From the NCBI RefSeq assembly GCF_038002345.1, contig NZ_JBBOCJ010000001.1, forward strand, positions 5,766,001 through 5,830,000: DNA of 64,000 nt, written 5' to 3'. The DNA is from Paenibacillus sp. FSL M7-0420. Its GTDB lineage: Bacteria > Bacillota > Bacilli > Paenibacillales > Paenibacillaceae. The notes below the pieces were generated by a model. The model saw only the letters and a program-made list of their open reading frames with translations, did not search any database and was not told the DNA's origin. The position numbers were made by a program, and so were the translations under genes. Shown here piece by piece: positions 1 through 64,000 of this stretch. Position 1 is the stretch's first letter. Every line of letters begins with the position of its first letter.

Positions 1-2
1 AC

Positions 3-806
3 CTTCCCCGGGAGACGGTCGCCAGGCGCGCCCGCCCCTTCCTGCTGCGCCGCCTGAAGAGCGATGTGCTGAAGGAGCTGCCGGACAAAATCGAGTCCCT
101 CCAGGCCTCCGAGCTGCTGCCGGAGCAGAAAAGGCTCTATGTCGCCTACCTGGCCAGATTGCGCAAAGAAGCGCTTAAGCATCTGGACAGCGACAGCTTC
201 GGGAACGGCCGACTCAAGGTGCTGGCCGGACTGACCCGGCTGCGCCAGCTGTGCTGTCATCCCGCCCTGTTCGTGGACGGGTACACAGGCGGCTCCGGCA
301 AATTCGAGCAGCTCCTCGAGATTATCGACGAATGCCGCAGCTCCGGCAAGCGGATGCTGATCTTCTCGCAGTTCACGCAAATGCTAGGCATGATCAGTCG
401 TGAACTGGCTCTGCTCGGGATTCCGCATTTTTATCTCGACGGACAGACCCCGGCCTCCCAGCGGGTTGAGCTGTGCAGCCGCTTCAATGAAGGCGAGCGC
501 GACCTGTTCCTGATCTCGCTGAAGGCGGGCGGCACCGGCCTCAACCTGACCGGGGCCGATACGGTCATTCTCTATGACCTGTGGTGGAACCCTGCTGTCG
601 AACAGCAGGCCGCCGACCGTGCCCACCGGATCGGGCAGAAAAAGATCGTCCAGGTCATCCGCCTGGTAGCCCAGGGTACGGTGGAGGATAAAATGTACGA
701 GCTGCAGCAAAAAAAGAAAAACCTGATTGACGAGGTGATCCAGCCGGGGCAGGAGGCGTTGTCGAGCCTCAGCGAGCAGGATATACGTGAAATCCTCTCG
801 ATCTGA
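3..806 (+). CDS. SNF2-family DEAD/DEAH helicase, C-terminal part (5' truncated by window)
   Basis: This is the last 267 codons of a Swi2/Snf2-type ATP-dependent DNA translocase; the reading frame is open to the left window edge, so the N-terminal half with Walker A and B is missing. The visible part starts in the segment RPFLLRRLKSDVLKELPDK, a hallmark just after the first RecA-like domain. The second RecA-like domain follows, with SGKRMLIFSQFTQM (motif IV), LISLKAGGTGLNLTGAD (motif V) and QAADRAHRIGQKK (motif VI, arginine finger region). These proteins remodel protein-DNA complexes; in Firmicutes the exact role is usually unknown. The family call is secure; the full length and any N-terminal SWIM or zinc domain cannot be judged. 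Confidence 0.93.
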   Translation, partial: LPRETVARRARPFLLRRLKSDVLKELPDKIESLQASELLPEQKRLYVAYLARLRKEALKHLDSDSFGNGRLKVLAGLTRLRQLCCHPALFVDGYTGGSGKFEQLLEIIDECRSSGKRMLIFSQFTQMLGMISRELALLGIPHFYLDGQTPASQRVELCSRFNEGERDLFLISLKAGGTGLNLTGADTVILYDLWWNPAVEQQAADRAHRIGQKKIVQVIRLVAQGTVEDKMYELQQKKKNLIDEVIQPGQEALSSLSEQDIREILSI

Positions 807-1192
807 GGCATCTGCGAGTTGTTACCAGACCCGGCCTGGGAGATTTTCTGCTGTTCTGCTGCATTTTGTACACTAGAATAAGGCCATATCGGCTGAGAAA
901 TCCGATCTGTTGCACTTTGTACACTAGATTTTTACGTATCTGCTGTTTCCGAGCAGAAATTCAAAAATCAAATGTATGAAATGCAGTAGAATGGTTTTTT
1001 GCGTCCAAAAGTACAGTTTCTATTGCACAGAATACAATTACCAGCAAAATGCGTGCTTTGAAGACGGGACAAGAACCTGAAGCGAAACCCGGTTTGGATG
1101 CATCCGGCAAGTCCGGTATACAGTAGGGAAGGCATTGGATGCCTGCCGAGGCTTGCGATCTGGTATAGTCCGCTCTGCTCTATTCACAATAT
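807..1192. repeat. Intergenic repeat block with a 51-bp period
   Basis: No gene is visible here. Two near-identical segments, CTGCTGCATTTTGTACACTA at 856 and CTGTTGCACTTTGTACACTA at 907, start exactly 51 bp apart. Related words (TTTCTATTGCACAGAATACA) recur near 1018. A similar block in the opposite orientation lies near 31690-31800. The 51-bp spacing matches the other intergenic arrays of this window at 4911-5290, 25249-25560 and 32041/33697-33850. Confidence 0.6.
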
Positions 1193-1242
1193 AAACAGGG
1201 ACCTTCTGAGCGAGCAGCTCTGCAAGGTCCCTGTTTCATTTT
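1193..1242. terminator. Bidirectional terminator hairpin
   Basis: A 13-bp arm AAACAGGGACCTT (1193-1205) pairs with AAGGTCCCTGTTT (1224-1236), followed on the plus strand by TCATTTT. It lies just after the stop of the minus-strand gene ending at 1277 and can also end plus-strand readthrough from the helicase gene. Confidence 0.75.
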
Positions 1243-1276
1243 ACAACCGGGAAGTCCGGATCATTACCCTACCACT

Positions 1277-1654
1277 CTATAAGTCTGAGCTTAATACCTC
1301 TGAGCTTAATTTCTCATGCGTCACCACACGGTGTGCATTCACCAGCTGGCCGGTTGATGTCTTGCCCCACACGGATATTCCGATCTCATCCACGTCGTCT
1401 GGTTCATCGGTTAAGAACACAAATTCATAGGCATTCAGATCGGCAAAATAATCCCGAGTTACCACTTGATTCGGAGCAAGCGCAATCACCTCACTGACAT
1501 ACAGCGTTCTTGTGTTGCTCAGCACATACCCCTGAATACTGACGGTTGAGCTGCCTGAGGCACTGTTCTTGACAATTCTTACCGTCACCGTCTGCGTAGG
1601 TCTGACTCCCGAAACGGCATTGTTCTCTATCGGTCCTGTTGACAAAATCGCCAT
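1277..1654 (-). CDS. Conserved hypothetical protein, 125 aa, beta-rich
   Basis: The product is a small soluble protein with no signal peptide or membrane segment. It opens with MAILSTGPIENNAV and alternates hydrophobic and polar residues in a way that suggests a beta-sandwich (VTVRIVKNSASGSSTVSIQG, then VLSNTRTLYVSEVIALAP). Ribosome binding site GGGAGGACGAGACAGG directly precedes the ATG. From memory, similar short proteins (MA.L.TGP..N) are common in spore-forming Paenibacillus and Bacillus, but I know no assigned function. It is a single-gene unit ending at the hairpin at 1193-1242. Confidence is high that it is a gene and low for any role. Confidence 0.75.
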   Translation of the reverse strand: MAILSTGPIENNAVSGVRPTQTVTVRIVKNSASGSSTVSIQGYVLSNTRTLYVSEVIALAPNQVVTRDYFADLNAYEFVFLTDEPDDVDEIGISVWGKTSTGQLVNAHRVVTHEKLSSEVLSSDL

Positions 1655-1846
1655 CCTGTCTCGTCCTCCCTTGAAGTTCTAGTGTCAAAGTACGATATAT
1701 TCATATTCGGACTTTTCTATAACGGTGTGGACACAGGCCTGAGCCTATTCACCAATGACCGCAGGCACGCATATCCTTGAATAAGGAAAGACCGCCCATG
1801 GGCTGCGCTTTCTTCATACGAACGCCGAACGGAAGAAGGGAGTCCC

Positions 1847-2152
1847 ATGCCCCCTCCTGGAAAAGGGAAGAAGCCCGCCGCCAAAAAAACACCGTCCAGC
1901 TCCAAAACCCAGACACCTAAGGGGCTTGAATTTGCCGTAGCTGCCCTTCTGTTGACCGGCAAGCTGAAAGTAGACTCTATCCAGATGTACACGGACGCGT
2001 CGATGTTCGTCAGTCTGGTAGGCAAATATAAAACCTTAAGCGAGCTAAGTAGTGACAACGTCGATAAGCTGGTCAGCTTCCTCGATGACAACAGCAGCCT
2101 GACGCTGAACGAGATCATGGCCGCTCTAAAAAAGAAAGCCGAAAACACATGA
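1847..2152 (+). CDS. Hypothetical protein, 101 aa, lysine/proline-rich N-terminus
   Basis: I do not recognise this gene. It begins with a basic, proline-rich tail (MPPPGKGKKPAAKKTPSSSK), then has an amphipathic helical body of about 75 residues (FAVAALLLTGKLKVDSIQMY, later DKLVSFLDDNSSLTLNEIMA) ending KKKAENT. GAAGAAGGGAG precedes the ATG at a workable distance. The basic tail could contact nucleic acid or acidic surfaces, but that is inference. A longer frame on the opposite strand covers the same DNA; it lacks a ribosome binding site and has a serine/leucine-rich shadow composition, so I prefer this strand. The tiny membrane gene at 2187-2306 follows closely and may be co-transcribed. Confidence 0.62.
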   Translation: MPPPGKGKKPAAKKTPSSSKTQTPKGLEFAVAALLLTGKLKVDSIQMYTDASMFVSLVGKYKTLSELSSDNVDKLVSFLDDNSSLTLNEIMAALKKKAENT

Positions 2153-2186
2153 ACACATGCGAAAAGTGAAAGTGAGGGACGGGGCT

Positions 2187-2306
2187 ATGGACAGTTTTGA
2201 CGGAGAAGGGTTTGCCGGCGGAATTCTGCTGGTCATTGTAATTATGCTGCTGATTTATGGTTCAACGGACATCAAGAATCTGACAGGGGCGCCCAATGAC
2301 GAGTAA
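2187..2306 (+). CDS. Very small single-span membrane protein, 39 aa
   Basis: This frame encodes MDSFDGEGFAGGILLVIVIM followed by LLIYGSTDIKNLTGAPNDE. It has a glycine-containing N-terminus, one clear hydrophobic span (about residues 10-24) and a short polar tail. GAGGGACGGGGCT precedes the ATG. An in-frame ATG at 2157 would add ten residues but lacks a good ribosome binding site. The size and form resemble the short YjcZ-like sporulation peptides of Bacilli, yet the sequence is not a clear member. The gene may be the second of a two-gene unit with 1847-2152. Confidence 0.5.
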   Translation: MDSFDGEGFAGGILLVIVIMLLIYGSTDIKNLTGAPNDE

Positions 2307-2345
2307 CTCTTAACGGTTGGACTCCTGCTGCACGGTAATCCGCTC

Positions 2346-2373
2346 TTGCTTTCTCGCAGAAATTCGCTATACT
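2346..2373 (+). promoter_or_regulatory. SigA-type promoter for the argS T-box leader
   Basis: TTGCTT (2346-2351) and TATACT (2368-2373) are separated by 16 bp. Transcription would start near 2380, just ahead of the T-box leader. Confidence 0.5.
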
Positions 2374-2379
2374 GATACA

Positions 2380-2632
2380 AATCCATATTCAATCGATGAC
2401 CGGGAGAGTAATGGTCTTATATCTAGTCCCCAGCGAGCCGGGAAAGTGGAAGCCGGTACAGATTAGAACCATGAAGCGCACCCGTGAGATGGACTTCTGA
2501 ACCTTGTAGTAGGAAGCCCCGGCCGAGGACCGTTAACCTGTAAGGTGGCTGAACCGTAAGGCTCAGCAACGAGAGTGGTACCGCGAGCGCACAAGCCTCG
2601 TCTCTTAGGAGATGAAGGCTTTTTTTGTCGTT
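2380..2632 (+). promoter_or_regulatory. T-box riboswitch leader (tRNA-Arg sensing) of argS
   Basis: The leader contains the conserved T-box sequence around GAGAGTGGTACCGCGAGCGC (2571-2590), which pairs with the uncharged tRNA 3' end in the antiterminator. A Rho-independent terminator follows (AAGCCTCGTCTC ... GAGATGAAGGCTTTTTTT, 2593-2627). Stem I elements occur at 2396-2460. In the specifier region the pattern GAAG-CGC-ACC places CGC (2477-2479) where the specifier codon is expected. CGC is an arginine codon, which agrees with the downstream gene being arginyl-tRNA synthetase. Low charging of tRNA-Arg should cause antitermination and raise argS expression. Confidence 0.88.
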
Positions 2633-2656
2633 ATTTTATTCAGGAGGTTGTTATTC

Positions 2657-4768
2657 ATGCCAATGCTAAGTGAGCTAATCCAAGAGAGCTTGAAACAGTC
2701 TGTTCACAAAATCGTGCTAACCCTGGGCGTGCCCGCCATCGCTGAAGTAAATGTTGCCCTGGAGCAGCCGGCGAGTGCCGACCACGGGGATTATTCAAGC
2801 AATATCGCCATGCAGCTGGCCCGCCCCTTGCGCAAAGCTCCACTGGCTATCGCCGGACTGATCGTCGCCGAGCTCGAAGCTTCGGGCTCTGTTCACGGAC
2901 TGGTGCTGAGAACCGAGGTTGCCGGTCCGGGGTTCATTAATATGTATCTGGATTGGCAGGCCTGGGCACGGGCGAAGGGGAATTTCACGCTGCCTCAGCA
3001 TGCAGGAGGGTCGAAGGTGATTGTCGAGCATACGTCCGTCAATCCCAATAAAAGTATGCATATCGGTCACCTGAGAAACTCCTGTATCGGGGACGCGCTG
3101 GTGAGGGTACTGCGGGCAACCGGCCATACCGTTGAGGTACACAACTATGTGGATGATCTCGGCAATCAGCTGGCAGATACCGTAGCCGGTCTGCTGAATG
3201 TTCCGCTGGCGGGAGAACATGTCCGGTTCGGGGATTACTGCTGGGACATCTATGCCGAGATCAACAAAACGTACGCGCAGCAGCCGGAGATGGTGCAGAA
3301 GCGGACCGGGATTCTTCACGCGCTGGAAGAGGGCCATGGCAACACCGCCTGGATTGGCACCCTCGTCGCCGGTCAGATCGTGAAAGAGCATGTGGAGGAG
3401 ATGCGGGGCTTCGGCATTGACTACGATCTGCTGGTGTGGGAGAGCAGCATTCTGAAGGAGGGCTTCTGGGCCTCGGCATTCGAGCTTTTGTCGCAGACGG
3501 AGATCTTCGTGCAGGAGACGGAAGGCAAGCTGGCAGGCTGCTGGATTCTGAAGCAACCCGCTGAAGACGCTACACCAGACACCCTGGAGGAGCATCAGAA
3601 GGATAAGGTGCTGGTGCGCTCGAACGGAATTCTGACCTATACTGCCAAGGACATCGCCTATCATCTGTGGAAGTTCGGACTGCTGGAGAAGGATTTCAGC
3701 TACAGCGAATTTCAGAGCGGACTGTGGACGACCGGCTTGAGCGGACAGGCTCTGCCTTTTGGACGGGCGGACCAGGTTGTGAACGTCATCGATTACCGGC
3801 AGGAATATCCGCAGCAGATGGTCAAGCAGGCGCTTAAGGCACTGGGATTCGGTGCGCAGGCAGACGCGCTGCATCATGTCAGCTATGGGGTGGTCTCGCT
3901 GAGTCCCGCTTCTGCGGCCGGGCTGGGCATTGATACCTCCAGCGGCAAAAGCTCCTACGCCATGTCCGGGCGCCAGGGAATCGGCATTAAGGTAACCGAG
4001 CTGGTCCGGCTCATGGAAGACATGATTGAATCCACCCGTTCGGACAAAAACGGCCTGTCCAGCCGCCTCATCGCCACCGCTGCCATCCGTTACTACCTGC
4101 TGCGCTTCAATCTGGGCACCGAGATTGTGTTCGACTTCAAGCAGGCAATGGAAATCTCCGGCAACACCGGCGTCTACCTGATGTACGCCTACGCCCGGGC
4201 GCAGCGCGTGCTTAGTAAGGCCGCTGCGGCGGGTGGCGGGAGCGGCGTTGGCAAGTCCGGCGTTAGCGAGTTCGGCGCTAGCGAGTTCGGCGCTGGCAAG
4301 TCCGGCGTTGGCGAGTCTGGCGTTGGCGAGTCCGGCGCTGGCGAGTTCGGCGCTAGCGACTCTGGCGTTGGCGAGTCCGGCGTTGGCGAGTTCGGCGCTA
4401 GCGACTCTGGCGTTGGCGAGTCCGGCGTTGGCGAGTTCGGCGCTAGCGAGTCTGGCGTTGGCGAGTCCGGCGTTGGCGGGGTGCCGCTATTCCCGGCGCA
4501 TCTCGAAGCGGCTGAGCTTGCCCTGTTGAGACAGCTCAGCTTATGGCAGGACACACTCTATACAGCAAGCCGGGAGCTTACGCCGAATACGATTTGTAAC
4601 TATGCCTATTCCCTGGCCTCGTTGTTCAGTAACTTCTACTCGGCTTGCCCGATTCTCAAGGGCGGGGAAGTCAGTATTGCCTTCCGCCTGTGGCTGACCC
4701 AGAGCTTCACCGATACACTGGGCGAAGCGCTCGACGTACTCGGTCTGCCTAAGCCGGAGCGGATGTAG
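2657..4768 (+). CDS. argS: Arginyl-tRNA synthetase with a 75-residue tandem-repeat insertion
   Basis: ArgRS attaches arginine to tRNA-Arg. Domains in order: the N-terminal tRNA D-loop domain (about 1-95), the class I Rossmann core with HIGHLRNS at residues 135-142, the KMSK-equivalent AMSGRQG near 435, and the C-terminal anticodon-binding helical domain ending at residue 703. I chose the ATG at 2657 because AGGAGGTTGTTATTC precedes it; the upstream ATG at 2612 lies inside the T-box terminator. The usual length is about 550-590 residues. The excess comes partly from residues 530-604, fifteen exact five-residue units of the type G-V/A-G/S-E/K/D-S/F. They lie between the helix YAYARAQRVLSKA and the helix starting near LEAAELALLRQL of the anticodon-binding domain. 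The insert stays in frame because each DNA unit is 15 bp. The enzyme is probably active, with the insert as a flexible loop. Confidence 0.93.
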   Translation: MPMLSELIQESLKQSVHKIVLTLGVPAIAEVNVALEQPASADHGDYSSNIAMQLARPLRKAPLAIAGLIVAELEASGSVHGLVLRTEVAGPGFINMYLDWQAWARAKGNFTLPQHAGGSKVIVEHTSVNPNKSMHIGHLRNSCIGDALVRVLRATGHTVEVHNYVDDLGNQLADTVAGLLNVPLAGEHVRFGDYCWDIYAEINKTYAQQPEMVQKRTGILHALEEGHGNTAWIGTLVAGQIVKEHVEEMRGFGIDYDLLVWESSILKEGFWASAFELLSQTEIFVQETEGKLAGCWILKQPAEDATPDTLEEHQKDKVLVRSNGILTYTAKDIAYHLWKFGLLEKDFSYSEFQSGLWTTGLSGQALPFGRADQVVNVIDYRQEYPQQMVKQALKALGFGAQADALHHVSYGVVSLSPASAAGLGIDTSSGKSSYAMSGRQGIGIKVTELVRLMEDMIESTRSDKNGLSSRLIATAAIRYYLLRFNLGTEIVFDFKQAMEISGNTGVYLMYAYARAQRVLSKAAAAGGGSGVGKSGVSEFGASEFGAGKSGVGESGVGESGAGEFGASDSGVGESGVGEFGASDSGVGESGVGEFGASESGVGESGVGGVPLFPAHLEAAELALLRQLSLWQDTLYTASRELTPNTICNYAYSLASLFSNFYSACPILKGGEVSIAFRLWLTQSFTDTLGEALDVLGLPKPERM
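4244..4468 (+). repeat. 15-bp tandem repeat (15 units) inside argS
   Basis: Fifteen consecutive 15-bp units such as GGCGTTGGCGAGTCC and GGCGCTAGCGAGTTC run without interruption. They also form a higher-order 45-bp unit (GASDS-GVGES-GVGEF) seen two to three times. Slipped-strand or unequal recombination would change the number of units without a frameshift. Confidence 0.95.
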
Positions 4769-4910
4769 ACGCGCTGAGTCTACATCCGTTTAAGAACAGA
4801 ACATACCTGCTCTATGGGATGAATGAGCAGGAACCTATGCGGGTCCGTGTAGCTTGCGTGGGCTGCTCCCCTTTCTCCATCTGCCCACTTCTGAGACATT
4901 CTACTTAATG

Positions 4911-5290
4911 AGGTGCACTAATGCACCTCATTTTCACATTTCGCCCGCTTCCGGTAAATTCAAGTGCACTTTTACACCACATTTTCTCATTTTGGCCGCT
5001 TCTGCTAAATTCAGGTGTACTTATGCACCTCATTTGCTCATTTAGCTCTATTCTGCTAAATTCAGGTGCACTTGTGCTCCTCATTTGTTCATCTCGCTTA
5101 CTTCTGGTAAATTCAGGTGTACTTATACACTACATTTGCTCATTTTGCTCACATCTGGTGAATTCAGGTGTACTTATGCACCTCATTTGCTCATTTGGGC
5201 CGCTTCTGTTAAATTCAGATGTACTTATACACCTCATTCGCTCATTTGGGCCGCATTCAGTAAATTTAGAGTCAATTGGTCCTTTCTAAA
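4911..5290. repeat. Tandem 51-bp repeat array with hairpin cores (7 copies plus a decayed 8th)
   Basis: The word AGGTG/AAGTG/AGATG starts at 4911, 4962, 5013, 5064, 5115, 5166 and 5217, an exact 51-bp step; a degenerate copy is at 5268. Each unit holds an inverted repeat such as AGGTGCActaaTGCACCT, then CATTTGCTCATTT, a spacer, and TTCTGGTAAATTC. In several copies the arms change together (GCA/TGC to GTA/TAC), which suggests a selected hairpin. The array lies between argS and tRNA-Arg. Because 51 is divisible by three, long open frames cross it, but none has a ribosome binding site. Confidence 0.9.
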
Positions 5291-5370
5291 TTGAGCGTAC
5301 TAAGATCGCTCCTTTGGAATGGATGGTTTTTGAGCTTTTTTGGATTGTTATGTATTTTGCACCCCGCTTA

Positions 5371-5505
5371 AACAGCGGAGCGGACGGAACGATTGTGTAA
5401 AAGCGATAGCGGTCGCCTTTGTGTCCGGATTTTCACCTCTAAGGGGAATACATAAAATCTGGACACAACAGCGATTGGAACAACGGTCCGTTCGCGGAGC
5501 GTCCA
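5371..5505. repeat. Dispersed imperfect palindromic element, copy 1
   Basis: The arms include AGCGGTCGCCTTTGTGTCCG (5409-5428) and, after a central CCTCTAAGGGG, AAATCTGGACACAACAGCG. In reverse orientation the layout matches the elements at 37119-37255 and 59525-59664. It is the most diverged of the three copies. No coding potential is seen. Confidence 0.6.
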
Positions 5506-5563
5506 CCCAAGTGCCCACGTTGATCCTACTCAAAATAAAATGAGGGTTCTCATCCCCCGGACG

Positions 5564-5597
5564 ACAAAACAGCCCTCCCGAAGGAAGGCTGTTTCTT
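5564..5597 (-). terminator. Terminator of tRNA-Arg
   Basis: On the minus strand AAACAGCCTTCC-ttcg-GGAGGGCTGTTTT forms a strong stem with a T-rich end. It lies directly after the tRNA gene. Confidence 0.8.
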
Positions 5598-5599
5598 GA

Positions 5600-5673
5600 C
5601 GTCCCGGAAGGGATTCGAACCCCCGACCGTGCGCTTAGAAGGCGCATGCTCTATCCAACTGAGCTACCGGGAC
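5600..5673 (-). tRNA. tRNA-Arg (anticodon UCU)
   Basis: Read on the minus strand, the acceptor stem GTCCCGG pairs with CCGGGAC. The D-arm is GCTCAGTTGGATAGAGC, the anticodon stem-loop is GCGCC-TTCTAA-GCGC with anticodon TCT, and the T-arm contains GGTTCGAATCC. CCA is not encoded. It decodes AGA. Its location behind argS is suggestive but may be chance; the argS T-box specifier (CGC) would read a different arginine isoacceptor. Confidence 0.95.
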
Positions 5674-5863
5674 ATGTAGGACAACGTTGTATCACTTGAA
5701 GCTTTTGTAGAGATATGTATTAACGCAACGTTATTTATTATACCTGATTCACCAGAATTAGCAAGACCAAACTCTTCCAGTTAAGAAGCTTCCCGCAACC
5801 GCCGTCACGGAAAGCCTCCTGCTCTATAGTTAAGCCTGGACATGACCTGCGGAAGATGTGGGC

Positions 5864-6220
5864 TCAGGGAAGCTGCCTGAAGTGCTCGCCCAGTTGACGC
5901 TTCAGATCGCCGAAGATCAGCAGCTCGCGCTGGAACTTGGAGCGTTCATCCTCCGGGGTCATCACCGTACTGCCGGTGAAGCCGCTGACCGTAACGTCCT
6001 GGAAGGCATCATGCAGATTATTGTCGAACCAGTCGGTGGCCGTATCCGCATCATTCGTCAGAATCCGGACAATTTCATAGCCCTCCTCGCGCTGATCCTC
6101 AACAATATACACCAGCAGTGCGGAATCGCCCACAGCTCCCGGCAATACGCCAACCTCTGCGCAAGGCGCACCGTCGTAGTCAGTCATTCTGCGGATTTTG
6201 GCGTCTTTAATGTAATACAC
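5864..6220 (-). CDS. Hypothetical protein, 118 aa
   Basis: I do not recognise this protein. It is acidic and soluble and starts MYYIKDAKIRRMTDYDGAPC. A predicted beta strand run (SALLVYIVEDQREEGYEIVR) is followed by a C-terminal helical part (ERSKFQRELLIFGDLKRQLG). The start is a GTG at 6220, preceded by AGGAGGG; the two ATGs nearer that site run into a stop, which supports the GTG. It is divergently placed from asnB and ends near tRNA-Arg. Confidence 0.65.
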   Translation of the reverse strand: MYYIKDAKIRRMTDYDGAPCAEVGVLPGAVGDSALLVYIVEDQREEGYEIVRILTNDADTATDWFDNNLHDAFQDVTVSGFTGSTVMTPEDERSKFQRELLIFGDLKRQLGEHFRQLP

Positions 6221-6368
6221 TTGTCATCATCCCTCCTGGCAAATTTCCCTCTCCCCTAGTGTTCGGATAAGGACATACATTTTATCCCTTCAATCGGCAT
6301 ATATCTGTATTACTTGGCAAAAAAGAAAGGACAGACAACAATCGCACAAAAGAGAGGATGAATCAGAC

Positions 6369-8213
6369 ATGTGCGGAATAACCGGATTTGTCCAGTGGCG
6401 CGGTGATCTTACCGGGCACTCGCAGCTGCTCGTCAGAATGACCGAAACGTTAGCCAACCGCGGACCGGATGCAGCCGGAACCTGGATTTCAGGGCCTATT
6501 GCCTTCGGACACCGCCGACTCAGCGTCATCGATCCCGAGAACGGTGCACAGCCGATGATTGCCCGCCATGAGGATAAGTTATACGCTATAGTATATAACG
6601 GCGAGCTATATAATGCCCCTGAGCTGAAAAAAGAGCTGAAGCAGCGCGGGCATCATTTTCTCACGGAATGCGATACCGAGGTTCTGCTGCATGCCTACAT
6701 CGAATGGGGGCCGGATTGCACAGAGAAGCTCAATGGCATCTTCGCCTTCGCCGTCTGGGACAGCTTGCGCGATCAGGTGTTCCTGGCCCGCGACCGTCTG
6801 GGCGTGAAGCCGCTGTTCTACAGCCAAGTGGAGGACGTCTTCGTCTTCGGGTCCGAGCCCAAGGCGCTGCTGCAGCATCCCCTGGTCCAGCCGAAGGTCG
6901 GGCCGGAGGGTCTGGCCGAGATATTCATCATCGGTCCGGCACGGACTCCGGGACAAGGGGTATACAAAGATATATTCGAGCTTCGCCCGGGTCATGCCAT
7001 GATTTACAGCCGCAGCGGAATCCGCAGCTATGCTTACTGGAAGCTGGAGAGCGTCCAGCATGCCGATAACGTGGATGAGACGGCAGCACGGGTGCGTGAA
7101 TTGCTTCAGGATACGCTGGAGCGCCAGCTGGTCTCCGATGTTCCGGTCTGTTCGCTGCTCTCCGGCGGACTCGATTCCAGCGCCCTGACTGCGCTTGCCG
7201 TGGATTATTACAAGCGGACCGGCCAGGGCCGGGTCGACACCTTCTCGGTCGATTATGTAGACAACGACAAGCATTTCAAAAGCCATTCCTTCCAGCCCGG
7301 AGCCGACGGTCCCTGGATTCAGCGGATGGTCGACGAGTTGGACACGAATCATCACTTTATCGCTTTTGACACACCGGAGCTGGTAGCGGCTCTCGATAAT
7401 GCCCTGTACTCCCGCGATTTGCCGGGGATGACCGACGTGGATTCCTCACTCTATTTGTTCTGCCAGGAGATCAAAAAGAAGGCCACAGTAGCCATCTCAG
7501 GCGAAGCAGCAGACGAAATCTTCGGCGGCTATCCCTGGTTCCACCGTGAAGAGATGTTATCTTCCGGCACCTTCCCCTGGTCAGTGGCCCCCAATATGCG
7601 TGCCGGATTATTATCGCCGGAAATCCGGGAGTGGATACGTCCGCTGGAATATTTAGGAGACCGGTACAGCGATGCGGTGGCTGAGGTGCCGAAGCTTGAC
7701 GGCGAGACCGGCAAACAGGCACAGATGCGGGTGATGTCCTATCTCAACATAACCCGCTTCATGCCGACCCTGCTGGACCGTAAGGACCGGATGAGCATGG
7801 GCGTGGGGCTGGAGGTACGCGTTCCGTATTGTGACCACCGGCTGGTGCAATATGTTTTTAACATTCCATGGGAGATTAAGATGGTAGGCAACCGGGAGAA
7901 AGGCATCCTGCGCAAGGCGCTGGAGGGCGTACTGCCGGACGATGTGCTCTACCGCAAAAAAAGCCCGTACCCCAAAACGCATAACCCTGCCTATCTGAAC
8001 AAGGTGCGCTCACAGGTACTAAGCATTCTGGACGATCCTTCCTCCCCCATTCTCCCGCTCCTTGATCCGGCCAAAATCCGTGAAATCGCCGCATCGCCAG
8101 AGTCCTCCACCAATCTGCCATGGTTCGGCCAGCTGATGTCCGGCCCGCAATTATTCGCTTATCTGGCCCAGGTCAACCTGTGGCTGAAGACATACAATGT
8201 GTCGATCGGCTGA
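6369..8213 (+). CDS. asnB: Asparagine synthase (glutamine-hydrolysing)
   Basis: The enzyme makes asparagine from aspartate, ATP and glutamine nitrogen. Cys2 in MCGITGF is the class II glutaminase nucleophile. RGPDAAG and YNGELYN mark the N-terminal Ntn domain (1-200), and SLLSGGLDSSAL (about residue 260) is the PP-loop of the synthetase domain. AISGEAADEIFGGY and LEVRVPYCDHRLVQ are typical of AsnB. The 614-residue length is normal. GAGAGGATGAATCAGAC precedes the ATG. The gene stands alone and ends at a strong terminator. Confidence 0.95.
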   Translation: MCGITGFVQWRGDLTGHSQLLVRMTETLANRGPDAAGTWISGPIAFGHRRLSVIDPENGAQPMIARHEDKLYAIVYNGELYNAPELKKELKQRGHHFLTECDTEVLLHAYIEWGPDCTEKLNGIFAFAVWDSLRDQVFLARDRLGVKPLFYSQVEDVFVFGSEPKALLQHPLVQPKVGPEGLAEIFIIGPARTPGQGVYKDIFELRPGHAMIYSRSGIRSYAYWKLESVQHADNVDETAARVRELLQDTLERQLVSDVPVCSLLSGGLDSSALTALAVDYYKRTGQGRVDTFSVDYVDNDKHFKSHSFQPGADGPWIQRMVDELDTNHHFIAFDTPELVAALDNALYSRDLPGMTDVDSSLYLFCQEIKKKATVAISGEAADEIFGGYPWFHREEMLSSGTFPWSVAPNMRAGLLSPEIREWIRPLEYLGDRYSDAVAEVPKLDGETGKQAQMRVMSYLNITRFMPTLLDRKDRMSMGVGLEVRVPYCDHRLVQYVFNIPWEIKMVGNREKGILRKALEGVLPDDVLYRKKSPYPKTHNPAYLNKVRSQVLSILDDPSSPILPLLDPAKIREIAASPESSTNLPWFGQLMSGPQLFAYLAQVNLWLKTYNVSIG

Positions 8214-8227
8214 TGCCGCGTCAAGCC

Positions 8228-8271
8228 AAAAACAGCGGCTCTCATCAAAGAGAGTCGCTGTTTTTATTTTT
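8228..8271 (+). terminator. Terminator of asnB
   Basis: AACAGCGGCTCTC-atcaaa-GAGAGTCGCTGTT is followed by TTTATTTTT. It can also serve the minus-strand methyltransferase that ends at 8288. Confidence 0.85.
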
Positions 8272-8287
8272 AGCAAGCCGGTCCGCC

Positions 8288-9037
8288 TCATTTCTCAGCG
8301 CAAATCATGAACATCGGTGTGGACCGGTACAAGACCTGCTGTCTCTCATCCAACACCTTACCGTTAAGCTTCTCTTCCGTATATACAGCGGAGAAGCCCA
8401 GCTCTGTGAGTACCCGTACATCCCACTCCGGCCGCCACTCTCTGGTCAGCGGTAAGGCCAGGCTCAGACGGTCAGTCTCTTCGATGTTCTTATGATGCGG
8501 AAGCTCACCATAGCCCCTGTCGATATAGGCCTGCTGATCCTCTGCGTGCTTCCGCGCCATCTCTTCATCCCATAGATGACGATTCCAGTTGGCATCGAAG
8601 ACCAGCAGCCGTCCCCCGGGCTTGAGTACTCTTCCCCACTCCTTGTAAGCTGACTGCGGATCGGTAAGACTCCAAGTGACATTGCGGCACACGATTAGAT
8701 CAAAGCTCTCTGCAGCAAAATCCAGCTTATGCGAGTCCATCTTGCGGAAAGTAACATTCACCCCTTCCCGGCTGGAGTGCAGACGCGCCTCTTCCAGCAT
8801 ATTGTCTGTACAATCAATGGCCGTAACCAAATGCCCGACACTTGAAAGAATGACTGAGAAGAAGCCGGGACCACAGCCAATATCCAGAACATGCAGGCTC
8901 TCCTTCTGCGGAGCATGATCAAGGATAAGCTTCAGCCAGGCCTCCCGCTGGAAACCGTTCAGTTCCTTCTGGATGCCTTCACTGTACAGCTCTGCTTCGC
9001 CTTCCCAATACTGTTCTACCTCTTGTTGTATACTCAT
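8288..9037 (-). CDS. Class I SAM-dependent methyltransferase, last gene of the zinc-type uptake operon
   Basis: The Rossmann SAM site VLDIGCGPGFFSVIL lies near residue 50, followed by the acidic loop VTAIDCTDNMLEEARL and the motif FDLIVCRNVTWSL. The C-terminal half includes LKPGGRLLVFDANWN, common in ubiquinone- and metabolite-methylating enzymes of this fold. I choose the ATG at 9037 because AAGGAG sits at a good distance; an ATG at 9043 is only three bases from it. The gene follows the binding-protein gene by 36 bp in the same direction and ends the operon, so it probably acts on the imported ligand or chelator. That role is inference; the sequence does not resemble nicotianamine synthase. 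Confidence 0.85.
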   Translation of the reverse strand: MSIQQEVEQYWEGEAELYSEGIQKELNGFQREAWLKLILDHAPQKESLHVLDIGCGPGFFSVILSSVGHLVTAIDCTDNMLEEARLHSSREGVNVTFRKMDSHKLDFAAESFDLIVCRNVTWSLTDPQSAYKEWGRVLKPGGRLLVFDANWNRHLWDEEMARKHAEDQQAYIDRGYGELPHHKNIEETDRLSLALPLTREWRPEWDVRVLTELGFSAVYTEEKLNGKVLDERQQVLYRSTPMFMICAEK

Positions 9038-9073
9038 TATCATTCGCTCCTTCTTGGCAAGTACTGTATCTTA

Positions 9074-10750
9074 TCATTTACTGTCTACATCCAGCTGGTT
9101 CCAAAAGACAGGGGTGAACGTGGTGTACCCCGGCTTAAATCCGGTCACTCTATGATTTACAGCCAATATGTCATCAGGGAAATACACAGCTGCAAACATT
9201 GCTTCCTTATACATGCTTAAAAATATGGAATCATAAGCACTCTGACGTTCCTGAAGATCCATGGCTCCGACTGCGGCATCAATCTGTGCTTCCAGCTCAG
9301 CATCAGACCATACCACAGCAGGGGCTTCAGCTGACCGGTGGAACAGGGACAACAGGAATGAATGAGGGTTATAGGCATCATCATAGGTCCGGTACAGGAT
9401 AAGATCGTAGGCTTTGCTTGTCCATAAAGCATCATAATAGGCATTCGGCTCCAGCACCTGAAGATTAACCGCAATCCCAATCTCCTTAAGCTCCGATTGA
9501 ATCAGCTCACTGATGGTCTTCCATTCAGGATATTCCGCCTGCTGAAGTACGAAATTGAATTCAAGCGGGTTTCCGTCCTTCTCGGCAATCCCATCTCCGT
9601 CCGCATCCTTATAGCCGGCAGCTGCCAGCAGTTGCTTCGCTTCCCCGGGATCGAAGCCGTACCATGTGTTATTGGACTCTGTGACATAGGGAACGGTCAA
9701 CGGGAATAGGCCCTTTGCCTCCTGTCCAATACCGTTCATGAGATCGTTCACAATGCTTTTTTTGTTCATTGCCAAATTAATTGCTTTGCGGACATTCAGG
9801 TCTTGCAGAGCAGATGTATTATAGTTAAAAATCATGAAATGCGAGCTTGTTCCTGGTGATTTTTGCAGAGTTAGTGAGGAATCTGCTTCGATCACGGGTA
9901 CACTTTCGACTGGGATTTTCCCCATTTGTCCCCCGGCAATATCTACATCCCCGCTTTGCAGCGCCAGTACTCTGGACTGTGGATCAGGAATGACCTTCAT
10001 AATAATTTTGGACAGCTTCGGCATGTCTCCCCAATAATTAGGATTGCTGACCAGTACGGCTTCCTGATCCGTCTTATAGCTCTCTGCCATCCAGGGACCG
10101 GTTCCAATCGCCCGGACGAATGTACCGTTAATATCACCTGCCGGCTCCACTGCGGTGGGGCTGATAATCCGTACAGGTCTTGCAAAGGATAGCTCGGTCA
10201 AAAAAGGATAATAGGCTTTGTTGAATGTCATAGTAATAGTATGCTTGTTTACGACCTCAAGAGATTCCATGGCGGTAGCTACATTCAGCGAATTGGCCGG
10301 ATCTTTAACCCAGCGTTCGAAGGAGAACTTGACTGCATCCGCATTAAATTCCGTACCGTCCGAGAATTTGACACCCCGACGAAGGTGGAAGGTATAGACC
10401 TTCCCATCCTCAGAGATGTCCCATGACTCCGCAAGCGAAGGCAGGATTTCCCCCTTCTCGCCGTACTCCACTAATCCGTCATATATCATCGCATGTACAT
10501 TCATCGAACCCTCATAGGCCCCGGCATCCAGCCGGTCAAGACCGGTATCAGCCGCTATGGCAACAGTAATCACCTTGTCCCCGGATTCAGAGGTTTGTAC
10601 TGTTCCATTGCCTGCAGCAGAATTGGAATGAGTTGATGAATTGCTTCTGTTATCCGAACTACTGCAACCTGACATTCCTATAATTAGCACAAGAAGCAGG
10701 ATGAATAGTGACGTTGTTAATACACTTTTTGACTTTGAGCTGGCTCTCAT
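9074..10750 (-). CDS. nikA: NikA/CntA-type substrate-binding lipoprotein (family 5)
   Basis: This is an extracytoplasmic ABC binding protein of the peptide/nickel class. The signal peptide ends in the lipobox MSGC (about residues 26-29), followed by a serine/asparagine linker. Segments close to NikA are AYYPFLTELSFARPVRIISP, GTGPWM, NPNYWGD and VIPDPQSR. Nickel binders of this family usually hold a metal-chelator complex, not the free ion. The ATG overlaps the end of the upstream ATPase gene by 4 bp (ATGA), showing translational coupling. The Zur-type box at the head of the operon suggests a zinc-chelate or other zinc-responsive ligand, so the name nikA refers to family only. Confidence 0.85.
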   Translation of the reverse strand: MRASSKSKSVLTTSLFILLLVLIIGMSGCSSSDNRSNSSTHSNSAAGNGTVQTSESGDKVITVAIAADTGLDRLDAGAYEGSMNVHAMIYDGLVEYGEKGEILPSLAESWDISEDGKVYTFHLRRGVKFSDGTEFNADAVKFSFERWVKDPANSLNVATAMESLEVVNKHTITMTFNKAYYPFLTELSFARPVRIISPTAVEPAGDINGTFVRAIGTGPWMAESYKTDQEAVLVSNPNYWGDMPKLSKIIMKVIPDPQSRVLALQSGDVDIAGGQMGKIPVESVPVIEADSSLTLQKSPGTSSHFMIFNYNTSALQDLNVRKAINLAMNKKSIVNDLMNGIGQEAKGLFPLTVPYVTESNNTWYGFDPGEAKQLLAAAGYKDADGDGIAEKDGNPLEFNFVLQQAEYPEWKTISELIQSELKEIGIAVNLQVLEPNAYYDALWTSKAYDLILYRTYDDAYNPHSFLLSLFHRSAEAPAVVWSDAELEAQIDAAVGAMDLQERQSAYDSIFLSMYKEAMFAAVYFPDDILAVNHRVTGFKPGYTTFTPVFWNQLDVDSK

Positions 10751-11574
10751 TCTCTGTACTCCTTTTCTCTATCTTTTCTCCTTAAGCGGGGGTCTTGCAC
10801 AGGTATCGAGGAGAGTAATTTTCTTGTATACGGGTGGTCTGCCTGCTGCATGATATGCGCACCTGATTGCTTCTCCACAATTCCCCCTTGATACATAACC
10901 GCCACACTGTCGCAAAAACGGTTTACTACCGACAAGTCATGTGTAATGAACACGTAGGATAATCCCAGCTCACGCTTCAACTCCTGCAACAGATCCATCA
11001 TCTGCTTGCGCAGGGTGACATCGAGACTGGAGAACGGTTCATCACAGATCATCAGCTCCGGGCGCAGTGCAATCGCTCTGGCAATTCCGACCCTTTGCTG
11101 CTGGCCGCCGCTGAGTTCATGCGGATAGCTATGAATGTGCTTCTGCTCAAGTCCAACAAGCTCAAGCGTGTCAGCTACCAGAATTCTCCGCGCGCCGGTT
11201 TTCCTCTCCCCGTAGTTCCGCAGAGGCTCTCCGATAATTTGCTCTACTGTGAACAGTGGATTAAAGGAAGCCAGACTGTTCTGGAACACCATCTGCATCC
11301 TGCTGCGGATCTTACGCATCTCGCTGAAGCTCCAGTCTGTATAATCCGCACTTCGGTACAGCACTCTTCCGGAGGAGGGTTTCTCCAGTCCCAGCAAGAG
11401 TCTGGCTAAGGTACTCTTCCCGCAGCCGCTTTCACCCACCAGTCCCAGGGTTTCTCCGCTCTCCAGACTGAAGGACAGATTCTTCACAGCATGCACACTC
11501 CTGATATCAGATGTGAACCACCCCCTTTTCATTCCATACTTCTTATTCAGGCTTACCGCCTCCAGCAGCTTCAT
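10747..11574 (-). CDS. nikE: Peptide/nickel-type ABC transporter ATP-binding protein (NikE-like)
   Basis: This is one of the two nucleotide-binding subunits that drive import. Walker A is GESGCGKSTLARL (near residue 50), the signature is LSGGQQQRVGIARA, Walker B is LMICDEPFSSLD, and the H-loop is ITHDLS. The C-terminal extension of oligopeptide/nickel ATPases is present (HPYTRKLLSSIPVQDPRLR). GGGGGAGGTGGTGATCC precedes the ATG. It lies 41 bp after the NikD-like gene and overlaps the binding-protein gene. Confidence 0.9.
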   Translation of the reverse strand: MKLLEAVSLNKKYGMKRGWFTSDIRSVHAVKNLSFSLESGETLGLVGESGCGKSTLARLLLGLEKPSSGRVLYRSADYTDWSFSEMRKIRSRMQMVFQNSLASFNPLFTVEQIIGEPLRNYGERKTGARRILVADTLELVGLEQKHIHSYPHELSGGQQQRVGIARAIALRPELMICDEPFSSLDVTLRKQMMDLLQELKRELGLSYVFITHDLSVVNRFCDSVAVMYQGGIVEKQSGAHIMQQADHPYTRKLLSSIPVQDPRLRRKDREKEYRE

Positions 11575-11615
11575 GGATCACCACCTCCCCCGTAGAACAT
11601 ATAATTCTATAGTTG

Positions 11616-12401
11616 TTATCTGCAATCCATTAAGTATCTAGTGTAGGAATGCATTGGACGTGCAAAGATGTCAAAGACATTGCCCGATTCCACAATCCTT
11701 CCGGATTTCATCACATATACATAATCCGCAAGCTCGGCGACAACACCGAGATCATGCGTTATTAATAGGATGCCCATATTATTCGCCCATCTGATCCGGT
11801 CCAGCTCCGTAAGAATCTGTGCTTGGATGGTTACATCCAGAGCCGTTGTAGGTTCATCTGCAATAAGTAAGCTTGCCCCGGAAGCCAGCGCGATAGCGAT
11901 CATGACCCGTTGGCACATCCCGCCGCTAATTTGAAAAGGATATTTATTGAATAGCTGCGCCGGATCATTAAGGCCCGCTTGCTGCATTTGCAGCATAGCC
12001 AGCTGCTTGGCTTCTTGTCCAGTGACTTGCCGGTGCATGGTAATCGTCTCCATGATCTGCCTTCCAACCGGAAGCACCGGATTCAGCGCGTTCATGGGAT
12101 CTTGAAAAATAACCGCCATTTCTGTTTCCCGGAGCTTCCTTAGCTGGCGGGTAGAGCACTCCCGGAGGTTGTGGCCGCGAAGCCAGATCTCTCCGCTGTC
12201 AATGCAGCCTGGAGGATCTACCAATCCGAGAATAGACATCGCCGTAACACTTTTCCCGCTGCCGCTCTCGCCAACCAGAGCAACAATCTGCCCGGACCTC
12301 ACTTCGAGACTGACATCCTCTACAGCCCTGACTTGCTGACTTCCGGTATGGAAGCTGGTCGATAAGTGACTAACCTTCAGCAGGGTGGATTCACTGTTCA
12401 T
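11616..12401 (-). CDS. nikD: Peptide/nickel-type ABC transporter ATP-binding protein (NikD-like)
   Basis: This is the partner ATPase. Walker A is [14 protein letters not shown], the Q-loop is [13 protein letters not shown], the signature region reads [14 protein letters not shown], Walker B is [12 protein letters not shown], and the switch histidine is in [14 protein letters not shown] in place of the common GQQQR is a NikD/DppD-like variation. The length of 261 residues is normal. The ATG follows the permease stop directly (TAAATG), with GGGAGGTGAGC somewhat far upstream, so translation is probably coupled. Confidence 0.9.
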
Positions 12402-13241
12402 TTACCGGACGCTCACCTCCCGGGTATCGTAATCACGCGCTGAGCGGCGCAAGCCTTCCCCCAACAGATTGAAGCCCAGCACCGCCAGCAGGATGGCCAT
12501 TCCCGGGAAGAGCATGAGCCGCGGCTCAGTCTGAATATAGGCCCGGCTGTCGTTCAGCATCATCCCCCATTCCGGTGTAGGCGGCTGGGCTCCCAGACCA
12601 AGGAAGGACAAGCCCGCAATCGAGAGCATAATTGTACCTGTCTCCATAGAAGCCAGAACCAGAATGGGACGCGCCGCAACCGGCAGGATATGCGTGAGCA
12701 CAATTTGCAAATGGGAAGTACCCGACGCTGTGGCGGCTGCGATATAGCCGCCTTCCTTGATCTGAAGCACCAGGCTGCGGATCACTCTGGCATATCCCGT
12801 CCACCAGACGGCTGCAAAGGCGATTAACAGATTCTTCATACTGGCGCCCAACATGGCTGTAATTGCGAGCGATAGAATTAAGCTGGGAAAAGCAAGTAAG
12901 ATGTCGATGATCCGCATAATCAATTGATCAATCTTGCCGCCAGCGTAACCAGCCAGTAAACCAACGGGGATGCTGATGGCAAAAACTACAGTCAAAACGG
13001 CAAATGAATAGTAAAGCGTGGTTCTTGTCCCATAGATTAAACGGGATAGCATACAGCGCCCCAGATGATCCGTACCCAGCGGGTAGTCCCAGGAAGGCAT
13101 GCTCAGCTTATGCTCCATGTGAATCTGCAGCGGGTCAGAGGGGGAGAGCCAGGGGGCAAAGAGTCCCGCTCCAATGAACAAAAGGATAATCCCTGCCCCC
13201 AGCTTCGCTCCGTTATTCTTAAATAAGCTACTTCGAAACAT
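12402..13241 (-). CDS. nikC: Peptide/nickel-type ABC transporter permease (NikC/DppC-like)
   Basis: This is an integral membrane subunit with an N-terminal span (GIILLFIGAGLFAPWLSP) and five further spans of the BPD_transp_1 fold. MPSWDYPLGTDHLGRCMLSR is the typical DppC/NikC start segment. The EAA loop that contacts the ATPases is around AAATASGTSHLQIVLTHILP, and AGLSFLGLGAQPPTPEWG is diagnostic. AAGGAGTAAGGTATT precedes the ATG. It lies 23 bp after the NikB-like gene. Confidence 0.92.
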   Translation of the reverse strand: MFRSSLFKNNGAKLGAGIILLFIGAGLFAPWLSPSDPLQIHMEHKLSMPSWDYPLGTDHLGRCMLSRLIYGTRTTLYYSFAVLTVVFAISIPVGLLAGYAGGKIDQLIMRIIDILLAFPSLILSLAITAMLGASMKNLLIAFAAVWWTGYARVIRSLVLQIKEGGYIAAATASGTSHLQIVLTHILPVAARPILVLASMETGTIMLSIAGLSFLGLGAQPPTPEWGMMLNDSRAYIQTEPRLMLFPGMAILLAVLGFNLLGEGLRRSARDYDTREVSVR

Positions 13242-13264
13242 AATACCTTACTCCTTTTACAGCG

Positions 13265-14209
13265 TCACCGCAGCCTGATTCGCGGGTCCAGCATCAGATG
13301 CAGTGCATCTACTGCCAGGTTAATCAGAACAACGACGACAGCCATCCATAATACATAACCCTGAATGACAATATAGTCTTTTGCAAAAATCGCCTCAATC
13401 ACATACTTTCCGATCCCCGGCCAGGAAAATATAGTCTCTACGACCACAGAACCGCCGAGAAGCCCTGCTATGTTAACCCCAAGTAAGGTAAGACTCGGAA
13501 GAAGTGCATTACGAAGCGCATGTCTGGTGATGACTCTCCATTCCTGCAGCCCCTTTGCCCTCGCCGCCTTGATGTAGAGCGTACCCAGAACCTCCAGCAG
13601 ACTGGAACGAATCAAACGGATGTACACCCCCGCCATGCCGAACCCAAGTGTAAATGCAGGTAGAATGACACTGGAGACCCCATCCATTCCTGTTACAGGT
13701 AATAGCTTCAGCTTCACTGAACCATAATAAATCAGGAGCAGACCCAGCCAGTAGCCTGGCATGGATACGCTAAACAGAGCACATACTCTTCCCAGGCGGT
13801 CAAACCATTTCCCCGGATACAGTGCAGAGCCTACACCCATAGGCAGAGCTATAAGAATAGCAGCCAATAAGGAACAGCCGCTCAACAGCGCAGTAGCCGG
13901 GAAACGATTCATCAGCTCTGTGAATACCGGGCGATTGCTGCTGTAGGATATGCCCAAATCGAGGTGGAGCACACGGTACAACCAATGAACATACTGCATA
14001 TATACAGGTCCATCCAGACCCAGTGCATGTCTGGTCGCCTCAATGGCTTCATATGTAGGCTTAATACCGTCAGCACGCAGCATAATCTCTGCAGGATCAC
14101 CTGGGGTCAGGTGCATCAGCGCAAAGGTTATGACTGAGATGCCTAGCAGCACAGGAATGAGCTGCAATAAGCGTTGCAACAAAGTTCGTATAATGGCATT
14201 CAACTCCAC
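13265..14209 (-). CDS. nikB: Peptide/nickel-type ABC transporter permease (NikB/DppB-like), first gene of the operon
   Basis: This inner-membrane permease has six predicted spans. VLLGISVITFALMHLTPGDP is the classical DppB/NikB start, the EAA loop is around YIKAARAKGLQEWRVITRHA, and SWPGIGKYVIEAIFAKDY follows. It closely resembles NikB in layout. The start is uncertain: the GTG at 14209 gives full length but has no ribosome binding site. The predicted promoter puts +1 only about 16 bases upstream, and the Zur-type box (14218-14232) is nearly adjacent. The message may be almost leaderless or use a nearby rare start. Confidence 0.9.
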   Translation of the reverse strand: MELNAIIRTLLQRLLQLIPVLLGISVITFALMHLTPGDPAEIMLRADGIKPTYEAIEATRHALGLDGPVYMQYVHWLYRVLHLDLGISYSSNRPVFTELMNRFPATALLSGCSLLAAILIALPMGVGSALYPGKWFDRLGRVCALFSVSMPGYWLGLLLIYYGSVKLKLLPVTGMDGVSSVILPAFTLGFGMAGVYIRLIRSSLLEVLGTLYIKAARAKGLQEWRVITRHALRNALLPSLTLLGVNIAGLLGGSVVVETIFSWPGIGKYVIEAIFAKDYIVIQGYVLWMAVVVVLINLAVDALHLMLDPRIRLR

Positions 14210-14214
14210 TTATT

Positions 14215-14237
14215 TAATCGTAATAATTACGATTATA
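14215..14237 (-). promoter_or_regulatory. Zur-type operator overlapping the -10 of the nikBCDEA-methyltransferase operon
   Basis: TCGTAATAATTACGA (14218-14232) is a perfect inverted repeat equal to the Bacillus Zur consensus TCGTAATNATTACGA, with symmetric TAA/TTA flanks (14215-14235). Fur and PerR boxes differ in the CG positions. On the minus strand a consensus -10 TATAAT (14237-14232) overlaps the box, so a bound repressor would block RNA polymerase. No good -35 is seen. Confidence 0.82.
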
Positions 14238-14291
14238 ACATAAAAAATTTAAATGAATAGTCCTAAAAAAATGCCACACTGCCGCCAAATG

Positions 14292-14325
14292 AAAAAAAGC
14301 AGCCCCCTTGAGGAGGCCGCTCTTT
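14292..14325 (-). terminator. Terminator of the aldo/keto reductase gene
   Basis: On the minus strand GCGGCCTCCT-ca-AGGGGGCTGC is followed by TTTTTTTC. It separates the reductase gene from the Zur-controlled operon. Confidence 0.8.
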
Positions 14326-14357
14326 GCATCTACAGCTCATAATGCTCTAACTGTAGC

Positions 14358-15194
14358 TTAGAAATTGAAATTATCCGGGTCCGGGCCGAAGCGGTGGTTC
14401 TGGTTGAGATCCTCGATGGCTTTAACATCCTCATCGCTGAGTGTGAAGTCGAAGAAGCCGGCGTTCTCGATGATCCGCTCCTGATGGACCGACTTCGGAA
14501 TGGTAATGACACCCTGCTGGAGATCCCAGCGCAGAACAATCTGTGCTACCGTCTTGCCGTAACGCTCTGCCAATTCCTTCAGCAGCGGCAGGTCCAGATT
14601 ACCCTGCATGAGCGGACTCCAGGCTTCCAGCTGGATATCATGTTCCCGTGCATACTTCAGCAATTCACGCTGGGTCAGCAGCGGATGGAATTCCACCTGG
14701 TCCACCACCGGCACCACGCCGCTGTCCTCGATGATATCCTCCAGATGATGCGGCTGGAAGTTGCTCACCCCGATGGATTTGACCAGCCCTTCCTTTTGCA
14801 GATGGATCAGCGCTTTCCAGGTTTCTTTATATTTGCCGGCCACCGGCCAGTGGATCAGATACAAATCTACCTGCTCCAGACCCAGCTTCTTGCGGCTGAC
14901 TTCAAAGGCCTTCAGTGTCGATTCATATCCCTGATCCGGGTTGCGGACCTTGGTGGTAATAAACAGCTCTTCCCGGGGGACTCCGCATTCACGGATGGCC
15001 TGCCCCACACCCTCTTCATTGTTATAGCCGGCAGCCGTATCAATACTGCGATACCCCGTCTCCACCGCAGACTTCACCGCACGGATAACCTCCTCGCCAT
15101 CCTTGGTCTGCCATACGCCAAGACCCAGCCACGGCATAGTTACTCCATCGTTCAAGGTAGGCCCGCCTGTAAATGGTGCGTTCATTTCACTCAT
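14358..15194 (-). CDS. Aldo/keto reductase, YvgN (glyoxal reductase) type
   Basis: This is an NADPH-dependent carbonyl reductase with a TIM-barrel fold, 278 residues. The catalytic tetrad is visible: Asp in YRSIDTAAGY with Tyr in the same segment, Lys in LFITTKVRN, and His in YLIHWPV. The cofactor-binding end is QGVITIPKSVHQERIIENA. The sequence follows the B. subtilis YvgN pattern almost throughout (MPWLGLGVWQ, EAWSPLMQG). I place the start at 15194 because GGAGGGTATCCAT lies directly ahead; the open frame extends 23 codons further without a site. The substrates are probably glyoxal-type aldehydes. Confidence 0.9.
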   Translation of the reverse strand: MSEMNAPFTGGPTLNDGVTMPWLGLGVWQTKDGEEVIRAVKSAVETGYRSIDTAAGYNNEEGVGQAIRECGVPREELFITTKVRNPDQGYESTLKAFEVSRKKLGLEQVDLYLIHWPVAGKYKETWKALIHLQKEGLVKSIGVSNFQPHHLEDIIEDSGVVPVVDQVEFHPLLTQRELLKYAREHDIQLEAWSPLMQGNLDLPLLKELAERYGKTVAQIVLRWDLQQGVITIPKSVHQERIIENAGFFDFTLSDEDVKAIEDLNQNHRFGPDPDNFNF

Positions 15195-15336
15195 ATGGAT
15201 ACCCTCCAAGCCTAATTTGAATTCAACAAGCTTCCTTAACCGTATTACCGCTCTCATAATCATCCAATTGCGAAATCCGTTCCCGTTATAGCGAATAGGT
15301 TGCCAAATCGTGAAGATTGTATGCCTCTTATGTACA

Positions 15337-15374
15337 AAAATGGAGTACAGCCCCTTCCCGGCCGTACTCCATTA
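15337..15374 (-). terminator. Terminator of the cupin gene
   Basis: GGAGTAC-GGCC ... GGCT-GTACTCC forms a stable stem on the minus strand followed by ATTTTTG. It lies about 10 bp after the stop at 15384. Confidence 0.8.
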
Positions 15375-15383
15375 CAAACCTGC

Positions 15384-15842
15384 TTATTTCTTGTCAATCA
15401 GCTTGAAATCGTCAAAATGGAACTCCGGCGATACGATGCAGGAGACGAGTGCCGGTTCTTCACCCAGCGGGCGGGCGGCCTGCCATACGCCTGGAGGAAT
15501 CACTACCTGCGGCTGCTGGCCCGCAGCGATATCCAGACCCAGGATAACCTCCGTTACGTTCTCCGGCTCTGCGCCATTGCCTCCCAGATTAAGCACGATC
15601 GGGCTGCCGGAATGATACAGCCAGATTTCGGAGGACAGCACAGTGTGCCAATCCGAACTCTCGTCAGCATGAAGCAGGAAATAAATCGATGAAGCTGAAG
15701 CACGCGGGCCCGAATAAGCCTCGCCCAGCGTGTCCCGGGGAATCTCAAACGGAGAATTCCAAAGTCTCTTGTACCATCCGCCTTCCACGTGGGGCTGCAG
15801 CCCCAGGGTTTCTACGAGCGGGGAAATTTCTTTTTGCGTCAC
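15384..15842 (-). CDS. Cupin-fold protein of the DUF985 family
   Basis: The 152-residue protein begins with a helix (SPLVETLGLQPHVEGGWYKR) containing the family signature HVEGGWY. The double-stranded beta-helix follows, with SSIYFLLHADESSDWHTVLS, EIWLYHSGSPIVL and the late motif VIPPGVWQAARP. The histidine/tryptophan pattern marks it as the DUF985 cupin (YML079-like), whose true substrate is unsettled; sugar-nucleotide isomerase-like folds are relatives. It is a single gene between the reductase and the slipin gene. Confidence 0.85.
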   Translation of the reverse strand: MTQKEISPLVETLGLQPHVEGGWYKRLWNSPFEIPRDTLGEAYSGPRASASSIYFLLHADESSDWHTVLSSEIWLYHSGSPIVLNLGGNGAEPENVTEVILGLDIAAGQQPQVVIPPGVWQAARPLGEEPALVSCIVSPEFHFDDFKLIDKK

Positions 15843-15987
15843 GGTATCTTCTCCTTCAAGTTCTGCACAGCGGCAAAACAGTCTTCATAAGCAAAGGCTT
15901 AAGAGGTACAAGAGTACCTGCTAAGCCTCGGCCTGATTGTGCTATTAACTGTAACGGAATCTTCAGCAATTGTAAATTGTCTTACGC

Positions 15988-16923
15988 TTATTTGCCTTCT
16001 TTGCTGGCCTTGAATACTTCGGCGATCGCTCCCAGGCTGCCCAGTGTCTCCACCGCACTGGTCGGCAGGAATATTTTGTTCGCAGGTCCCTTAGAGATGT
16101 CAGTCAAGGCTTCAAAGGATTGATAAGCCAGCACTCTTTCATCCAGTCCTGCGCTGGCAATCATGGCAATCCGGGCTTTCTCCGCCATCGCGACTGCTTC
16201 AATCGCCTTGGCCTGGCCGAGGGCTTCCAGCTCCTGCGCCTGACCGAGACCTTCCGCCTGACGGATGCGGGCTTCCTTATCGCCTTCCGCCTTCAGGATC
16301 TTACTCTGCTTATCCCCTTCAGCACGAAGGATCATATCCTGCTTGGCGGCTTCCGCCTCCAGAACAATCGCGCGCTTGCTGCGTTCTGCCTTCATCTGTT
16401 TGTCCATGGCTTCCTGAATATCGAGCGGCGGCTTGATGTCGATAACTTCGACACGCTCAATGCGCACGCCCCACTTCTCTGTCGCTTCATCCAGCGCGAG
16501 ACGGATGTCGGAGGAGATTTTCTCACGGCCGGACAAGGTCTCATCCAGCTCCAGCTTACCAATAATCTGACGCATGGTGGCTGTGGAGATATTCCGTACC
16601 CCGTACACATAATCGGAGATTCCGTACGTTGCTTCTTCCGGACCTACCACCTGATAGAAGATAATCGTATCGATCTGCACCTGCACGTTATCCTTCGTGA
16701 TTACCGTCTGCGGCGGTACATTCGCCTGTTGAATCCGCAGGTCATGGTAGACCCGCACCTGATCAATTACCGGAATGAGAATATTCAGACCTGGTGTGAG
16801 CAGACGGTGGAATTTACCCAGACGCTCTACAACTCCAACTCTTTGCTGCGGGACAATCTTGATCGTCATTGCGATAAATACTACGACAACAACAATAATA
16901 ATTCCGATAATTATCAATTCCAT
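15988..16923 (-). CDS. SPFH/band-7 slipin (paraslipin, QmcA-like)
   Basis: This is a membrane-anchored scaffold protein. An N-terminal span (MELIIIGIIIVVVVVFIAMT) is followed by the SPFH core (VPQQRVGVVERLGKFHRLLT, and IKPPLDIQEAMDKQMKAER). A long alanine/glutamate-rich coiled coil follows (ILKAEGDKEARIRQAEGLGQ). The ATG at 16923 shares one base with the NfeD stop (TAATG) and has GGGGGGAT upstream. A start at 16941 would lie inside nfeD without a site. NfeD-slipin pairs are a known operon type for membrane domain organisation or membrane protein quality control. Confidence 0.92.
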   Translation of the reverse strand: MELIIIGIIIVVVVVFIAMTIKIVPQQRVGVVERLGKFHRLLTPGLNILIPVIDQVRVYHDLRIQQANVPPQTVITKDNVQVQIDTIIFYQVVGPEEATYGISDYVYGVRNISTATMRQIIGKLELDETLSGREKISSDIRLALDEATEKWGVRIERVEVIDIKPPLDIQEAMDKQMKAERSKRAIVLEAEAAKQDMILRAEGDKQSKILKAEGDKEARIRQAEGLGQAQELEALGQAKAIEAVAMAEKARIAMIASAGLDERVLAYQSFEALTDISKGPANKIFLPTSAVETLGSLGAIAEVFKASKEGK

Positions 16924-17357
16924 TAGTACATATCCCCCCATCGTTCTACTTCAATAATGGTAGTGCTTCTTCTTACTACAATTACCTGCTGACCCTTACC
17001 CAGTGCCACTGTTGAGGTTGCACTCCATGTATCGCCGCCAATCTTGACCTGCCCGTAACGGCCAGGCTCAATCGGTTCGGTCACCAGACCCTGTCTGCCG
17101 ATAATCTCGGTACCCGTATCCTTGAAGCCCCGCGCATTGCGCAGCCGCTCAGACAAAGGCTTGGTGAAGAACGTCAGGACCAGGGCTAACAGCGAACCTG
17201 CTACGACCTGCAGCAGCCATGCATCCGGCAGCACAAGCGCAACCAGTCCGGCAGCCAAGGCTCCCAGGCTAAGCCATAACAAATAGAATGTAAACGTAAA
17301 CATCTCTACAACAAACAAGACGCCAGCGGCAATTAACCACAATACCCACATACTCAT
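16923..17357 (-). CDS. NfeD-family membrane protein
   Basis: The product has 144 residues with two or three hydrophobic spans (LIAAGVLFVVEMFTFTFYLL, LSLGALAAGLVALVLP, VVAGSLLALVLTFF). A C-terminal OB-fold domain follows with the conserved GRQGLVTEPIEPGRYGQVKI and WSATS. This is the short NfeD form without a protease domain. The ATG at 17357 has AAGGTGG upstream; a GTG at 17372 is possible. It is the first gene of a two-gene operon with the slipin. Confidence 0.88.
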   Translation of the reverse strand: MSMWVLWLIAAGVLFVVEMFTFTFYLLWLSLGALAAGLVALVLPDAWLLQVVAGSLLALVLTFFTKPLSERLRNARGFKDTGTEIIGRQGLVTEPIEPGRYGQVKIGGDTWSATSTVALGKGQQVIVVRRSTTIIEVERWGDMY

Positions 17358-17671
17358 TGGTGAACCCACCACCTTCCGCTATATACTACTATAACGAAAT
17401 AATCGGCATCACGTTTCACAAATTTTTAGAGGCCGGGACAGCCGCCTGTCTGTTCATTATATTTCAGCCTGTGGAAGCTTATGAACCTTAAGCGGGATAC
17501 AGGACGGCTAAATTGTATTTAAACATAAATATATCCAATCGAAGCGAAAATAACTCATGAACCGGAATTTCCGTACCCGGGAGCTCGCGGCAGATGAAGC
17601 AAGTGTCTGCTCACGCTTTCTATTAGCAAACAGAATCGTACGCAGCAGCACAACCTGTTCAGAAAAACACA

Positions 17672-17706
17672 AAAACGGTGCCAGCTTAAAGCCGGCACCG
17701 TTCCTT
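17672..17706 (-). terminator. Terminator of the chitinase gene
   Basis: AACGGTGCCGGCTTTAAGCTGGCACCGTT forms a near-perfect stem on the minus strand followed by TTTG. The rest of the gap 17358-17766 shows no gene. Confidence 0.85.
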
Positions 17707-17766
17707 CTTCTATACTTAGGCATATTCATGCCTTATGGCTGGATTTCCGCGCTGCCCGCTCCGCCT

Positions 17767-19689
17767 TTAGTTCAGCTTCCAGAGCGCAGGAGTGACATTC
17801 GGTTCCCAGCCGGCAAGTGAGGTATGCGCCTGCAGGCAGGTGTAGGATTGGCCGCTGTACGTTACGGTACTGCCGACACTATAAGCGGTGCCCGCTTTCC
17901 AGGCAGCAGCGCCTGGGGTAGCCGAAGGGACTGGCGTCACTACAGGCGTAGACGTTGGCGCTACTGTTGGCGTAGCCGAAGGGCTTACTGTCGGGAGTGG
18001 CGTAGCTGTCGGCTGCGGAGTAGCGTTACCGCAGGTTCCGGTCACCCGCCATACCCCGGAGGTACCGCTGAGGTCCGGCCGTTCTCCTTGTGTCCACCAC
18101 TGGGCTTGGTACAGCAGCCCGCCATAGGAGACTTGCTGGCCCTGTGTGTAGACAGCGGTGGAACTCCAGGCTGCCGTAGAGCATTGCCCCGGCGTAGCCG
18201 TTGGCGTCACGGTTGCGGTCGGCGTAGCCGTTGGCTTTACCGTTGCCGTTGGCGTCACGGTCGCGGTCGGCGTAGCCGATGGCTTCACCGTTGCTGTCGG
18301 CGTCACTGTCGCGGTCGGCACCGGCGTAGGCGTTGGTGTCACCACTCCGCCACCCAGCTCTGCGCTGAGCTTGGTCTGCAGCGTCTTGTTGCGGTCTCCG
18401 CTGGTCTCCCAGAACATCGCACCGGCCAGGCCCTTGGATTTCAGGTAACTGGCTTTGTAGCCGATGGATTCAGCATCATCATAGCTGATGAAGGTCTGGT
18501 TGGACGGGTTGTAGAGATAAGGGACCTTGGAGGTGTTGTTCCAGTAACGGGTATAACCATTCTTATTAATGTAATTGGCTTCCAGATCACTGAAATCGTA
18601 GTTGCCCTTCTCCCAGGTTCCGGTGGAAGAGATCCCGGCGGATACCTGATATTGCCCGTTCCCCGCAGCAGGAGCCCCGCCCCAGCCCCGGCCGTAGAAC
18701 GGCATGCCGAGCACCAGCTTATTCGCCGGTACGCCTGCACTCAGATAGCTGGTCACCGCCTTATCGATATTATAGTTCGCCGGCTCGGTCAATCCTGACG
18801 AAGCGGCTGCCGGGTCATAATACAGCGGCGCATTGTGGCCGGTAGTAGGGTTCCAGCTGCCGTTAAAGTCATAAGTCATAATGTTGATCCAGTCCACCAC
18901 GGAGGCGATTCCGCTGAGATTGTTATTCTGGATGTAAGTGGGGCCTGCACCGGAGGCAATGGTCAGGAGATACGTTTTGCCGTCGGCAGCTCCGGCGGCA
19001 TTCAGCTTCTCACGGATCTTCTGGAGCAGCAGGATGTAGTTCTGCTTATCCTCGGGGCGGTAGCTGTTGCCCGCAAGTCCGCCGCTGACCGGGTATTCCC
19101 AGTCCAGATCGACGCCGTCCATCTTGTATTTACGGATGAAATCCACGGAGGAATTGGCGAATACCTCGCGGGTTGCCGCAGTTGCAGCCACATCCGAGAA
19201 GCGGTTGGACCAGGTCCAGCCTCCGACAGAGATCATTGTCTTCAGGTTCGGATTCTTCTCCTTCAGCTTCCAGAGCTGCTTCAGATTCCCCTTGATCGGG
19301 TCATCCCATTTGTCATCGCCGAAGCTTTTCTGGGCATCGATCCAGGGATCGCCCAGCACTACTGTACCGTTGGGGACGCTGATCGCCTGTCCCTGCTCGT
19401 TCTGGCAGGACCAGGTGACCGGATTCGGTCCGGTCGGATCGGGATTGCCGTGTATGCCGTTCCAGCAGATGTCGGCAAAGGCATAGTTGATGACATTCAT
19501 TTTGCCGGGATCGATATCGGTGACATTATAAGCCCGCCCGTAGGCGGCCCATGAAGCATAGTAGCCGACAATCTTGTAGTTACCGGCTGCATGAACAGTC
19601 CTGCTATTTGCACCAAAGGCCGAAAAAAGAGTAAGGAAAAGGACTGCCGCCAAGCCAAGCACAAAGGATTTGCTTTTGATAAAGGCCAT
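17767..19689 (-). CDS. Secreted GH18 chitinase with two CBM5/12 chitin-binding modules
   Basis: This enzyme hydrolyses chitin outside the cell. Order: a signal peptide (MAFIKSKSFVLGLAAVLFLT ... VHAA, about 1-37); a GH18 TIM barrel with KIVGYYASWAAYGRAY, SVGGWTWSNRF and the catalytic DGVDLDWEYP; MPFYGRGW; then a Pro/Thr linker. A CBM5/12 with AAWSSTAVYTQGQQVSYGG follows, then a second linker, and a last CBM5/12 (AAWKAGTAYSVGSTVTYSGQ) ending WKLN. GGGGAGGTAATCACGAA precedes the ATG at 19689; an upstream ATG (19713) contains that site. The linkers are PT-repeats (TATVTPTATVKP) with 18-bp tandem repeats in the DNA. It stands alone with its own terminator. Confidence 0.96.
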   Translation of the reverse strand: MAFIKSKSFVLGLAAVLFLTLFSAFGANSRTVHAAGNYKIVGYYASWAAYGRAYNVTDIDPGKMNVINYAFADICWNGIHGNPDPTGPNPVTWSCQNEQGQAISVPNGTVVLGDPWIDAQKSFGDDKWDDPIKGNLKQLWKLKEKNPNLKTMISVGGWTWSNRFSDVAATAATREVFANSSVDFIRKYKMDGVDLDWEYPVSGGLAGNSYRPEDKQNYILLLQKIREKLNAAGAADGKTYLLTIASGAGPTYIQNNNLSGIASVVDWINIMTYDFNGSWNPTTGHNAPLYYDPAAASSGLTEPANYNIDKAVTSYLSAGVPANKLVLGMPFYGRGWGGAPAAGNGQYQVSAGISSTGTWEKGNYDFSDLEANYINKNGYTRYWNNTSKVPYLYNPSNQTFISYDDAESIGYKASYLKSKGLAGAMFWETSGDRNKTLQTKLSAELGGGVVTPTPTPVPTATVTPTATVKPSATPTATVTPTATVKPTATPTATVTPTATPGQCSTAAWSSTAVYTQGQQVSYGGLLYQAQWWTQGERPDLSGTSGVWRVTGTCGNATPQPTATPLPTVSPSATPTVAPTSTPVVTPVPSATPGAAAWKAGTAYSVGSTVTYSGQSYTCLQAHTSLAGWEPNVTPALWKLN

Positions 19690-20115
19690 TTCGTGATTAC
19701 CTCCCCGTTTCAATGCGTAACCTGTAAGCCTGCTTCATGGACATACATGCGCCTCTGCCATCAAGGATATTAAGTGACCGTTCTTCCCTTGCCGCGAATG
19801 AGAAAGCTCAACGTTCACCTCCCGGACCCGATTGACCTTGACCTTCACCCTGTGAAACTATTAAATTCCTTGCAGTGTCGCTGGTAGACTAGCAATATAC
19901 AGCTCAAAAAAGCACAGTTCAGCAGCATACGGATCACTCGCTCCGCTGCGGTAGCATTGTTGTTTGGTACAGGGCAGGGTGGATGGATTGCGGCGATTGG
20001 CGGAAGGATGCAGGATCTGCGAAGGGGTGAAGTCAACTCTTATTCTCATACAAAGCCGGAGGATATGCTAGGGATAAATTTCCATAATCAGGGGGGATTA
20101 TTATCTAAAAAACAG
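19690..20115. other. Intergenic region upstream of the chitinase gene
   Basis: No convincing gene is seen. Short open frames on both strands lack ribosome binding sites. The region must hold the chitinase promoter, but I cannot single out a consensus one. Confidence 0.5.
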
Positions 20116-20155
20116 AAGCAGCCCCAAGCATATTCTGCTTACGGGGCTGCTTCCA
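20115..20155 (-). terminator. Terminator of the gerM-rph-rdgB cluster
   Basis: On the minus strand GGAAGCAGCCCCGTAAGCA and its partner TGCTTGGGGCTGCTTC form a long stem, followed by TGTTTTTTAG. It lies 16 bp after the rdgB stop. Confidence 0.85.
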
Positions 20156-20170
20156 TAGGTACCAAATATT

Positions 20171-20812
20171 CTATTGACCGCCGCTCTGCGCGGCAGCAAG
20201 CTTCTCGGTCAGACGCCGCAGCGCCGTCCCGCGGTGGCTGACCGCCTGCTTCTCCTCAAGCGTCAGCTGAGCCATCGTCTTCTCGTATTCCGGGAGATAG
20301 AACAGCGGGTCATAGCCGAAACCGCCGGCACCCGCCGGCTCTGAGGTAATCCAGCCTTCGACCGTACCTTCAGCCGTCCATTCCCGGCCGTCCGCCGGAT
20401 CATAGAGCGACAGGGCACAGACGAACCGGGCGGGGCTCAGCAGCGGCTGTCCGGTATCCTCACCCTGCTTCAGCCGCTCCAGCTCGCTCATCAGCTTCAG
20501 ATTATTCGCCTCATCATCCGCCGCCTCACCGGCATAGCGGGCCGAGTACACGCCGGGGCTTCCGTCCAGCGCCTCTACGCAGAGACCGGAATCGTCTGCC
20601 AGCACAGGCAGCCCAAGAGCGTCCCCTACGGCGCGGGATTTCTTGAAGGCATTCTCGGCAAAAGTGGCCCCGTCCTCGACCACATCCGGCAGATCCGGGT
20701 AGTCATACATGCTTTTGACCGTAAGTCCCAATGGAGCAAAGGCATGCTGGAACTCCCGCACCTTGCCTTTGTTCTTCGTCGCGACAATCAGAACTCCGCT
20801 GCCGGACTTCAT
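20171..20812 (-). CDS. rdgB: dITP/XTP pyrophosphatase (RdgB/HAM1, YsnA)
   Basis: The enzyme removes non-canonical purine triphosphates (dITP, XTP) from the nucleotide pool. Motifs are LIVATKNKGKVREF (start of the fold), TFAENAFKKSRAV, VLADDSGLCVEALDG with the metal-binding acidic residues, SARYAG, GFGYDPLFYLPEY and VSHRGTALRRL. The length of 213 is slightly above the usual 195-205. The ATG at 20812 lies inside the rph stop region, with AAGAGGTGTAGG as its site, so translation is coupled to rph. Confidence 0.95.
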   Translation of the reverse strand: MKSGSGVLIVATKNKGKVREFQHAFAPLGLTVKSMYDYPDLPDVVEDGATFAENAFKKSRAVGDALGLPVLADDSGLCVEALDGSPGVYSARYAGEAADDEANNLKLMSELERLKQGEDTGQPLLSPARFVCALSLYDPADGREWTAEGTVEGWITSEPAGAGGFGYDPLFYLPEYEKTMAQLTLEEKQAVSHRGTALRRLTEKLAAAQSGGQ

Positions 20813-20813
20813 C

Positions 20814-21572
20814 CTACACCTCTTGGCCGGTCTGGCCGGCAGGGATTTTGAGCGTGATGGCGCCAAGGACTTCTTTTTGCACAGCGATCAGCTCGTAGAT
20901 CCCCTTCTCTCCGAGACCCAGCAGCTGGTCCAGCTCCTGGCGGGTGAACGGCCGCTCTTCGCCCGTGCCCTGAACCTCAACGAAAGCGCCGCTGCCCGTC
21001 ATGACCACGTTCATATCCACCTTCGCCTTGGAATCCTCTTCATAATTCAGATCGAGCAGCGTCTTGTCGCCAACGACACCCACACTGATGGCTGCCAGGT
21101 AGTCTGTAATCGGGAAGACCGTCAGCTTATTCTGGAGGGCAAGCTTGTTCATGGCGAAGGCCATCGCTACAAAAGCACCCGTGATCGAAGCCGTCCGCGT
21201 TCCCCCGTCCGCCTGAATCACATCACAGTCCAGCGTAATACTGCGTTCGCCGAGCGCCTGCAGATTCACCACCGAACGCAGGGCCCGTCCGATCAGGCGC
21301 TGGATTTCCATGGTCCGCCCGGTCAGCTTGCCGCGTGCCGCTTCACGCTGGTTGCGGGTCTGGGTCGCGCGGGGAAGCATCGAATATTCGGCGGTTACCC
21401 AGCCCTTGCCTTGTCCTTTCAGAAACGGCGGGACCTTCTCATCCACAGTTGCCGTACAGATAACCTTGGTATCTCCCATCTCAATGATGACGGAGCCTTC
21501 TGCATATTTGTTGGTTTGGGTCGTTATCGTCAGTGGCCGGAGCTGGTCTTCGTTGCGTCCGTTTGATCTCAT
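20814..21572 (-). CDS. rph: Ribonuclease PH
   Basis: This phosphate-dependent 3'-5' exoribonuclease trims tRNA 3' ends. [40 protein letters not shown], the phosphate/RNA-binding [20 protein letters not shown], and [19 protein letters not shown] are all typical, as is the 252-residue length. The order gerM-rph-rdgB is the same as in Bacillus subtilis, which supports all three names. Confidence 0.96.
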
Positions 21573-21763
21573 CTTTTCTGCCTCCTACATCGTATAGCGC
21601 AAAGTTTGGGTATGCATTCATCCGTATCTTATACGCAGAAACGGGTGCCGCCCCCTATGGAAGAGAACGGCACCGCTGCTCCTGACCCGTTATTCGGATG
21701 AACAATACTTTATTCTATCAAAGAGTAGGCACAAAAGCATCTTTTTAAACCGGCGGCTTCGGC

Positions 21764-22888
21764 CTAAAGCGGCAGCTCGTTCACATATTCCGGCGCGGAG
21801 ACCGGCTGGCCGTAATCGACGTTATTGGTGCCCGTAACCGTATCCTTGCCGTTCAGGCGGATCTGTACCAGCGAATCATCTGTATTCTGGGCCACCGTCA
21901 GCACAACCGACTCCAGCATCTCCTCGGGAATGCTTGTGCTGCCTTTGAACATATCATCGGTCAGCGATACGGTGACTACCCCGTTCTGCCCTGCTTTTAC
22001 AGAATCAACTACCGTTCCCTGCGTCATGACCATCTCCAGGCCGTTCTCGGACTGCGGTCCGGCAATCAGCTCGCTCAGAGCTGCCTTCACCGTATCCCCG
22101 CCAGCGGGTACAAAACGGGTAACCGGAACATAATACTGATGGCCGCTATCCGGTGAAGCTGCAGCGAAATAGACCGTAACCGCGCTGGAATTCATCATCA
22201 ATGCGTTATGCTTCGGCAGGTTAATGCCCATTGTACGGGACAGCGGGCGATCCAGCGGTGTACCCTGCAGCGGCATTTCAGTCAGCTTTTTGCCATCGAC
22301 CCAGAGCTGTACTCCCTTGATGTCATCCTGCCCGGTCAGTGTCCAGGTCAGCGCTTCAAGGATTTTGCGTTCATCTGATGGATCGTAGTCGTTAAACGCC
22401 GAGTTGAATTCAACAATTGCTACATGATCCTGACCGACCGACACCTGGTTCACCTTCGTTCCTGCGGGCAGTACGCCCTGGAAGCCCTTAGGCAGAGCAG
22501 AGGCGTAATCCCCCTTGCTGACCAGTGCCGTGAGGGAATTCTTCAGCATGACCGTATCCTCGCTTTTCGGAAAAGACAGAGCCACCGGAGCCAGCAGACC
22601 GTTCTGATCCTCCAGATACACAGTAGTCCGCTCCCCGGCTACAGCAGGCGCACCGGTATCCTTCACCCCGGCAGACAGATCAGTCTCATCCATGGAGGCC
22701 GGTCCGAATACACCGGTATCCAGCGTATCTTCCCCGCTCACTTGCAGCATTTGCGCTTCTACGGCGGCGGGAGGCGGGTCCACAGCGGCGGATTCTGAAC
22801 CGAACAGACTGCAGCCGGAGAGCACAAGCGGAACGGCCAGCAGGCAAGCCGCAGACGCCCCGCGGAGGTGTTTCACTGGTTTCATCAA
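21764..22888 (-). CDS. gerM: GerM-type spore germination lipoprotein with two GerMN domains
   Basis: The lipoprotein signal ends in LVLSGC (about residue 26). Two related GerMN domains follow: residues about 90-200 (AVVAGERTTVYLEDQNG ... NDYDPSDERKILEALTWTLT) and about 235-350 (SAVTVYFAAASPDSGHQYYV ... ALSELIAGPQSENGLEM). GerM works in sporulation and germination, probably at the spore envelope. The first codon may be the TTG at 22888 or the ATG next to it; AAAGGGG precedes both. Gene order with rph and rdgB is conserved with Bacillus. Confidence 0.9.
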   Translation of the reverse strand: MMKPVKHLRGASAACLLAVPLVLSGCSLFGSESAAVDPPPAAVEAQMLQVSGEDTLDTGVFGPASMDETDLSAGVKDTGAPAVAGERTTVYLEDQNGLLAPVALSFPKSEDTVMLKNSLTALVSKGDYASALPKGFQGVLPAGTKVNQVSVGQDHVAIVEFNSAFNDYDPSDERKILEALTWTLTGQDDIKGVQLWVDGKKLTEMPLQGTPLDRPLSRTMGINLPKHNALMMNSSAVTVYFAAASPDSGHQYYVPVTRFVPAGGDTVKAALSELIAGPQSENGLEMVMTQGTVVDSVKAGQNGVVTVSLTDDMFKGSTSIPEEMLESVVLTVAQNTDDSLVQIRLNGKDTVTGTNNVDYGQPVSAPEYVNELPL

Positions 22889-23081
22889 TCTTCATTACCC
22901 CTTTCTAGCGTTAAGATCAGTTTGTACTGCTATGTATACGAGCCCTGTGTCCAAAAAATAACAACAGCTTATCCTAAATTACAGAAGTTCTATTCCGGAC
23001 GTTTCTGGACATCGGTCTGCCGCTTGCGTACAATTTAATACATACCCACATCACATCCGACTCACGAATGGAGGACTTCCT

Positions 23082-23681
23082 ATGACTGATGCCAAAATTC
23101 CTTACAGCCTCAACAGCAAAGCCGTTGCCGAAGCGACCCGGCACTGGCTGCACAAGCGCGGGGTAACCCTGGAGGAAATTGCAGAGCTTGTCATGCTGCT
23201 GCAGAAGAAGTACTATCCGGGCCTGACTATGGAGGAATGTATTCATAACGTTGAGATGGTTCTCAGCAAGCGTGAGGTGCAAAATGCGGTTCTGACCGGC
23301 ATCCAGCTCGATGTGCTGGCGGAGGAGGGCAAGCTGTTCTCGCCGCTGCAGGATATGATTGAGAACGATGAAGGATTGTACGGGGTAGACGAGATTCTCG
23401 CCTTCTCTATCGTTAATGTATACGGCAGTATCGGCTTCACCAACTATGGTTATGTGGACAAGCTCAAGCCGGGCGTACTGGAGAGGCTGAATGACAAAAC
23501 CACCGGCCAGATCCATACCTATCTGGATGATATCGTAGGTGCTGTAGCCGCAGCGGCCAGCAGCCGGATTGCCCACCGCAAGCAGGCGGAACGCGAGCAG
23601 GAGCTGGGCCTGCCCCATGCCCCGGAGGACGCGGAAGAGGCTGCACGGCGCAGCCGGCTGGAGGAGACGGAGCCGGAATAA
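23082..23681 (+). CDS. yutG: Phosphatidylglycerophosphatase A family protein (YutG-like)
   Basis: The sequence follows B. subtilis YutG closely: REVQNAVLTGIQLDVLAE, YGVDEILAFSIVNVYGSIGF, TNYGYVDKLKPGVL, TTGQIHTYLDDIVGAVAAAA. PgpA-type enzymes dephosphorylate phosphatidylglycerophosphate in phospholipid synthesis; these YutG-type proteins lack obvious membrane spans, so the role in this form is less certain. It carries an extra charged C-terminal tail (KQAEREQELGLPHAPEDAEE). GGAGGACTTCCT precedes the ATG. It may be co-transcribed with the next gene. Confidence 0.88.
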   Translation: MTDAKIPYSLNSKAVAEATRHWLHKRGVTLEEIAELVMLLQKKYYPGLTMEECIHNVEMVLSKREVQNAVLTGIQLDVLAEEGKLFSPLQDMIENDEGLYGVDEILAFSIVNVYGSIGFTNYGYVDKLKPGVLERLNDKTTGQIHTYLDDIVGAVAAAASSRIAHRKQAEREQELGLPHAPEDAEEAARRSRLEETEPE

Positions 23682-23716
23682 GACGAGAGCTGCTATTTAT
23701 AAAAGAAAGGTGCGAA

Positions 23717-24538
23717 ATGTGCATGACCTATTCGTTCGTAGTGGAGCCGCTGGCCGTCCAGGATTTCGAGAGTGAGGATGAGCGGATTGAGCGGTGTAAG
23801 GAATGGAATCTTCTGCCCGGTTCAGCCACCCGGGTCAAGACTTATCTGTACAAACGGCAGGGCCTGACCCTGCCTTGTGAAATTATAGGGTTTGTGGATA
23901 ATCAGACGGTGGTGGTCCAGTTCGAGAATAAGCAGCAGCATTGTATCCACCCGGCGTACCTCAAAGAAATGCAGACCGCCAGCTTCGGCCAGCGCGCACA
24001 AGCGGCGGCAGATGCACGGTCCGAGGACCCGGCAGAAGCTGCCGGAGAGGAGTTGCTGGAGAACCAGCCGGTTGAGGAGGTTCGCGGTGAGGCTGAGGTG
24101 GAGGGTGCGGGGAGTGCTGGTGCTGTGGAGCGTTCAGAGAGCGGGAGTGCTGCTGAAGGCGTGACTGCTGCGGAGACAGCAGCTCTTGAAGAGAAGCCGC
24201 GCAAGCCAGCCGCCTCCAAAAAGAAGCCCGCCCTGCAGCTGCCGGAAGACAAGCTCAAGATTACAGCGGTTGTCAAGGAATTCACGACCGTTCCCAACCA
24301 CTTTTCGGATAACGATGATGAAGTGATTATCTATGACAATGTAGCGATAGAAGGGCATGAGCTGGCCATTGACGAAGTCTGGTCAAGCCATAGTGCCACG
24401 CTGAAGAAGCTGGAGCTGAAGGAGGGCGACCCTGTTTCTTTTGAAGCGAAGATTGTGGCTAAGAAGCTCTCCCAGCACCCGGTCAAATACAAAATCAACA
24501 ACCCGTCCAAGATGAAGGTGATCCAGCCGGATTCCTAG
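23717..24538 (+). CDS. Hypothetical protein, 273 aa, two domains joined by an Ala/Glu-rich linker
   Basis: I do not recognise this gene. The N-terminal part (1-85) has beta-strand patterning (TLPCEIIGFVDNQTVVVQFE). A low-complexity alanine/glutamate/valine stretch (about 90-170) follows, then a Lys-rich segment (KPRKPAASKKKPALQLPEDK). The C-terminal domain (about 180-273; KITAVVKEFTTVPNHFSDND ... EGDPVSFEAKIVAKKLSQHP) alternates strands in a manner that could be an OB- or SH3-like barrel, but that is only a guess. AGAAAGGTGCGAA precedes the ATG. The linker is unlike its neighbours in composition, which suggests expansion. Confidence 0.7.
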   Translation: MCMTYSFVVEPLAVQDFESEDERIERCKEWNLLPGSATRVKTYLYKRQGLTLPCEIIGFVDNQTVVVQFENKQQHCIHPAYLKEMQTASFGQRAQAAADARSEDPAEAAGEELLENQPVEEVRGEAEVEGAGSAGAVERSESGSAAEGVTAAETAALEEKPRKPAASKKKPALQLPEDKLKITAVVKEFTTVPNHFSDNDDEVIIYDNVAIEGHELAIDEVWSSHSATLKKLELKEGDPVSFEAKIVAKKLSQHPVKYKINNPSKMKVIQPDS

Positions 24539-24546
24539 GAATGGGA

Positions 24547-24613
24547 TAACCGCAGGCCACTGGACGACACCGGCAGCTCATTGTCTAGGGCAGAGCGTCC
24601 AGCGGCTGCGGTC
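24547..24613. terminator. Hairpin between convergent genes
   Basis: ACCGCAGGCCACTGGACG (24547-24564) pairs imperfectly with CGTCCAGCGGCTGCGGT (24597-24613). The right arm overlaps the last codons of the tetR-type gene. There is no long T-run, so termination is likely but not certain. Confidence 0.45.
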
Positions 24614-25163
24614 CCATCTGATTGCGTTCGAGGAGGATACTGATATCCTCCATCAGCTTTTTGGCCGAAATCGGCAGCGAGTGTGTAATCCACCATTCCA
24701 TTACGCCCACAGCAGCCGAAGCCATAAAATGCAGCAGCATCTCCTTGTTCATCCCCCGGTTCACACCATTCATATCGATCTGCTCCGCCAGTCCCTCCAT
24801 CAGCATTGCATGCAGACGGCTTCTGAAGGCAGGAATGCCGCTGTTATTAATCAGGGTAATGAAGACGGCAGCATGTTGCTCGACATATTCAGCCGTACGC
24901 AGCAGAGGACCGGAAGAGGTGAAATCCAGATTCTCCTGGACGCCCATACAGCGGTCACGCAGCTCCGTCATTTCCTGCTCCACACACTGATCCAGCAGAT
25001 CATATTTGTCCACAAAATGCAGATAGATAGTCCCTCTGCTGACATTAGCCCGCTCCGCAATCTCATGTACCGTAATCTGTTCAAAGCTCTTCTCTTCCAT
25101 CAGACTAATAAACGCCTTAAAAATAGCATCCCGCGTCTTCCCAATACGCCTGTCCACCGCCAT
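24585..25163 (-). CDS. TetR/AcrR-family transcriptional regulator
   Basis: The N-terminal helix-turn-helix is clear: TRDAIFKAFISLMEEKSFEQ, then ITVHEIAERANVSRGTIYLH and FVDKYDLLD. The C-terminal ligand domain includes FMASAAVGVMEWWITHSLPI, a pattern of the TetR_C_8/DhaS-like group. I choose the ATG at 25163 because AAGGAGATGTAAGAGGG precedes it; a start at 25205 has no site. No target gene is adjacent: the left neighbour is convergent and the right side is repeat DNA. Confidence 0.88.
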   Translation of the reverse strand: MAVDRRIGKTRDAIFKAFISLMEEKSFEQITVHEIAERANVSRGTIYLHFVDKYDLLDQCVEQEMTELRDRCMGVQENLDFTSSGPLLRTAEYVEQHAAVFITLINNSGIPAFRSRLHAMLMEGLAEQIDMNGVNRGMNKEMLLHFMASAAVGVMEWWITHSLPISAKKLMEDISILLERNQMGPQPLDALP

Positions 25164-25248
25164 CCCTCTTACATCTCCTTCCCCTGAGCTCTTAGTTGGG
25201 TTCATTATATTTAACAGTTGTCAAAAAATCAACAGATGTGCAGAATTA

Positions 25249-25560
25249 TGGAGCACTTGTGCTCTTCATTCACGCTCCCCGCCCGTTTTCGGCGAATTCA
25301 GGGGCATTTGTGCTCCTCATTTACGCTCCCCGCCCGCTTTCGCCGAATTCAGGGGCACTTGTGCTCTTCATTCAGACTGCTCAAAGGGATTAATCCCTTT
25401 CATTTCTACACAGCTGCCATTTCTAGCTAAATCAATGGGATTTATACCTTTCATTTCTACACATCCGCCACTTTCAGCCAAATTAATGGGATTTATCCCT
25501 TTCATTTCGCACCATCCACCACTTCTAGCCGAATCAATGGGACTTATCCCTTTGAATATC
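25249..25560. repeat. Two adjoining 51-bp repeat arrays with different hairpin cores
   Basis: Three copies with the core AGGGGCACTTGTGCTCTT step by 51 bp (25249, 25300, 25351). Then four copies with the core GGGATTAATCCC or GGGATTTATCCC step by 51 bp (GGG at 25386, 25437, 25488, 25539). The two sets share TTTC/TTCATT flanks and the AAATTCAGG or AATTAATGG link. Open frames cross the arrays because the period is 17 codons, but they lack start signals. Confidence 0.9.
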
Positions 25561-25740
25561 ACACATCACCCGCCTGCAGCCGGGCTAGAGGTAGTGTTGA
25601 TTACAAGCTGCAGTTTCACCAACGATTTAGCCATTTTTTTCAGGCATTCCAGTAGTCGAGGTTTCCCAGAATAGTGTGAGGGTAGCAACAGGCTAATGAG
25701 CGGTTTTCGGTCAGCGGGTTGTGTGCAGTGGGGCATTACA

Positions 25741-25970
25741 GCGTGTTATGGGGGCTACCTGTCGTGAGCTGTGTGGGCGTGTTATGGGGAGCTACCTGTC
25801 GTGAGCTGTGTGGGCGTGTTATGGGGAGCTACCTGTCGTGAGCTGTGTGGGCGTGTTATGGGCTACGTGTCGTGAGCTGTGAGGGCGTGTTATGGGCTAC
25901 GTGTCGTGAGTTGCATGTTATGAGCCACGTGTGATGAGCTATGTACGATGAGCTACTACATGTCATGAGC
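25741..25970. repeat. GT-rich minisatellite of about 37 bp
   Basis: GCGTGTTATGGG ... GTCGTGAGCTGTGTGG recurs at 25741, 25777, 25814, 25851 and 25885 (steps 36, 37, 37, 34). It then decays into shorter fragments (TTATGAGCCACGTGTGATGA) up to about 25970. It has no spacers of unique sequence and no coding frame with a start signal. Confidence 0.88.
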
Positions 25971-25981
25971 TGCGGGTTGGC

Positions 25982-26015
25982 GGCAGCAGATTACAATATG
26001 ATGTAATCTGCTGCC
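25982..26015. terminator. Perfect 14-bp hairpin after the MBL hydrolase gene
   Basis: GGCAGCAGATTACA (25982-25995), loop ATATGA, and TGTAATCTGCTGCC (26002-26015) form a perfect stem. No T-run follows on either strand. It lies 28 bp after the stop at 26043, so an mRNA 3'-end role is likely. Confidence 0.6.
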
Positions 26016-26042
26016 AGCTGCCTGCTCATTTCCCGCGCCGGC

Positions 26043-27077
26043 CTACTCCACAGCCGTGAAAAGCAGGTCGCCGCCTGGCCCGGCCTCCGTCTCGGCCGCC
26101 CGCCCCCGGCGCACCAGCTCGGCCAGATGGGCCAGCGCCTCGCTCATGGCGAACCGCATCTGGTGCGCTGTCGCGACCCGGCTGCGGAACAGCCCCTCGC
26201 AGACCGCGAACCCGCTCTGCGGTCCGCCCGCGAGCAGCGCGGCTGTAGCATCCAGCCGCTCCTCATGATGCCGGAGCAGGCTGTCCGCCCGCGCCGTGAA
26301 CCCCGGGAACGGTTCCCGGTGGCCCGGGAACGCCAGCGTTACCCGCAGGCTGCGCAGCTCCCGCAGCCCCTCCAAGAACGTCAGCAGCGGCTGCGGATCG
26401 CTGCCTGGCTGCAGGCCGACATTGGGCGAGATCTGCGGCAGCACAGCATCGCCGCAGAGGATCTGCCCGCTGCCGCCGTGGTAGAACGACACATGCCCCG
26501 GCGCATGCCCGCCTGTGATAATGGGCTGCCATTTCCGGCTGCCCATCACAAACGGCTCCGCGGCATGGATATAGGTGACCTCCGGCTGCGGGGTCACCTC
26601 GGGCAGGAAGCTATCCAGATGCTCCCGGATACCCAGAAGCCACTCCTCCGGCATGCCATGCCGCCGGAAAAAGAGCGGCAGCGCCTCATTCAGAATCGCC
26701 TCGTCCCCCCAGGCCAGGGCAGCCTCGGCATGCGCCCGCTCGCTCATCCACACCCGCGCTCCGCTGCGGGACTGCATCCAGCCTGCCAGCCCGTAATGGT
26801 CGGGATGATGATGGGTCACCACGATATCCCGCACCTGCGCCCAGGTAAGGCTCAGCGCCTCGAGTACCCCCTGCCAAGCAAGCTCGGCAGCCGGTGTATG
26901 CGGGCCCGGATCAATGACCGTAACCCTGCCGTCCTTGTCCGGCAGAAGATAGCTGTTAACCTGGCGCAGCGGCAGCCCCATTGGTACAGATACCTGAAGA
27001 ACTCCTTCGTCCCAAGCTTGAATGATCTCCTTGTTCAACCTTCCTTCGCCTCCTCTAAGCCCTCTCCCTGATGCCAT
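26043..27077 (-). CDS. MBL-fold metallo-hydrolase
   Basis: This is a metallo-beta-lactamase-fold hydrolase with the zinc motif THHHPDHYG (HxHxDH), VIDPGPHTP before it, GGHAPGHVSFYHGGSGQILCG (late His and Asp ligands) and AFPGHREPF. A winged-helix-like tail (SRVATAHQMRFAMSEALAHL) resembles LACTB2-type proteins. Substrates of this subgroup are unknown. The frame starts at ATG 27077, 2 bp after the methyltransferase stop; a TTG at 27038 has a better site (GAGGAGGCGAAGGAAGG) and would give MNKEIIQAWDEG. Composition is GC-rich compared with the repeats next to it. Confidence 0.9.
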   Translation of the reverse strand: MASGRGLRGGEGRLNKEIIQAWDEGVLQVSVPMGLPLRQVNSYLLPDKDGRVTVIDPGPHTPAAELAWQGVLEALSLTWAQVRDIVVTHHHPDHYGLAGWMQSRSGARVWMSERAHAEAALAWGDEAILNEALPLFFRRHGMPEEWLLGIREHLDSFLPEVTPQPEVTYIHAAEPFVMGSRKWQPIITGGHAPGHVSFYHGGSGQILCGDAVLPQISPNVGLQPGSDPQPLLTFLEGLRELRSLRVTLAFPGHREPFPGFTARADSLLRHHEERLDATAALLAGGPQSGFAVCEGLFRSRVATAHQMRFAMSEALAHLAELVRRGRAAETEAGPGGDLLFTAVE

Positions 27078-27079
27078 CT

Positions 27080-27817
27080 CTAAGGTCTACCTCCCATGAA
27101 GATCATGCGGGCTGAGGCTTCAGCGTCATATTCCTCTTCATCGTAGCCGCCGTGAACGGTATCCAGCCGCAGCCCGGCAGCGTCAAGCATTCTGCGGAAA
27201 TCCTCCAGCGTGTAGAGCTTCACCCGTTCCTGGCATTTGCGGGCCGGAGCGTTCCCAGCCTTCGAGGTCAGCAGGATCTCCTTTTTCACATACCCCTCCT
27301 CGATCCGGCGGGTCTCGTCAATCGTGATATCTCCATCCTCCCGGACCGAATGGGGCACCAGATGGCGGATGACGTAAGCCGGGTTCAGAAAATCAATGAG
27401 GAACCGGCCACCCGGCTTCAGCATCCGGCAGATCTCCTTAAGCACCTTAATCTGCTCCTCATCCTCTTCAAAATACCCAAAAGAAGTGAACAAATTGACC
27501 ACAGCATCGAAGCCGCCCGTAAGCGGAAGCTCACGCATATCCGAGCGCAGCCAGGTTACCTGCTCGGCACCCGCCTGCGCACGCGCCTCACGCAGCAGCA
27601 CCTCCGACAGATCCACGCCCGTTACTTCATATCCAGCCTGCGACAGAGCCAGCGAATGGCGGCCCATGCCGCAGCAGAGGTCCAGTACCTTCGCGCCCCG
27701 GGGCAGGCCAAGCCACTGGATCAGGCTCTCCACCTCATGACGCGCACCGCTGAAATCCCTGTGTTTGTATACAATCAGATAGTCCTCGCCAAAACATTTC
27801 TCATACCACTCACTCAT
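27080..27817 (-). CDS. Class I SAM-dependent methyltransferase
   Basis: The SAM-binding core shows VLDLCCGMGRHSLALSQAGY (motif I), VTGVDLSEVLLREARAQ (acidic loop), FDAVVNLFTSFGYFEEDEEQ and MLKPGGRFLIDFLNP. This resembles the YcgJ/UbiE-like group with unknown small-molecule substrates. The ATG at 27817 (MSEWYEKCF) has CAGGAGAG close upstream and gives 245 residues; an upstream frame adds 11 codons. It is translationally next to the MBL hydrolase gene, forming a likely two-gene operon. Confidence 0.88.
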   Translation of the reverse strand: MSEWYEKCFGEDYLIVYKHRDFSGARHEVESLIQWLGLPRGAKVLDLCCGMGRHSLALSQAGYEVTGVDLSEVLLREARAQAGAEQVTWLRSDMRELPLTGGFDAVVNLFTSFGYFEEDEEQIKVLKEICRMLKPGGRFLIDFLNPAYVIRHLVPHSVREDGDITIDETRRIEEGYVKKEILLTSKAGNAPARKCQERVKLYTLEDFRRMLDAAGLRLDTVHGGYDEEEYDAEASARMIFMGGRP

Positions 27818-27918
27818 CTCTCTCCTGGCTCCCTCCATACCCCGCTTCACCGCACGGGCTTATCCCTGTCTCTAATAACGCCTATTGTACCGCCTTTTAC
27901 TATAGAAGCCCAGCGAAG

Positions 27919-28119
27919 TCACAGACCTGCAACACATAATATTTTATTTATAATTAGAGGAACAGGATCACAGTGTGGACAAAAAACATAATAATTCGCA
28001 ATACCTCGCGGCGCATATGTATTCAGTCTTCCGCATAACAAACAGCAGTCCCGGCGTTCCCGCCAGGCCTGCTGCACATCTATAGGTTCGGTTCTGCATT
28101 CGTTCGATTCTATGCTCAA
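27919..28119 (-). CDS. Putative small zinc-ribbon protein, 66 aa
   Basis: The frame holds two cysteine pairs, CCLLCGRLNTYAPRGIANYY followed by VFCPHCD, in the CxxC...CxxC form of a zinc ribbon. It has a charged N-terminus (RTEPIDVQQAWRERRD) and a short hydrophobic tail (PLIINKILCVAGL). The start is weak: TTG at 28119 with a poor AAGCGATAA ahead of it, only 17 bp after the stop of the glucosidase gene, so it may be coupled to it. The cysteine layout and length argue for a real gene. A chance frame cannot be excluded. Confidence 0.4.
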   Translation of the reverse strand: MSIESNECRTEPIDVQQAWRERRDCCLLCGRLNTYAPRGIANYYVFCPHCDPVPLIINKILCVAGL

Positions 28120-28136
28120 TTATCGCTTGGGTTCGC

Positions 28137-29843
28137 TTAAGCAGGACCCTTATCTATCCGCTGCAGATACACGCGCGCTTCATAAGGGCGGAGCTTCAAC
28201 TGCTGGAGATCCTCCTCCTGAGCAGGCTCATAATTGGAGATCAGCAGCTCCAGCTTCGCGGCCGACTGGAATTCCTCCGGCAGCTCGAATACCGGCTCAT
28301 GCCCGAAGAAATTCAGGATCACGAGCAGGCGCTCGTCCTCCAGCGTCCGGGTATAGGCATAGATTTCGGGATGCTCCTTCAGCAGCAGTCCGTATTCACC
28401 ATAGACGATGACCTGATGTTTTTTGCGCAGCTGGATCAGCTTCTTATAATAGTTGAAAATAGAGTCCGGGTCCTTGACGCTTCTGGCTGCGTTGATCTCC
28501 CGGGAGTTCGAGTTGACCCTGATCCACGGGACACCTGTGGTGAACCCGCCTTCCTCGCCATCATCCCATTGCATCGGAGTCCGGGCGTTGTCACGGCTCT
28601 TGGTATGAATTGCCGCCATGATGTCGGCTTCGGGAACACCGCCGTTGCGCTTTTCCTCATAATAGTTCAAGGTCTCCACATCCCGGTAATCATCGATCGA
28701 CTCGAAGGCTACATTGGTCATGCCGATCTCCTCACCCTGATAAATATACGGCGTACCTTCAAGCATATGAATGAAGGTGGCGAGCATCTTGGCCGACGGT
28801 ACCCGGTAGTACAGGTCATCCCCGAACCGCGATACCGAGCGCGGCTGATCATGGTTACACAGATAGTTGGCGTTCCAGCCCCGGTTATGCAGCACGGTCT
28901 GCCAATCGCTGATGATGGTCTTCAGGTCCGTCAGCTTCCAGGGCACGACATCCCACTTCCCGCTGCCCGGCGAAGCGGCATCCAAATTCATATGCTCGAA
29001 CTGAAAGGTCATATTCAGCTCGCGGCGTCCGTCACCGACATAATCCAGCGCCTGCTCCGGCCCGAGGCCCGAGGTCTCCCCTACCGTCATGATGTCATAG
29101 TAATAGAGCACCTGATCGTGCAGATTTTGCAGCAGGGTATGCACATGATTCAAGTTCGAGAACATATCATAGGCGCGGACAGTGGGGGTGCCGCCGGGAT
29201 TCAGGGCATCCGGGTAGCCTTCCGCCTTCACGATATGGGCAATTGCATCGAAGCGGAAGCCATCTACACCCTTCTTCAGCCACCACTGCACCATCTCATG
29301 CAGCTTGTCGATTACAGCAGGATTCTCCCAGTTGAGATCGGGCTGGAACCGGGAATACAGATGCAGGTAATATTCATCCGTACGGGGATCAAGCTCCCAG
29401 ACCGAACCGCTGAAGTAGGATTCCCAGTTGTTCGGCGGACCACCGTTTTTACCTTTTCGCCATATATAATAGTCACGCTTGGGATTGTCCTTCGAGCTTC
29501 TGGATTCCACGAACCACGGATGCTCATGCGAGGTATGATTCAGCACCAGGTCCATCATCAGCTTCATTCCGCGGGAGTGCATCTCGCGCAGCAGCAGGTC
29601 AAAATCATCCATCGTGCCGAATTCCTTCATAATGTCGCAATAATCGCTGATATCATAGCCATTATCATGATTCGGGGATTTATAAATCGGACAGACCCAG
29701 ATCACATCCACGCCGAGATCCTGCAAATAATCAAGCTTCGATAATATTCCGCGCAAATCTCCAATTCCGTCACCGTTAGCATCCATGAAGCTGATCGGAT
29801 AGATCTGGTAGACAACACTCTCTTTCCACCATTTAGGGTTCAC
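28137..29843 (-). CDS. GH13 alpha-glucosidase (oligo-1,6-glucosidase type)
   Basis: This cytoplasmic enzyme cleaves glucose from short alpha-glucans. GH13 regions: I MDLVLNHTSHEHPWF, II GVDGFRFDAIAHIVK (nucleophile Asp), III IMTVGETSG (acid/base Glu), and IV YLCNHDQPRSVSRFG. WWKESVVYQIYPISFMDANG is the standard N-terminus. The C-terminal beta domain follows at about 490-568. I choose GTG at 29843 because AGCGGAGGTATCTGAA precedes it; this gives 568 residues, matching the family. An upstream ATG at 29888 lacks a site. Confidence 0.95.
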   Translation of the reverse strand: MNPKWWKESVVYQIYPISFMDANGDGIGDLRGILSKLDYLQDLGVDVIWVCPIYKSPNHDNGYDISDYCDIMKEFGTMDDFDLLLREMHSRGMKLMMDLVLNHTSHEHPWFVESRSSKDNPKRDYYIWRKGKNGGPPNNWESYFSGSVWELDPRTDEYYLHLYSRFQPDLNWENPAVIDKLHEMVQWWLKKGVDGFRFDAIAHIVKAEGYPDALNPGGTPTVRAYDMFSNLNHVHTLLQNLHDQVLYYYDIMTVGETSGLGPEQALDYVGDGRRELNMTFQFEHMNLDAASPGSGKWDVVPWKLTDLKTIISDWQTVLHNRGWNANYLCNHDQPRSVSRFGDDLYYRVPSAKMLATFIHMLEGTPYIYQGEEIGMTNVAFESIDDYRDVETLNYYEEKRNGGVPEADIMAAIHTKSRDNARTPMQWDDGEEGGFTTGVPWIRVNSNSREINAARSVKDPDSIFNYYKKLIQLRKKHQVIVYGEYGLLLKEHPEIYAYTRTLEDERLLVILNFFGHEPVFELPEEFQSAAKLELLISNYEPAQEEDLQQLKLRPYEARVYLQRIDKGPA

Positions 29844-29960
29844 TTCAGATACCTCCGCTTCTCTCGATTCCTGTTGCATAAGACACATTAATATATTTTA
29901 ACCAGAACAACCGCCTTCAACCAACCTTCGTATTCACATGCCTGATCGACCTTTGCGGCA

Positions 29961-30020
29961 AAAAGAAAGGCCGGATACCTGATCGGGTACCCCGCCTTCT
30001 GCCGGCACGTATCCGGCCCA
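29961..30020 (-). terminator. Terminator behind the collagen-like gene
   Basis: GGCCGGATAC (29969-29978) and GTATCCGGCC (30009-30018) are exact inverted arms. On the minus strand the right arm is followed by TTTCTTTTT. It lies about 170 bp after the stop at 30187. Confidence 0.75.
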
Positions 30021-30186
30021 ATAAGTGAAAATATTCTGGTCGAAAGCCGAGCGATGACGCTACATACGGTACGCCTAATTGCATTCCGTACATCTAAATC
30101 GCCTGATTTATTACCGGTGATACGTTAAACCGAACCCCATAAATTGCTCATGGTGAATGAATTCACTTCTTGGTACTGATGCTGTA

Positions 30187-31413
30187 CTAAGCCAGCTGCT
30201 TAATGACAATCGAAGCATTGACATTGGCTTGTGTTCCTCCAGCCAGCGTCTGCAGAGTGACTGCGGCAGCCGAGCTGTGATTCCGAAGCGTCAGCACATC
30301 GCCTGACGATAATGCGATGATCGCCTGCCCGGTGTTCTGCTGGGTGCCTGCGCCCGATCCGTAGACCGTTCCCGGAACCTCCGCCCCATTCACGAATAAG
30401 GCAAACTGGCTGGGTTCCGTACCGGATACCGAGAAATTAACCTCATAGATTCCGTCATTGGCTACCGAAATTGTAGTTGTCCCTGGGGCATGTGTAATTC
30501 CCGGGGTAAGCAGCCCATTCGTATCAAAAGACACATCTGCCTCAATCGGCACTACCAGCGCGCCGAGGTTATAGACGTATCCGAACTGGGCAATTCCACC
30601 GGCTGCCCCTGTGGCACCCGTCGCTCCCGTTGCCCCGGCTGGACCGGCAACTCCTGTTGCACCCGTTGCTCCAGCGGGCCCCGCTACTCCCGTAGCACCT
30701 GTGGCCCCCGCTGCTCCTGCCGTTCCCGCTGGCCCCGCCGGGCCGGTGGCTCCTGCCGTTCCCGCTGGCCCCGCCGGGCCGATGGCTCCCGCCGCTCCCG
30801 CTGGCCCCGCCGGGCCGGTGGCTCCTGCCGCTCCAGCTGGCCCCGCCGGGCCGATGGCTCCTGCCGCTCCAGCTGGCCCCGCCGGGCCCGCCGGACCGAT
30901 CCCGCCCAGCGCTCCGGCCGCGCCTAATGCTCCGGCCGTTCCCGCAGCGCCGAGCGCACCTTGGGTACCGGCTGCGCCCAGCCCCCCGACTACTCCCGCT
31001 GCGCCCAACAGCCCGGCTGCTCCCGCTGCTCCACGGGCACCTGCGGCACCGGCTGCACCTGCGGCGCCAAGTGCTCCGGCCGCGCCAATTGCCCCCAGTG
31101 CCCCTGCGGTTCCCTGTTCGCCCAGCGCTCCGGCTGCTCCCGCTGCACCGAGCGCACCTGCTGCACCTGCGGCTCCCGCCGCTCCCAGCGCTTCAACAGC
31201 GCCTGCCGCGCTTAAGGCTCCTGCCGCACCCGCGGCCCCCAGCGCACCTAATGGAATATTGACGCGGACAATTTGCTGTTTGACGATAATTTTCTTGCAG
31301 CCGCATTTGTTGTCCTTCCGTTTTGTCGCGGGACGTTTCGCTCTTGGCAGAGGGCATCCGGCAAACTCCTCTGTGCAGCTCCGCTTTTTCTTCTTACGTT
31401 CCGTACGACCCAT
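30187..31413 (-). CDS. Collagen-like (BclA-type) surface or spore protein
   Basis: The 408-residue protein has a basic head (MGRTERKKKKRSC, later CGCKKIIVKQQIVRVNIPLG) and a Gly-X-Y region of about 215 residues in two blocks. The first is alanine/leucine-rich (GALGAAGAAG) and nearly free of proline; the second is proline-rich (GPAGPAGPAGAAGAIGPAG). Early in the first block two glycines are replaced (SAA, EAL). The C-terminal domain of about 135 residues (FGYVYNLGALVVPIEADVSF ... GIYEVNFSVSGTEPSQFALF) matches the BclA/C1q-like trimerising domain of exosporium glycoproteins. AGGAGGTGTCAAAT precedes ATG 31413; a GTG at 31422 lies inside that site. It probably forms trimeric filaments on spores. 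Confidence 0.9.
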   Translation of the reverse strand: MGRTERKKKKRSCTEEFAGCPLPRAKRPATKRKDNKCGCKKIIVKQQIVRVNIPLGALGAAGAAGALSAAGAVEALGAAGAAGAAGALGAAGAAGALGEQGTAGALGAIGAAGALGAAGAAGAAGARGAAGAAGLLGAAGVVGGLGAAGTQGALGAAGTAGALGAAGALGGIGPAGPAGPAGAAGAIGPAGPAGAAGATGPAGPAGAAGAIGPAGPAGTAGATGPAGPAGTAGAAGATGATGVAGPAGATGATGVAGPAGATGATGATGAAGGIAQFGYVYNLGALVVPIEADVSFDTNGLLTPGITHAPGTTTISVANDGIYEVNFSVSGTEPSQFALFVNGAEVPGTVYGSGAGTQQNTGQAIIALSSGDVLTLRNHSSAAAVTLQTLAGGTQANVNASIVIKQLA

Positions 31414-32045
31414 ATTTGACACCTCCTATAGACTTTATGTATCCTACTCCGTTTACCCAGAGGGGGCATGGACATTCATCCCGTAGGCAAATATTTATTT
31501 TATGGAAAAGTGGTTAATTGTACAGGATGGACAAGCTCAATTCACCCCGTCAGGCCGAAATTTGTTCTCATACCCGCTCACCACCCGTCCACCAAAAACA
31601 TATACTATTGCCGGACAAACCGCCTTCATTGCCCCGGTGATCACACTTGATTGCATCCTCGCTCAGACTCTCTGCATCAGCAGGCCAAATAAGCCTACTG
31701 ATGCAGTACATACATCCGATTTCAGTGCAGAGTCAAACTTCAGTTGCAGAGTCATCAAATCAGCTATCCGTTGGATTCTGCTGTACAGAATGCAATAGAA
31801 CAGGCTCCGAACGCAAAATAACCCCACAAAGCGGGAGCCAATCACCTTTAAATGCTCAGGTAAATGCTCAGGTGCTTTCGGGGGATGCAAATCATACAAA
31901 TCCTTGTCTTTTCAGAACAAGATAAGCCAAACGGTTGAATCTTGCTGTAGGTTATGGCACCGTTATGGTGATTATGTAGCTATTACGGCCACTCTTCATC
32001 GCTGTATTATGACGATTCTGGAGTAGCATCCGGCGAAATCAGGTG
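31414..32045. repeat. Intergenic region with a degenerate repeat block
   Basis: No gene is convincing. The segment 31690-31800, read on the minus strand, has TTCTATTGCATTCTGTACAG and two CTCTGCAACTGAAG/CTCTGCACTGAAA words. These resemble the 856-960 repeat block. The end of the segment (GGCGAAATCAGGTG) is the start of a 51-bp repeat unit that the insertion sequence interrupts. Confidence 0.5.
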
Positions 32046-32053
32046 CACTAATG
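32046..32053. repeat. Target-site duplication, left copy (CACTAATG)
   Basis: CACTAATG here is repeated exactly at 33697-33704 on the other side of the IS. Confidence 0.9.
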
Positions 32054-32088
32054 CCAATGTCATTAAGTTAAGATATAGAGCCAAAAAC

Positions 32089-32136
32089 AAGAAAAAGGCA
32101 GGTTATCGAAAAGATAGCCTGCTCTTTTTTTGCACA
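32089..32136 (+). terminator. Terminator-like hairpin near the IS left end
   Basis: GGCAGGTTATC-gaaaa-GATAGCCTGC is followed by TCTTTTTTT. It would block transcription entering the IS from outside and so keep transposase expression low. Confidence 0.8.
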
Positions 32137-32203
32137 AAAAAATCTTGACAATCCGTAGAAAACGTGTGGCGAAGCCCCTTGAAAAAACGAGGAGGTTACG
32201 CCA

Positions 32204-33526
32204 ATGAATGCTTATGCAAATTCGCTGAAAGACAGACTGACATCTCTCATCCGTGAGATGGCGGCTGCCCCCGCGCCTTACGTCAGAAACCCGGGAAAGG
32301 ATTTTACCCGAACGAAAAAACTACCCTTTGAAATGGTTATGCAAACCCTGATCTTTATGGGCGGCAACAGCCTCTATAAGGAACTGTTGGAATCGCAGGG
32401 CTATGACGTTAACACCGCAACTTCTTCTGCTTTTGTTCAGCAAAGAAATAAAATTTTGCCGTCTGCGGTCGAATCTTTGTTTCACACCTTTACCGCGTCC
32501 CATACGGAATTCAAGGATTATCGAGGCTATCGATTATTGGCCATTGACGGTTCCGATCTGCATATTGCAACAGATCCTGCGGACCCGTTGACCTATTCTC
32601 AAAGTCAGCCCCACTCGAAAGGCTTTAACCTTCTGCACTTGAACGCTGCTTATGACCTCTGTAACCGGCTTTACGTGGACGCCATCCTTCAACCTCGAAA
32701 GCTACGCAACGAAGGAAGGGCGCTGTCCACGATGGTGGATCGGTCCCCTATTCAGGGGAACGTCATTGTGTTGGCGGATCGAGGATTGGAAAGCTACAAT
32801 ACGTTCGCGCATCTGGAACGGAAAGGATGGAAGTACGTCATACGGGTCAAGGATTTGCATTCGAATGGCATTCTTTCGGGCTTGCACTTGACCTTTGAAG
32901 GGGCGTTTGATCAGGAGATTCACCTGACGCTGACTAAAAAACGAACGAAAGCGTTCAGGGATCACCCCGAAATCTATAAAATTCTTCCGGCCACCTCTAG
33001 CTTTGATTTTCTGGACATGCAAAAGAACCTGTTTTACCCGATTTCCTTTCGGGTGGTTCGTTTCCTCCTGCCCAGTGGCGATTATGAAACCGTCATTACC
33101 AATCTACCGGCTGCTGAATTCTCACCGGATGAACTCCGGGAACTGTATCACCTGCGATGGGGGATTGAGACCTCTTTCCGGGCCTTAAAATACACCATCG
33201 GTCTGACCCATTTTCACGCAAAGAAGCAAGAGTCCATTACCCAAGAGATATTCGCAAGAATGATCCTCTACAATTTCGCTGAAATGATTACCTCGCACGT
33301 AGTCATTTCCCAAAAGGATAAACGGCACCTCTACCAAGTCAACTTCACGGTGGCCGTTCACGTCTGTAGACATTTCCTGCGCTCCAAGGGCGATGGACCC
33401 CCGCCTGATGTGGAAGCTTTGATTCGCAAAAATATGTTGCCGATTCGTCTCACCCGTCCTGGGCAAAGGAATACACGCAGAATACGTAGCAAATCCGCCA
33501 TTAGCTTCGTCTACAGAGTAGCATAA
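32204..33526 (+). CDS. IS4-family transposase (DDE)
   Basis: The product has 440 residues and is intact. The IS4 signature YREK is present in YHLRWGIETSFRALKYTIGL (Y-2-R-3-E-6-K), which carries the catalytic Glu. The first Asp is in LLAIDGSDLH and the second in VIVLADRGLESYNT. CGAGGAGGTTACGCCA precedes the ATG, a strong site. The C-terminus ends in a basic stretch (RPGQRNTRRIRSKSAISFVY). The undamaged frame and perfect duplication suggest recent movement. Confidence 0.95.
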   Translation: MNAYANSLKDRLTSLIREMAAAPAPYVRNPGKDFTRTKKLPFEMVMQTLIFMGGNSLYKELLESQGYDVNTATSSAFVQQRNKILPSAVESLFHTFTASHTEFKDYRGYRLLAIDGSDLHIATDPADPLTYSQSQPHSKGFNLLHLNAAYDLCNRLYVDAILQPRKLRNEGRALSTMVDRSPIQGNVIVLADRGLESYNTFAHLERKGWKYVIRVKDLHSNGILSGLHLTFEGAFDQEIHLTLTKKRTKAFRDHPEIYKILPATSSFDFLDMQKNLFYPISFRVVRFLLPSGDYETVITNLPAAEFSPDELRELYHLRWGIETSFRALKYTIGLTHFHAKKQESITQEIFARMILYNFAEMITSHVVISQKDKRHLYQVNFTVAVHVCRHFLRSKGDGPPPDVEALIRKNMLPIRLTRPGQRNTRRIRSKSAISFVYRVA

Positions 33527-33696
33527 TTCGGTTCGCATGAACATTTTTTTAAGTGGATCTTCCATCCGCTTTGTTTGCTATGCGCTTTTTTCCTTCCTTA
33601 CACCAAAAACAAACGGCATAGGACGTTTCCCCATACCGTTTTGGATTCTCTTTATTAATTCCAAACTTATCTTTGAACTTATCTTAATGACATTGG

Positions 33697-33704
33697 CACT
33701 AATG
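33697..33704. repeat. Target-site duplication, right copy (CACTAATG)
   Basis: It matches 32046-32053 exactly and directly follows the right inverted repeat. Confidence 0.9.
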
Positions 33705-33900
33705 CTCCTCATTCCCGCCTGCCGCCCACTTTCTACCGATTCAGGTGTACTTATGCTCCTCATTCCCGCCTGCCGCCCACTTTCTACCGATTCAGGTGTA
33801 CTTATGCTCCTGATATCCTCCTTTAGCCTGCATCCAGTAGTGTCAGAGCGATTTATCCCTTTTATTTCCCCTTCCAGCACACTCTGGCGGGATCGAGGGA
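33705..33900. repeat. 51-bp repeat array interrupted by the IS (right part)
   Basis: AGGTGTACTTATGCTCCT starts at 33743 and 33794, 51 bp apart. The segment 33705-33742 (38 bp) completes the unit whose first 13 bp lie left of the IS at 32041. Past 33810 the sequence drifts into the GATTTATCCCTTTTATTT type seen at 25386-25560. Confidence 0.88.
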
Positions 33901-33929
33901 TTTTGCCCCCATAATTTCATAGCTGGTAA

Positions 33930-33976
33930 CAAAAAGAGCATTCAATTGCATAAAACTGCAATAGAATGCTCTTTAA
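33930..33976 (-). terminator. Terminator of the HAD phosphatase gene
   Basis: AAAGAGCATTC-A-ATTGCA and TGCAAT-A-GAATGCTCTTT form a long stem; on the minus strand it ends in CTTTTTG. It lies about 230 bp after the stop at 34204. The gap between them shows no gene. Confidence 0.75.
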
Positions 33977-34203
33977 GATGCGTTCCTGCTCCAGATAACG
34001 CCCCAGCCATCGGTTTGTTGCTTTCTCCGGTTACTTTTCCGTTCGTATCTATGGGTGTTTCTACAGATATTTCTCCAATGTTTCGTCAGTGTTTCTCCAG
34101 AAGTTTCTCCGCTATGTTTCCCTACCCTCTCCAATTTCCTCCTACCTTCTCAAGTCGCTTTCCCGCCTCGGCCATTTGCTCACCGCACCGCATCAGCCCC
34201 TAT

Positions 34204-34974
34204 CTACAGCAGCCCGACCATCTTCAAGCCTTCATAGATCCCGTCCTCACGGACAGACTTCGTAATGAAGGAGGCGGCCGCCTTCGCTGCCTTCTCGCCG
34301 TTGCCCATGGCAATGCCATACCCGACATACCCCAGCATCTCCACATCATTCAGGCCATCGCCAAAAGCATAGACCTCTTCCTTCTCCACCCCGATCACCT
34401 TCAGCATCTCCGCGATCCCGTTCGCTTTGGAGCCGTTGCCGGGCAGTACATCCATACAGAACGGGTGCCAGCGGATGAAATTCAGCTCCGGGTACCGCTC
34501 GGCATAGATCTGCTGACTCTCCTGCGGACAGAAGATCATCGCCTGGTAGATGTCATTCTTCAGGAAATATCCAGCGTCATGCGTCGGAAATACCAGCTTC
34601 AGCGAACCTACGCTCGTATTGATGTACTCATGATCGGCCACATTCACTCTCATGCCCGCCGTATCCGTATACGCAACAGGGTGATCCAGCTTCTCCGCGA
34701 ACAAGGTCAGCTCCTCCAGCACGCCGGTCGCAATCGGGTTCTTGTACACCGGCCTCCCTTCATAGACTGCATACTGCCCGTTCAGCGAGACATACGAGTC
34801 GATTCCCAGCTCCTCGCGCAGCCCCTCGAACATATAATCCGCTCTTCCGGTAGCAATCGCTACATGGTGCCCGCGTCTCTTCAGCTCCGCTATCGCTTCT
34901 CTGGTGGAAGCCGGAATATTCTTTTCTTCATCATAGATCGTACCGTCAATATCGAAAAAAATCGTTTTCTTCAA
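34204..34974 (-). CDS. Cof-type HAD-IIB sugar-phosphate phosphatase
   Basis: The HAD motif I FFDIDGTIYD at the N-terminus carries the nucleophile Asp. IATGRADYMFEGL is motif II (Thr), and GNGSKANGI (Lys) with VYAFGDGLNDVEMLG is motif III/IV. The IIB cap lies between them. At 256 residues it fits B. subtilis YkrA-like proteins, which dephosphorylate phosphosugars or flavin intermediates. I start at TTG 34974, preceded by AAGGGAAGGCATCACT, so translation begins right before the motif I strand; the open frame reaches further up without a site. It is downstream of nifV but behind that operon's terminator. Confidence 0.9.
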   Translation of the reverse strand: MKKTIFFDIDGTIYDEEKNIPASTREAIAELKRRGHHVAIATGRADYMFEGLREELGIDSYVSLNGQYAVYEGRPVYKNPIATGVLEELTLFAEKLDHPVAYTDTAGMRVNVADHEYINTSVGSLKLVFPTHDAGYFLKNDIYQAMIFCPQESQQIYAERYPELNFIRWHPFCMDVLPGNGSKANGIAEMLKVIGVEKEEVYAFGDGLNDVEMLGYVGYGIAMGNGEKAAKAAASFITKSVREDGIYEGLKMVGLL

Positions 34975-35092
34975 AGTGATGCCTTCCCTTCTCCATACGC
35001 TCTGCCTATTCATAACCTGCTCAAATTGTAACAAAATCCTCCGCCAAAGTGGAGTCCATTCTACCCCCGGCCTGCCAGACCCGGATATATTT

Positions 35093-35142
35093 TCAAAAAA
35101 AAGCTGCGCCGCACTCCACATGGAGGACAGCCCAGCTTATGC
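35093..35142 (-). terminator. Terminator of the nif operon
   Basis: On the minus strand AAGCTGGGCTGTCCTCCA and TGGAGTGCGGCGCAGCTT form a stem followed by TTTTTT. It lies about 22 bp after the nifV stop. Confidence 0.85.
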
Positions 35143-35163
35143 ATCCGTATAGTTAAAAATATA

Positions 35164-36306
35164 TTATACCGCATTCTGTGCGCGCTGCTGCTCTTCCATC
35201 AGCCACTGCAGCAGCATGACTTCCGGCACAGTGCCCTTACGGGCCTCCGCGTAGGCCCGGACCTTCTCCAGCAGACGGCCGGCAGTCTCGGCGCTGACTG
35301 CAAGTCCCAGCTGCTCCAGCACATGCGCCACGCCGCCGCTGCCGGAATGCTTACCCAGCACATAGCGGTGCGCGCGGCCGACCACCGCCGGATCGAAAAA
35401 CTGATACGTCTCCTGCTCCTTCATCAGCCCGTCCACATGAATCCCGGATTCATGGGTGAAGGCGAGCTGTCCCACGACCGGCTTCGCATCGCCGACACTG
35501 CGGCCGGACGCGGCAATGACCTTGTCGGCGAGGACCTGGAGCCCCTCCAGCCTGACCGCGCATTCCCCGCCGTACAAATAGCGCCAGGCCATGGCAACTT
35601 CCTCCATGGCCGCATTGCCGGTCCTCTCGCCGATCCCGGCCACCGTCGTACTGGCCCACACCGCTCCGGCAGCTATGCCGCTGAGTGTGTTCGCGCAGGC
35701 CAGCCCGAAGTCATTGTGGCAGTGTACCTCCAGCTCCACATCCTCAGGCACTTCTCCCAACAGCCGGCTTACCCGCTCTGCCATCTGGCCCGGATGATGA
35801 GCCGAGACGGTATCTGCATACCGGAACCTGCGGAGTCCCTCCTTGTATAAGGTATTCACCACTTCGATCAGGAAGCTCAACTCCGCCCTGGAGGAATCCT
35901 CCATACCTGCCGATATGGTCATGCCCTGCCGCAGCCCGTATTCCACGGTACGCAGCAGCTTGTTCAGACCTTCCCGGGGCGTCAGCCCCAGCTTGCCCTG
36001 CAGCTGAATCTCCGACACCGGAATGGAGATATGGCTCCAGTTCACACCGGTAGCCTTGGCCTTGTCAATATCCCCGGGGACCGAGCGGTTCCATGTCATA
36101 AGCTTCATGGGTAATCCCAGCTCAGCAACAGCGGCAATATCCTCCTGCTCCCGCTTGCCCATGGCAGGAATGCCTACCTCTGCCTGCTCTACTCCGCTCT
36201 CCGACAGCAACTTTGCGATTTCCAGCTTTTCCGCCCTCGTGAATGAAACTCCAGCCGCCTGTTCACCATCCCTGAGTGTCGTGTCACATAGCTTGAGACG
36301 TTTCAC
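35164..36306 (-). CDS. nifV: Homocitrate synthase
   Basis: NifV condenses acetyl-CoA and 2-oxoglutarate to homocitrate, the organic ligand of FeMo-cofactor. LCDTTLRDGEQAAGVSF at the N-terminus is the metal- and substrate-binding strand of the DRE-TIM barrel. EVHCHNDFGLACANTLSGI carries the HxH pair, and GIGERTGNAAMEEVAMAWR is typical for NifV/LeuA. The C-terminus has the KHSGSGGV segment. The start is GTG at 36306, overlapping the hesA stop (GTGA), with GGGAGGTAAACC ahead. It is the last gene of the operon. Confidence 0.95.
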   Translation of the reverse strand: MKRLKLCDTTLRDGEQAAGVSFTRAEKLEIAKLLSESGVEQAEVGIPAMGKREQEDIAAVAELGLPMKLMTWNRSVPGDIDKAKATGVNWSHISIPVSEIQLQGKLGLTPREGLNKLLRTVEYGLRQGMTISAGMEDSSRAELSFLIEVVNTLYKEGLRRFRYADTVSAHHPGQMAERVSRLLGEVPEDVELEVHCHNDFGLACANTLSGIAAGAVWASTTVAGIGERTGNAAMEEVAMAWRYLYGGECAVRLEGLQVLADKVIAASGRSVGDAKPVVGQLAFTHESGIHVDGLMKEQETYQFFDPAVVGRAHRYVLGKHSGSGGVAHVLEQLGLAVSAETAGRLLEKVRAYAEARKGTVPEVMLLQWLMEEQQRAQNAV

Positions 36307-37055
36307 GGTTTACCTCCCTCTCCGCAGCAAGCGCAATTCGGATTACGGGCAATACGGACGCTATAACAGGCGAAGTCGAGTGAGCTGAAGCGATGCATTA
36401 CGCCCGCGTAAGTTGTCCCTACCCCTGTAATCCATTTTACGGCCTCCAGCGCTGCCAGACAACCGGCAATCCCGGAGGTGGCGCCCAGAACCGGGAACCC
36501 CAGCGGCTCCCACTGCGGCGGCAGTTCCGGATACAGGCATTCGAGGCATGGTGTAAGCCCGGGAATCACTGTAGTGAGCGATATTTCAAAGCCATACATG
36601 GCTGCCTCCACCATCGGTGTATTCGTATCGACACACAGCCGGTTCAGTGCATACCGCTCCGGGAAGTCGTACCGGGCATCGATCACAAGATCGGCAGCTT
36701 CTAACCAGGGGCGTGCCTGAGGATATTCAATTCTGGAATTATAGCCTTCAATCTCTACCTGCGGATTCAGCTGCTTCAGCCGGGCAATCGCCGTACTCAT
36801 CCGCTCCTGGCCGAGATGCTCACTGTCCATTAGAATCTGCCGGTTCAGGTCAGGGGCTACAATGACCCCCTCATGGGCCAAAATAAGCCGGCCTACTCCA
36901 GCCGCCGCCAAATAGAGGGCAGCCGTTCCGCCAAGCCCGCCGATTCCGGCGACCATAACCGTCGCTTCCTTCAACGCCTTCTGCCCGTCTTCCCCGAGCA
37001 GCTTCAGCTGCCGGGTGTACCGTTCCAGCTCCAACCCTCCGGCAAGCTGCTCCAT
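36303..37055 (-). CDS. hesA: HesA/MoeB/ThiF-family adenylyltransferase
   Basis: The E1-like fold has the nucleotide motif VAGIGGLGGTAALYLAAAGV and a following DLNRQIL. Two zinc-binding pairs occur: CLECLYPE and CACCGEG near the C-terminus. HesA is a fixed member of Paenibacillus nif clusters; published deletions reduce nitrogenase activity, and a role in metal or sulfur supply for cofactor synthesis has been suggested. It lies 254 bp after orf1, a gap that holds a palindromic element. The site GGGGGAG precedes the ATG. Confidence 0.94.
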   Translation of the reverse strand: MEQLAGGLELERYTRQLKLLGEDGQKALKEATVMVAGIGGLGGTAALYLAAAGVGRLILAHEGVIVAPDLNRQILMDSEHLGQERMSTAIARLKQLNPQVEIEGYNSRIEYPQARPWLEAADLVIDARYDFPERYALNRLCVDTNTPMVEAAMYGFEISLTTVIPGLTPCLECLYPELPPQWEPLGFPVLGATSGIAGCLAALEAVKWITGVGTTYAGVMHRFSSLDFACYSVRIARNPNCACCGEGGKP

Positions 37056-37118
37056 CCCTGACTCCCCCTGTTACCAGTTATATAAGACGCACTTAAGGTT
37101 TAAACTTGAAGCTTTATC

Positions 37119-37255
37119 GTCACTGCGGTGAACATTTGGACTTCCGGCCGCTATTGTCAACAGATTTCTTGAATTTTCCCGCTGTTCGCGGTTGAAATCC
37201 GTTGACAAAGGCGGTCGCTACCGCTCCTTCAGTTCCAAATTCCCCCTCCGCTTCT
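37119..37255. repeat. Dispersed imperfect palindromic element, copy 2, inside the nif operon
   Basis: Arms TTTGGACTTCCGGCCGCT plus ATTGTCAACAGATTTC pair with GAAATCCGTTGACAAAGGCG plus CTTCAGTTCCAAA around the central hairpin CCGCTGTTCGCGG. The left flank CACTGCGGTGA is shared with the 59525 copy. It occupies the gap between nif orf1 and hesA, so it is part of the nif transcript. Confidence 0.85.
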
Positions 37256-37309
37256 TTTGCTTTTTGTTATTTTTTTTAGTGTTTCTTATATAGATATTCC
37301 TTTCTTCCC

Positions 37310-37876
37310 CTAGCCCTCCAGGCTAAGCAGGCCATGCGCTGAAGTCAGCTCCTTATATTTCTCCAGCCAAGCCATTCCTTCTTCAATACACTCCACCCCG
37401 TACGAAATCGTCTTCTCAGCCGAAGTGAACGGGAAGGGGAAGCCGGCCCGCAGGCTCTTAAGCACCACAATGACTCTGCCGCTGTAGAGCAGCCCCCGTC
37501 CGAAGCCCTCGCCGTTAATCTCCGCCGTACTCTGGATCATCAGGCCGATTCTCTCCTCCATGACGCCCGCCATGGCCTGGAACAGCAGCGGCACCTGCTG
37601 GCGGACCTTGGGCGACACCGCGCAATTGAATTCCGATTGATCCTTGTCCCCGGCAGATGCCAGGAACAGCTTCGCGATCTTCTCCAGCGGAGGAAGGCTG
37701 CTGCTGCGTCCGAAGAAATCTCCAGCATCCAGCAGATGACACAGACGCCGGATCAGGGCATCTGCGGTCTCCGGATTCAGCTCCTTGCGCGCTCTGGGAC
37801 TGCGCTGTCTCAGCGCCGAAGCTCCCGGAATTACCGTTCCCTGCCACGTCGCACTCTCATTAGCCTTGGGTTCCAT
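37310..37876 (-). CDS. NifX-associated protein (DUF269 type), nif orf1
   Basis: The product has 188 residues. The core includes DALIRRLCHLLDAGDFFGRS, LPPLEKIAKLFLASAGDKDQ and FPFPFTSAEKTISYGVECIE. By position between nifX and hesA and by this pattern I take it as the NifX-associated DUF269-type protein found as orf1 in one group of Paenibacillus nif clusters. Its biochemical role is not settled. I choose ATG 37876, preceded by AAGGAGGGGATGCGG. It overlaps nifX by 17 bp, showing coupling. Confidence 0.82.
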   Translation of the reverse strand: MEPKANESATWQGTVIPGASALRQRSPRARKELNPETADALIRRLCHLLDAGDFFGRSSSLPPLEKIAKLFLASAGDKDQSEFNCAVSPKVRQQVPLLFQAMAGVMEERIGLMIQSTAEINGEGFGRGLLYSGRVIVVLKSLRAGFPFPFTSAEKTISYGVECIEEGMAWLEKYKELTSAHGLLSLEG

Positions 37877-38270
37877 CCGCATCCCCTCCTTCATTCTTTT
37901 CCGCTTCCTCTGCCCGCAGCACCTTGGCCAGCCACATCGGCGGCTTGCCCTGAAGCATCTCGACCAGCCGCTTCAGCTGCTCCTCGATAGGGCTGCCCGG
38001 CGGAACCTTCACCGGCATAATCTTCCGGCGTGTTACCCGCGCAGCGGCCGAAGCGCCGATCTGCATGATGAAGATCAGGGTGCAGTCGCCTACGGAATCC
38101 AGGCGGCTGTCGATTTTACCTGCTTCATCCTGGTTCGGCACAGCTGACAGCCTGCGCAGCTCCACCAGCTCGGCTCCTGCTTTCGTTACATTATATACAG
38201 CGAACATCGGACTCTGTCCGAAATGCGCATTCACACGGCTTCCATCATCTGTGGCGAACGCTACTTTCAC
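37860..38270 (-). CDS. nifX: FeMo-cofactor carrier NifX
   Basis: NifX belongs to the NifX/NifY/NafY cofactor-binding fold and carries NifB-co or VK-cluster between NifB and NifEN. MKVAFATDDGSRVNAHFGQS at the N-terminus has the family HFG motif, and the C-terminus is helical (IEEQLKRLVEMLQGKPPMWL). The start is GTG at 38270, preceded by AAAGGGAGGCAGGCAGCC. It overlaps nifN at the front and orf1 at the back. Confidence 0.94.
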   Translation of the reverse strand: MKVAFATDDGSRVNAHFGQSPMFAVYNVTKAGAELVELRRLSAVPNQDEAGKIDSRLDSVGDCTLIFIMQIGASAAARVTRRKIMPVKVPPGSPIEEQLKRLVEMLQGKPPMWLAKVLRAEEAEKNEGGDADGTQG

Positions 38271-39573
38271 GGCTGCCTGCCTCCCTTTGCATGAACAGAT
38301 TCCCTGCCTTATTACTCCATTCCATCGCTCCCCGGTACCCTACGGAGACGGACATGTAAGCCCCAAGCTCATTCCAGACCGGGAATCCGGCCGGCATGAA
38401 GGCGGCACCCGTCCGCTGCGCCCCGGCGATCCCATGGGAATTGCTGATCCACAGATCCGCCCCCTTGCCCAGCACCTCGGCATCGTCCAGATCGCCCACC
38501 CATACCTCGCGCTTCATTCCGGCAATAAGCGGGGTCTCGAACGAAGTGATCAGCGCCTTCTGCTCTACGCCCAGCTCCTCCAGCCACCCCGAGACTGAAT
38601 GCAGATGATCCGGTTCCAATGCGGCAACCACCGACATTCCGGCAAATTGAAAATGGGCGTCCAGCATGCCGTCGAGCAGATTCTCCCGCTGCCAGCAATA
38701 CCGCAGCGGCACCGGCTCCCCGCTGATCTGATGCAGGAAATGCAGCAGTTCATCGGTCGCCTTAAGCCCCATTGCCCCTTCGAATACCTTATACGGAGTG
38801 CCTATGGCATTATGCAGCCGTCTGGCCGGACGCTCCATGCTGCCGCCCACGGCAATCGTCAGCCCGGACTGCAGGCTCTGGAGCATAGAGTCCAGCGGAA
38901 CCCCGCCGCGCGTCAGCGGCGAAAAGCCGGTAAGTAGATGGCCGGACAAGGAGGTCGAGATATCCGGCAGCGCAATCACCTCGAAGCCGAAGGAGGAGAT
39001 GATCTCCTTCAGCTCCATCACATCGGCCGGGGTTAAGAACGAGCCGGGCAGCAGGGTAATCTGCCGGGCATTCACGCTTCTTTGCCCCCGGTGTCCTACC
39101 TGCTGGATCATCTCGTCAATCATGGCCTCCACCGTAGAGCTGAAGCCCGATTCCAGCGATCCGCGAAAATCAGGCAGCACAACCGAGAAGGCGAGACCTC
39201 CGCGCAAATTCCGCTCTCTTTTATACGACTTAAGCATATTCTGATAATCCACACCGGCTACATCGGTCAATTCCGTCCCAATGATGCCGATAATATCCGG
39301 GCGGTGCTTGCTCAGCACCAGATTCAGCGCCTCCTCCAGATTGCGGTTGGCATCGAAGATGACATCCATCTCCTGCAGCGCCGAGGTCTGCACGGCAATC
39401 GGTTCCCGGAAATGACGGGTCAGGAGCGCCTTCGGAAAAGCGGAGCAGCCCTGGGAGCCGTGAATCAGCGGCATGGCCCGGTAGCAGCCCTGCAATGCCA
39501 GTACGGCACCCAGCGACTGCCCGATCTTCATCGGGTTGACCGATGCGGGCTTTTTTCTCCGGTTAACGGTCAT
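38245..39573 (-). CDS. nifN: Nitrogenase FeMo-cofactor scaffold NifN
   Basis: This is the beta-like subunit of the NifEN scaffold on which the iron-sulfur core becomes FeMo-co. SVNPMKIGQSLGAVLALQGC and LIHGSQGCSAFPKALLTRHF are the counterparts of NifK cluster regions. IIGIIGTELTDVAGVD replaces the CTTC motif of NifK, as expected for NifN. The ATG at 39573 has AAGGAGGCGCCGCCCT upstream and overlaps nifE by 11 bp. The frame continues 21 codons upstream without a site. Confidence 0.95.
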   Translation of the reverse strand: MTVNRRKKPASVNPMKIGQSLGAVLALQGCYRAMPLIHGSQGCSAFPKALLTRHFREPIAVQTSALQEMDVIFDANRNLEEALNLVLSKHRPDIIGIIGTELTDVAGVDYQNMLKSYKRERNLRGGLAFSVVLPDFRGSLESGFSSTVEAMIDEMIQQVGHRGQRSVNARQITLLPGSFLTPADVMELKEIISSFGFEVIALPDISTSLSGHLLTGFSPLTRGGVPLDSMLQSLQSGLTIAVGGSMERPARRLHNAIGTPYKVFEGAMGLKATDELLHFLHQISGEPVPLRYCWQRENLLDGMLDAHFQFAGMSVVAALEPDHLHSVSGWLEELGVEQKALITSFETPLIAGMKREVWVGDLDDAEVLGKGADLWISNSHGIAGAQRTGAAFMPAGFPVWNELGAYMSVSVGYRGAMEWSNKAGNLFMQREAGSRESSVRHR

Positions 39574-40927
39574 AGGGCGGCGCCTCCTTATCCCAGGGAG
39601 CAGGGCTTGCCGCCAGCTTCCAGATCGGGTTCGCAAGCGAATAGGTCAGCTCTTTGGCCAGCCGCAACAGCCCTTCATATCCGGCATACGCTTTGTGGCG
39701 CTCCTGATTAATATCAATGAAGGGAATCTGCTCTTTCATCGCCACATACATATTGCGGCCGCCGGCAATCATAATATCCGCCTTGCGCTCTCTTACCGTC
39801 TTGATGATCCGGCTGGCCCCGCCCTCGGGAATGTATTCTGTATCATCGCCCACACGGTCGGCAATCCGCCGCACATCATCCTCCGTGCTTTTGTTCGTGC
39901 CTACCCCCACGACCTGAACGCCCAGCTCCTTCAGGGCCGAGATGACGGACCAGCTTTTGACCCCGCCCGTATAGAGTACGGCCCGCTTCCCCCTCAGCAG
40001 CTTGCGGTAAGGCCGCAGCTCCTGGCCGAGCCGGGCCTCCTCCCGCTCGGTGAGCCGGTCCACACGCCGCTCCATCTCCCGGTCATTCATCAGATAGGCC
40101 ATCTGGCGCAGCGAATAGGTCGTCTCCTTCGCACCATAGAACGAGCCTTCGAAATACGGGATCCCGTATCTTGACTCCATCTCCTTGGCAAGGCCCAGCA
40201 GCGCCCGGCTGCAGACCACCATATTCACTCTCGCCCGGTGCGCCCATGTAATCTCCTTATAGCGTGCATCCCCCGTAATCCGCGAGGTTACAGCGATCCC
40301 GGCGCTGTTCATCAGCTTCTCAATATCCCACATCTCACCGGCGATATTGTACTCCCCGATCAGATTCACCCCTAGATCCGTCTCCGGCTCCGGCTCCCCC
40401 GTCCCGATGACATACTGCAGCAGCGCATCCCCCGCCAGCCGGTTCCCGAGATTCTTGCTCCCGACGAAGCCGGGACTGTTCACCGGGATCACAGGAATCC
40501 CGATCCGGTCCGCCGCCTCCTTGCAGACCGCATCCATATCTTCGCCGGTCAGTGCGGTCACGCAGGTTGAATATACAAATATTGCCGGAGGCGCAAAGCG
40601 CCCGGCAATATAATCAATGCTGTCCTTCAATTTCTTCTCGCCGCCAAAAATAATATCAGAATCCGTAAGATCCGTAGCGAAGCCGTATTGGGACAGGGAG
40701 GGGCCGCTGGACAACGTGCCTCTGCTCTCCCAGCTGTTTCCCGCGCAGGCAATCGGTCCATGAACCAGATGTGCAGCATCCATAATCGGCAGCAGCGTGA
40801 TCTGGGCTCCGTCGAAGGAGCAGCCTCCAACAGCTTCGCCCGGCTTGGGCCTCGGACAGGGCTTCGCCTTAGGCGCTATGCTCCCGCAAGCCTGGGAATC
40901 AAATTCATCTTGCCGTAAAGGGTCCAT
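39563..40927 (-). CDS. nifE: Nitrogenase FeMo-cofactor scaffold NifE
   Basis: This is the alpha-like subunit of NifEN. GGCSFDGAQITLLPIMDAAH and LVHGPIACAGNSWESRGTLS hold cysteine ligands equivalent to the P-cluster site. FVYSTCVTALTGEDMDAVCK gives the third. LIGEYNIAGEMWDIEKLM and the C-terminal GGRNMYVAMKEQIPFIDINQ are typical for NifE. The ATG at 40927 has GAAGGAGATGAAGAGCC; a GTG 13 codons up lacks a site. It follows nifK by 56 bp. Confidence 0.95.
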   Translation of the reverse strand: MDPLRQDEFDSQACGSIAPKAKPCPRPKPGEAVGGCSFDGAQITLLPIMDAAHLVHGPIACAGNSWESRGTLSSGPSLSQYGFATDLTDSDIIFGGEKKLKDSIDYIAGRFAPPAIFVYSTCVTALTGEDMDAVCKEAADRIGIPVIPVNSPGFVGSKNLGNRLAGDALLQYVIGTGEPEPETDLGVNLIGEYNIAGEMWDIEKLMNSAGIAVTSRITGDARYKEITWAHRARVNMVVCSRALLGLAKEMESRYGIPYFEGSFYGAKETTYSLRQMAYLMNDREMERRVDRLTEREEARLGQELRPYRKLLRGKRAVLYTGGVKSWSVISALKELGVQVVGVGTNKSTEDDVRRIADRVGDDTEYIPEGGASRIIKTVRERKADIMIAGGRNMYVAMKEQIPFIDINQERHKAYAGYEGLLRLAKELTYSLANPIWKLAASPAPWDKEAPPYDR

Positions 40928-40983
40928 TGGCTCTTCATCTCCTTCGCTTAAGATGCTGGAATTCACGCCAGGCTTACGCGCAG

Positions 40984-42543
40984 TTAGCGCACCAGCTCAA
41001 AATTAAAGCCGGAGTTATGATCATCAAGCTGCTGCAGAATCGTGTTCACGATCAGGCTGAGCAAATTGAGTGTTCCCTGATACCCGATAATCGGATAACG
41101 GTGCATATGATGGCGGTCAAAGATCGGGAAGCCGACCCGCACCAGCGGCACCTCCGCATCCTTGGCTGCAAACTTCAGATGGGAGCTGCCAATCGCCAGA
41201 TCCACCTTGTCATTCAGCAGCAGCGAGCGCATATGCCACAGGTCTTTGCCGACATGCACAGTAGCTTCGGTGCCATACGGGCTTGCTGCCAGCAGCGCTT
41301 CAGCTTCGTCCTTGAACTTCACTTCGTTGTAATCCACATCACCGTTCGAGCAGATAATGTGTACCGGCTCCATCCCGGTCTCCAGGCAGAAGCCGATCAG
41401 GCCAATAAGCAGATCCGGGTCGCCTACCAGCGCTACCCGCTTGCCATGCAGGTAAGGGTGACTGTCCATCAGCGCATCCACGACACGGCCGCGTTCTTCC
41501 GTGAGCATTGCTGGAACCGGGAGGCCGGTCAGCTCGCTGATCGTAGCCAGCAGCGTATCTGTGCCCTTAATGCCCAGCGGTGTGGATAACGCTGCCAGCT
41601 GCTGGTTCCAGGTGCCGCTGATATATTCCTGGGTCTTCTTCAGCGTATACTTTTGCAGGGACAGGGTTGCAAGCGCATTGGCTGCCTGCGGAACATCCGC
41701 AAGCTTGGTGCCGCCGTAGTAGTATTCATACTCACCGGTTGCCGGTGAATCGTAGTTCCCGCTGTGGTCTCCAAGTATGGTGTACTTGGTATCGAAGGCT
41801 CCCAGAATCTTGCGCAGCTCTGCAAAGTTGCCGGTGTACGGCTCAAAGCCCAGCATCACATTCAGCTTCTCTCCGCTCTCCGCACCGCTTCCGGGATGGC
41901 TCTCAATACCCGAACGGGTGTAGAGGTAGCTCAGGATCCCCTTGATCATGGCATCGTAGCCAGTGATATGTGAGCCAACGAAGCTTGGCGTGTTGCAGTA
42001 GGCCACCGGATATTCCTCACTGATCACCCCTTTAATGCGGGCATTGCCGATAAAAGAGTTCAGGTCATCCCCGATGACCTCAGCCATACAGGTGGTACAG
42101 ATTGCAACCATCTCCGGTTTGTACAAGGCGACACTGTTCTCCAGACCGTCAATCAGGTTATTCATCCCGCCGAATACGGCGGCATCCTCTGTCATGGACG
42201 TGGATACGGACGGCGTAGGCTCCTTGAAGTGGCGGCTGAGATGGCTGCGGAAGTAGGCATTGCAGCCCTGCGACCCGTGTACGAACGGCAGCGTCTTCTC
42301 GAATCCGAGTGCGGCCATGACTGAACCCAGCGGCTGGCACGCTTTATGTGGATTGATCACCACATTCTGGCGGCTGAAATTCTTCTCCATATATTCGGCG
42401 GACTTGGAGTAAGCGAGTGCTTCGGCGGTCTCCTGCTCGCTGCAGGGCGCTTCGAACTGCTTCTTGTTCTCCCGCTGCTGCACATAACGCTCTTCCTTGA
42501 ACAAGCTGGTATTATCTTTAATATTCAGTTCATCCCTGCTCAT
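40984..42543 (-). CDS. nifK: Nitrogenase molybdenum-iron protein beta chain
   Basis: NifK pairs with NifD in the MoFe protein. P-cluster cysteine regions are visible: [37 protein letters not shown] and [18 protein letters not shown]. The last domain includes [20 protein letters not shown]. The length of 519 residues agrees with Mo-nitrogenase (the alternative enzymes are shorter). The ATG overlaps the nifD stop (ATGA) with GGAGGCGGGCGT in front, keeping the subunit ratio by coupling. Confidence 0.98.
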
Positions 42544-43997
42544 ACGCCCGCCTCCTCCGGCTTCCTTGTGCCTTGTCTGCCCACCAGATCCCATACCGGG
42601 CTGTTCACGGTCATATCCATATCCTTAGCGAACACCTTAAAGCCGTCAAAGCCGTGATACGGGCCACTGTAATCCCATGAATGCATCTGGCGGAACGGCA
42701 CACCCATTTTGTGATAGACATATTTCTCCTTCACGCCTGAGCCCACCAGATCAATGTTCATCTTCTTCGTGAGCTCTTCCAGCTCATAAGCTGTAGGATC
42801 ATCCATGACAATGGTTCCCTCGGCAAGCATCGGGAGCATCTTCTCATAGTCATCCTTGTGGGCGAATTCATAACCGGAGGCTACGATATCCATCCCCAGA
42901 TCTTCATAAGCTCCGATGGTGTGGCGGGAACGCAGGCCCCCGATCATCAGCATGACGGTCTTATTCTCCAGGCGCGGTCTGTATTTGCGGATCACCGCAT
43001 CCATAACCGGCTTGTATCTGGCGATCATCTGCTCGCAGTTCTCCTGAATCGTGTCATCGAAAAGCGCTGCAATCGCCCGCAGGCTCTCATACGTCTTCGT
43101 AGGTCCGAAGAAATTGTATTCCAGCCAAGGGATGCCGTAGGCCTTCTCCATATGATCCACCATATAGTTCATGGAACGGTGGCAGTGGATCAGGTTCAGC
43201 TTCGCCTTGTGGGCTACCTCCAGTTCGTTCAGAGAGCCGTCACCGGACCACTGGGCAATAACGCGCAGGCCCATCTCTTCCAGCAGGATACGGGAGGCCC
43301 AGGCGTCGCCGCCAATATTATAGTCACCTATGATATTCACATCGTAGGGACCGGTCTCAGCCAGCTCGGCACGGCCCATCACGAAGTCACGGATCGCATC
43401 GTTCGCAATATGATGGCCCAGCGACTGGCTGACCCCGCGGAAGCCCTCGCAGCGTACCGGAACAATCGGCATTTCCAGCTCCTTGGACATCTTCTTCGAC
43501 ACCGCTTCGATATCATCGCCGATCAGCCCCACCGGACATTCCGACTGGACAGAGATCCCCTTAGCCAGCGGGAACATCTCGGTAATCTCGCGCATAATGA
43601 CGGCCAGCTTCTTATCCCCGCCGAACACAATATCCGTCTCCTGAAAATCACTGGTAATCTGCATCGCCGTAAAGTTATCGATGCCAAGCGTCCCATTCGC
43701 AAAGTTACGGCGTGAGCCCCAGCTATACTGTCCGCAGCCGACCGGACCGTGACTGATATGGACCATATCCTTGATCGGACCCCAGACCACCCCTTTGGAG
43801 CCGGCATAGGCGCAGCCGCGCGGGGTCATGACACCCGGACGGGATTTGATATTGGACTTCACCGCACAGGTGCTGCAATCAATGGCCTTTTCATCCGCCA
43901 CCTGAAAATGCTTCTCGCGGTCCTTCCGCGCCTTTTTGGGATAGGCTTCCAGAATCTCCTCAACCAGCTTCTGATTCTCTTCAATACTCAGTCCCAT
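42540..43997 (-). CDS. nifD: Nitrogenase molybdenum-iron protein alpha chain
   Basis: NifD holds the FeMo-cofactor. P-cluster ligands lie in [36 protein letters not shown] and [18 protein letters not shown]. The cofactor cysteine is in [15 protein letters not shown] and the cofactor histidine in [19 protein letters not shown]. All ligands are intact, so the enzyme should be active. AAGGAGGGTCAAACC precedes the ATG; it lies 34 bp after nifH. The length of 485 is normal for a Mo enzyme. Confidence 0.98.
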
Positions 43998-44031
43998 GGT
44001 TTGACCCTCCTTTTTCGCTTCGCCTCAGAGC

Positions 44032-44901
<870 letters not shown>

Positions 44902-44904
44902 TCA

Positions 44905-46272
44905 TCATCCCTTCGAAATGTTTAATGTTTCAAAATAAGAGCTGTACTTCACGCTTTCGAGAATGGCTTCCTGAATGCCGCCATTGCGGACAAGAGGCAG
45001 GACACCGATTTTGTTCAGGCTGGCCCTTGGGGCCTCGCCGATGCCGGAGCAGAGAAGAATGCGGCAGTCACTTAGAATCGATATAATTTCTTGCAGCGTA
45101 GCTGCTTTGTCACCATTACAATCGGCCTTGCCATGGCAATAGGCTTGGATCTTGCGGACACCCAGAAGCTGTACATCCGTTCCGTCAGTGTCGTAGACCA
45201 GGAACTCAGTGGCATGACCGAAATGCTGATTCACCTTGTCGCCGCCTCTGGTGGCTACCGCGACCCGCGTCTTCGGCCCTCCGGCCTGAATGCGTCTGGC
45301 CTGTCTGGCTAAGACACGCTCACGGATCTTGGTGTCCAGCTCCCTCTGGAACATCGCCCGGGCTGCTTCATTAATGACCGGCTCCACCTCCATCGCTTCC
45401 AGCGGGAAATCGGGATTGCGGTCCTGGCCCAGCAGCCCGATCGCATCGGCCCGGCATTGCCGGCAGTGGCGCATCACCTTCATCCCCCCGCGGCCCAGCT
45501 GCTCCTGCAAATTAAGCAGTTCCTTCGGACGGGGCGCCTTGCGCCCATCCGCTTCATACTGGCTGCCCGGTGCGATAATAAGCGGTGTTACATTGTGCAG
45601 CGTGGCTCCGAGCTCTTTTACCCGCGCTGACACTGCCGTCAGATGATGATCGTTAACCCCCGGAATCATAATGGAATTCACTTTCACCAGAATCCCCAGC
45701 TTCGCCAGCATTTCAAGTCCCAGTAATTGACGGCGGATCAGCAGCTCGGCTGCCTCTCTGCCTTCGTACCGGACCCCTTCATCGAACACCCAGGGATAAA
45801 TCGCCTGGCCGACCTCGGGGTCGATGGCGTTGATGGTAATCGTGACATGGCGGATGCCCAGCTCCATAATCTCATCCACATGCCGGTACAGCGTGAGTCC
45901 GTTCGTGCTGAGACAGAGGGAGACATCAGGCACATGCTTCCTGACCCGGGCGAAGGTATCGAAGGTCTGCTCCGGATTCGCCAGGGGATCTCCGGGTCCG
46001 GCCACACCCACTACCGAGAGCTGCATCAGCCCGGCGGCAACTCCCCGCACCTTGCGCTCCGCCTGCTCCGGAGTAAGCACCTCACTGACCACGCCCGGCC
46101 TGCTCTCATTCACGCAATCGAACTTGCGGTTACAGTAATTGCACTGGATGTTACAGGCGGGAGCAACCGGGATGTGCATCCGGGCATAGAACCGGTGGGC
46201 CTCCTCGCTGTAGCAAGGGTGGCGGCTAATCTCCTCCTCCGCTTCACTTGATAGACATGACGGCTGCATCAT
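44905..46272 (-). CDS. nifB: FeMo-cofactor core synthesis radical SAM protein NifB
   Basis: NifB joins two 4Fe-4S clusters with a carbide to make NifB-co. The radical SAM motif is PACNIQCNYCNRKFDC (CxxxCxxC) near residue 40. GVAGPGDPLANPEQTF and VKVNSIMIPGVNDHH follow. The C-terminal NifX-like domain (about 340-455; RVAVATRGGDKVNQHFGHAT) is fused as in many bacteria. AGGAGGTGGGAA precedes the ATG at 46272; the next codon is also ATG. It is the first gene of the operon. Confidence 0.97.
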   Translation of the reverse strand: MMQPSCLSSEAEEEISRHPCYSEEAHRFYARMHIPVAPACNIQCNYCNRKFDCVNESRPGVVSEVLTPEQAERKVRGVAAGLMQLSVVGVAGPGDPLANPEQTFDTFARVRKHVPDVSLCLSTNGLTLYRHVDEIMELGIRHVTITINAIDPEVGQAIYPWVFDEGVRYEGREAAELLIRRQLLGLEMLAKLGILVKVNSIMIPGVNDHHLTAVSARVKELGATLHNVTPLIIAPGSQYEADGRKAPRPKELLNLQEQLGRGGMKVMRHCRQCRADAIGLLGQDRNPDFPLEAMEVEPVINEAARAMFQRELDTKIRERVLARQARRIQAGGPKTRVAVATRGGDKVNQHFGHATEFLVYDTDGTDVQLLGVRKIQAYCHGKADCNGDKAATLQEIISILSDCRILLCSGIGEAPRASLNKIGVLPLVRNGGIQEAILESVKYSSYFETLNISKG

Positions 46273-46329
46273 TTCCCACCTCCTAAAAGCTAAAAGTTTT
46301 ATGGTTCAAATAGCCTTTGTTTTGGTTAA

Positions 46330-46346
46330 TGTTATTTTAGTTAACA
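46330..46346 (-). promoter_or_regulatory. GlnR/TnrA-type box downstream of the nif promoter
   Basis: TGTTATTTTAGTTAACA matches TGTNA-N7-TNACA perfectly on both strands, with symmetric TTAA flanks. It lies about +25 to +41 from the predicted start. That is the position of the repressing GlnR site known from Paenibacillus nif operons. Confidence 0.85.
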
Positions 46347-46377
46347 TTAACTTCACTTGGCCGCTTTAATTAGTCTC

Positions 46378-46406
46378 ATCATATTTTCATTACGGAGGAT
46401 CGTCAA
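46378..46406 (-). promoter_or_regulatory. SigA-type promoter of the nif operon
   Basis: On the minus strand TTGACG (46406-46401) and TATGAT (46383-46378) are exactly 17 bp apart. Transcription should start near 46371, leaving a leader of about 100 nt before nifB. No sigma-54 element (GG-N10-GC) is needed or seen here. Confidence 0.8.
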
Positions 46407-46465
46407 TTAGTCCGACGTTCATTTCGTCCTTTATTTCCTTTTGTTTGCAGTTTCGCCATATCATA

Positions 46466-46482
46466 TGTCAACTTATATAACT
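46466..46482 (-). promoter_or_regulatory. Possible upstream GlnR-type box
   Basis: TGTCAACTTATATAACT differs from TGTNA-N7-TNACA only at the last base. It lies about 95-111 bp upstream of the predicted start. It is a candidate for the activating GlnR site and is weaker than the downstream box. Confidence 0.4.
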
Positions 46483-46547
46483 CACACTTATCATGTTTCC
46501 GTTTTCAGGCCTGTCACTTTCTAATGATATGTGTTCTCACAAAAACA

Positions 46548-46576
46548 TTGACAATGTCTCTTAACTCGGATATGAT
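46548..46576 (+). promoter_or_regulatory. SigA-type promoter of the terC leader
   Basis: TTGACA (46548-46553) and TATGAT (46571-46576) are 17 bp apart. The start would be near 46583, shortly before the riboswitch. Confidence 0.85.
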
Positions 46577-46617
46577 ACGTTTAGCCAGAAACGAATACTA
46601 TAAAATTTCATATAATC

Positions 46618-46725
46618 CCGTAAAGGGGAGTAGCTGTTAGATAAAATCGTCAATACGAGAATATGAGGATATTCTCCGGTTTTATCGGCAATAGATTATT
46701 GTTAGCGAGACCTTTACCAACCAGG
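46618..46725 (+). ncRNA. yybP-ykoY (manganese) riboswitch
   Basis: The conserved 5' part AAAGGGGAGTAGCTGTTAG (46623-46641) and the 3' part GCGAGACCTTTACC (46705-46718) match the Mn-sensing yybP-ykoY aptamer. Between them is a hairpin, AATATGAGGATATT-CTCC-type. The 3' side overlaps a terminator (46708-46770). Mn binding should favour readthrough into the exporter gene. Confidence 0.88.
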
Positions 46726-46772
46726 TTACCTTTATTCCAAAGGCTAATCTGTTTGGTAAAGGTCTTTTTTAT
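46708..46772 (+). terminator. Riboswitch-controlled terminator
   Basis: GAGACCTTTACCAACCAG and CTGTTTGGTAAAGGTC form a long stem followed by TTTTTT. It shares its 5' arm with the riboswitch core, the expected switch. Confidence 0.85.
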
Positions 46773-46850
46773 ATATATTTTTGGTTAAACTAATGGTATC
46801 ACCGTTAGTTTCGCAAAAAGCAGCTAAACCCACTTGAGGAGGAAACAGCA

Positions 46851-47678
46851 ATGGATTGGGGATTATTATTAGAATACGGATGGGTATTGCTCGTTCTCGT
46901 AGCACTGGAAGGGCTGCTTGCCGCAGACAACGCACTTGTACTCGCAATTATGGTTAAGCATCTTCCTGATGAGGAACGTAAGAAGGCATTGTTCTACGGA
47001 TTGGCCGGAGCGTTTGTGTTCCGGTTCGGATCACTGTTCGTCATCTCCTATCTGGTAGACATCTGGCAGGTACAAGCCATCGGTGCGCTTTATCTGTTAT
47101 TTATCGCGGGGAATCACATCTTCCGAAAAGTGTTATTCGCTAAGCCGGTCACGGAAGACGCCGCTGAAAGCGGAAGCCCTGGAGCTGTAAATAAGAAGAA
47201 AGCCAGCTTCTGGTTCACCGTACTTAAGGTCGAAGTAGCAGATATTGCCTTTGCTGTAGACTCCATCCTTGCAGCCGTAGCCCTGGCCGTTGCTCTTCCG
47301 GCAAGTGGTATCCGCAACATCGGCGGCCTCGACGGCGGACAGTTCCTTGTAATCTTTGCGGGCGGCTTCATTGGTCTCGTTATTATGCGGTTCGCTGCTT
47401 CCTTCTTCGTTAAGCTGCTTCACACCCGTCCGGGTCTTGAGGTTGCTGCCTTCTTCATCGTCGGCTGGGTAGGGGTTAAGCTCGCAGTCATCACACTGGC
47501 CCACCCTGCTCTGGGTGTATTGTCCGAAGACTTCGCACACAGCACCTGGTGGAAACTGACCTTCTATGTAGTTCTGATCATCATTGCAGCTACAGGCTGG
47601 TTCATGAGCAGTGTCAAGACCGAAGAGAATGTCGGCGAGAACCCGGTCAAGGAAGTTGATAAGCAGCTCGGTAAATAA
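46851..47678 (+). CDS. TerC-family metal exporter (YkoY type)
   Basis: This is an integral membrane protein of 275 residues with seven or eight spans. The TerC acidic motifs are EGLLAADNALVLAIM in the first pair and EVADIAFAVDSILAAV in the later one. Segments GLAGAFVFRFGSLFVISYLV and FIVGWVGVKLAVITLAHP are spans. YkoY-type TerC proteins are thought to export Mn or to metallate exported enzymes. The Mn riboswitch ahead of it supports a manganese role. GAGGAGGAAACAGCA precedes the ATG. Confidence 0.92.
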   Translation: MDWGLLLEYGWVLLVLVALEGLLAADNALVLAIMVKHLPDEERKKALFYGLAGAFVFRFGSLFVISYLVDIWQVQAIGALYLLFIAGNHIFRKVLFAKPVTEDAAESGSPGAVNKKKASFWFTVLKVEVADIAFAVDSILAAVALAVALPASGIRNIGGLDGGQFLVIFAGGFIGLVIMRFAASFFVKLLHTRPGLEVAAFFIVGWVGVKLAVITLAHPALGVLSEDFAHSTWWKLTFYVVLIIIAATGWFMSSVKTEENVGENPVKEVDKQLGK

Positions 47679-47720
47679 TCCGGGAAAGATCTTAAGCGCT
47701 TCTGTTATGCTTTAAACATA

Positions 47721-47766
47721 CCAAAAAGCCCGTTTCCTCCATTTGGGGAAGCGGGCTTTATTGTGT
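47721..47766. terminator. Bidirectional terminator between terC and the ABC operon
   Basis: AAAAAGCCCGTTTCC-tccatt-TGGGGAAGCGGGCTTTA is T- or A-rich on both sides, so it ends both convergent units. Confidence 0.85.
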
Positions 47767-47786
47767 TGAATGGTTATACTCAGCGG

Positions 47787-48539
47787 CTATCTCCGCCACT
47801 TCATGAATCTGTAATCCAGCACATCCACCAGCAGGAACAGCACGAATCCCACCAGACTGAACAGCATAATTCCGGCATACATCTCAGGGTAATCCAGCCG
47901 GAGCCAGGCATCCATGATAAAGAAGCCCATGCCATGCTCTGTCCCATAGATCTCGGTGAAAAAGAGTACTGAAATCGCTGTGCCCAGCGAAATACGAATC
48001 GTACTGAGGATCACCGACAAAGCGCCGGGAAGCGTCACATTCCAGAATTTCTGCATCGTGCTGGCACCAATACTCGTCAGCACATCATAAGTACTCTCGG
48101 GGATGGCCTTCACACCATCACGTACCGATATAATGACCTGAAACAGCAGGATCAGCATAATCATCAGCACCTTGGAGGTTTCTCCCAGGCCGAAGAAGAG
48201 CATGACCACCGGCAGCAGCGCAATTTTGGGAATCGGATAGGTCAGATAGACGACCGGGTCCAGTACCCGGTTCCAGAAAGGAGAGCGGCCCATCAGCAGA
48301 CCGGCCAGCAAACCCAGCAGCAGAGCCAGCAGCACACCTTCAGTGATCCGCATCAGACTGTAGCCGATATTCAGAGCCACATCATGGGCCCCCAGCTGAA
48401 ACATTGCCTTATAGACCGCGCCCGGGCTGGGCAGAATCGCGTGATTCATGAGCAGATAAGCGATATACCAGAGCGCATTCATTCCGGCAAAAACGAGCAG
48501 CAGGCGCAGCAGGTGAACAAAACGCCGTCGTTTTACCAT
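47787..48539 (-). CDS. NitT/TauT-family ABC transporter permease
   Basis: This is a membrane subunit of 250 residues with six spans. YPIPKIALLPVVMLFFGLGE is the typical SsuC/TauC/ThiX loop, and ASTMQKFWNVTLPGALSVIL is the EAA coupling motif. The C-terminus ends DYRFMKWRR. It overlaps the ATPase gene by 7 bp. Substrates of this family include sulfonates, nitrate, taurine and pyrimidine precursors, and none can be chosen from sequence. Confidence 0.9.
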   Translation of the reverse strand: MVKRRRFVHLLRLLLVFAGMNALWYIAYLLMNHAILPSPGAVYKAMFQLGAHDVALNIGYSLMRITEGVLLALLLGLLAGLLMGRSPFWNRVLDPVVYLTYPIPKIALLPVVMLFFGLGETSKVLMIMLILLFQVIISVRDGVKAIPESTYDVLTSIGASTMQKFWNVTLPGALSVILSTIRISLGTAISVLFFTEIYGTEHGMGFFIMDAWLRLDYPEMYAGIMLFSLVGFVLFLLVDVLDYRFMKWRR

Positions 48540-49315
48540 TTCTCCATCATTACCTTTCGGATTCTCTTGGACTGCATAAAGTACTCCTCGCTCTCCCGCT
48601 TCTCAGAATGCTTTATTGCAAATACAGCAGCGTTATCGAGAATCTCCGGCGGCTCCTGCTGCCTGGGCAGCAGGATGATAATCTTCTGTCCAAGGAGAAT
48701 CGCCTCCTCCACATCGTGGGTGACGAACAGCGTGGTCGCCGGATGTGCCTGCCAGTTGTCGATAAAAATCTGCTGCAGCCCTTCCCGCGTAATGGCATCC
48801 AGCGCCGAGAACGGCTCATCCAGCAGCAGAAGGGTCGGCAGAATGGCAAAGGCGCGGGCAATGGCCACCCGCTGCTGCTGACCGCCGCTCAGCGAGAGCG
48901 GAAACCGTCCGGCGAGCTGCGCAATTCCCATGGATTCAAGCCAATGCATAATTTGACGGTCCTGCTCCCGCCGATTGTGGCCTTCCCCGCCCGGACGGGC
49001 GATCCGCATCGCAATCCGGATGTTGTCACGGACCGTCTTCCAGGGCAGCAGGCCATAATTCTGCGGCACCAGCCCGATCAGCGTCTCCTTTTCATGGACA
49101 GATCTGCCATTGAAGAGCAGTTCCCCCTTGTAACCGGGCAGCAATCCGGCAATCGCCCGCAGCAGCGTGGATTTTCCGCTGCCCGAGGGACCGATCACCG
49201 TATAAATCCCGTGCTCCGGCAGGGTCAGGTTCATTTCACCCAGGGCCAGCTGCCCGTTCTGATAAGCTACATGCAGCTGATGAATGCGGAGACCGCTATT
49301 TTTTAAACTGGACAT
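48533..49315 (-). CDS. NitT/TauT-family ABC transporter ATP-binding protein
   Basis: Walker A is IGPSGSGKSTLLRAIAG, the Q-loop LVPQNYGLLPWKTV, the signature LSLSGGQQQRVAIARA, Walker B LLLLDEPFSALDAI, and the switch FVTHDVEEAILLG. The length of 260 residues and LLPWKTVRDNI match SsuB/TauB. It overlaps the binding-protein gene by 20 bp, with no strong site of its own, so it is translated by coupling. Confidence 0.92.
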   Translation of the reverse strand: MSSLKNSGLRIHQLHVAYQNGQLALGEMNLTLPEHGIYTVIGPSGSGKSTLLRAIAGLLPGYKGELLFNGRSVHEKETLIGLVPQNYGLLPWKTVRDNIRIAMRIARPGGEGHNRREQDRQIMHWLESMGIAQLAGRFPLSLSGGQQQRVAIARAFAILPTLLLLDEPFSALDAITREGLQQIFIDNWQAHPATTLFVTHDVEEAILLGQKIIILLPRQQEPPEILDNAAVFAIKHSEKRESEEYFMQSKRIRKVMMEKW

Positions 49316-50294
49316 CGGAGATCACATCTTCAGCCGATAGCGTTTTGGTCAACAGTCCTTTTTCACGGGCCCAGCCAAAAGCAGCCTCCACTTCCTTCAC
49401 ATCCACCTGGTTCGCAGGCAGATACTCCGGCACCTTAATCTCATTCTTCAGCGTATCGGGATAGCCCACTTCCTTAATAATCAGGTCGATATATTCCGAT
49501 TGGTCATGCGTCTTCATATAATCGACAGCCTCATCATAGGCGGCGTACATATCACGGATTCCCTGACCCTTGGCATCAATGGCACTCTGCGGAAAAGCCA
49601 GCACAAACGGATTGATTCCCGCACTATGGGTGGAGCTGAGAACGCGCAGACCGGCAGTACGGCCCATGGTTACAAAAGGCTCCGGCAAAACAGCCGCATC
49701 CGCCTTATGATTCTTAAGCAGCTCCAGACGCGTTGGAATCTGCGGCACTTCCGTTACGGTAATATCGGCTTCCGTCAGGCCGGCCTGCTTCAGCATCATG
49801 GCAACGGTATACTGGGTTGAGGTATTCTTGGACAGGATAACGGTTTTCCCCTTCAGATCCTTTACCTCTTTCACTTCATCATTTCCGGTCAGCAGGTCGA
49901 ATTCACCTGTGGTCGTACTGGTGATTTTGACATCGAGTCCTGCTTCATTATAGATCGAGATCGCCACCAGATCCGCACTGAGGCCATCTACCTTACCCGC
50001 CTGAAAAGCCACATCACGATCCTTCGCGCTCTTGAAGGTCTGGATATCCAGGTTCACATGATGCTTCTGATCAAATCCCTGCTCATGGGCAATAATAAAA
50101 GGAATCGCATCGATGGATGGCAGCAGTCCCAGTGATATCGTAACAGCCTCAGCAGGTGCAGCTACAGCAGCTCCAGTATTAGTATCTTTGGCATTTCCTG
50201 CCTGTTTTGCGCTACCGCATCCGGCAGCTACTACACTGACAGCAGCAGTCAGCACAACTAGCTTCATAAGGTGTTTCCAGTTTCTTGTCTTCAT
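49296..50294 (-). CDS. NitT/TauT-type substrate-binding lipoprotein
   Basis: The signal peptide (MKTRNWKHLMKLVVLTAAVS) ends in the lipobox AAGC. The mature part has the NMT1/SsuA pattern: ISLGLLPSIDAIPFIIAHEQ, AFQAGKVDGLSADLVAISIY, LKGKTVILSKNTSTQYTVAM and ADAAVLPEPFVTMG. The ATG at 50294 has TTAGGATTC; an upstream ATG adds six residues. It is the first gene of a three-gene operon. Co-location with nif is striking, but no molybdate-type (ModA) features are seen. Confidence 0.88.
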   Translation of the reverse strand: MKTRNWKHLMKLVVLTAAVSVVAAGCGSAKQAGNAKDTNTGAAVAAPAEAVTISLGLLPSIDAIPFIIAHEQGFDQKHHVNLDIQTFKSAKDRDVAFQAGKVDGLSADLVAISIYNEAGLDVKITSTTTGEFDLLTGNDEVKEVKDLKGKTVILSKNTSTQYTVAMMLKQAGLTEADITVTEVPQIPTRLELLKNHKADAAVLPEPFVTMGRTAGLRVLSSTHSAGINPFVLAFPQSAIDAKGQGIRDMYAAYDEAVDYMKTHDQSEYIDLIIKEVGYPDTLKNEIKVPEYLPANQVDVKEVEAAFGWAREKGLLTKTLSAEDVISDVQFKK

Positions 50295-50549
50295 GAATCC
50301 TAATTCCCCCATCTCTTATCGGTTACGCTTCATGCGAATTTATTCACATACATAGTACACCTATTGTCCTATTTTGTATATTTATAAATTTAAGTATCAG
50401 TTTTCTAATGTCCAATATGTTCATGGAATTCTTTTGACAGCAGCACCCAATAATGACGCAAATATGCTATAATAACCTGTACCTATTCCGCAGGTATCCC
50501 CTCTTCAAGCAGCAGTCCTATTCCAACCCTATCTAAGGAGCTGTGCCCT

Positions 50550-51032
50550 ATGAGCGATGTAATTCTCCAGCAGATTCTTGCCGAGCTGCAAGGAGTAAAG
50601 TCCGAAATTAACGGAATGAAATCTGAAATTGCAGGAATCAAGTCTGAAATCACTGGAATGAAGTCCGAAATCGCAGGAATCAAGTCCGAAATTGCAGGAA
50701 TCAAGTCCGAAATTGCAGGAATCAAGTCTGAAATTGCAGGAATTAAAGCCGATGTTAACAATCTTCAGTCAGAATTCGCTACGTTCAAGTCTGAAATTGC
50801 GGCCGAGCTGGTGATCATCAAGGCTGATATCGAAAGCATTAAGGAAGATACGAAGCTAATTCCGCTTGTTCAACAAGCGGTGTCTGAAGTCAACGTTGAA
50901 GTCGTTGCTGGCCGGGATTCTCTGGAGCGGATCGACCGGAGCCTGCGCGGACATGACGCAACACTGGATATACTGGCCCGGCGTTCTATAGATCAGGAAG
51001 CTGAAATGAAACGTTTAGCTGCTTCTGCATAA
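50550..51032 (+). CDS. Heptad-repeat coiled-coil protein, 160 aa
   Basis: A start segment (MSDVILQQILAELQ) is followed by eleven seven-residue units of the type G-I/M-K-S-E-I-A (about residues 15-91), which form an almost perfect coiled coil. The DNA repeat unit is 21 bp (GGAATCAAGTCCGAAATTGCA). The C-terminal part (SIKEDTKLIPLVQQAVSEVN ... LERIDRSLRGHDATLDILAR) is also helical and less regular. AAGGAGCTGTGCCCT precedes the ATG. There is no signal or membrane segment. It may be a trimeric or dimeric rod; its function is unknown. Confidence 0.85.
   Translation: MSDVILQQILAELQGVKSEINGMKSEIAGIKSEITGMKSEIAGIKSEIAGIKSEIAGIKSEIAGIKADVNNLQSEFATFKSEIAAELVIIKADIESIKEDTKLIPLVQQAVSEVNVEVVAGRDSLERIDRSLRGHDATLDILARRSIDQEAEMKRLAASA
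50592..50760 (+). repeat. 21-bp tandem repeats inside the coiled-coil gene
   Basis: About eight well-conserved 21-bp units differ only by T/C in TCTGAAAT versus TCCGAAAT and by ATC/ATG. Unit gain or loss keeps the frame and the heptad register. Confidence 0.9.
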
Positions 51033-51186
51033 CACCCTGCCCCGAAGCGACCGCCCTCCCGGCTGCCGCTTTTTTGTTGCCTCCATACAGTCCATACCAC
51101 AAGGACATTACTCTCTTATACAAACACAAACCCAGTAATCACGACATTATTCCTTATTTATTTGTCTTTTACAGGCGGACATCACA

Positions 51187-51214
51187 TTGATTTATTGATT
51201 ATCTATGCTATAAT
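51187..51214 (+). promoter_or_regulatory. Promoter of the 61-aa gene
   Basis: TTGATT (51187-51192) and TATAAT (51209-51214) are 16 bp apart. The start would be near 51221. Confidence 0.6.
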
Positions 51215-51283
51215 GAAAGCGTAACCAGGATAGATGTCCCAGAGGTTCATTACCGTATTTCATCGCCAAGGAGGATGAATGCA

Positions 51284-51469
51284 ATGCTGGCAGGAATTAA
51301 GGAACTGAAGAATTGGGTAACCGGAATGTGGCAGCCGGGGATGGCTTCCGGAGAAGAGGATTACCGGAGAATGGAATACAGCGCACACCGCCATCTGCAC
51401 ACACCGCCAACACCAAGCCCGCTTACTTATGAGCAGGAATCGCGCATCAAGACCGTCAAATTTCACTAA
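51284..51469 (+). CDS. Small hypothetical protein, 61 aa
   Basis: I do not recognise it. The sequence starts MLAGIKELKNWVTGMWQPGM with an amphipathic helix, then has a His/Pro/Thr-rich middle (HRHLHTPPTPSP) and a basic end (ESRIKTVKFH). CAAGGAGGATGAATGCA precedes the chosen ATG; another ATG at 51275 is too close to the site. The gene has its own promoter and terminator, which supports it being real. Confidence 0.65.
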   Translation: MLAGIKELKNWVTGMWQPGMASGEEDYRRMEYSAHRHLHTPPTPSPLTYEQESRIKTVKFH

Positions 51470-51511
51470 TCTCCAGTTAGATGTATATATAGAACACCCT
51501 TCACCTATCAG

Positions 51512-51564
51512 GTTAAGGCCGCTAAGGAACGGGAGCATCCCGGTTCAAGCGGCCTTTTATTTGT
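51512..51564. terminator. Bidirectional terminator
   Basis: AAGGCCGCT ... AACGGGA-gca-TCCCGGTT ... AGCGGCCTT forms a two-step stem followed by TTATTTG. It serves the 61-aa gene and the convergent hydrolase gene. Confidence 0.85.
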
Positions 51565-51577
51565 TGCACTAGATTCA

Positions 51578-52414
51578 TTATCTCGCCAACCACCGCAGGA
51601 TCGTCTGTGCTGCTTCCAGATAGCGCTGTCCTGCGAGCAGGCCGGTATGGGTGGTGCCCCAAAGACCTGCGTAGGCTGCGCGGAAATACGCTGCATTGGC
51701 TCTGCCCCGGCGCTCATCCTCATCACTGTTAACCGCATGGATCGCCAGACAAGGGCAAGTAATGGACCCGCTGTCTACAGATACCCCTGCTGCTCCGAAA
51801 TGATAAGAAAAGGTTCGAAACGCCTTGGCGGACTCCATCGTCAGGTATTTGCGCTGAAACGCTATGTCTTCTGCCGTCTCATCCAGGCTGGTCTCCTCTT
51901 CGCGGACCGGAGCGGGCACTACATTACCTGGTACCGTTCTGACGATATCTGTATACGGCACCTCCTCATGAACCTCCCTGCATAGACTTGAATCCATCAG
52001 CACAAGCCCGGCCAGCCCGGCTGTCTCCGCCACCTTCTGGCTGAGGATCCCGCCCATACTGAACCCGATCAGGACAGGAGCAGCTCCGCATTCAGTCTGA
52101 ATCAACTGCACTATCTCATGGATATCCTCCAGATAATCTTCAAAGGTAATCTGTGTCATATCCAGTACCCTGCTCCGGTAATGACTTCTCAGATTCATCA
52201 CATAACACGTCCAGCCATCACGGATGAAATGGGGAAGGTACTTGCTCCACATCCAGCTTCCGGTATATGCACCGTGTACAAACAGCAGGGGTACGTTAAT
52301 CTTCTGTTCGTGGCCTTCTCTCGCCTCCTCTCCCTTATAAATCTCCAGGAAGAGATCATGCTCACCGACATATTTCTCTGTATGCGGCGGTAATTCATTA
52401 GTGTAGTCTCTCAT
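51578..52414 (-). CDS. Alpha/beta-hydrolase
   Basis: The oxyanion motif is LLFVHGAYTGSWMWSKYLPH. The nucleophile elbow is LIGFSMGGILSQKVAE (G-F-S-M-G). The late acid/His region is CPCLAIHAVNSDEDERRGRA and GLWGTTHTGLLAG, where the catalytic His would be in the last segment. Substrates of this type are esters or lactones that cannot be named. GGAAAGGAAATAAAA precedes the ATG. A MarR-type palindrome lies 21-38 bp upstream, identical in form to the one in front of marR, so the hydrolase is a likely MarR target. Confidence 0.88.
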   Translation of the reverse strand: MRDYTNELPPHTEKYVGEHDLFLEIYKGEEAREGHEQKINVPLLFVHGAYTGSWMWSKYLPHFIRDGWTCYVMNLRSHYRSRVLDMTQITFEDYLEDIHEIVQLIQTECGAAPVLIGFSMGGILSQKVAETAGLAGLVLMDSSLCREVHEEVPYTDIVRTVPGNVVPAPVREEETSLDETAEDIAFQRKYLTMESAKAFRTFSYHFGAAGVSVDSGSITCPCLAIHAVNSDEDERRGRANAAYFRAAYAGLWGTTHTGLLAGQRYLEAAQTILRWLAR

Positions 52415-52434
52415 TTTTATTTCCTTTCCATAAT

Positions 52435-52452
52435 TAGTTTGATATCAAACTA
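52435..52452 (-). promoter_or_regulatory. MarR-type operator in front of the hydrolase gene
   Basis: TAGTTTGATATCAAACTA is a perfect 18-bp palindrome. It differs at one base from the operator of the marR gene itself (52899-52916). Confidence 0.8.
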
Positions 52453-52465
52453 TCACGCAAATTTT

Positions 52466-52888
52466 TTAGAAATTATGATTGATTTTCATTAAAATCGTCA
52501 GCAAAATCTTCTGCTCTTCTTCCGTGATATCGCGGTAGAACTGCTTCAGCATGGCAGAAGAGACCGATTCAAATATCGGCTCCAGCTCCTTCCCCTTCCC
52601 GGTTAGAGTAACATATACGTACCGGGTGTCCTCCTGATCCCTCTCCTTCATGACCAGCCCAAGCCGCACCAGCTTATCCACAAGTGCCGTAACTGTTGAT
52701 TTGTCCTTATGAATATATGCCGAGATCTCGGCCATGGTGAGTCTGTGCTTAGACAGCAGCGCATACAGAATATCCCCGTGTGAGGTGGCAATGCCGTTTA
52801 CTCCCTGCTTCGCCATCTCTTGTACGATGAACCGGTTAACCTTCTCGCGGATCTTTGATATAAGTGAAATAGCATCTCTGGTTTCCAT
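52466..52888 (-). CDS. MarR-family regulator, probably from a leaderless mRNA
   Basis: The winged helix-turn-helix core is GDILYALLSKHRLTMAEISA followed by YIHKDKSTVTALVDKLVRLG and the wing DQEDTRYVYVTLTGKGKEL. Dimer helices flank it. The frame is open up to 52912, but starts there fall inside the predicted promoter (TTGACA at 52923-52918, TATAAT at 52900-52895). The first ATG after the promoter is 52888, where transcription itself should begin, and there is no ribosome binding site, so I place the start there (140 residues). The operator in the promoter spacer implies self-repression. Confidence 0.85.
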   Translation of the reverse strand: METRDAISLISKIREKVNRFIVQEMAKQGVNGIATSHGDILYALLSKHRLTMAEISAYIHKDKSTVTALVDKLVRLGLVMKERDQEDTRYVYVTLTGKGKELEPIFESVSSAMLKQFYRDITEEEQKILLTILMKINHNF

Positions 52889-52894
52889 AAATGA

Positions 52895-52923
52895 ATTATA
52901 GTTTGACATCAAACTATTGTCAA
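52895..52923 (-). promoter_or_regulatory. marR promoter with the operator in its spacer
   Basis: On the minus strand TTGACA, 17 bp, TATAAT are both perfect consensus. The palindrome TAGTTTGACATCAAACTA (52899-52916) fills the spacer. The predicted +1 falls on or next to the ATG at 52888. Confidence 0.85.
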
Positions 52924-52950
52924 TAGTTCAGTATTTCAGTGTGCTCCTAT

Positions 52951-53304
52951 TCAAGAGTCCTCATCAAGCAGCATGACTTCCTCGCCCCGCTGCTGCCGGA
53001 TCGCAATATTGGTTCTGCCCCAAGAGCACATCAGGTCAATAATCTCATTGGCTGTGATCCCATACTCGGTGATGTAATATTCCACCTTGGGCGGCATTTG
53101 GCTATAGACCACTCTGCCGATGATCCCATCCCGTTCCAGCTCGCGAAGCTGCTGAATCAGAACCTTTTGCGAGATGCCTGGAATACTGCGCTGCAGTTCA
53201 CTCGTCCTCTTGGTCCCCGACATCAGTATACATATGATCAGCGACTTCCACTTCCCGCCGATAATCTCAAGCGTCGCCTCAATCCCTAAATGATATTGCT
53301 TCAT
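52951..53304 (-). CDS. HxlR-family transcriptional regulator
   Basis: The winged helix family signature is LEIIGGKWKSLIICILMSGT, then RTSELQRSIPGISQKVLIQQ and LRELERDGIIGRVVYSQMPP, with KVEYYITEYG in the wing. The ATG at 53304 has GAGGAGGTGCCGGGG. HxlR regulators often sense electrophiles or quinones through a cysteine; here a Cys occurs near residue 26 (SLIICILMS) and another at CSWGRT. It is divergent from a flavodoxin-fold reductase gene, its likely target. Confidence 0.9.
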   Translation of the reverse strand: MKQYHLGIEATLEIIGGKWKSLIICILMSGTKRTSELQRSIPGISQKVLIQQLRELERDGIIGRVVYSQMPPKVEYYITEYGITANEIIDLMCSWGRTNIAIRQQRGEEVMLLDEDS

Positions 53305-53394
53305 CCCCGGCACCTCCTCAGCAGTCATAACAATGCGCTGATCTAATGATTACTATTCTGCCACATCCGGCACCCGATTCCAATGCACACCTTG

Positions 53395-53411
53395 AGGTAA
53401 CCTTGTTACTT
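53395..53411. promoter_or_regulatory. Possible HxlR operator between divergent genes
   Basis: AGGTAACCTTGTTACTT is an imperfect palindrome (GTAAC-N3-GTTAC). It sits in the 194-bp gap between hxlR and the reductase gene. The assignment is by position and symmetry only. Confidence 0.4.
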
Positions 53412-53498
53412 CATTGTGTGTATTTACATTTTAAGGAACTTACAAAATAATAGAAGCAGCTGCACAACACAAATTATACACCAGAAAGGTGATCCCTA

Positions 53499-54044
53499 AT
53501 GACAACCCTGGTAATCCTGGCACACCCCGATATAGAGGCTTCAAGAGTGAACCGGAGATGGAGACAAGAGCTGCTGCTGCATCCGGAGGACGTTAAGGTC
53601 CATGAGCTCTACAAGGAGTACCCGGACTGGAGCATCGATGCTCTGCGGGAGCAGCGTTTATTGGAGGCGCACGACCTGATTATTTTCCAATTCCCCTTAT
53701 ACTGGTACAGCTACCCCCCGCTGCTGAAAAAATGGCTCGACGATGTGTTCACTCACGGCTGGGCTTACGGCTCGAGCGGAAATAAGCTGAAGGGTAAGAA
53801 GCTGGGCATAGCTATGACCATCGGCGATAAAAAGGAAAACTATCTGCCAGCCGGGTCTGTTTCTTTTACAGTAGATGAGATCATCGCCCCGTTCCAGGCC
53901 AGTGCCATCCATGTCGGCGCAACCGCCCTGCCGTACTTCGCCGTGTTCGGCGCTTCCTTCCAGGCGAGTGATGATGATATTAATCAAAGTGCCGTGGATT
54001 ATTTGCGATATGTCAAACAAGATACAGGTCAATTTCTTCTATAG
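53499..54044 (+). CDS. Flavodoxin-fold NAD(P)H oxidoreductase (MdaB/KefF/YwrO type)
   Basis: This is an FMN- or FAD-dependent quinone or nitro reductase. The phosphate/flavin loop is at the N-terminus (LVILAHPDIEASRVNRRW). DLIIFQFPLYWYSYPPLLKK and WLDDVFTHGWAYG are hallmark segments. The length of 181 is normal. GAAAGGTGATCCCTA precedes the ATG. It is divergent from the HxlR gene and likely part of an electrophile or quinone stress response. Its last 32 bp overlap the convergent gene at 54013. Confidence 0.92.
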   Translation: MTTLVILAHPDIEASRVNRRWRQELLLHPEDVKVHELYKEYPDWSIDALREQRLLEAHDLIIFQFPLYWYSYPPLLKKWLDDVFTHGWAYGSSGNKLKGKKLGIAMTIGDKKENYLPAGSVSFTVDEIIAPFQASAIHVGATALPYFAVFGASFQASDDDINQSAVDYLRYVKQDTGQFLL

Positions 54045-54420
54045 CAATGACTTCAACTTCATTACAGTAAAATTTAAATCGGCCCTCCTCTTCAAAATCT
54101 CCCACATGAAATCTATACGAGTCCCAGCCTCTATCGGAAATATCTAAAATCTGAAACAAACTCAATTGAACTGCCGCTCCTCCAGAAGCTAGCTGAAGGT
54201 TGCCTACATTGGTGAATTGAAGGGTGACCTTGTAGGTTGGCGCTCCCGTACGAATTAAAATAAAGTCTATCCGAAGCATGGGAATGTTATGTTCATCAAA
54301 CAAATTCACTGTATCTATTTCAATCCAATATCTGAAATCCGTAATGAACTTAAAATCGTAAAAAGTGAAACGGTCTATCAGGCTGGTTACCAAGTCCAGT
54401 TTTTTTATATTCCGAGTCAC
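54013..54420 (-). CDS. Hypothetical protein, 135 aa
   Basis: I do not recognise it. It is beta-rich, with segments FYDFKFITDFRYWIEIDTVN, MLRIDFILIRTGAPTYKVTL and GWDSYRFHVGDFEEEGRFKF, and ends VIAIEEIDLYLV. The start is a GTG at 54420, preceded by ATGGAGGACAGGT; the in-frame ATG at 54438 overlaps the site. AT content is higher than in its neighbours, suggesting a different origin. It overlaps the end of the reductase gene in tail-to-tail orientation. Confidence 0.6.
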   Translation of the reverse strand: MTRNIKKLDLVTSLIDRFTFYDFKFITDFRYWIEIDTVNLFDEHNIPMLRIDFILIRTGAPTYKVTLQFTNVGNLQLASGGAAVQLSLFQILDISDRGWDSYRFHVGDFEEEGRFKFYCNEVEVIAIEEIDLYLV

Positions 54421-54511
54421 ACCTGTCCTCCATTTCAATGGTCTGCAGATTTCGGCAATTGTCTTTGTTGCTCTTACCTAATCTTTATCGAAGCGATGAC
54501 TGTCCAGGCTT

Positions 54512-54566
54512 GAAAAATAGACCAAATGATGCCTCCTTACCCGGACGGCAGTCACTTGGTCTATTC
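54512..54566 (-). terminator. Terminator of the DUF6398-type gene
   Basis: AATAGACCAAGTGACTGCC and GGCATCATTTGGTCTATT form an imperfect long stem on the minus strand with a TTTTTC end. Confidence 0.7.
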
Positions 54567-54570
54567 CTGT

Positions 54571-55005
54571 TTATTTTTCAAAATAATCATCCGAAACGAT
54601 GATTCCATTTACTGAGAAAAGTTTGTTGAACGGATTATTTTGCTCAGAGACCTGTGTGGCAAACTCGCCTCCAAAATGCCCCATTTTGAACATATCGCGT
54701 AGTAACTTGGATTTCTGTGAGGTGGTACTTTGAGCAGCACCGTAATATTCACAGATGTCATGCACAGAGACGTAAGGCTCAAAGCTTTTATCAAATAAAA
54801 AGTTAATCGTGCCAATGGCGTGAATAATGCCTGCTGCCCAGATTTCCAGCTTTCCGCTCATAAAGGGAACTGTCCGTTTTCGTCCAAGCTTCTCTACCAT
54901 TTTGCAGCACAGCTGTTCATAATCCTCATCCAGATATTCCTGGCAGAACCCCCGCACCAGTTGCAGCAGCTGTTCTTTCTTCTCTAACATCTTCGGATCT
55001 TTCAT
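54571..55005 (-). CDS. DUF6398-type domain protein, 144 aa
   Basis: The product is a helical protein: LEKKEQLLQLVRGFCQEYLD, DEDYEQLCCKMVEKLGRKRT, then a segment with GKLEIWAAGIIHAIGTINFL and a helix-turn-helix-like part (VHDICEYYGAAQSTTSQKSK). The pattern of a conserved Trp-Ala-Ala-Gly-Ile segment and the later HTH-like part is that of DUF6398 proteins, as far as I recall. ATG 55005 has GGGGAGGCCGAGA; earlier frame ATGs lack a site. The function is unknown. Confidence 0.72.
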   Translation of the reverse strand: MKDPKMLEKKEQLLQLVRGFCQEYLDEDYEQLCCKMVEKLGRKRTVPFMSGKLEIWAAGIIHAIGTINFLFDKSFEPYVSVHDICEYYGAAQSTTSQKSKLLRDMFKMGHFGGEFATQVSEQNNPFNKLFSVNGIIVSDDYFEK

Positions 55006-55062
55006 TCTCGGCCTCCCCATGTACAAATTTCGCATCACTACTATACCTTGGCAGCTATATTA

Positions 55063-55437
55063 TCAGTGCGAACGCAACTCCATCTTTTGCATATCTACGA
55101 TAAAACCATAAGTCTGCAAGATGTCTAGTCCAAGCAATCCTTTGTGAGACTTCGGAAGTATTCCCACATCAATCTCCACATCTTTAATTATAAATGCATC
55201 AATTTCAATTCGATCCATCACTTTAGTGTAAAAAGGTACCGTTCCCCCAACACCATATGCTTCATAAACAGGGTCTCCGTTTTCATAAGTTACACCTATC
55301 TCTTCGAGTACATCAGGACTAAACACAGTATGCGAGGAACCCGTATCAATAATAATATCTTTAATTTGCAGTGTTCTCCCTTGGTAGCATACGGAAATAT
55401 CTATTGTCAGGAGTTGTCCATCATAAGCTATCTTCAT
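55063..55437 (-). CDS. Retropepsin-like aspartic protease, 124 aa
   Basis: The active-site motif of retropepsins is clear: IKDIIIDTGSSHTVFSPDVL (D-T-G-S). A flap-like hairpin follows, GDPVYEAYGVGGTVPFYT. The second family motif is near the C-terminus, GLLGLDILQTYGFIVDMQ (G-L-D-I-L, the ILG-type segment). As with viral retropepsins, one chain holds a single DTG, so it should dimerise. The ATG at 55437 overlaps the stop of the upstream small gene (ATGA), indicating co-translation. Targets are unknown. Confidence 0.82.
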   Translation of the reverse strand: MKIAYDGQLLTIDISVCYQGRTLQIKDIIIDTGSSHTVFSPDVLEEIGVTYENGDPVYEAYGVGGTVPFYTKVMDRIEIDAFIIKDVEIDVGILPKSHKGLLGLDILQTYGFIVDMQKMELRSH

Positions 55438-55682
55438 GACCGCCGCCTCACTCTCATCAATGGGTCTCTGCGCAGATGAATAACGCACTCCTCATTGGCA
55501 GTGTGATAGACAAGATTGCCAGGTTCGGCGCTGAAAAATTCCTGGTTGGCGTTCTTCTCAGATACTGCACGAACAGGAGCTACTTCCGTTATAATTTTCT
55601 TATCATCTTCCTCGCGATAGTCAAGAATGGAAAGCAAAACAAATTGGTCAGGAAATAATTCTCTTACTTGCTGCCATTTCAT
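55434..55682 (-). CDS. Small hypothetical protein coupled to the retropepsin-like gene, 82 aa
   Basis: The start MKWQQVRELFPDQFVLLSIL is followed by an acidic-basic middle (DYREEDDKKIITEVAPVRAV) and a basic end (RRDPLMRVRRRS). GGGAGGTGTGAAAG precedes ATG 55682; the frame upstream lacks a site. The 4-bp overlap with the protease gene suggests the two products act together, for instance as substrate, adaptor or inhibitor. That is inference. I know no named family. Confidence 0.7.
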   Translation of the reverse strand: MKWQQVRELFPDQFVLLSILDYREEDDKKIITEVAPVRAVSEKNANQEFFSAEPGNLVYHTANEECVIHLRRDPLMRVRRRS

Positions 55683-55743
55683 TCTTTCACACCTCCCGGG
55701 TAGCCATCGATAAAAAAGTGGTTCTAATGAATTCATTTTATCA

Positions 55744-55761
55744 TAGTTTGAAATCAAATTG
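55744..55761 (-). promoter_or_regulatory. Possible third MarR-type operator
   Basis: TAGTTTGAAATCAAATTG matches 15 of 18 bases of TAGTTTGATATCAAACTA. It lies about 60 bp upstream of the 82-aa gene. It may place the retropepsin pair under the same MarR, but the right half is degraded. Confidence 0.35.
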
Positions 55762-55775
55762 AGAGTTGGCAAACA

Positions 55776-55818
55776 ACAAAAAACCTCCCCTCACCCGAAA
55801 GGGTAAAGGAAGGCTTAA
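55776..55818 (-). terminator. Terminator of the GH84 gene
   Basis: On the minus strand CCTTCCTTTACCC-tttc-GGGTGAGGGGAGG is followed by TTTTTTG. It lies about 80 bp after the stop at 55898. Confidence 0.8.
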
Positions 55819-55897
55819 ACACATCACCTCTGAAGCACGGCAGCTAAATTCTCAGCTCTCCAAGCCTATTCAGTTAGGAATACCTGTTGCGAACGGC

Positions 55898-57655
55898 CTA
55901 TACGTCAGCTGTACAGTGTTGTGCTGCTAAGATTACCTTCTCAGCTTCCAGAGTCAGCCGGTAGCCGTTCTTGCCCTCCCGGACAGCAAATCCCCAAGCC
56001 TCAGCGGCTGCCCAGGCGGGATCACTCCCCAGCCGGACCTCGAAGGCCTGACAGGCTTCGGCCCGCCTGCGCAATTCTTCGCCTGCCCCGGGTTCAGCCG
56101 TTCCGGCAATCTTCTGCCGCAAGGCTCTCCACAGCTCTACATCCGCCAGGGCTCTGTGCAGCCAGGGGCCTGCTTCTGTCTGGAACTTGGAATTCTCCAT
56201 TTCAAGCAGCCGGCAGGAGACGCTCTCCAGGCGTTCGAAATACGCGTCAAGCCAGCGGATATCTCTGCTGTGCACAGCCTCTTTCAGTTCCTCATATCCT
56301 CCGCTATAGAGCTGGCTGTTCAGATTCTGGCTACAGAAGAACATCAGCTCCTCTGCCAGCTCTCCGGCAAATTCGCGGACCGACAGCGCCCAGGACAGCT
56401 CAGGCATATAACGCTCACTGTTCCACATATAGTGGGCCATGGTGTTCAATGTAATCTTGGAGCATTCCCACTGCACCATCGGATTCGCTACCACGGCCTG
56501 ATGTCCGGTCTGGGTTAGCCGGGAATAACGTCCGCGAACCGGGTCCAGAAACAGCCGGTCGTAGTCGGCATCATTGACAGGGATGTTGTCCCACAGCCAC
56601 AGCTCATGTCCGTAATAGCTGTAATTATCCCGTGCCTGCCTGCTCCCGACCTGCCGGGCAAAGACGGCAGAGCCGGTCCAGAATACCTTGATCTCCGAAT
56701 GCAGCTTCTCGCGGATATCCCGCTTATATTCGGTATCCCAGGAGGACCAATACTCAGAAGGGCACATTACCAGAGTAACCTTCTGCAATTGACGGCTTAG
56801 ATAGTCATAGACACGGTTAGCCACATAGGCATGCGCCACTCCGGACCGTTCCAGGTAATGAAGGTTCTCCCCGGACAAGGCGTAGTCGATGTCGTCCATC
56901 AGCAGGGCGAAATGCCGGACACCAATAGCGATCATCGCGCTCAGCTTCGCCTCCAGACTGGCAAAATCATCTTCACTGCGAAACTGCAGATCGTTCCCCG
57001 GACTAATGCAATAATAGAAGTCCACCAGCTGCGTATCACATTCCTGCTTCAGCTCACGAATCTGCTCGAACAGATTCTCAGGATAAGGCTCACGCCATAG
57101 CTCGCGGTGATAGGGATCATCCTTGGGAGCGTACATGAAGGTATTCATCCGGTGAGCTGCCAGATAGCGCACCGCATCCATCCGGTCCTCCCAGCTCCAC
57201 GGCGTGCCATAGAAGCCTTCAATAATGCCGCGGACTGGAAAAGAGGGCTCATCATGAATAGTCGCCACAGGCAACCGGCACTTGCCTTCATCTACGCTCA
57301 GCAGCCGGTGCAGAGCATCCATTCCATACCGTAGTCCCCTCTTATTGGAGGCAGCTATCGTAACTGTGCCGTCCTTACGGATATCCAGCAGATAGCCATC
57401 CGCCTTAAGCGATCCCTCGTATTCCAGCTCCAGCTTGATATTTCCAGGTTCGGGTGTTTCCTCATTTTCTCCAGGCGGCTCAAGGATCACAATCGGGCCT
57501 TCGGCGGCAAGCGGCCACTCCCACTTCTGGATCAAGGAAAATTTTGAAGTCAGCCCGATTCTCAGCTGCCGCCCTTCCAGCACCAGCTCCTCACCCTGAT
57601 CATAGTAGTCCCGGAAGTAATACTGCCGTTCTCGTAACGGCATAGTCATAGTCAT
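55898..57655 (-). CDS. GH84-family beta-N-acetylglucosaminidase
   Basis: Enzymes of this family remove N-acetylglucosamine by substrate-assisted catalysis. An N-terminal GH20b-like domain (about 1-135) is followed by the TIM barrel, with FPVRGIIEGFYGTPWSWEDR and the catalytic Asp pair in FALLMDDIDYAL. NTFMYAPKDDPYHRELWRE and WTGSAVFARQVGS are further hallmarks, followed by a helical C-terminal domain. There is no signal peptide, so it is probably cytoplasmic. ATG 57655 has AAAGGGGGCGTGAGT. It lies 56 bp after the GHL10-type gene and may share its message. Confidence 0.92.
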   Translation of the reverse strand: MTMTMPLRERQYYFRDYYDQGEELVLEGRQLRIGLTSKFSLIQKWEWPLAAEGPIVILEPPGENEETPEPGNIKLELEYEGSLKADGYLLDIRKDGTVTIAASNKRGLRYGMDALHRLLSVDEGKCRLPVATIHDEPSFPVRGIIEGFYGTPWSWEDRMDAVRYLAAHRMNTFMYAPKDDPYHRELWREPYPENLFEQIRELKQECDTQLVDFYYCISPGNDLQFRSEDDFASLEAKLSAMIAIGVRHFALLMDDIDYALSGENLHYLERSGVAHAYVANRVYDYLSRQLQKVTLVMCPSEYWSSWDTEYKRDIREKLHSEIKVFWTGSAVFARQVGSRQARDNYSYYGHELWLWDNIPVNDADYDRLFLDPVRGRYSRLTQTGHQAVVANPMVQWECSKITLNTMAHYMWNSERYMPELSWALSVREFAGELAEELMFFCSQNLNSQLYSGGYEELKEAVHSRDIRWLDAYFERLESVSCRLLEMENSKFQTEAGPWLHRALADVELWRALRQKIAGTAEPGAGEELRRRAEACQAFEVRLGSDPAWAAAEAWGFAVREGKNGYRLTLEAEKVILAAQHCTADV

Positions 57656-57711
57656 ACTCACGCCCCCTTTAGCCTTCATAGCAAGTTAACTCTATCTCCC
57701 GGCTATTAGGC

Positions 57712-59451
57712 TTAATCCGTAACCTTCACGTTTCCGAACACAGCCTTGTTCCGTGAATCATTCCCGGGATTGCTGAGGGCAATCCCGATATATACTTTGT
57801 GTTTCATCGGTATCTGAATGGTTCCGACCGTCTGCCAGCTGTTCCCGTTTGAAGAAATCGACCCTTTGAACGTATTTCCGGTTCTCGTCAGCTTCAGCCA
57901 TTTCGGAGCCGAAGCAGCCGCAGTATGGTCAGCCATACTGCCTGCGGTTTCTGTACGATACTGGAAGGTGGCCCCATTCGAGGGGGTAAGCATCATATCC
58001 GCGTGCTTGGAATTATGGCTCAGCGACTCCCGGATCATAATACCGGCCTTGGCCCAGCCGTCCAGCCAGCTGGTGGACTGCACCTTAACAACAATCTCCG
58101 CATTGCCGCTCACGGGCTGATAGATATAATTCAGCTGATCTCCATTGCCCCAAATATCCGTAGAGCTGCTGCTGAGTGTAAATTGCTTATTGGAAGCATT
58201 GTAGGTGGCGTTCCCCGGCATGGAGCCGATATTCCGCGCCTTCCATACTGCAGGCAGCTGGGCCGGATAATCTTGCTCTACCGGAGCCGTCCAGCCCGGC
58301 GTCGGCCAGGTCTCACGTTCATGGATGTTCGCCAGCTCCGCTTCCGGCCAGGCCCCGTAGGCAAAGAACGACAGGCGCTTCACATCCGGATAATTCTCGC
58401 GGATTCCCTTGTAGACCTCCTGATATTGATCATCGGACCAGTCATTATCCAGGGTGGCTACAATATCCACATTACTGCCGCTGATCGCGTCGCTGGTATC
58501 CTTCAGGATGCCGTAGGAGGTGCTGTATACCCAGTCACTGTTGAATTCCCAGTCATCGAAGTACGCCATCGGTGCGACAAAGTCGATCTCGTCTTTGAAC
58601 TTGGCTACATTCTGTCCAACCTCGGTGAATTCCGGCGGCAGAATATACACCCCAAGCTGCACATCCGGATTCGCGGATTCGGAAATGTCCTCACGGATAT
58701 CACCTACATACTGTCCGATTTGTTCGGTTCTCCATTCATTCCACTGCTGACGCTGCGGCGAATCCGTATCGAAGTCAATGCTGAGCGGCGAATAGCCGAA
58801 CTGCGCCTGATACTTTGCAACCGTGTAATCACTGACATCCATGTTGTAATTGTCGAAGCGGATCCAGTCCAGTACAACGCCGTCCACATCATAATTCTCA
58901 ATCACTTCCTGAATGATGGAACGCTCATATTGCTGCACTTCATGGTGAATCGGATTGACGAAATATTCGTTGCCGTTAGAGCCTGTAAACGGAGTCTGAA
59001 CCCCGTCCACCAGCGCCTGCATCTGCCATTCATCGTGAGCCAGGAAGGCCTGCTGGTCATGGAACTGGGGAATCCAGGCGTGAACCTTGATTCCTGCGGC
59101 ATGAGCTGCCGTAATGACAGCCTGCAGGGCATCGAAATTCTGATAGCCCTGGGCGATGGGCGCGATATCACTCTGATAAAATACACTGCCGGACGGAACC
59201 TCATCATCTTCATCCTGCTTCACATTCATGCTGATGACATCGACCCCGTAGCTGGTGGACAGTGCGATGAAATTCTGGACATCCGTCATGTTCTTGAACT
59301 GGTTCACGGTCCGTACAATAACCTCTGTCTCGAAAGGAGGATTGCTCTGCTCCTCGGCCTGGACAGGAAGGGGAAGGGAAGCCCCCGCTGCCGAAGAAAC
59401 CAACACGATGCCTAACATTGCCATGAACCTCGATCTCAGTGTAAATGCCAT
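57712..59451 (-). CDS. Secreted glycoside hydrolase-like protein (GHL10/DUF187 type) with C-terminal beta-sandwich
   Basis: A signal peptide (MAFTLRSRFMAMLGIVLVSS ... PVQA) is followed by a TIM-barrel domain (about 40-370) with HAAGIKVHAWIPQFHDQQAF, VIENYDVDGVVLDWIRFDNY and EIDFVAPMAYFDDW. The Asp in DGVVLDWIRFD is in the family's expected catalytic place. The C-terminal part (about 400-579; AKAGIMIRESLSHNSKHADM, WLKLTRTGNTFKGSISSNGN) is a DUF1349-like lectin-type beta-sandwich that may bind glycans. GGAGGCGATATT precedes the ATG. It may make the oligosaccharides that the adjacent ABC system imports. Confidence 0.85.
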   Translation of the reverse strand: MAFTLRSRFMAMLGIVLVSSAAGASLPLPVQAEEQSNPPFETEVIVRTVNQFKNMTDVQNFIALSTSYGVDVISMNVKQDEDDEVPSGSVFYQSDIAPIAQGYQNFDALQAVITAAHAAGIKVHAWIPQFHDQQAFLAHDEWQMQALVDGVQTPFTGSNGNEYFVNPIHHEVQQYERSIIQEVIENYDVDGVVLDWIRFDNYNMDVSDYTVAKYQAQFGYSPLSIDFDTDSPQRQQWNEWRTEQIGQYVGDIREDISESANPDVQLGVYILPPEFTEVGQNVAKFKDEIDFVAPMAYFDDWEFNSDWVYSTSYGILKDTSDAISGSNVDIVATLDNDWSDDQYQEVYKGIRENYPDVKRLSFFAYGAWPEAELANIHERETWPTPGWTAPVEQDYPAQLPAVWKARNIGSMPGNATYNASNKQFTLSSSSTDIWGNGDQLNYIYQPVSGNAEIVVKVQSTSWLDGWAKAGIMIRESLSHNSKHADMMLTPSNGATFQYRTETAGSMADHTAAASAPKWLKLTRTGNTFKGSISSNGNSWQTVGTIQIPMKHKVYIGIALSNPGNDSRNKAVFGNVKVTD

Positions 59452-59524
59452 AATATCGCCTCCACATCATAGTCTTATTGAACTTCTATATAGTTTGAAC
59501 TCTATTTTTTGATATAAGGATAAG

Positions 59525-59664
59525 TCGCCACTGCGGTGAGTTTTGGACTTCCGGCCGCTGTTGTCCCCAGATTTCCTGATTTAAACCGCAGTTTGCGGTA
59601 GAAATCCGGTGACAAAGGCGGTCGCTTCCGCTCCTACAGTTCCAAAATCCCCTCCGTTGCTTCA
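59525..59664. repeat. Dispersed imperfect palindromic element, copy 3
   Basis: Arms TTTTGGACTTCCGGCCGCTG plus TTGTCCCCAGATTTC pair with GAAATCCGGTGACAAAGGCG plus CTACAGTTCCAAAA around CCGCAGTTTGCGG. It shares most of its length with the 37119 copy. It sits between the binding-protein gene and the GHL10-type gene of the glycan locus. Confidence 0.85.
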
Positions 59665-59703
59665 TCCTTCTATAGTTTTATAGTTCAATCTATATATCAA
59701 TAA

Positions 59704-61338
59704 TTATTTCGTAGCGTTAATTTTCTTTACATTCTCCTGCCATTTTTCGGTTCTGAACGTAAGCAGCTTATCCAGCCCGGCTTTTGCGGTGTTCTTTCTG
59801 GCGGTATCCAGTGCCGCAAGCACCTCTTCATCCGACTTGGCCTGAACCATCTGGGCGTAAGCAAGGGTATAGATATCCGCAACATTCTGGGCGATAATGC
59901 CGGTCTCCGTATCGGGAAGCGGATCGGTATTTACGAATTGTGTAATGTCCAGCGCGGTTTTCCAGGTCACTGTGGACTGGGCCACGGTCTCCCATGATTT
60001 CTGGTTCGCGGAGAGCAGCGCCTCGAGACTCATTTTGGCCGTATCAATGAAGGTCGTATTCCCGGCCCAGTTAAAGTCCTCGAATTTCCGCATCGTATCC
60101 GTGCGCTCGTTAGCAGGCGTCGTCTTGTATTTCTCGTTCGGAATCGGCGCTCCATCCGCATCCTCTTCATCCCAGTACAAGCCCTTAGGGCCGAAGAACA
60201 GCACCTTCTGTCCCTCCGGACCCGTGATCCAGTCAAAATAAGCGAAGATCGCCTCCGGGTCCTTGGCTTGTTTGGTAATGACACTGACGTTCCAGCCCAG
60301 CGTCTCAAAGCCGCTTACAAATACTTTATTCTTATCAATTCCGGCTTTGTGGACCGGCCAGATAATCTCATAACCGCTGTCCGGATTGCTTGCTGTCAAT
60401 GCTCGGTGTCCCTCGGCTCCATACGTAGTAATATTGGATTCGACCATGACTGCTACCCGGCCGGTATTGACCTTCTCCTTGACCGCATCCTGGGTTTGCT
60501 GCAGCGCATCCTGCGTAATCAGCCGTTCACGGTACAGCTTATTGATGTACAGCACCATCTCCTCATAAGCGGGATCATCCAGGATAGAGTTCAGCTTATC
60601 GCCATCCGGATAACCCATGAGTGTAACGAACTTGCTGGTGGAATTCTCCTTGAAACCGCCATACATAATTTCCAGACCTGCGCCCTTCTCCCCCACCTCC
60701 AGAGGAACTACGTCAGGATACTTTGCTTGCACCGTGTGCAAATATTGATACAGGTCATCAAAGGTCTCCAGCGCCGGCCGGCCGAGTGCGTTATAGATAT
60801 CCTTATTCACCATCCATCCGCCGTTGCCGAATTGCCCGGAGGTATACCAGTTCGGGATTTGATAGATTTTCCCGTCATCGGAACGGAGCAGATTCAGTGT
60901 CGATTCCTTCACATATTTCTTGAAGTTCGGATATTTCTCATAGTAATCATCCAGTGCAACGAGCTGCCCGGCCTGCACCAGCCGTTCTACCGAAGATCCC
61001 CGGTCCGTAAAAATAACATCCGGCAAATCGCCGCCGACGATCATCGTGTTGAGCTTTTCTCCGGCCGCTCCTCCGGATTGGATCGGTTCAACCGTAACCT
61101 TGCGGTTCTCCTGAATCCACTTCGTCGCCTCGTTCTCCCCCCATGGTGATGTCGTGAGCCAGTCGTAGTTGCCATAGAAGCTGAAGGTGACAGGCTTGAT
61201 CCCGCTGCCGTCATCTGTAGCGGCCCCGGTATTCAGATTGTTCTGTGAATTGTCAGAATTCCCCCCTCCACTGCAGGCAGCAAGCAGAAGCACTAGCGAA
61301 GTCAGCAACAGAGCTACCCATTTCAGGCGTTTGCGCAT
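59704..61338 (-). CDS. LplA-type extracellular sugar-binding lipoprotein
   Basis: The signal peptide MRKRLKWVALLLTSLVLLLA ends in the lipobox LAAC. The mature protein of about 520 residues has the family 1 binding-protein pattern: KWIQENRKVTVEPIQSGGAA, LPDVIFTDRGSSVERLVQAG, and GWNVSVITKQAKDPEAIFAY with FDWITGPEGQKVLFFGPKGL. It resembles LplA/YtcQ of Bacillus, which serve complex oligosaccharides. It is third in the order permease, permease, binding protein. Confidence 0.9.
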   Translation of the reverse strand: MRKRLKWVALLLTSLVLLLAACSGGGNSDNSQNNLNTGAATDDGSGIKPVTFSFYGNYDWLTTSPWGENEATKWIQENRKVTVEPIQSGGAAGEKLNTMIVGGDLPDVIFTDRGSSVERLVQAGQLVALDDYYEKYPNFKKYVKESTLNLLRSDDGKIYQIPNWYTSGQFGNGGWMVNKDIYNALGRPALETFDDLYQYLHTVQAKYPDVVPLEVGEKGAGLEIMYGGFKENSTSKFVTLMGYPDGDKLNSILDDPAYEEMVLYINKLYRERLITQDALQQTQDAVKEKVNTGRVAVMVESNITTYGAEGHRALTASNPDSGYEIIWPVHKAGIDKNKVFVSGFETLGWNVSVITKQAKDPEAIFAYFDWITGPEGQKVLFFGPKGLYWDEEDADGAPIPNEKYKTTPANERTDTMRKFEDFNWAGNTTFIDTAKMSLEALLSANQKSWETVAQSTVTWKTALDITQFVNTDPLPDTETGIIAQNVADIYTLAYAQMVQAKSDEEVLAALDTARKNTAKAGLDKLLTFRTEKWQENVKKINATK

Positions 61339-61372
61339 TCTTTTTCCTTCTTTCTACGTAAGATGGGGACTG

Positions 61373-62263
61373 CTATTCTTTCAATGAACCGACCATTACG
61401 CCCTTAACAAAGTACTTCTGGAGAAAAGGGTAGGTCAGGATAATCGGAATAGTAGCGATCATCATCGTAGCCATAGTCAGTGACTTCGTGGTAATCGTCC
61501 GATTCCGGTTCATATGATCCAGAGCAATCGCATTCGAGGAGCCAATCTGGGTCATGATGTTGGAGTTCATTACCTGCCGCAGCAGCGTCTGTATAGGCAG
61601 CAGGCGATCCTCGGTAATGTAGATCGCTCCCGTAAACCAGTCGTTCCAGTAACTGACTGCGGTGAATAAGGCTATCGTAGCCAGCACCGGGCCGGAGACG
61701 GGAATCACGATCCGGAAGAAAATACCGTAGTTGCTGCAGCCGTCGATTTTGGCGGATTCCTCCAGTCCCTCAGGCAGAGCATTGAAGAAGGTGCGGATGA
61801 CAATCATGTTCCAGACGCTGATGATGCCGGGAATAATCAGAACCCAGAAGGTATCAAGCATCCCCAATGAACGAATCAGTAAATAACTGGGGATAAGGCC
61901 GCCGCTGAAGAACATCGTAATCATGAAGAACACCATATATTGTTTGCGGAAAACCAGAGACTTTTTGGACATACCATAGGCTAACAAGGCTGTGAAAAAA
62001 ACGGATAATGCCGTGCCGCTGAGCGTTCTAAGAATGGTGATCAAAAAAGAATTCAGCAGGCGGTCATCCTGAAACACAATATAATAATTCTCCAGGGTAA
62101 ATGCTCTCGGCCACAGGGTTACACCGCCGAGCGCCGTATCGCTCCCCAGATTAAAAGAGATGACGAGCGCATTCCAAAACGGGTACAGCATGAGTAGCGC
62201 CAGCAGTGCCAAAAGGATATAAATACTCCGCTGCATCACTTTGTCGCCCAGGCTTAGTCTCAT
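61373..62263 (-). CDS. Carbohydrate ABC transporter permease (LplC/YtcP type)
   Basis: This is a membrane subunit of 296 residues with six spans. RSIYILLALLALLMLYPFWN is the first, the EAA motif is around LPEGLEESAKIDGCSNYGIF, and the end TYPFLQKYFVKGVMVGSLKE is the diagnostic family C-terminus. It partners with the LplB-like permease upstream. Confidence 0.93.
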   Translation of the reverse strand: MRLSLGDKVMQRSIYILLALLALLMLYPFWNALVISFNLGSDTALGGVTLWPRAFTLENYYIVFQDDRLLNSFLITILRTLSGTALSVFFTALLAYGMSKKSLVFRKQYMVFFMITMFFSGGLIPSYLLIRSLGMLDTFWVLIIPGIISVWNMIVIRTFFNALPEGLEESAKIDGCSNYGIFFRIVIPVSGPVLATIALFTAVSYWNDWFTGAIYITEDRLLPIQTLLRQVMNSNIMTQIGSSNAIALDHMNRNRTITTKSLTMATMMIATIPIILTYPFLQKYFVKGVMVGSLKE

Positions 62264-62306
62264 TGTTCGGCCCTCCTAAAAGGTTTATGGAGCATTGTTG
62301 TGGTAT

Positions 62307-63233
62307 CTACCAGAGACTTACATCTGCCCGGCGGGCGATTTTGTTGGCTGTCACCAGCAGAATGACACTGATTACCGCTTTGAACAGCCCTACCGCTGTC
62401 GCATAAGAGAATCTGGCATTTAATATCCCGACGCGGTACACATAGGTGTCGATCACATCGGAGTAAGGCCTGAGGATTGGATTGGTTGCAAGCAGCAGAA
62501 TATCCTCGAAGCCCGCACTGAGCAGACCGCCGATGGCAAGAATCATAAAGATGACGATAATGGGGGTAATGCTGGGGAGTGTAATCAGGTGAATTTGCTT
62601 GAACCGGCTTGCTCCGTCTATGGATGCAGCCTCATACAGGGTCGGATCAATGCCGGCAATCGCAGCCAGATAGACAATACTTCCGAATCCGACTTCCTTC
62701 CACACATTTACACTTACCAGAATAGACCAGAAGTATTTGGGTACCGCAAGGAAGTTAACCGGCTCCTGGACCAGATTGAACCGCTCCAGCAGATAGTTCA
62801 CCGTTCCGTTATCAACGGACAACAGCGAAAATACGAAACCGGATACAATAACCCAGGACAGGAAATAAGGTAAGTAGCTGACGGTCTGGATCACGCGCTT
62901 GAAGCCCATATGCCCAACTTCATTCAGCATCAGCGCAAGCAGTATCGGGGCAGGAAAAGAGATAATCAATTTTAACAGGCTAATTACAAGGGTGTTACGC
63001 ATCACATTCCAGAACTCCGGCGCCTCGAAGAACATTCTGAATTGCATCCATCCCACCCAGGGGCTATTCATCATGCCGCCGAAAATATCGTATTGCTGGA
63101 ACGCCATAACCACGCCATACATCGGAATGTAACTGAAAATGAATACAAAGATAATTCCCGGCCAAACCATAGACTGCAAATCCAATTGACTGTTAAATTT
63201 CTTCCACCTGCTCGGTTTCCCGGCCGTATTCAT
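62307..63233 (-). CDS. Carbohydrate ABC transporter permease (LplB/YteP type)
   Basis: This is a membrane subunit of 308 residues. MVWPGIIFVFIFSYIPMYGV is the first span, and YDIFGGMMNSPWVGWMQFRM follows. The EAA motif lies around DPTLYEAASIDGASRFKQIH, and the last spans include TAVGLFKAVISVILLVTANK. No ATPase gene is nearby, which is usual because these systems share MsmX-type ATPases encoded elsewhere. Confidence 0.93.
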   Translation of the reverse strand: MNTAGKPSRWKKFNSQLDLQSMVWPGIIFVFIFSYIPMYGVVMAFQQYDIFGGMMNSPWVGWMQFRMFFEAPEFWNVMRNTLVISLLKLIISFPAPILLALMLNEVGHMGFKRVIQTVSYLPYFLSWVIVSGFVFSLLSVDNGTVNYLLERFNLVQEPVNFLAVPKYFWSILVSVNVWKEVGFGSIVYLAAIAGIDPTLYEAASIDGASRFKQIHLITLPSITPIIVIFMILAIGGLLSAGFEDILLLATNPILRPYSDVIDTYVYRVGILNARFSYATAVGLFKAVISVILLVTANKIARRADVSLW

Positions 63234-63257
63234 CCGCTTGACCTCCTCTGGACGATT

Positions 63258-64000
63258 CTATTGAAATAACGGCAAAAACGGTTTGTTCTTCTCCAGCATT
63301 TCATCCAGCAGCTGTTCAGCTACGGTGACCGAAGGCATGAGCGGATGATGAACCATCGCCTGCAAGGCCACATCCCGGTCTCCGTGCACAGCCGCCTCGA
63401 TCGTAAGACTCTCGTATTGCTTGACCGCAGCCAGCAGGCCTCTGACAGACTGGGGCACCTTGCGCAGCGGAATCGGCAGCGGCCCCTGCTTGGTGACCAT
63501 ACAGTTCACCTCAATCGAGGCATCGTCCGGCAGGAAATCAATAATCCCGTTATTTCTTACATTCAGCGTCTGGATATCGCGGGAATCATTATGGATAGAG
63601 CGCATCAGCAGCACTGCCGCCTCCGAGTAATAGGCTCCGCCGCGCTGTTCCAGCTGCTTCGGCTTCTCCTTCAGCTCTACGTTCCGGTACAGCTCGAATA
63701 GCTCCTCCTCCACCTTCTTCACAACTTCAGCGCGTGATCCGGCCGTTGCCGCTGCTTCCTTCTGTTCCGCCAGCATCGCGTCCGTCATATAGTAATAGCT
63801 CAGATAATAGGAAGGGATAGCTTTCAGACCGTTCAGAAACCGGTAGTCCCAGGAATCAAACGGCACATTGCTTGCCTTATAGCTCTCGGGGTAATCAATA
63901 AGCTCCTGCAGCTTGCTCTTCCCGTCAATCACGACATCGGATACCCAGTGCAGATGGTTGATGCCGACAAACTCCGCATAGATCTTCTGCATGGGAAGCC
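63258..64000 (-). CDS. GH4-family glycosidase (6-phospho-beta-glucosidase type), 3' part; gene continues past the window
   Basis: About 248 C-terminal codons are visible and the frame is open at the right edge. EFVGINHLHWVSDVVIDGKS is the GLNHxxW segment of GH4 enzymes such as LicH/CelF. SEAAVLLMRSIHNDSRDIQT and VNCMVTKQGPLPIPLRKVPQ are also characteristic. These enzymes use NAD and Mn to cleave (phospho)glycosides by a redox mechanism. It is the most upstream visible gene of the glycan locus, 24 bp before the LplB-like permease gene. An ATG near the edge (63992) is internal, not the start. Confidence 0.88.
   Translation of the reverse strand, partial: LPMQKIYAEFVGINHLHWVSDVVIDGKSKLQELIDYPESYKASNVPFDSWDYRFLNGLKAIPSYYLSYYYMTDAMLAEQKEAAATAGSRAEVVKKVEEELFELYRNVELKEKPKQLEQRGGAYYSEAAVLLMRSIHNDSRDIQTLNVRNNGIIDFLPDDASIEVNCMVTKQGPLPIPLRKVPQSVRGLLAAVKQYESLTIEAAVHGDRDVALQAMVHHPLMPSVTVAEQLLDEMLEKNKPFLPLFQ

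Follow-up and report, generated by a model that had tools for sequence, protein, structure and literature searches.

Hairpin arrays of the window

The window, a 64,000-nt stretch of the genome of a Paenibacillus strain near P. silagei, contains intergenic arrays of a 51-bp unit. In the family that we call F1, this unit combines an 18-nt hairpin (7-4-7) with a 33-nt linker and comes in two types, A (AGGTGCA-CTTA-TGCACCT) and C (AATGGGA-TTTA-TCCCTTT). An earlier note had reported seven copies starting exactly every 51 bp from 4911 to 5217, and this is confirmed. Seven type-A units (AGGTGYA-CTTA-TRCACCT plus linker) occupy 4911-5267 on the + strand, with starts at 4911, 4962, 5013, 5064, 5115, 5166 and 5217, and 5268-5290 is decayed sequence. 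A second type-A block (25249-25374, +) has two full units and a third hairpin, with starts at 25249, 25300 and 25351. It is followed by a type-C block of four units, the last decayed (25383-25586, +; starts at 25383, 25434, 25485 and 25536). The last array spans 33692-33895 (starts at 33692, 33743, 33794 and 33845). The first hairpin of this array is cut by an insertion sequence; its left part lies at 32040-32053 (+), and the remainder at 33697-33895 (+) consists of A units and then a C-like unit at 33845. The insertion sequence itself (32054-33696, +) carries a 440-aa DDE_Tnp_1 transposase (32204-33526) and is flanked by two copies of the 8-bp target duplication CACTAATG, at 32046-32053 and 33697-33704.

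The four arrays share a common 51-bp register, in which their 17 units align without gaps over 51 columns. Of the further sites to which the note had assigned this period, 25249-25351 and 33743/33794 are in register, but its start at 25386 has to be moved to 25383. In a scan of periods from 20 to 119, the strongest was 51 (507 scan windows), followed by 102 (279). The pair at 856/907, also named in the note, does consist of two modules 51 bp apart, but it belongs to a different, partly inverted element. This hairpin-like E-type element (856-1045, no strand assigned) continues into opposite-facing modules; in its clearest copy (L225) two modules stand 51 bp apart one way and two more 51 bp apart the other way, and relatives occur elsewhere in the genome on both strands. 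We discarded it as an orientation control, the element itself being partly inverted.

Two simple ideas about the arrays were rejected. A coding origin might be suggested by 51 being a multiple of three and by spurious open reading frames that span the arrays, but units of 50 and 52 bp shift the frame. A constant order of A and then C blocks is no rule: among 50 array segments of this genome, A precedes C in 22, A stands alone in 20 and C alone in 5, the two alternate in 2, and C precedes A in 1, as it does in an array of P. tritici. Other repeats in the window include a 37-bp tandem repeat of other sequence near an F1 array (25741-25910, 4.8 copies) and an open reading frame with 9/18/27/36-bp repeats, by eye collagen-like (30187-31422). 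A gene resembling those for arginyl-tRNA synthetase, encoding 718 aa and with 15/45-bp repeats inside it, is preceded by a T-box leader (2387-4768).

Period, families and covariation

The earlier note had set a genome-wide excess of 51-bp spacing as a test of its claim, and such an excess is present in the part sampled. A census of 1.256 Mb, in stretches picked at round coordinates, found 76 tandem arrays with a period of at least 20, of which 43 lie outside long open reading frames. Period 51/52 accounts for 20 of these 43, a count that leaves out two more 51-bp arrays inside long open reading frames; 8 are CRISPR-like, and apart from the latter every other period was seen at most twice. Our arrays resemble CRISPR in being regular, noncoding and tandem, but in them the whole 51-bp unit repeats, linkers included, and there are no unique spacers. 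CRISPR-like arrays with the repeat GTCGCACTCTATATGAGTGCGTGGATTGAAAT or close variants lie at 1.03-1.07 Mb of the genome (L311-L313).

By eye, the 20 census arrays of period 51/52 sort into F1 and a new family, F3, with the hairpin AATGTAATCGG-TTTT-CCGATTACATT. A covariance model of F1 gave 194 matches in the genome, 150 of them listed, from 150 scored of 2471 candidates; the listed matches together with BLAST (E about 1e-4 or less) define at least 47 F1 array loci. Neighbouring listed F1 units (109 pairs) are spaced by 51 bp in 84 cases, by 102 in 9, by 52 in 4 and by 50 in 1. These spacings suggest that arrays grow by duplication of whole units, which would hold the period inside an array. 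The note had proposed a copying mechanism or a protein that measures 51 bp. A 51-bp ruler is unproven, and spacings of 50 and 52 bp exist.

Period-51 arrays also occur in several congeners. The F1 model has matches in at least 20 of 60 genomes, our own included, four of them with one weak match. A family with the leading-sense hairpin AACGGCA-GAAA-TGCCGTT, F2, from Paenibacillus sp. S150, was found in 4 of 16 congeners among the matches listed, and F3 in 4 of 13. In random samples, 51-bp arrays are present in genomes G026 and G006, and samples of 120-140 kb each from G010, G012, G014 and G031 contained none, so it is not a trait of the genus as a whole.

One position allows the families to be compared across species. 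Downstream of homologues of the metallo-beta-lactamase-fold gene at 26043-27077, F1 arrays occur in P. silagei, P. tritici and P. piscarius. In the same place, judged from the gene side of the array, F2 hairpins stand 51 bp apart in Paenibacillus sp. S150 and P. helianthi, and hairpins of a further family, F5 (GAGGCA-AAAA-TGCCTC), do so in P. albidus. With the same weight matrix, the window has 5 units 3' of this gene and P. silagei has 8. A search for perfect stems at 25 such loci found no 51-bp series in most of them; it overlooks F1 arrays with mismatched stems, and the F1 arrays at this gene rest on other searches. Among tandem repeats outside long open reading frames at 80 named loci, period 51 was the commonest (11, next 24 with 5), although these loci are centred on this gene and are not an independent sample for period.

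Across the families the architecture is the same: a 51-bp unit, a stem of 7-11 bp, a 4-nt loop that is T-rich on one strand and a pyrimidine-rich linker. In F1 and F3 the hairpin is directly followed by CATT. The proposal that sequence is less conserved than period and hairpin is thus borne out by types A and C and F3 within the genome, and by F2 and F5 at the metallo-beta-lactamase-fold gene across species. When linkers were compared at all 51 shifts, the hairpin-centred alignment ranked first for F1A-F1C, F1A-F3, F1C-F3, F2-F5 and F3-F5, and did not for F1A-F2, F1A-F5, F1C-F2, F1C-F5 and F2-F3, with an F5 consensus drawn from four units. On sequence grounds, common descent is therefore plausible for some families, and unproven for the rest. 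An ancestral unit could explain part of the constancy of 51 bp, since F1-F3 and F2-F5 linkers align in this way; F1-A and F2 do not. The constancy of the period between families could be a matter of inheritance, of constraint or of measurement.

The BOX elements of Streptococcus pneumoniae are likewise modular hairpin repeats in intergenic DNA, with one module repeated in tandem. They are alike in layout but have other unit lengths and sequences, and we know of no replichore polarity for them.

The note had also claimed that the hairpin arms change together. Over the 17 window units, 86.6% of cells are paired, compared with 74.0 (sd 2.5) in shuffles, the covariation score is 0.414 against 0.195 (sd 0.038), and both sides have changed in 20 cells against 9.0; none of 500 shuffles was as high in any of these, although the repeat units are mutually related and such comparisons are not probabilities. 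Slid versions of the structure are 35-61% paired. Two other measures in the same units show no difference from shuffles: 4 double-change pairs against 3.5, and 9 further pair types against 8.7. With types pooled, the signal is strong: 277 distinct units of the genome have Watson-Crick pairs in 1545 of 1939 cases, compared with 1267 (sd 15) on average in shuffles. When the units are divided into types by an ad hoc criterion, type A gives a clear signal (962/1246 against 911.9, sd 8.9) and type C shows no covariation (583/693 against 581.6). The claim therefore stands for the window units, the pooled units and type A, but neither for type C nor for two of the window measures. In F3, 473 of 550 pairs are formed against 465.3 (sd 1.9), but the units were preselected for at least 9/11 pairs, so this excess says little. 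Folded as DNA, the type-A unit has z-scores of -4.6 and -3.7 on its two strands and the F2 unit -3.8 on both; F5 reaches about -2, and the type-C unit, at about -0.4, hardly folds.

Orientation relative to replication

The strongest signal, missing from the earlier note, is the orientation of the arrays relative to replication. In this genome dnaA lies at 7.281 Mb, and the sign of the GC skew switches between 3.74 and 3.80 Mb. Among the matches listed and those from BLAST, the F1 array strand points toward the origin at 47 of 47 loci, '-' on the right arm and '+' on the left; one reversed array with several units (6214519, '-') surfaced after this count. F3 has the same polarity at 37 of 40 array loci found by BLAST, provided that the terminus is placed at about 3.79 Mb; if it lies at 3.65 Mb, the locus at 3.786 Mb changes arm and the count is 36 of 40. 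Reversed F3 arrays with several units lie at 702794 ('+'), 892703 ('+') and 5669626 ('-'). Scanning 1.776 Mb with a weight matrix gave 55 clusters that keep the rule in 50 of 51 multi-unit and 3 of 4 single-unit cases, and no match in a reversed-sequence control. This sample is not independent, since much of the sequence had been retrieved on account of the arrays themselves. Within arrays, units face the same direction in 49 of 50 F1 cases, the remaining array having 14 one way and one the other.

By raw open reading frames, all four reversed arrays (three F3, one F1) lie between two leading-strand genes, and local skew is normal at the three that were tested. Their existence argues for a bias in origin or growth over an absolute ban, though it is compatible with selection too. 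At L360 (892382-892950, judged from open-reading-frame repeats alone) and L143 (6214416-6214859), reversed arrays appear directly beside normal ones.

The same polarity is found in other species. In G029, loci obey it in 38 of 38 cases for F2 and 11 of 12 for F1, and in G026 in 28 of 28 and 28 of 29, all among the matches listed, with F1 mostly represented by one or two matches per array. In both genomes dnaA is near base 1 and the terminus was set at the strand switch itself, at 3.59-3.74 of 7.2 Mb in G029 and at 4.03-4.25 of 7.9 Mb in G026. F3 loci obey the rule in G036 (5/5) and G007 (4/4), where the terminus was assumed opposite dnaA, and in G026 (4/5) and G032 (1/1). Reversed loci are F1 at 6590726 and F3 at 5313604 in G026, F1 at 1241192 in G029 and F2 at 654278 in G032. 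In G032, where 34 of 35 F2 loci among the matches listed conform, the F2 strand switches at 1.65-2.19 and 5.40-5.66 Mb, and polarity named the first of these as the origin. When dnaA was located afterwards, it lay at 1.871 Mb, inside the predicted interval; the array strand switch had bracketed the origin before dnaA was known. Orientation skewed relative to replication is familiar from KOPS, SRS and Chi, single short polar motifs with a known protein. The Paenibacillus repeats share the skew, but are long tandem hairpin arrays with no fixed sequence.

Polarity of this kind could follow from the direction of genes. With heuristic gene calls, and leaving out the four reversed arrays, 50 F1 arrays lie between convergent genes in 24 cases, between two genes opposite to the array in 22, between divergent genes in 3 (two of them arrays split by an insertion sequence) and along with both neighbours in 1; of 16 F3 arrays, 2 lie between convergent genes and the other 14 between two genes that run opposite to the array. 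Against a background of 464 intergenic regions 100 bp or longer, of which 266 are tandem-leading, 58 convergent, 93 divergent and 47 tandem-lagging, F1 is enriched between convergent genes, and arrays of either family hardly ever stand upstream of divergent genes. In 62 of the 66 cases (F1 46/50, F3 16/16), the 3' side of the array is where a leading-strand gene ends. This would be expected if the hairpins acted as RNA in the 3' region of leading-strand transcripts, polarity then being gene direction. We consider such RNA-level elements the least probable of the explanations weighed here. Between convergent genes a lagging-strand gene ends at the array too, yet all 26 arrays there (24 F1, 2 F3) keep the replichore orientation, so transcription is unlikely as a lone cause, and the polarity at these sites argues for replication over transcription. 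Of 46 gaps that separate gene and F1 array, 22 contain a terminator-like site (none was found in the other 24), against 111 of 920 shuffled gaps, and wobble pairs lack a clear strand bias (127 GT and 89 AC mismatches in units of this genome give no clear pointer to one strand). At gathering score, Rfam returned only a T-box and tRNA in window positions 1-40000, and no match at four other loci (L150, L163, L044, L005).

Polarity could also be maintained by selection. The arrays might be polar chromosome elements, either binding sites kept in phase by a spacing of about five helical turns or structures located where leading genes end, from which selection removes the wrong orientation. The strength of the polarity in our genome and five congeners agrees with this, as does the position 3' of leading genes, and helical phasing would suit a spacing of 51-52. 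Nevertheless, the sequence families differ, and a binder would have to tolerate changing arms; many congeners have no match among the matches listed, unit number differs between near relatives, and reversed multi-unit arrays exist. We hold a selected function to be rather unlikely.

Origin of the arrays

The strand with the T-rich loop corresponds in sequence to the lagging nascent strand, and its complement, with the purine-rich loop, is the lagging-strand template. The hairpins are near-symmetric, so folding alone explains no single orientation. Taking together the architecture, the polarity, the several families, the place 3' of leading-strand genes and the difference in copy number between near relatives, we give a probability of about 0.4 to the reading that the arrays form a superfamily of noncoding tandem hairpin repeats, fixed in architecture and polar relative to the fork, that arise from a replication-polar process acting on single strands. 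The hairpins would form where DNA is single-stranded at the fork, with the lagging-strand template as the most likely place. Some process that depends on replication would create or multiply units, mostly in one orientation; candidates are template switching, slippage from hairpin to hairpin, or a single-strand nuclease. No enzyme for array formation was identified in this analysis. Arrays may then enlarge by whole units and homogenise, such that sequence turns over and hairpin, spacing and polarity stay.

In a stronger and rather doubtful version, the fork itself makes the arrays: a step tied to about 51 nt of single-stranded template would duplicate hairpin-bearing segments and turn independent sequences into arrays of one orientation. 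If so, the arrays would be a readable record of fork direction in a genome. More broadly, period, hairpin and polarity that outlast sequence amount to a natural experiment on hairpins at the replication fork. Should the cause be mutational, the arrays reveal a replisome-linked duplication process; should it be selective, they represent a novel polar chromosome element.

A replication-polar process acting on single strands has an established counterpart in mobile elements. According to PMC6006769, IS200/IS605 and REP systems are documented to recognize hairpins and to target the lagging template, the processing of single strands on that template is an established route to orientation bias in IS200/IS605, and the definition of REP/RAYT includes a hairpin with a 5' GT[AG]G foot. 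PMC3116915 reports eleven tandem GI-GIII REP arrays in P. fluorescens SBW25, the five near 2 Mb being forward and the six near 4 Mb reverse; these oriented arrays on two arms are a precedent for ours. The Paenibacillus repeats could likewise be REP-like mobile hairpins that an HUH (Y1) enzyme moves in single-stranded form, with the lagging-strand template as its target and the orientation bias as the result. The bases AAATG, conserved 5' of the F1 hairpin on the lagging-template strand, would fit this, and REP, BIME and REPIN with tnpA-REP (RAYT) share with our arrays the many intergenic hairpin copies in several sequence families.

Other evidence makes mobilization by such an enzyme improbable. 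The GT[AG]G foot is absent from the consensus of F1A, F1C, F2, F3 and F5. The earlier note had suggested looking for a REP-type transposase, but the search of this genome (PF01797) gave one full match and one copy in two pieces, both IS605-type and both followed by an OrfB_IS605 gene, and no lone tnpA-REP gene flanked by repeats was found. Within the 13-14 kb examined around these Y1 genes there is no F1 unit; F3 arrays lie about 0.2 kb and about 2 kb from the IS605-type tnpA copies (L129, 3.404 Mb; L130, 6.789 Mb). At E 1e-5, F1 had no match in annotated plasmids and phages, nor F2 and F3 in plasmids. Isolated units are few, making up 4 of 55 clusters in a sample with many stretches retrieved on account of their arrays. 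Our arrays also differ from BIMEs, whose units alternate, in their direct 51-bp tandem order, and from REP/RAYT systems in a polarity that spans several sequence families and several species. Among the open PMC papers listed, no title or abstract opening describes 51-bp hairpin arrays in Paenibacillus.

Open reading frames equal in length to the 440-aa DDE_Tnp_1 transposase flank arrays at five loci of the genome, so the insertion sequence found at 32054-33696 seems to prefer F1 hairpins. Three type-C arrays (at 2706867, 4016075 and 6927049 of the genome) have ends that contain GGGACAGCCCC, as though a small mobile element had either brought them in or interrupted them.
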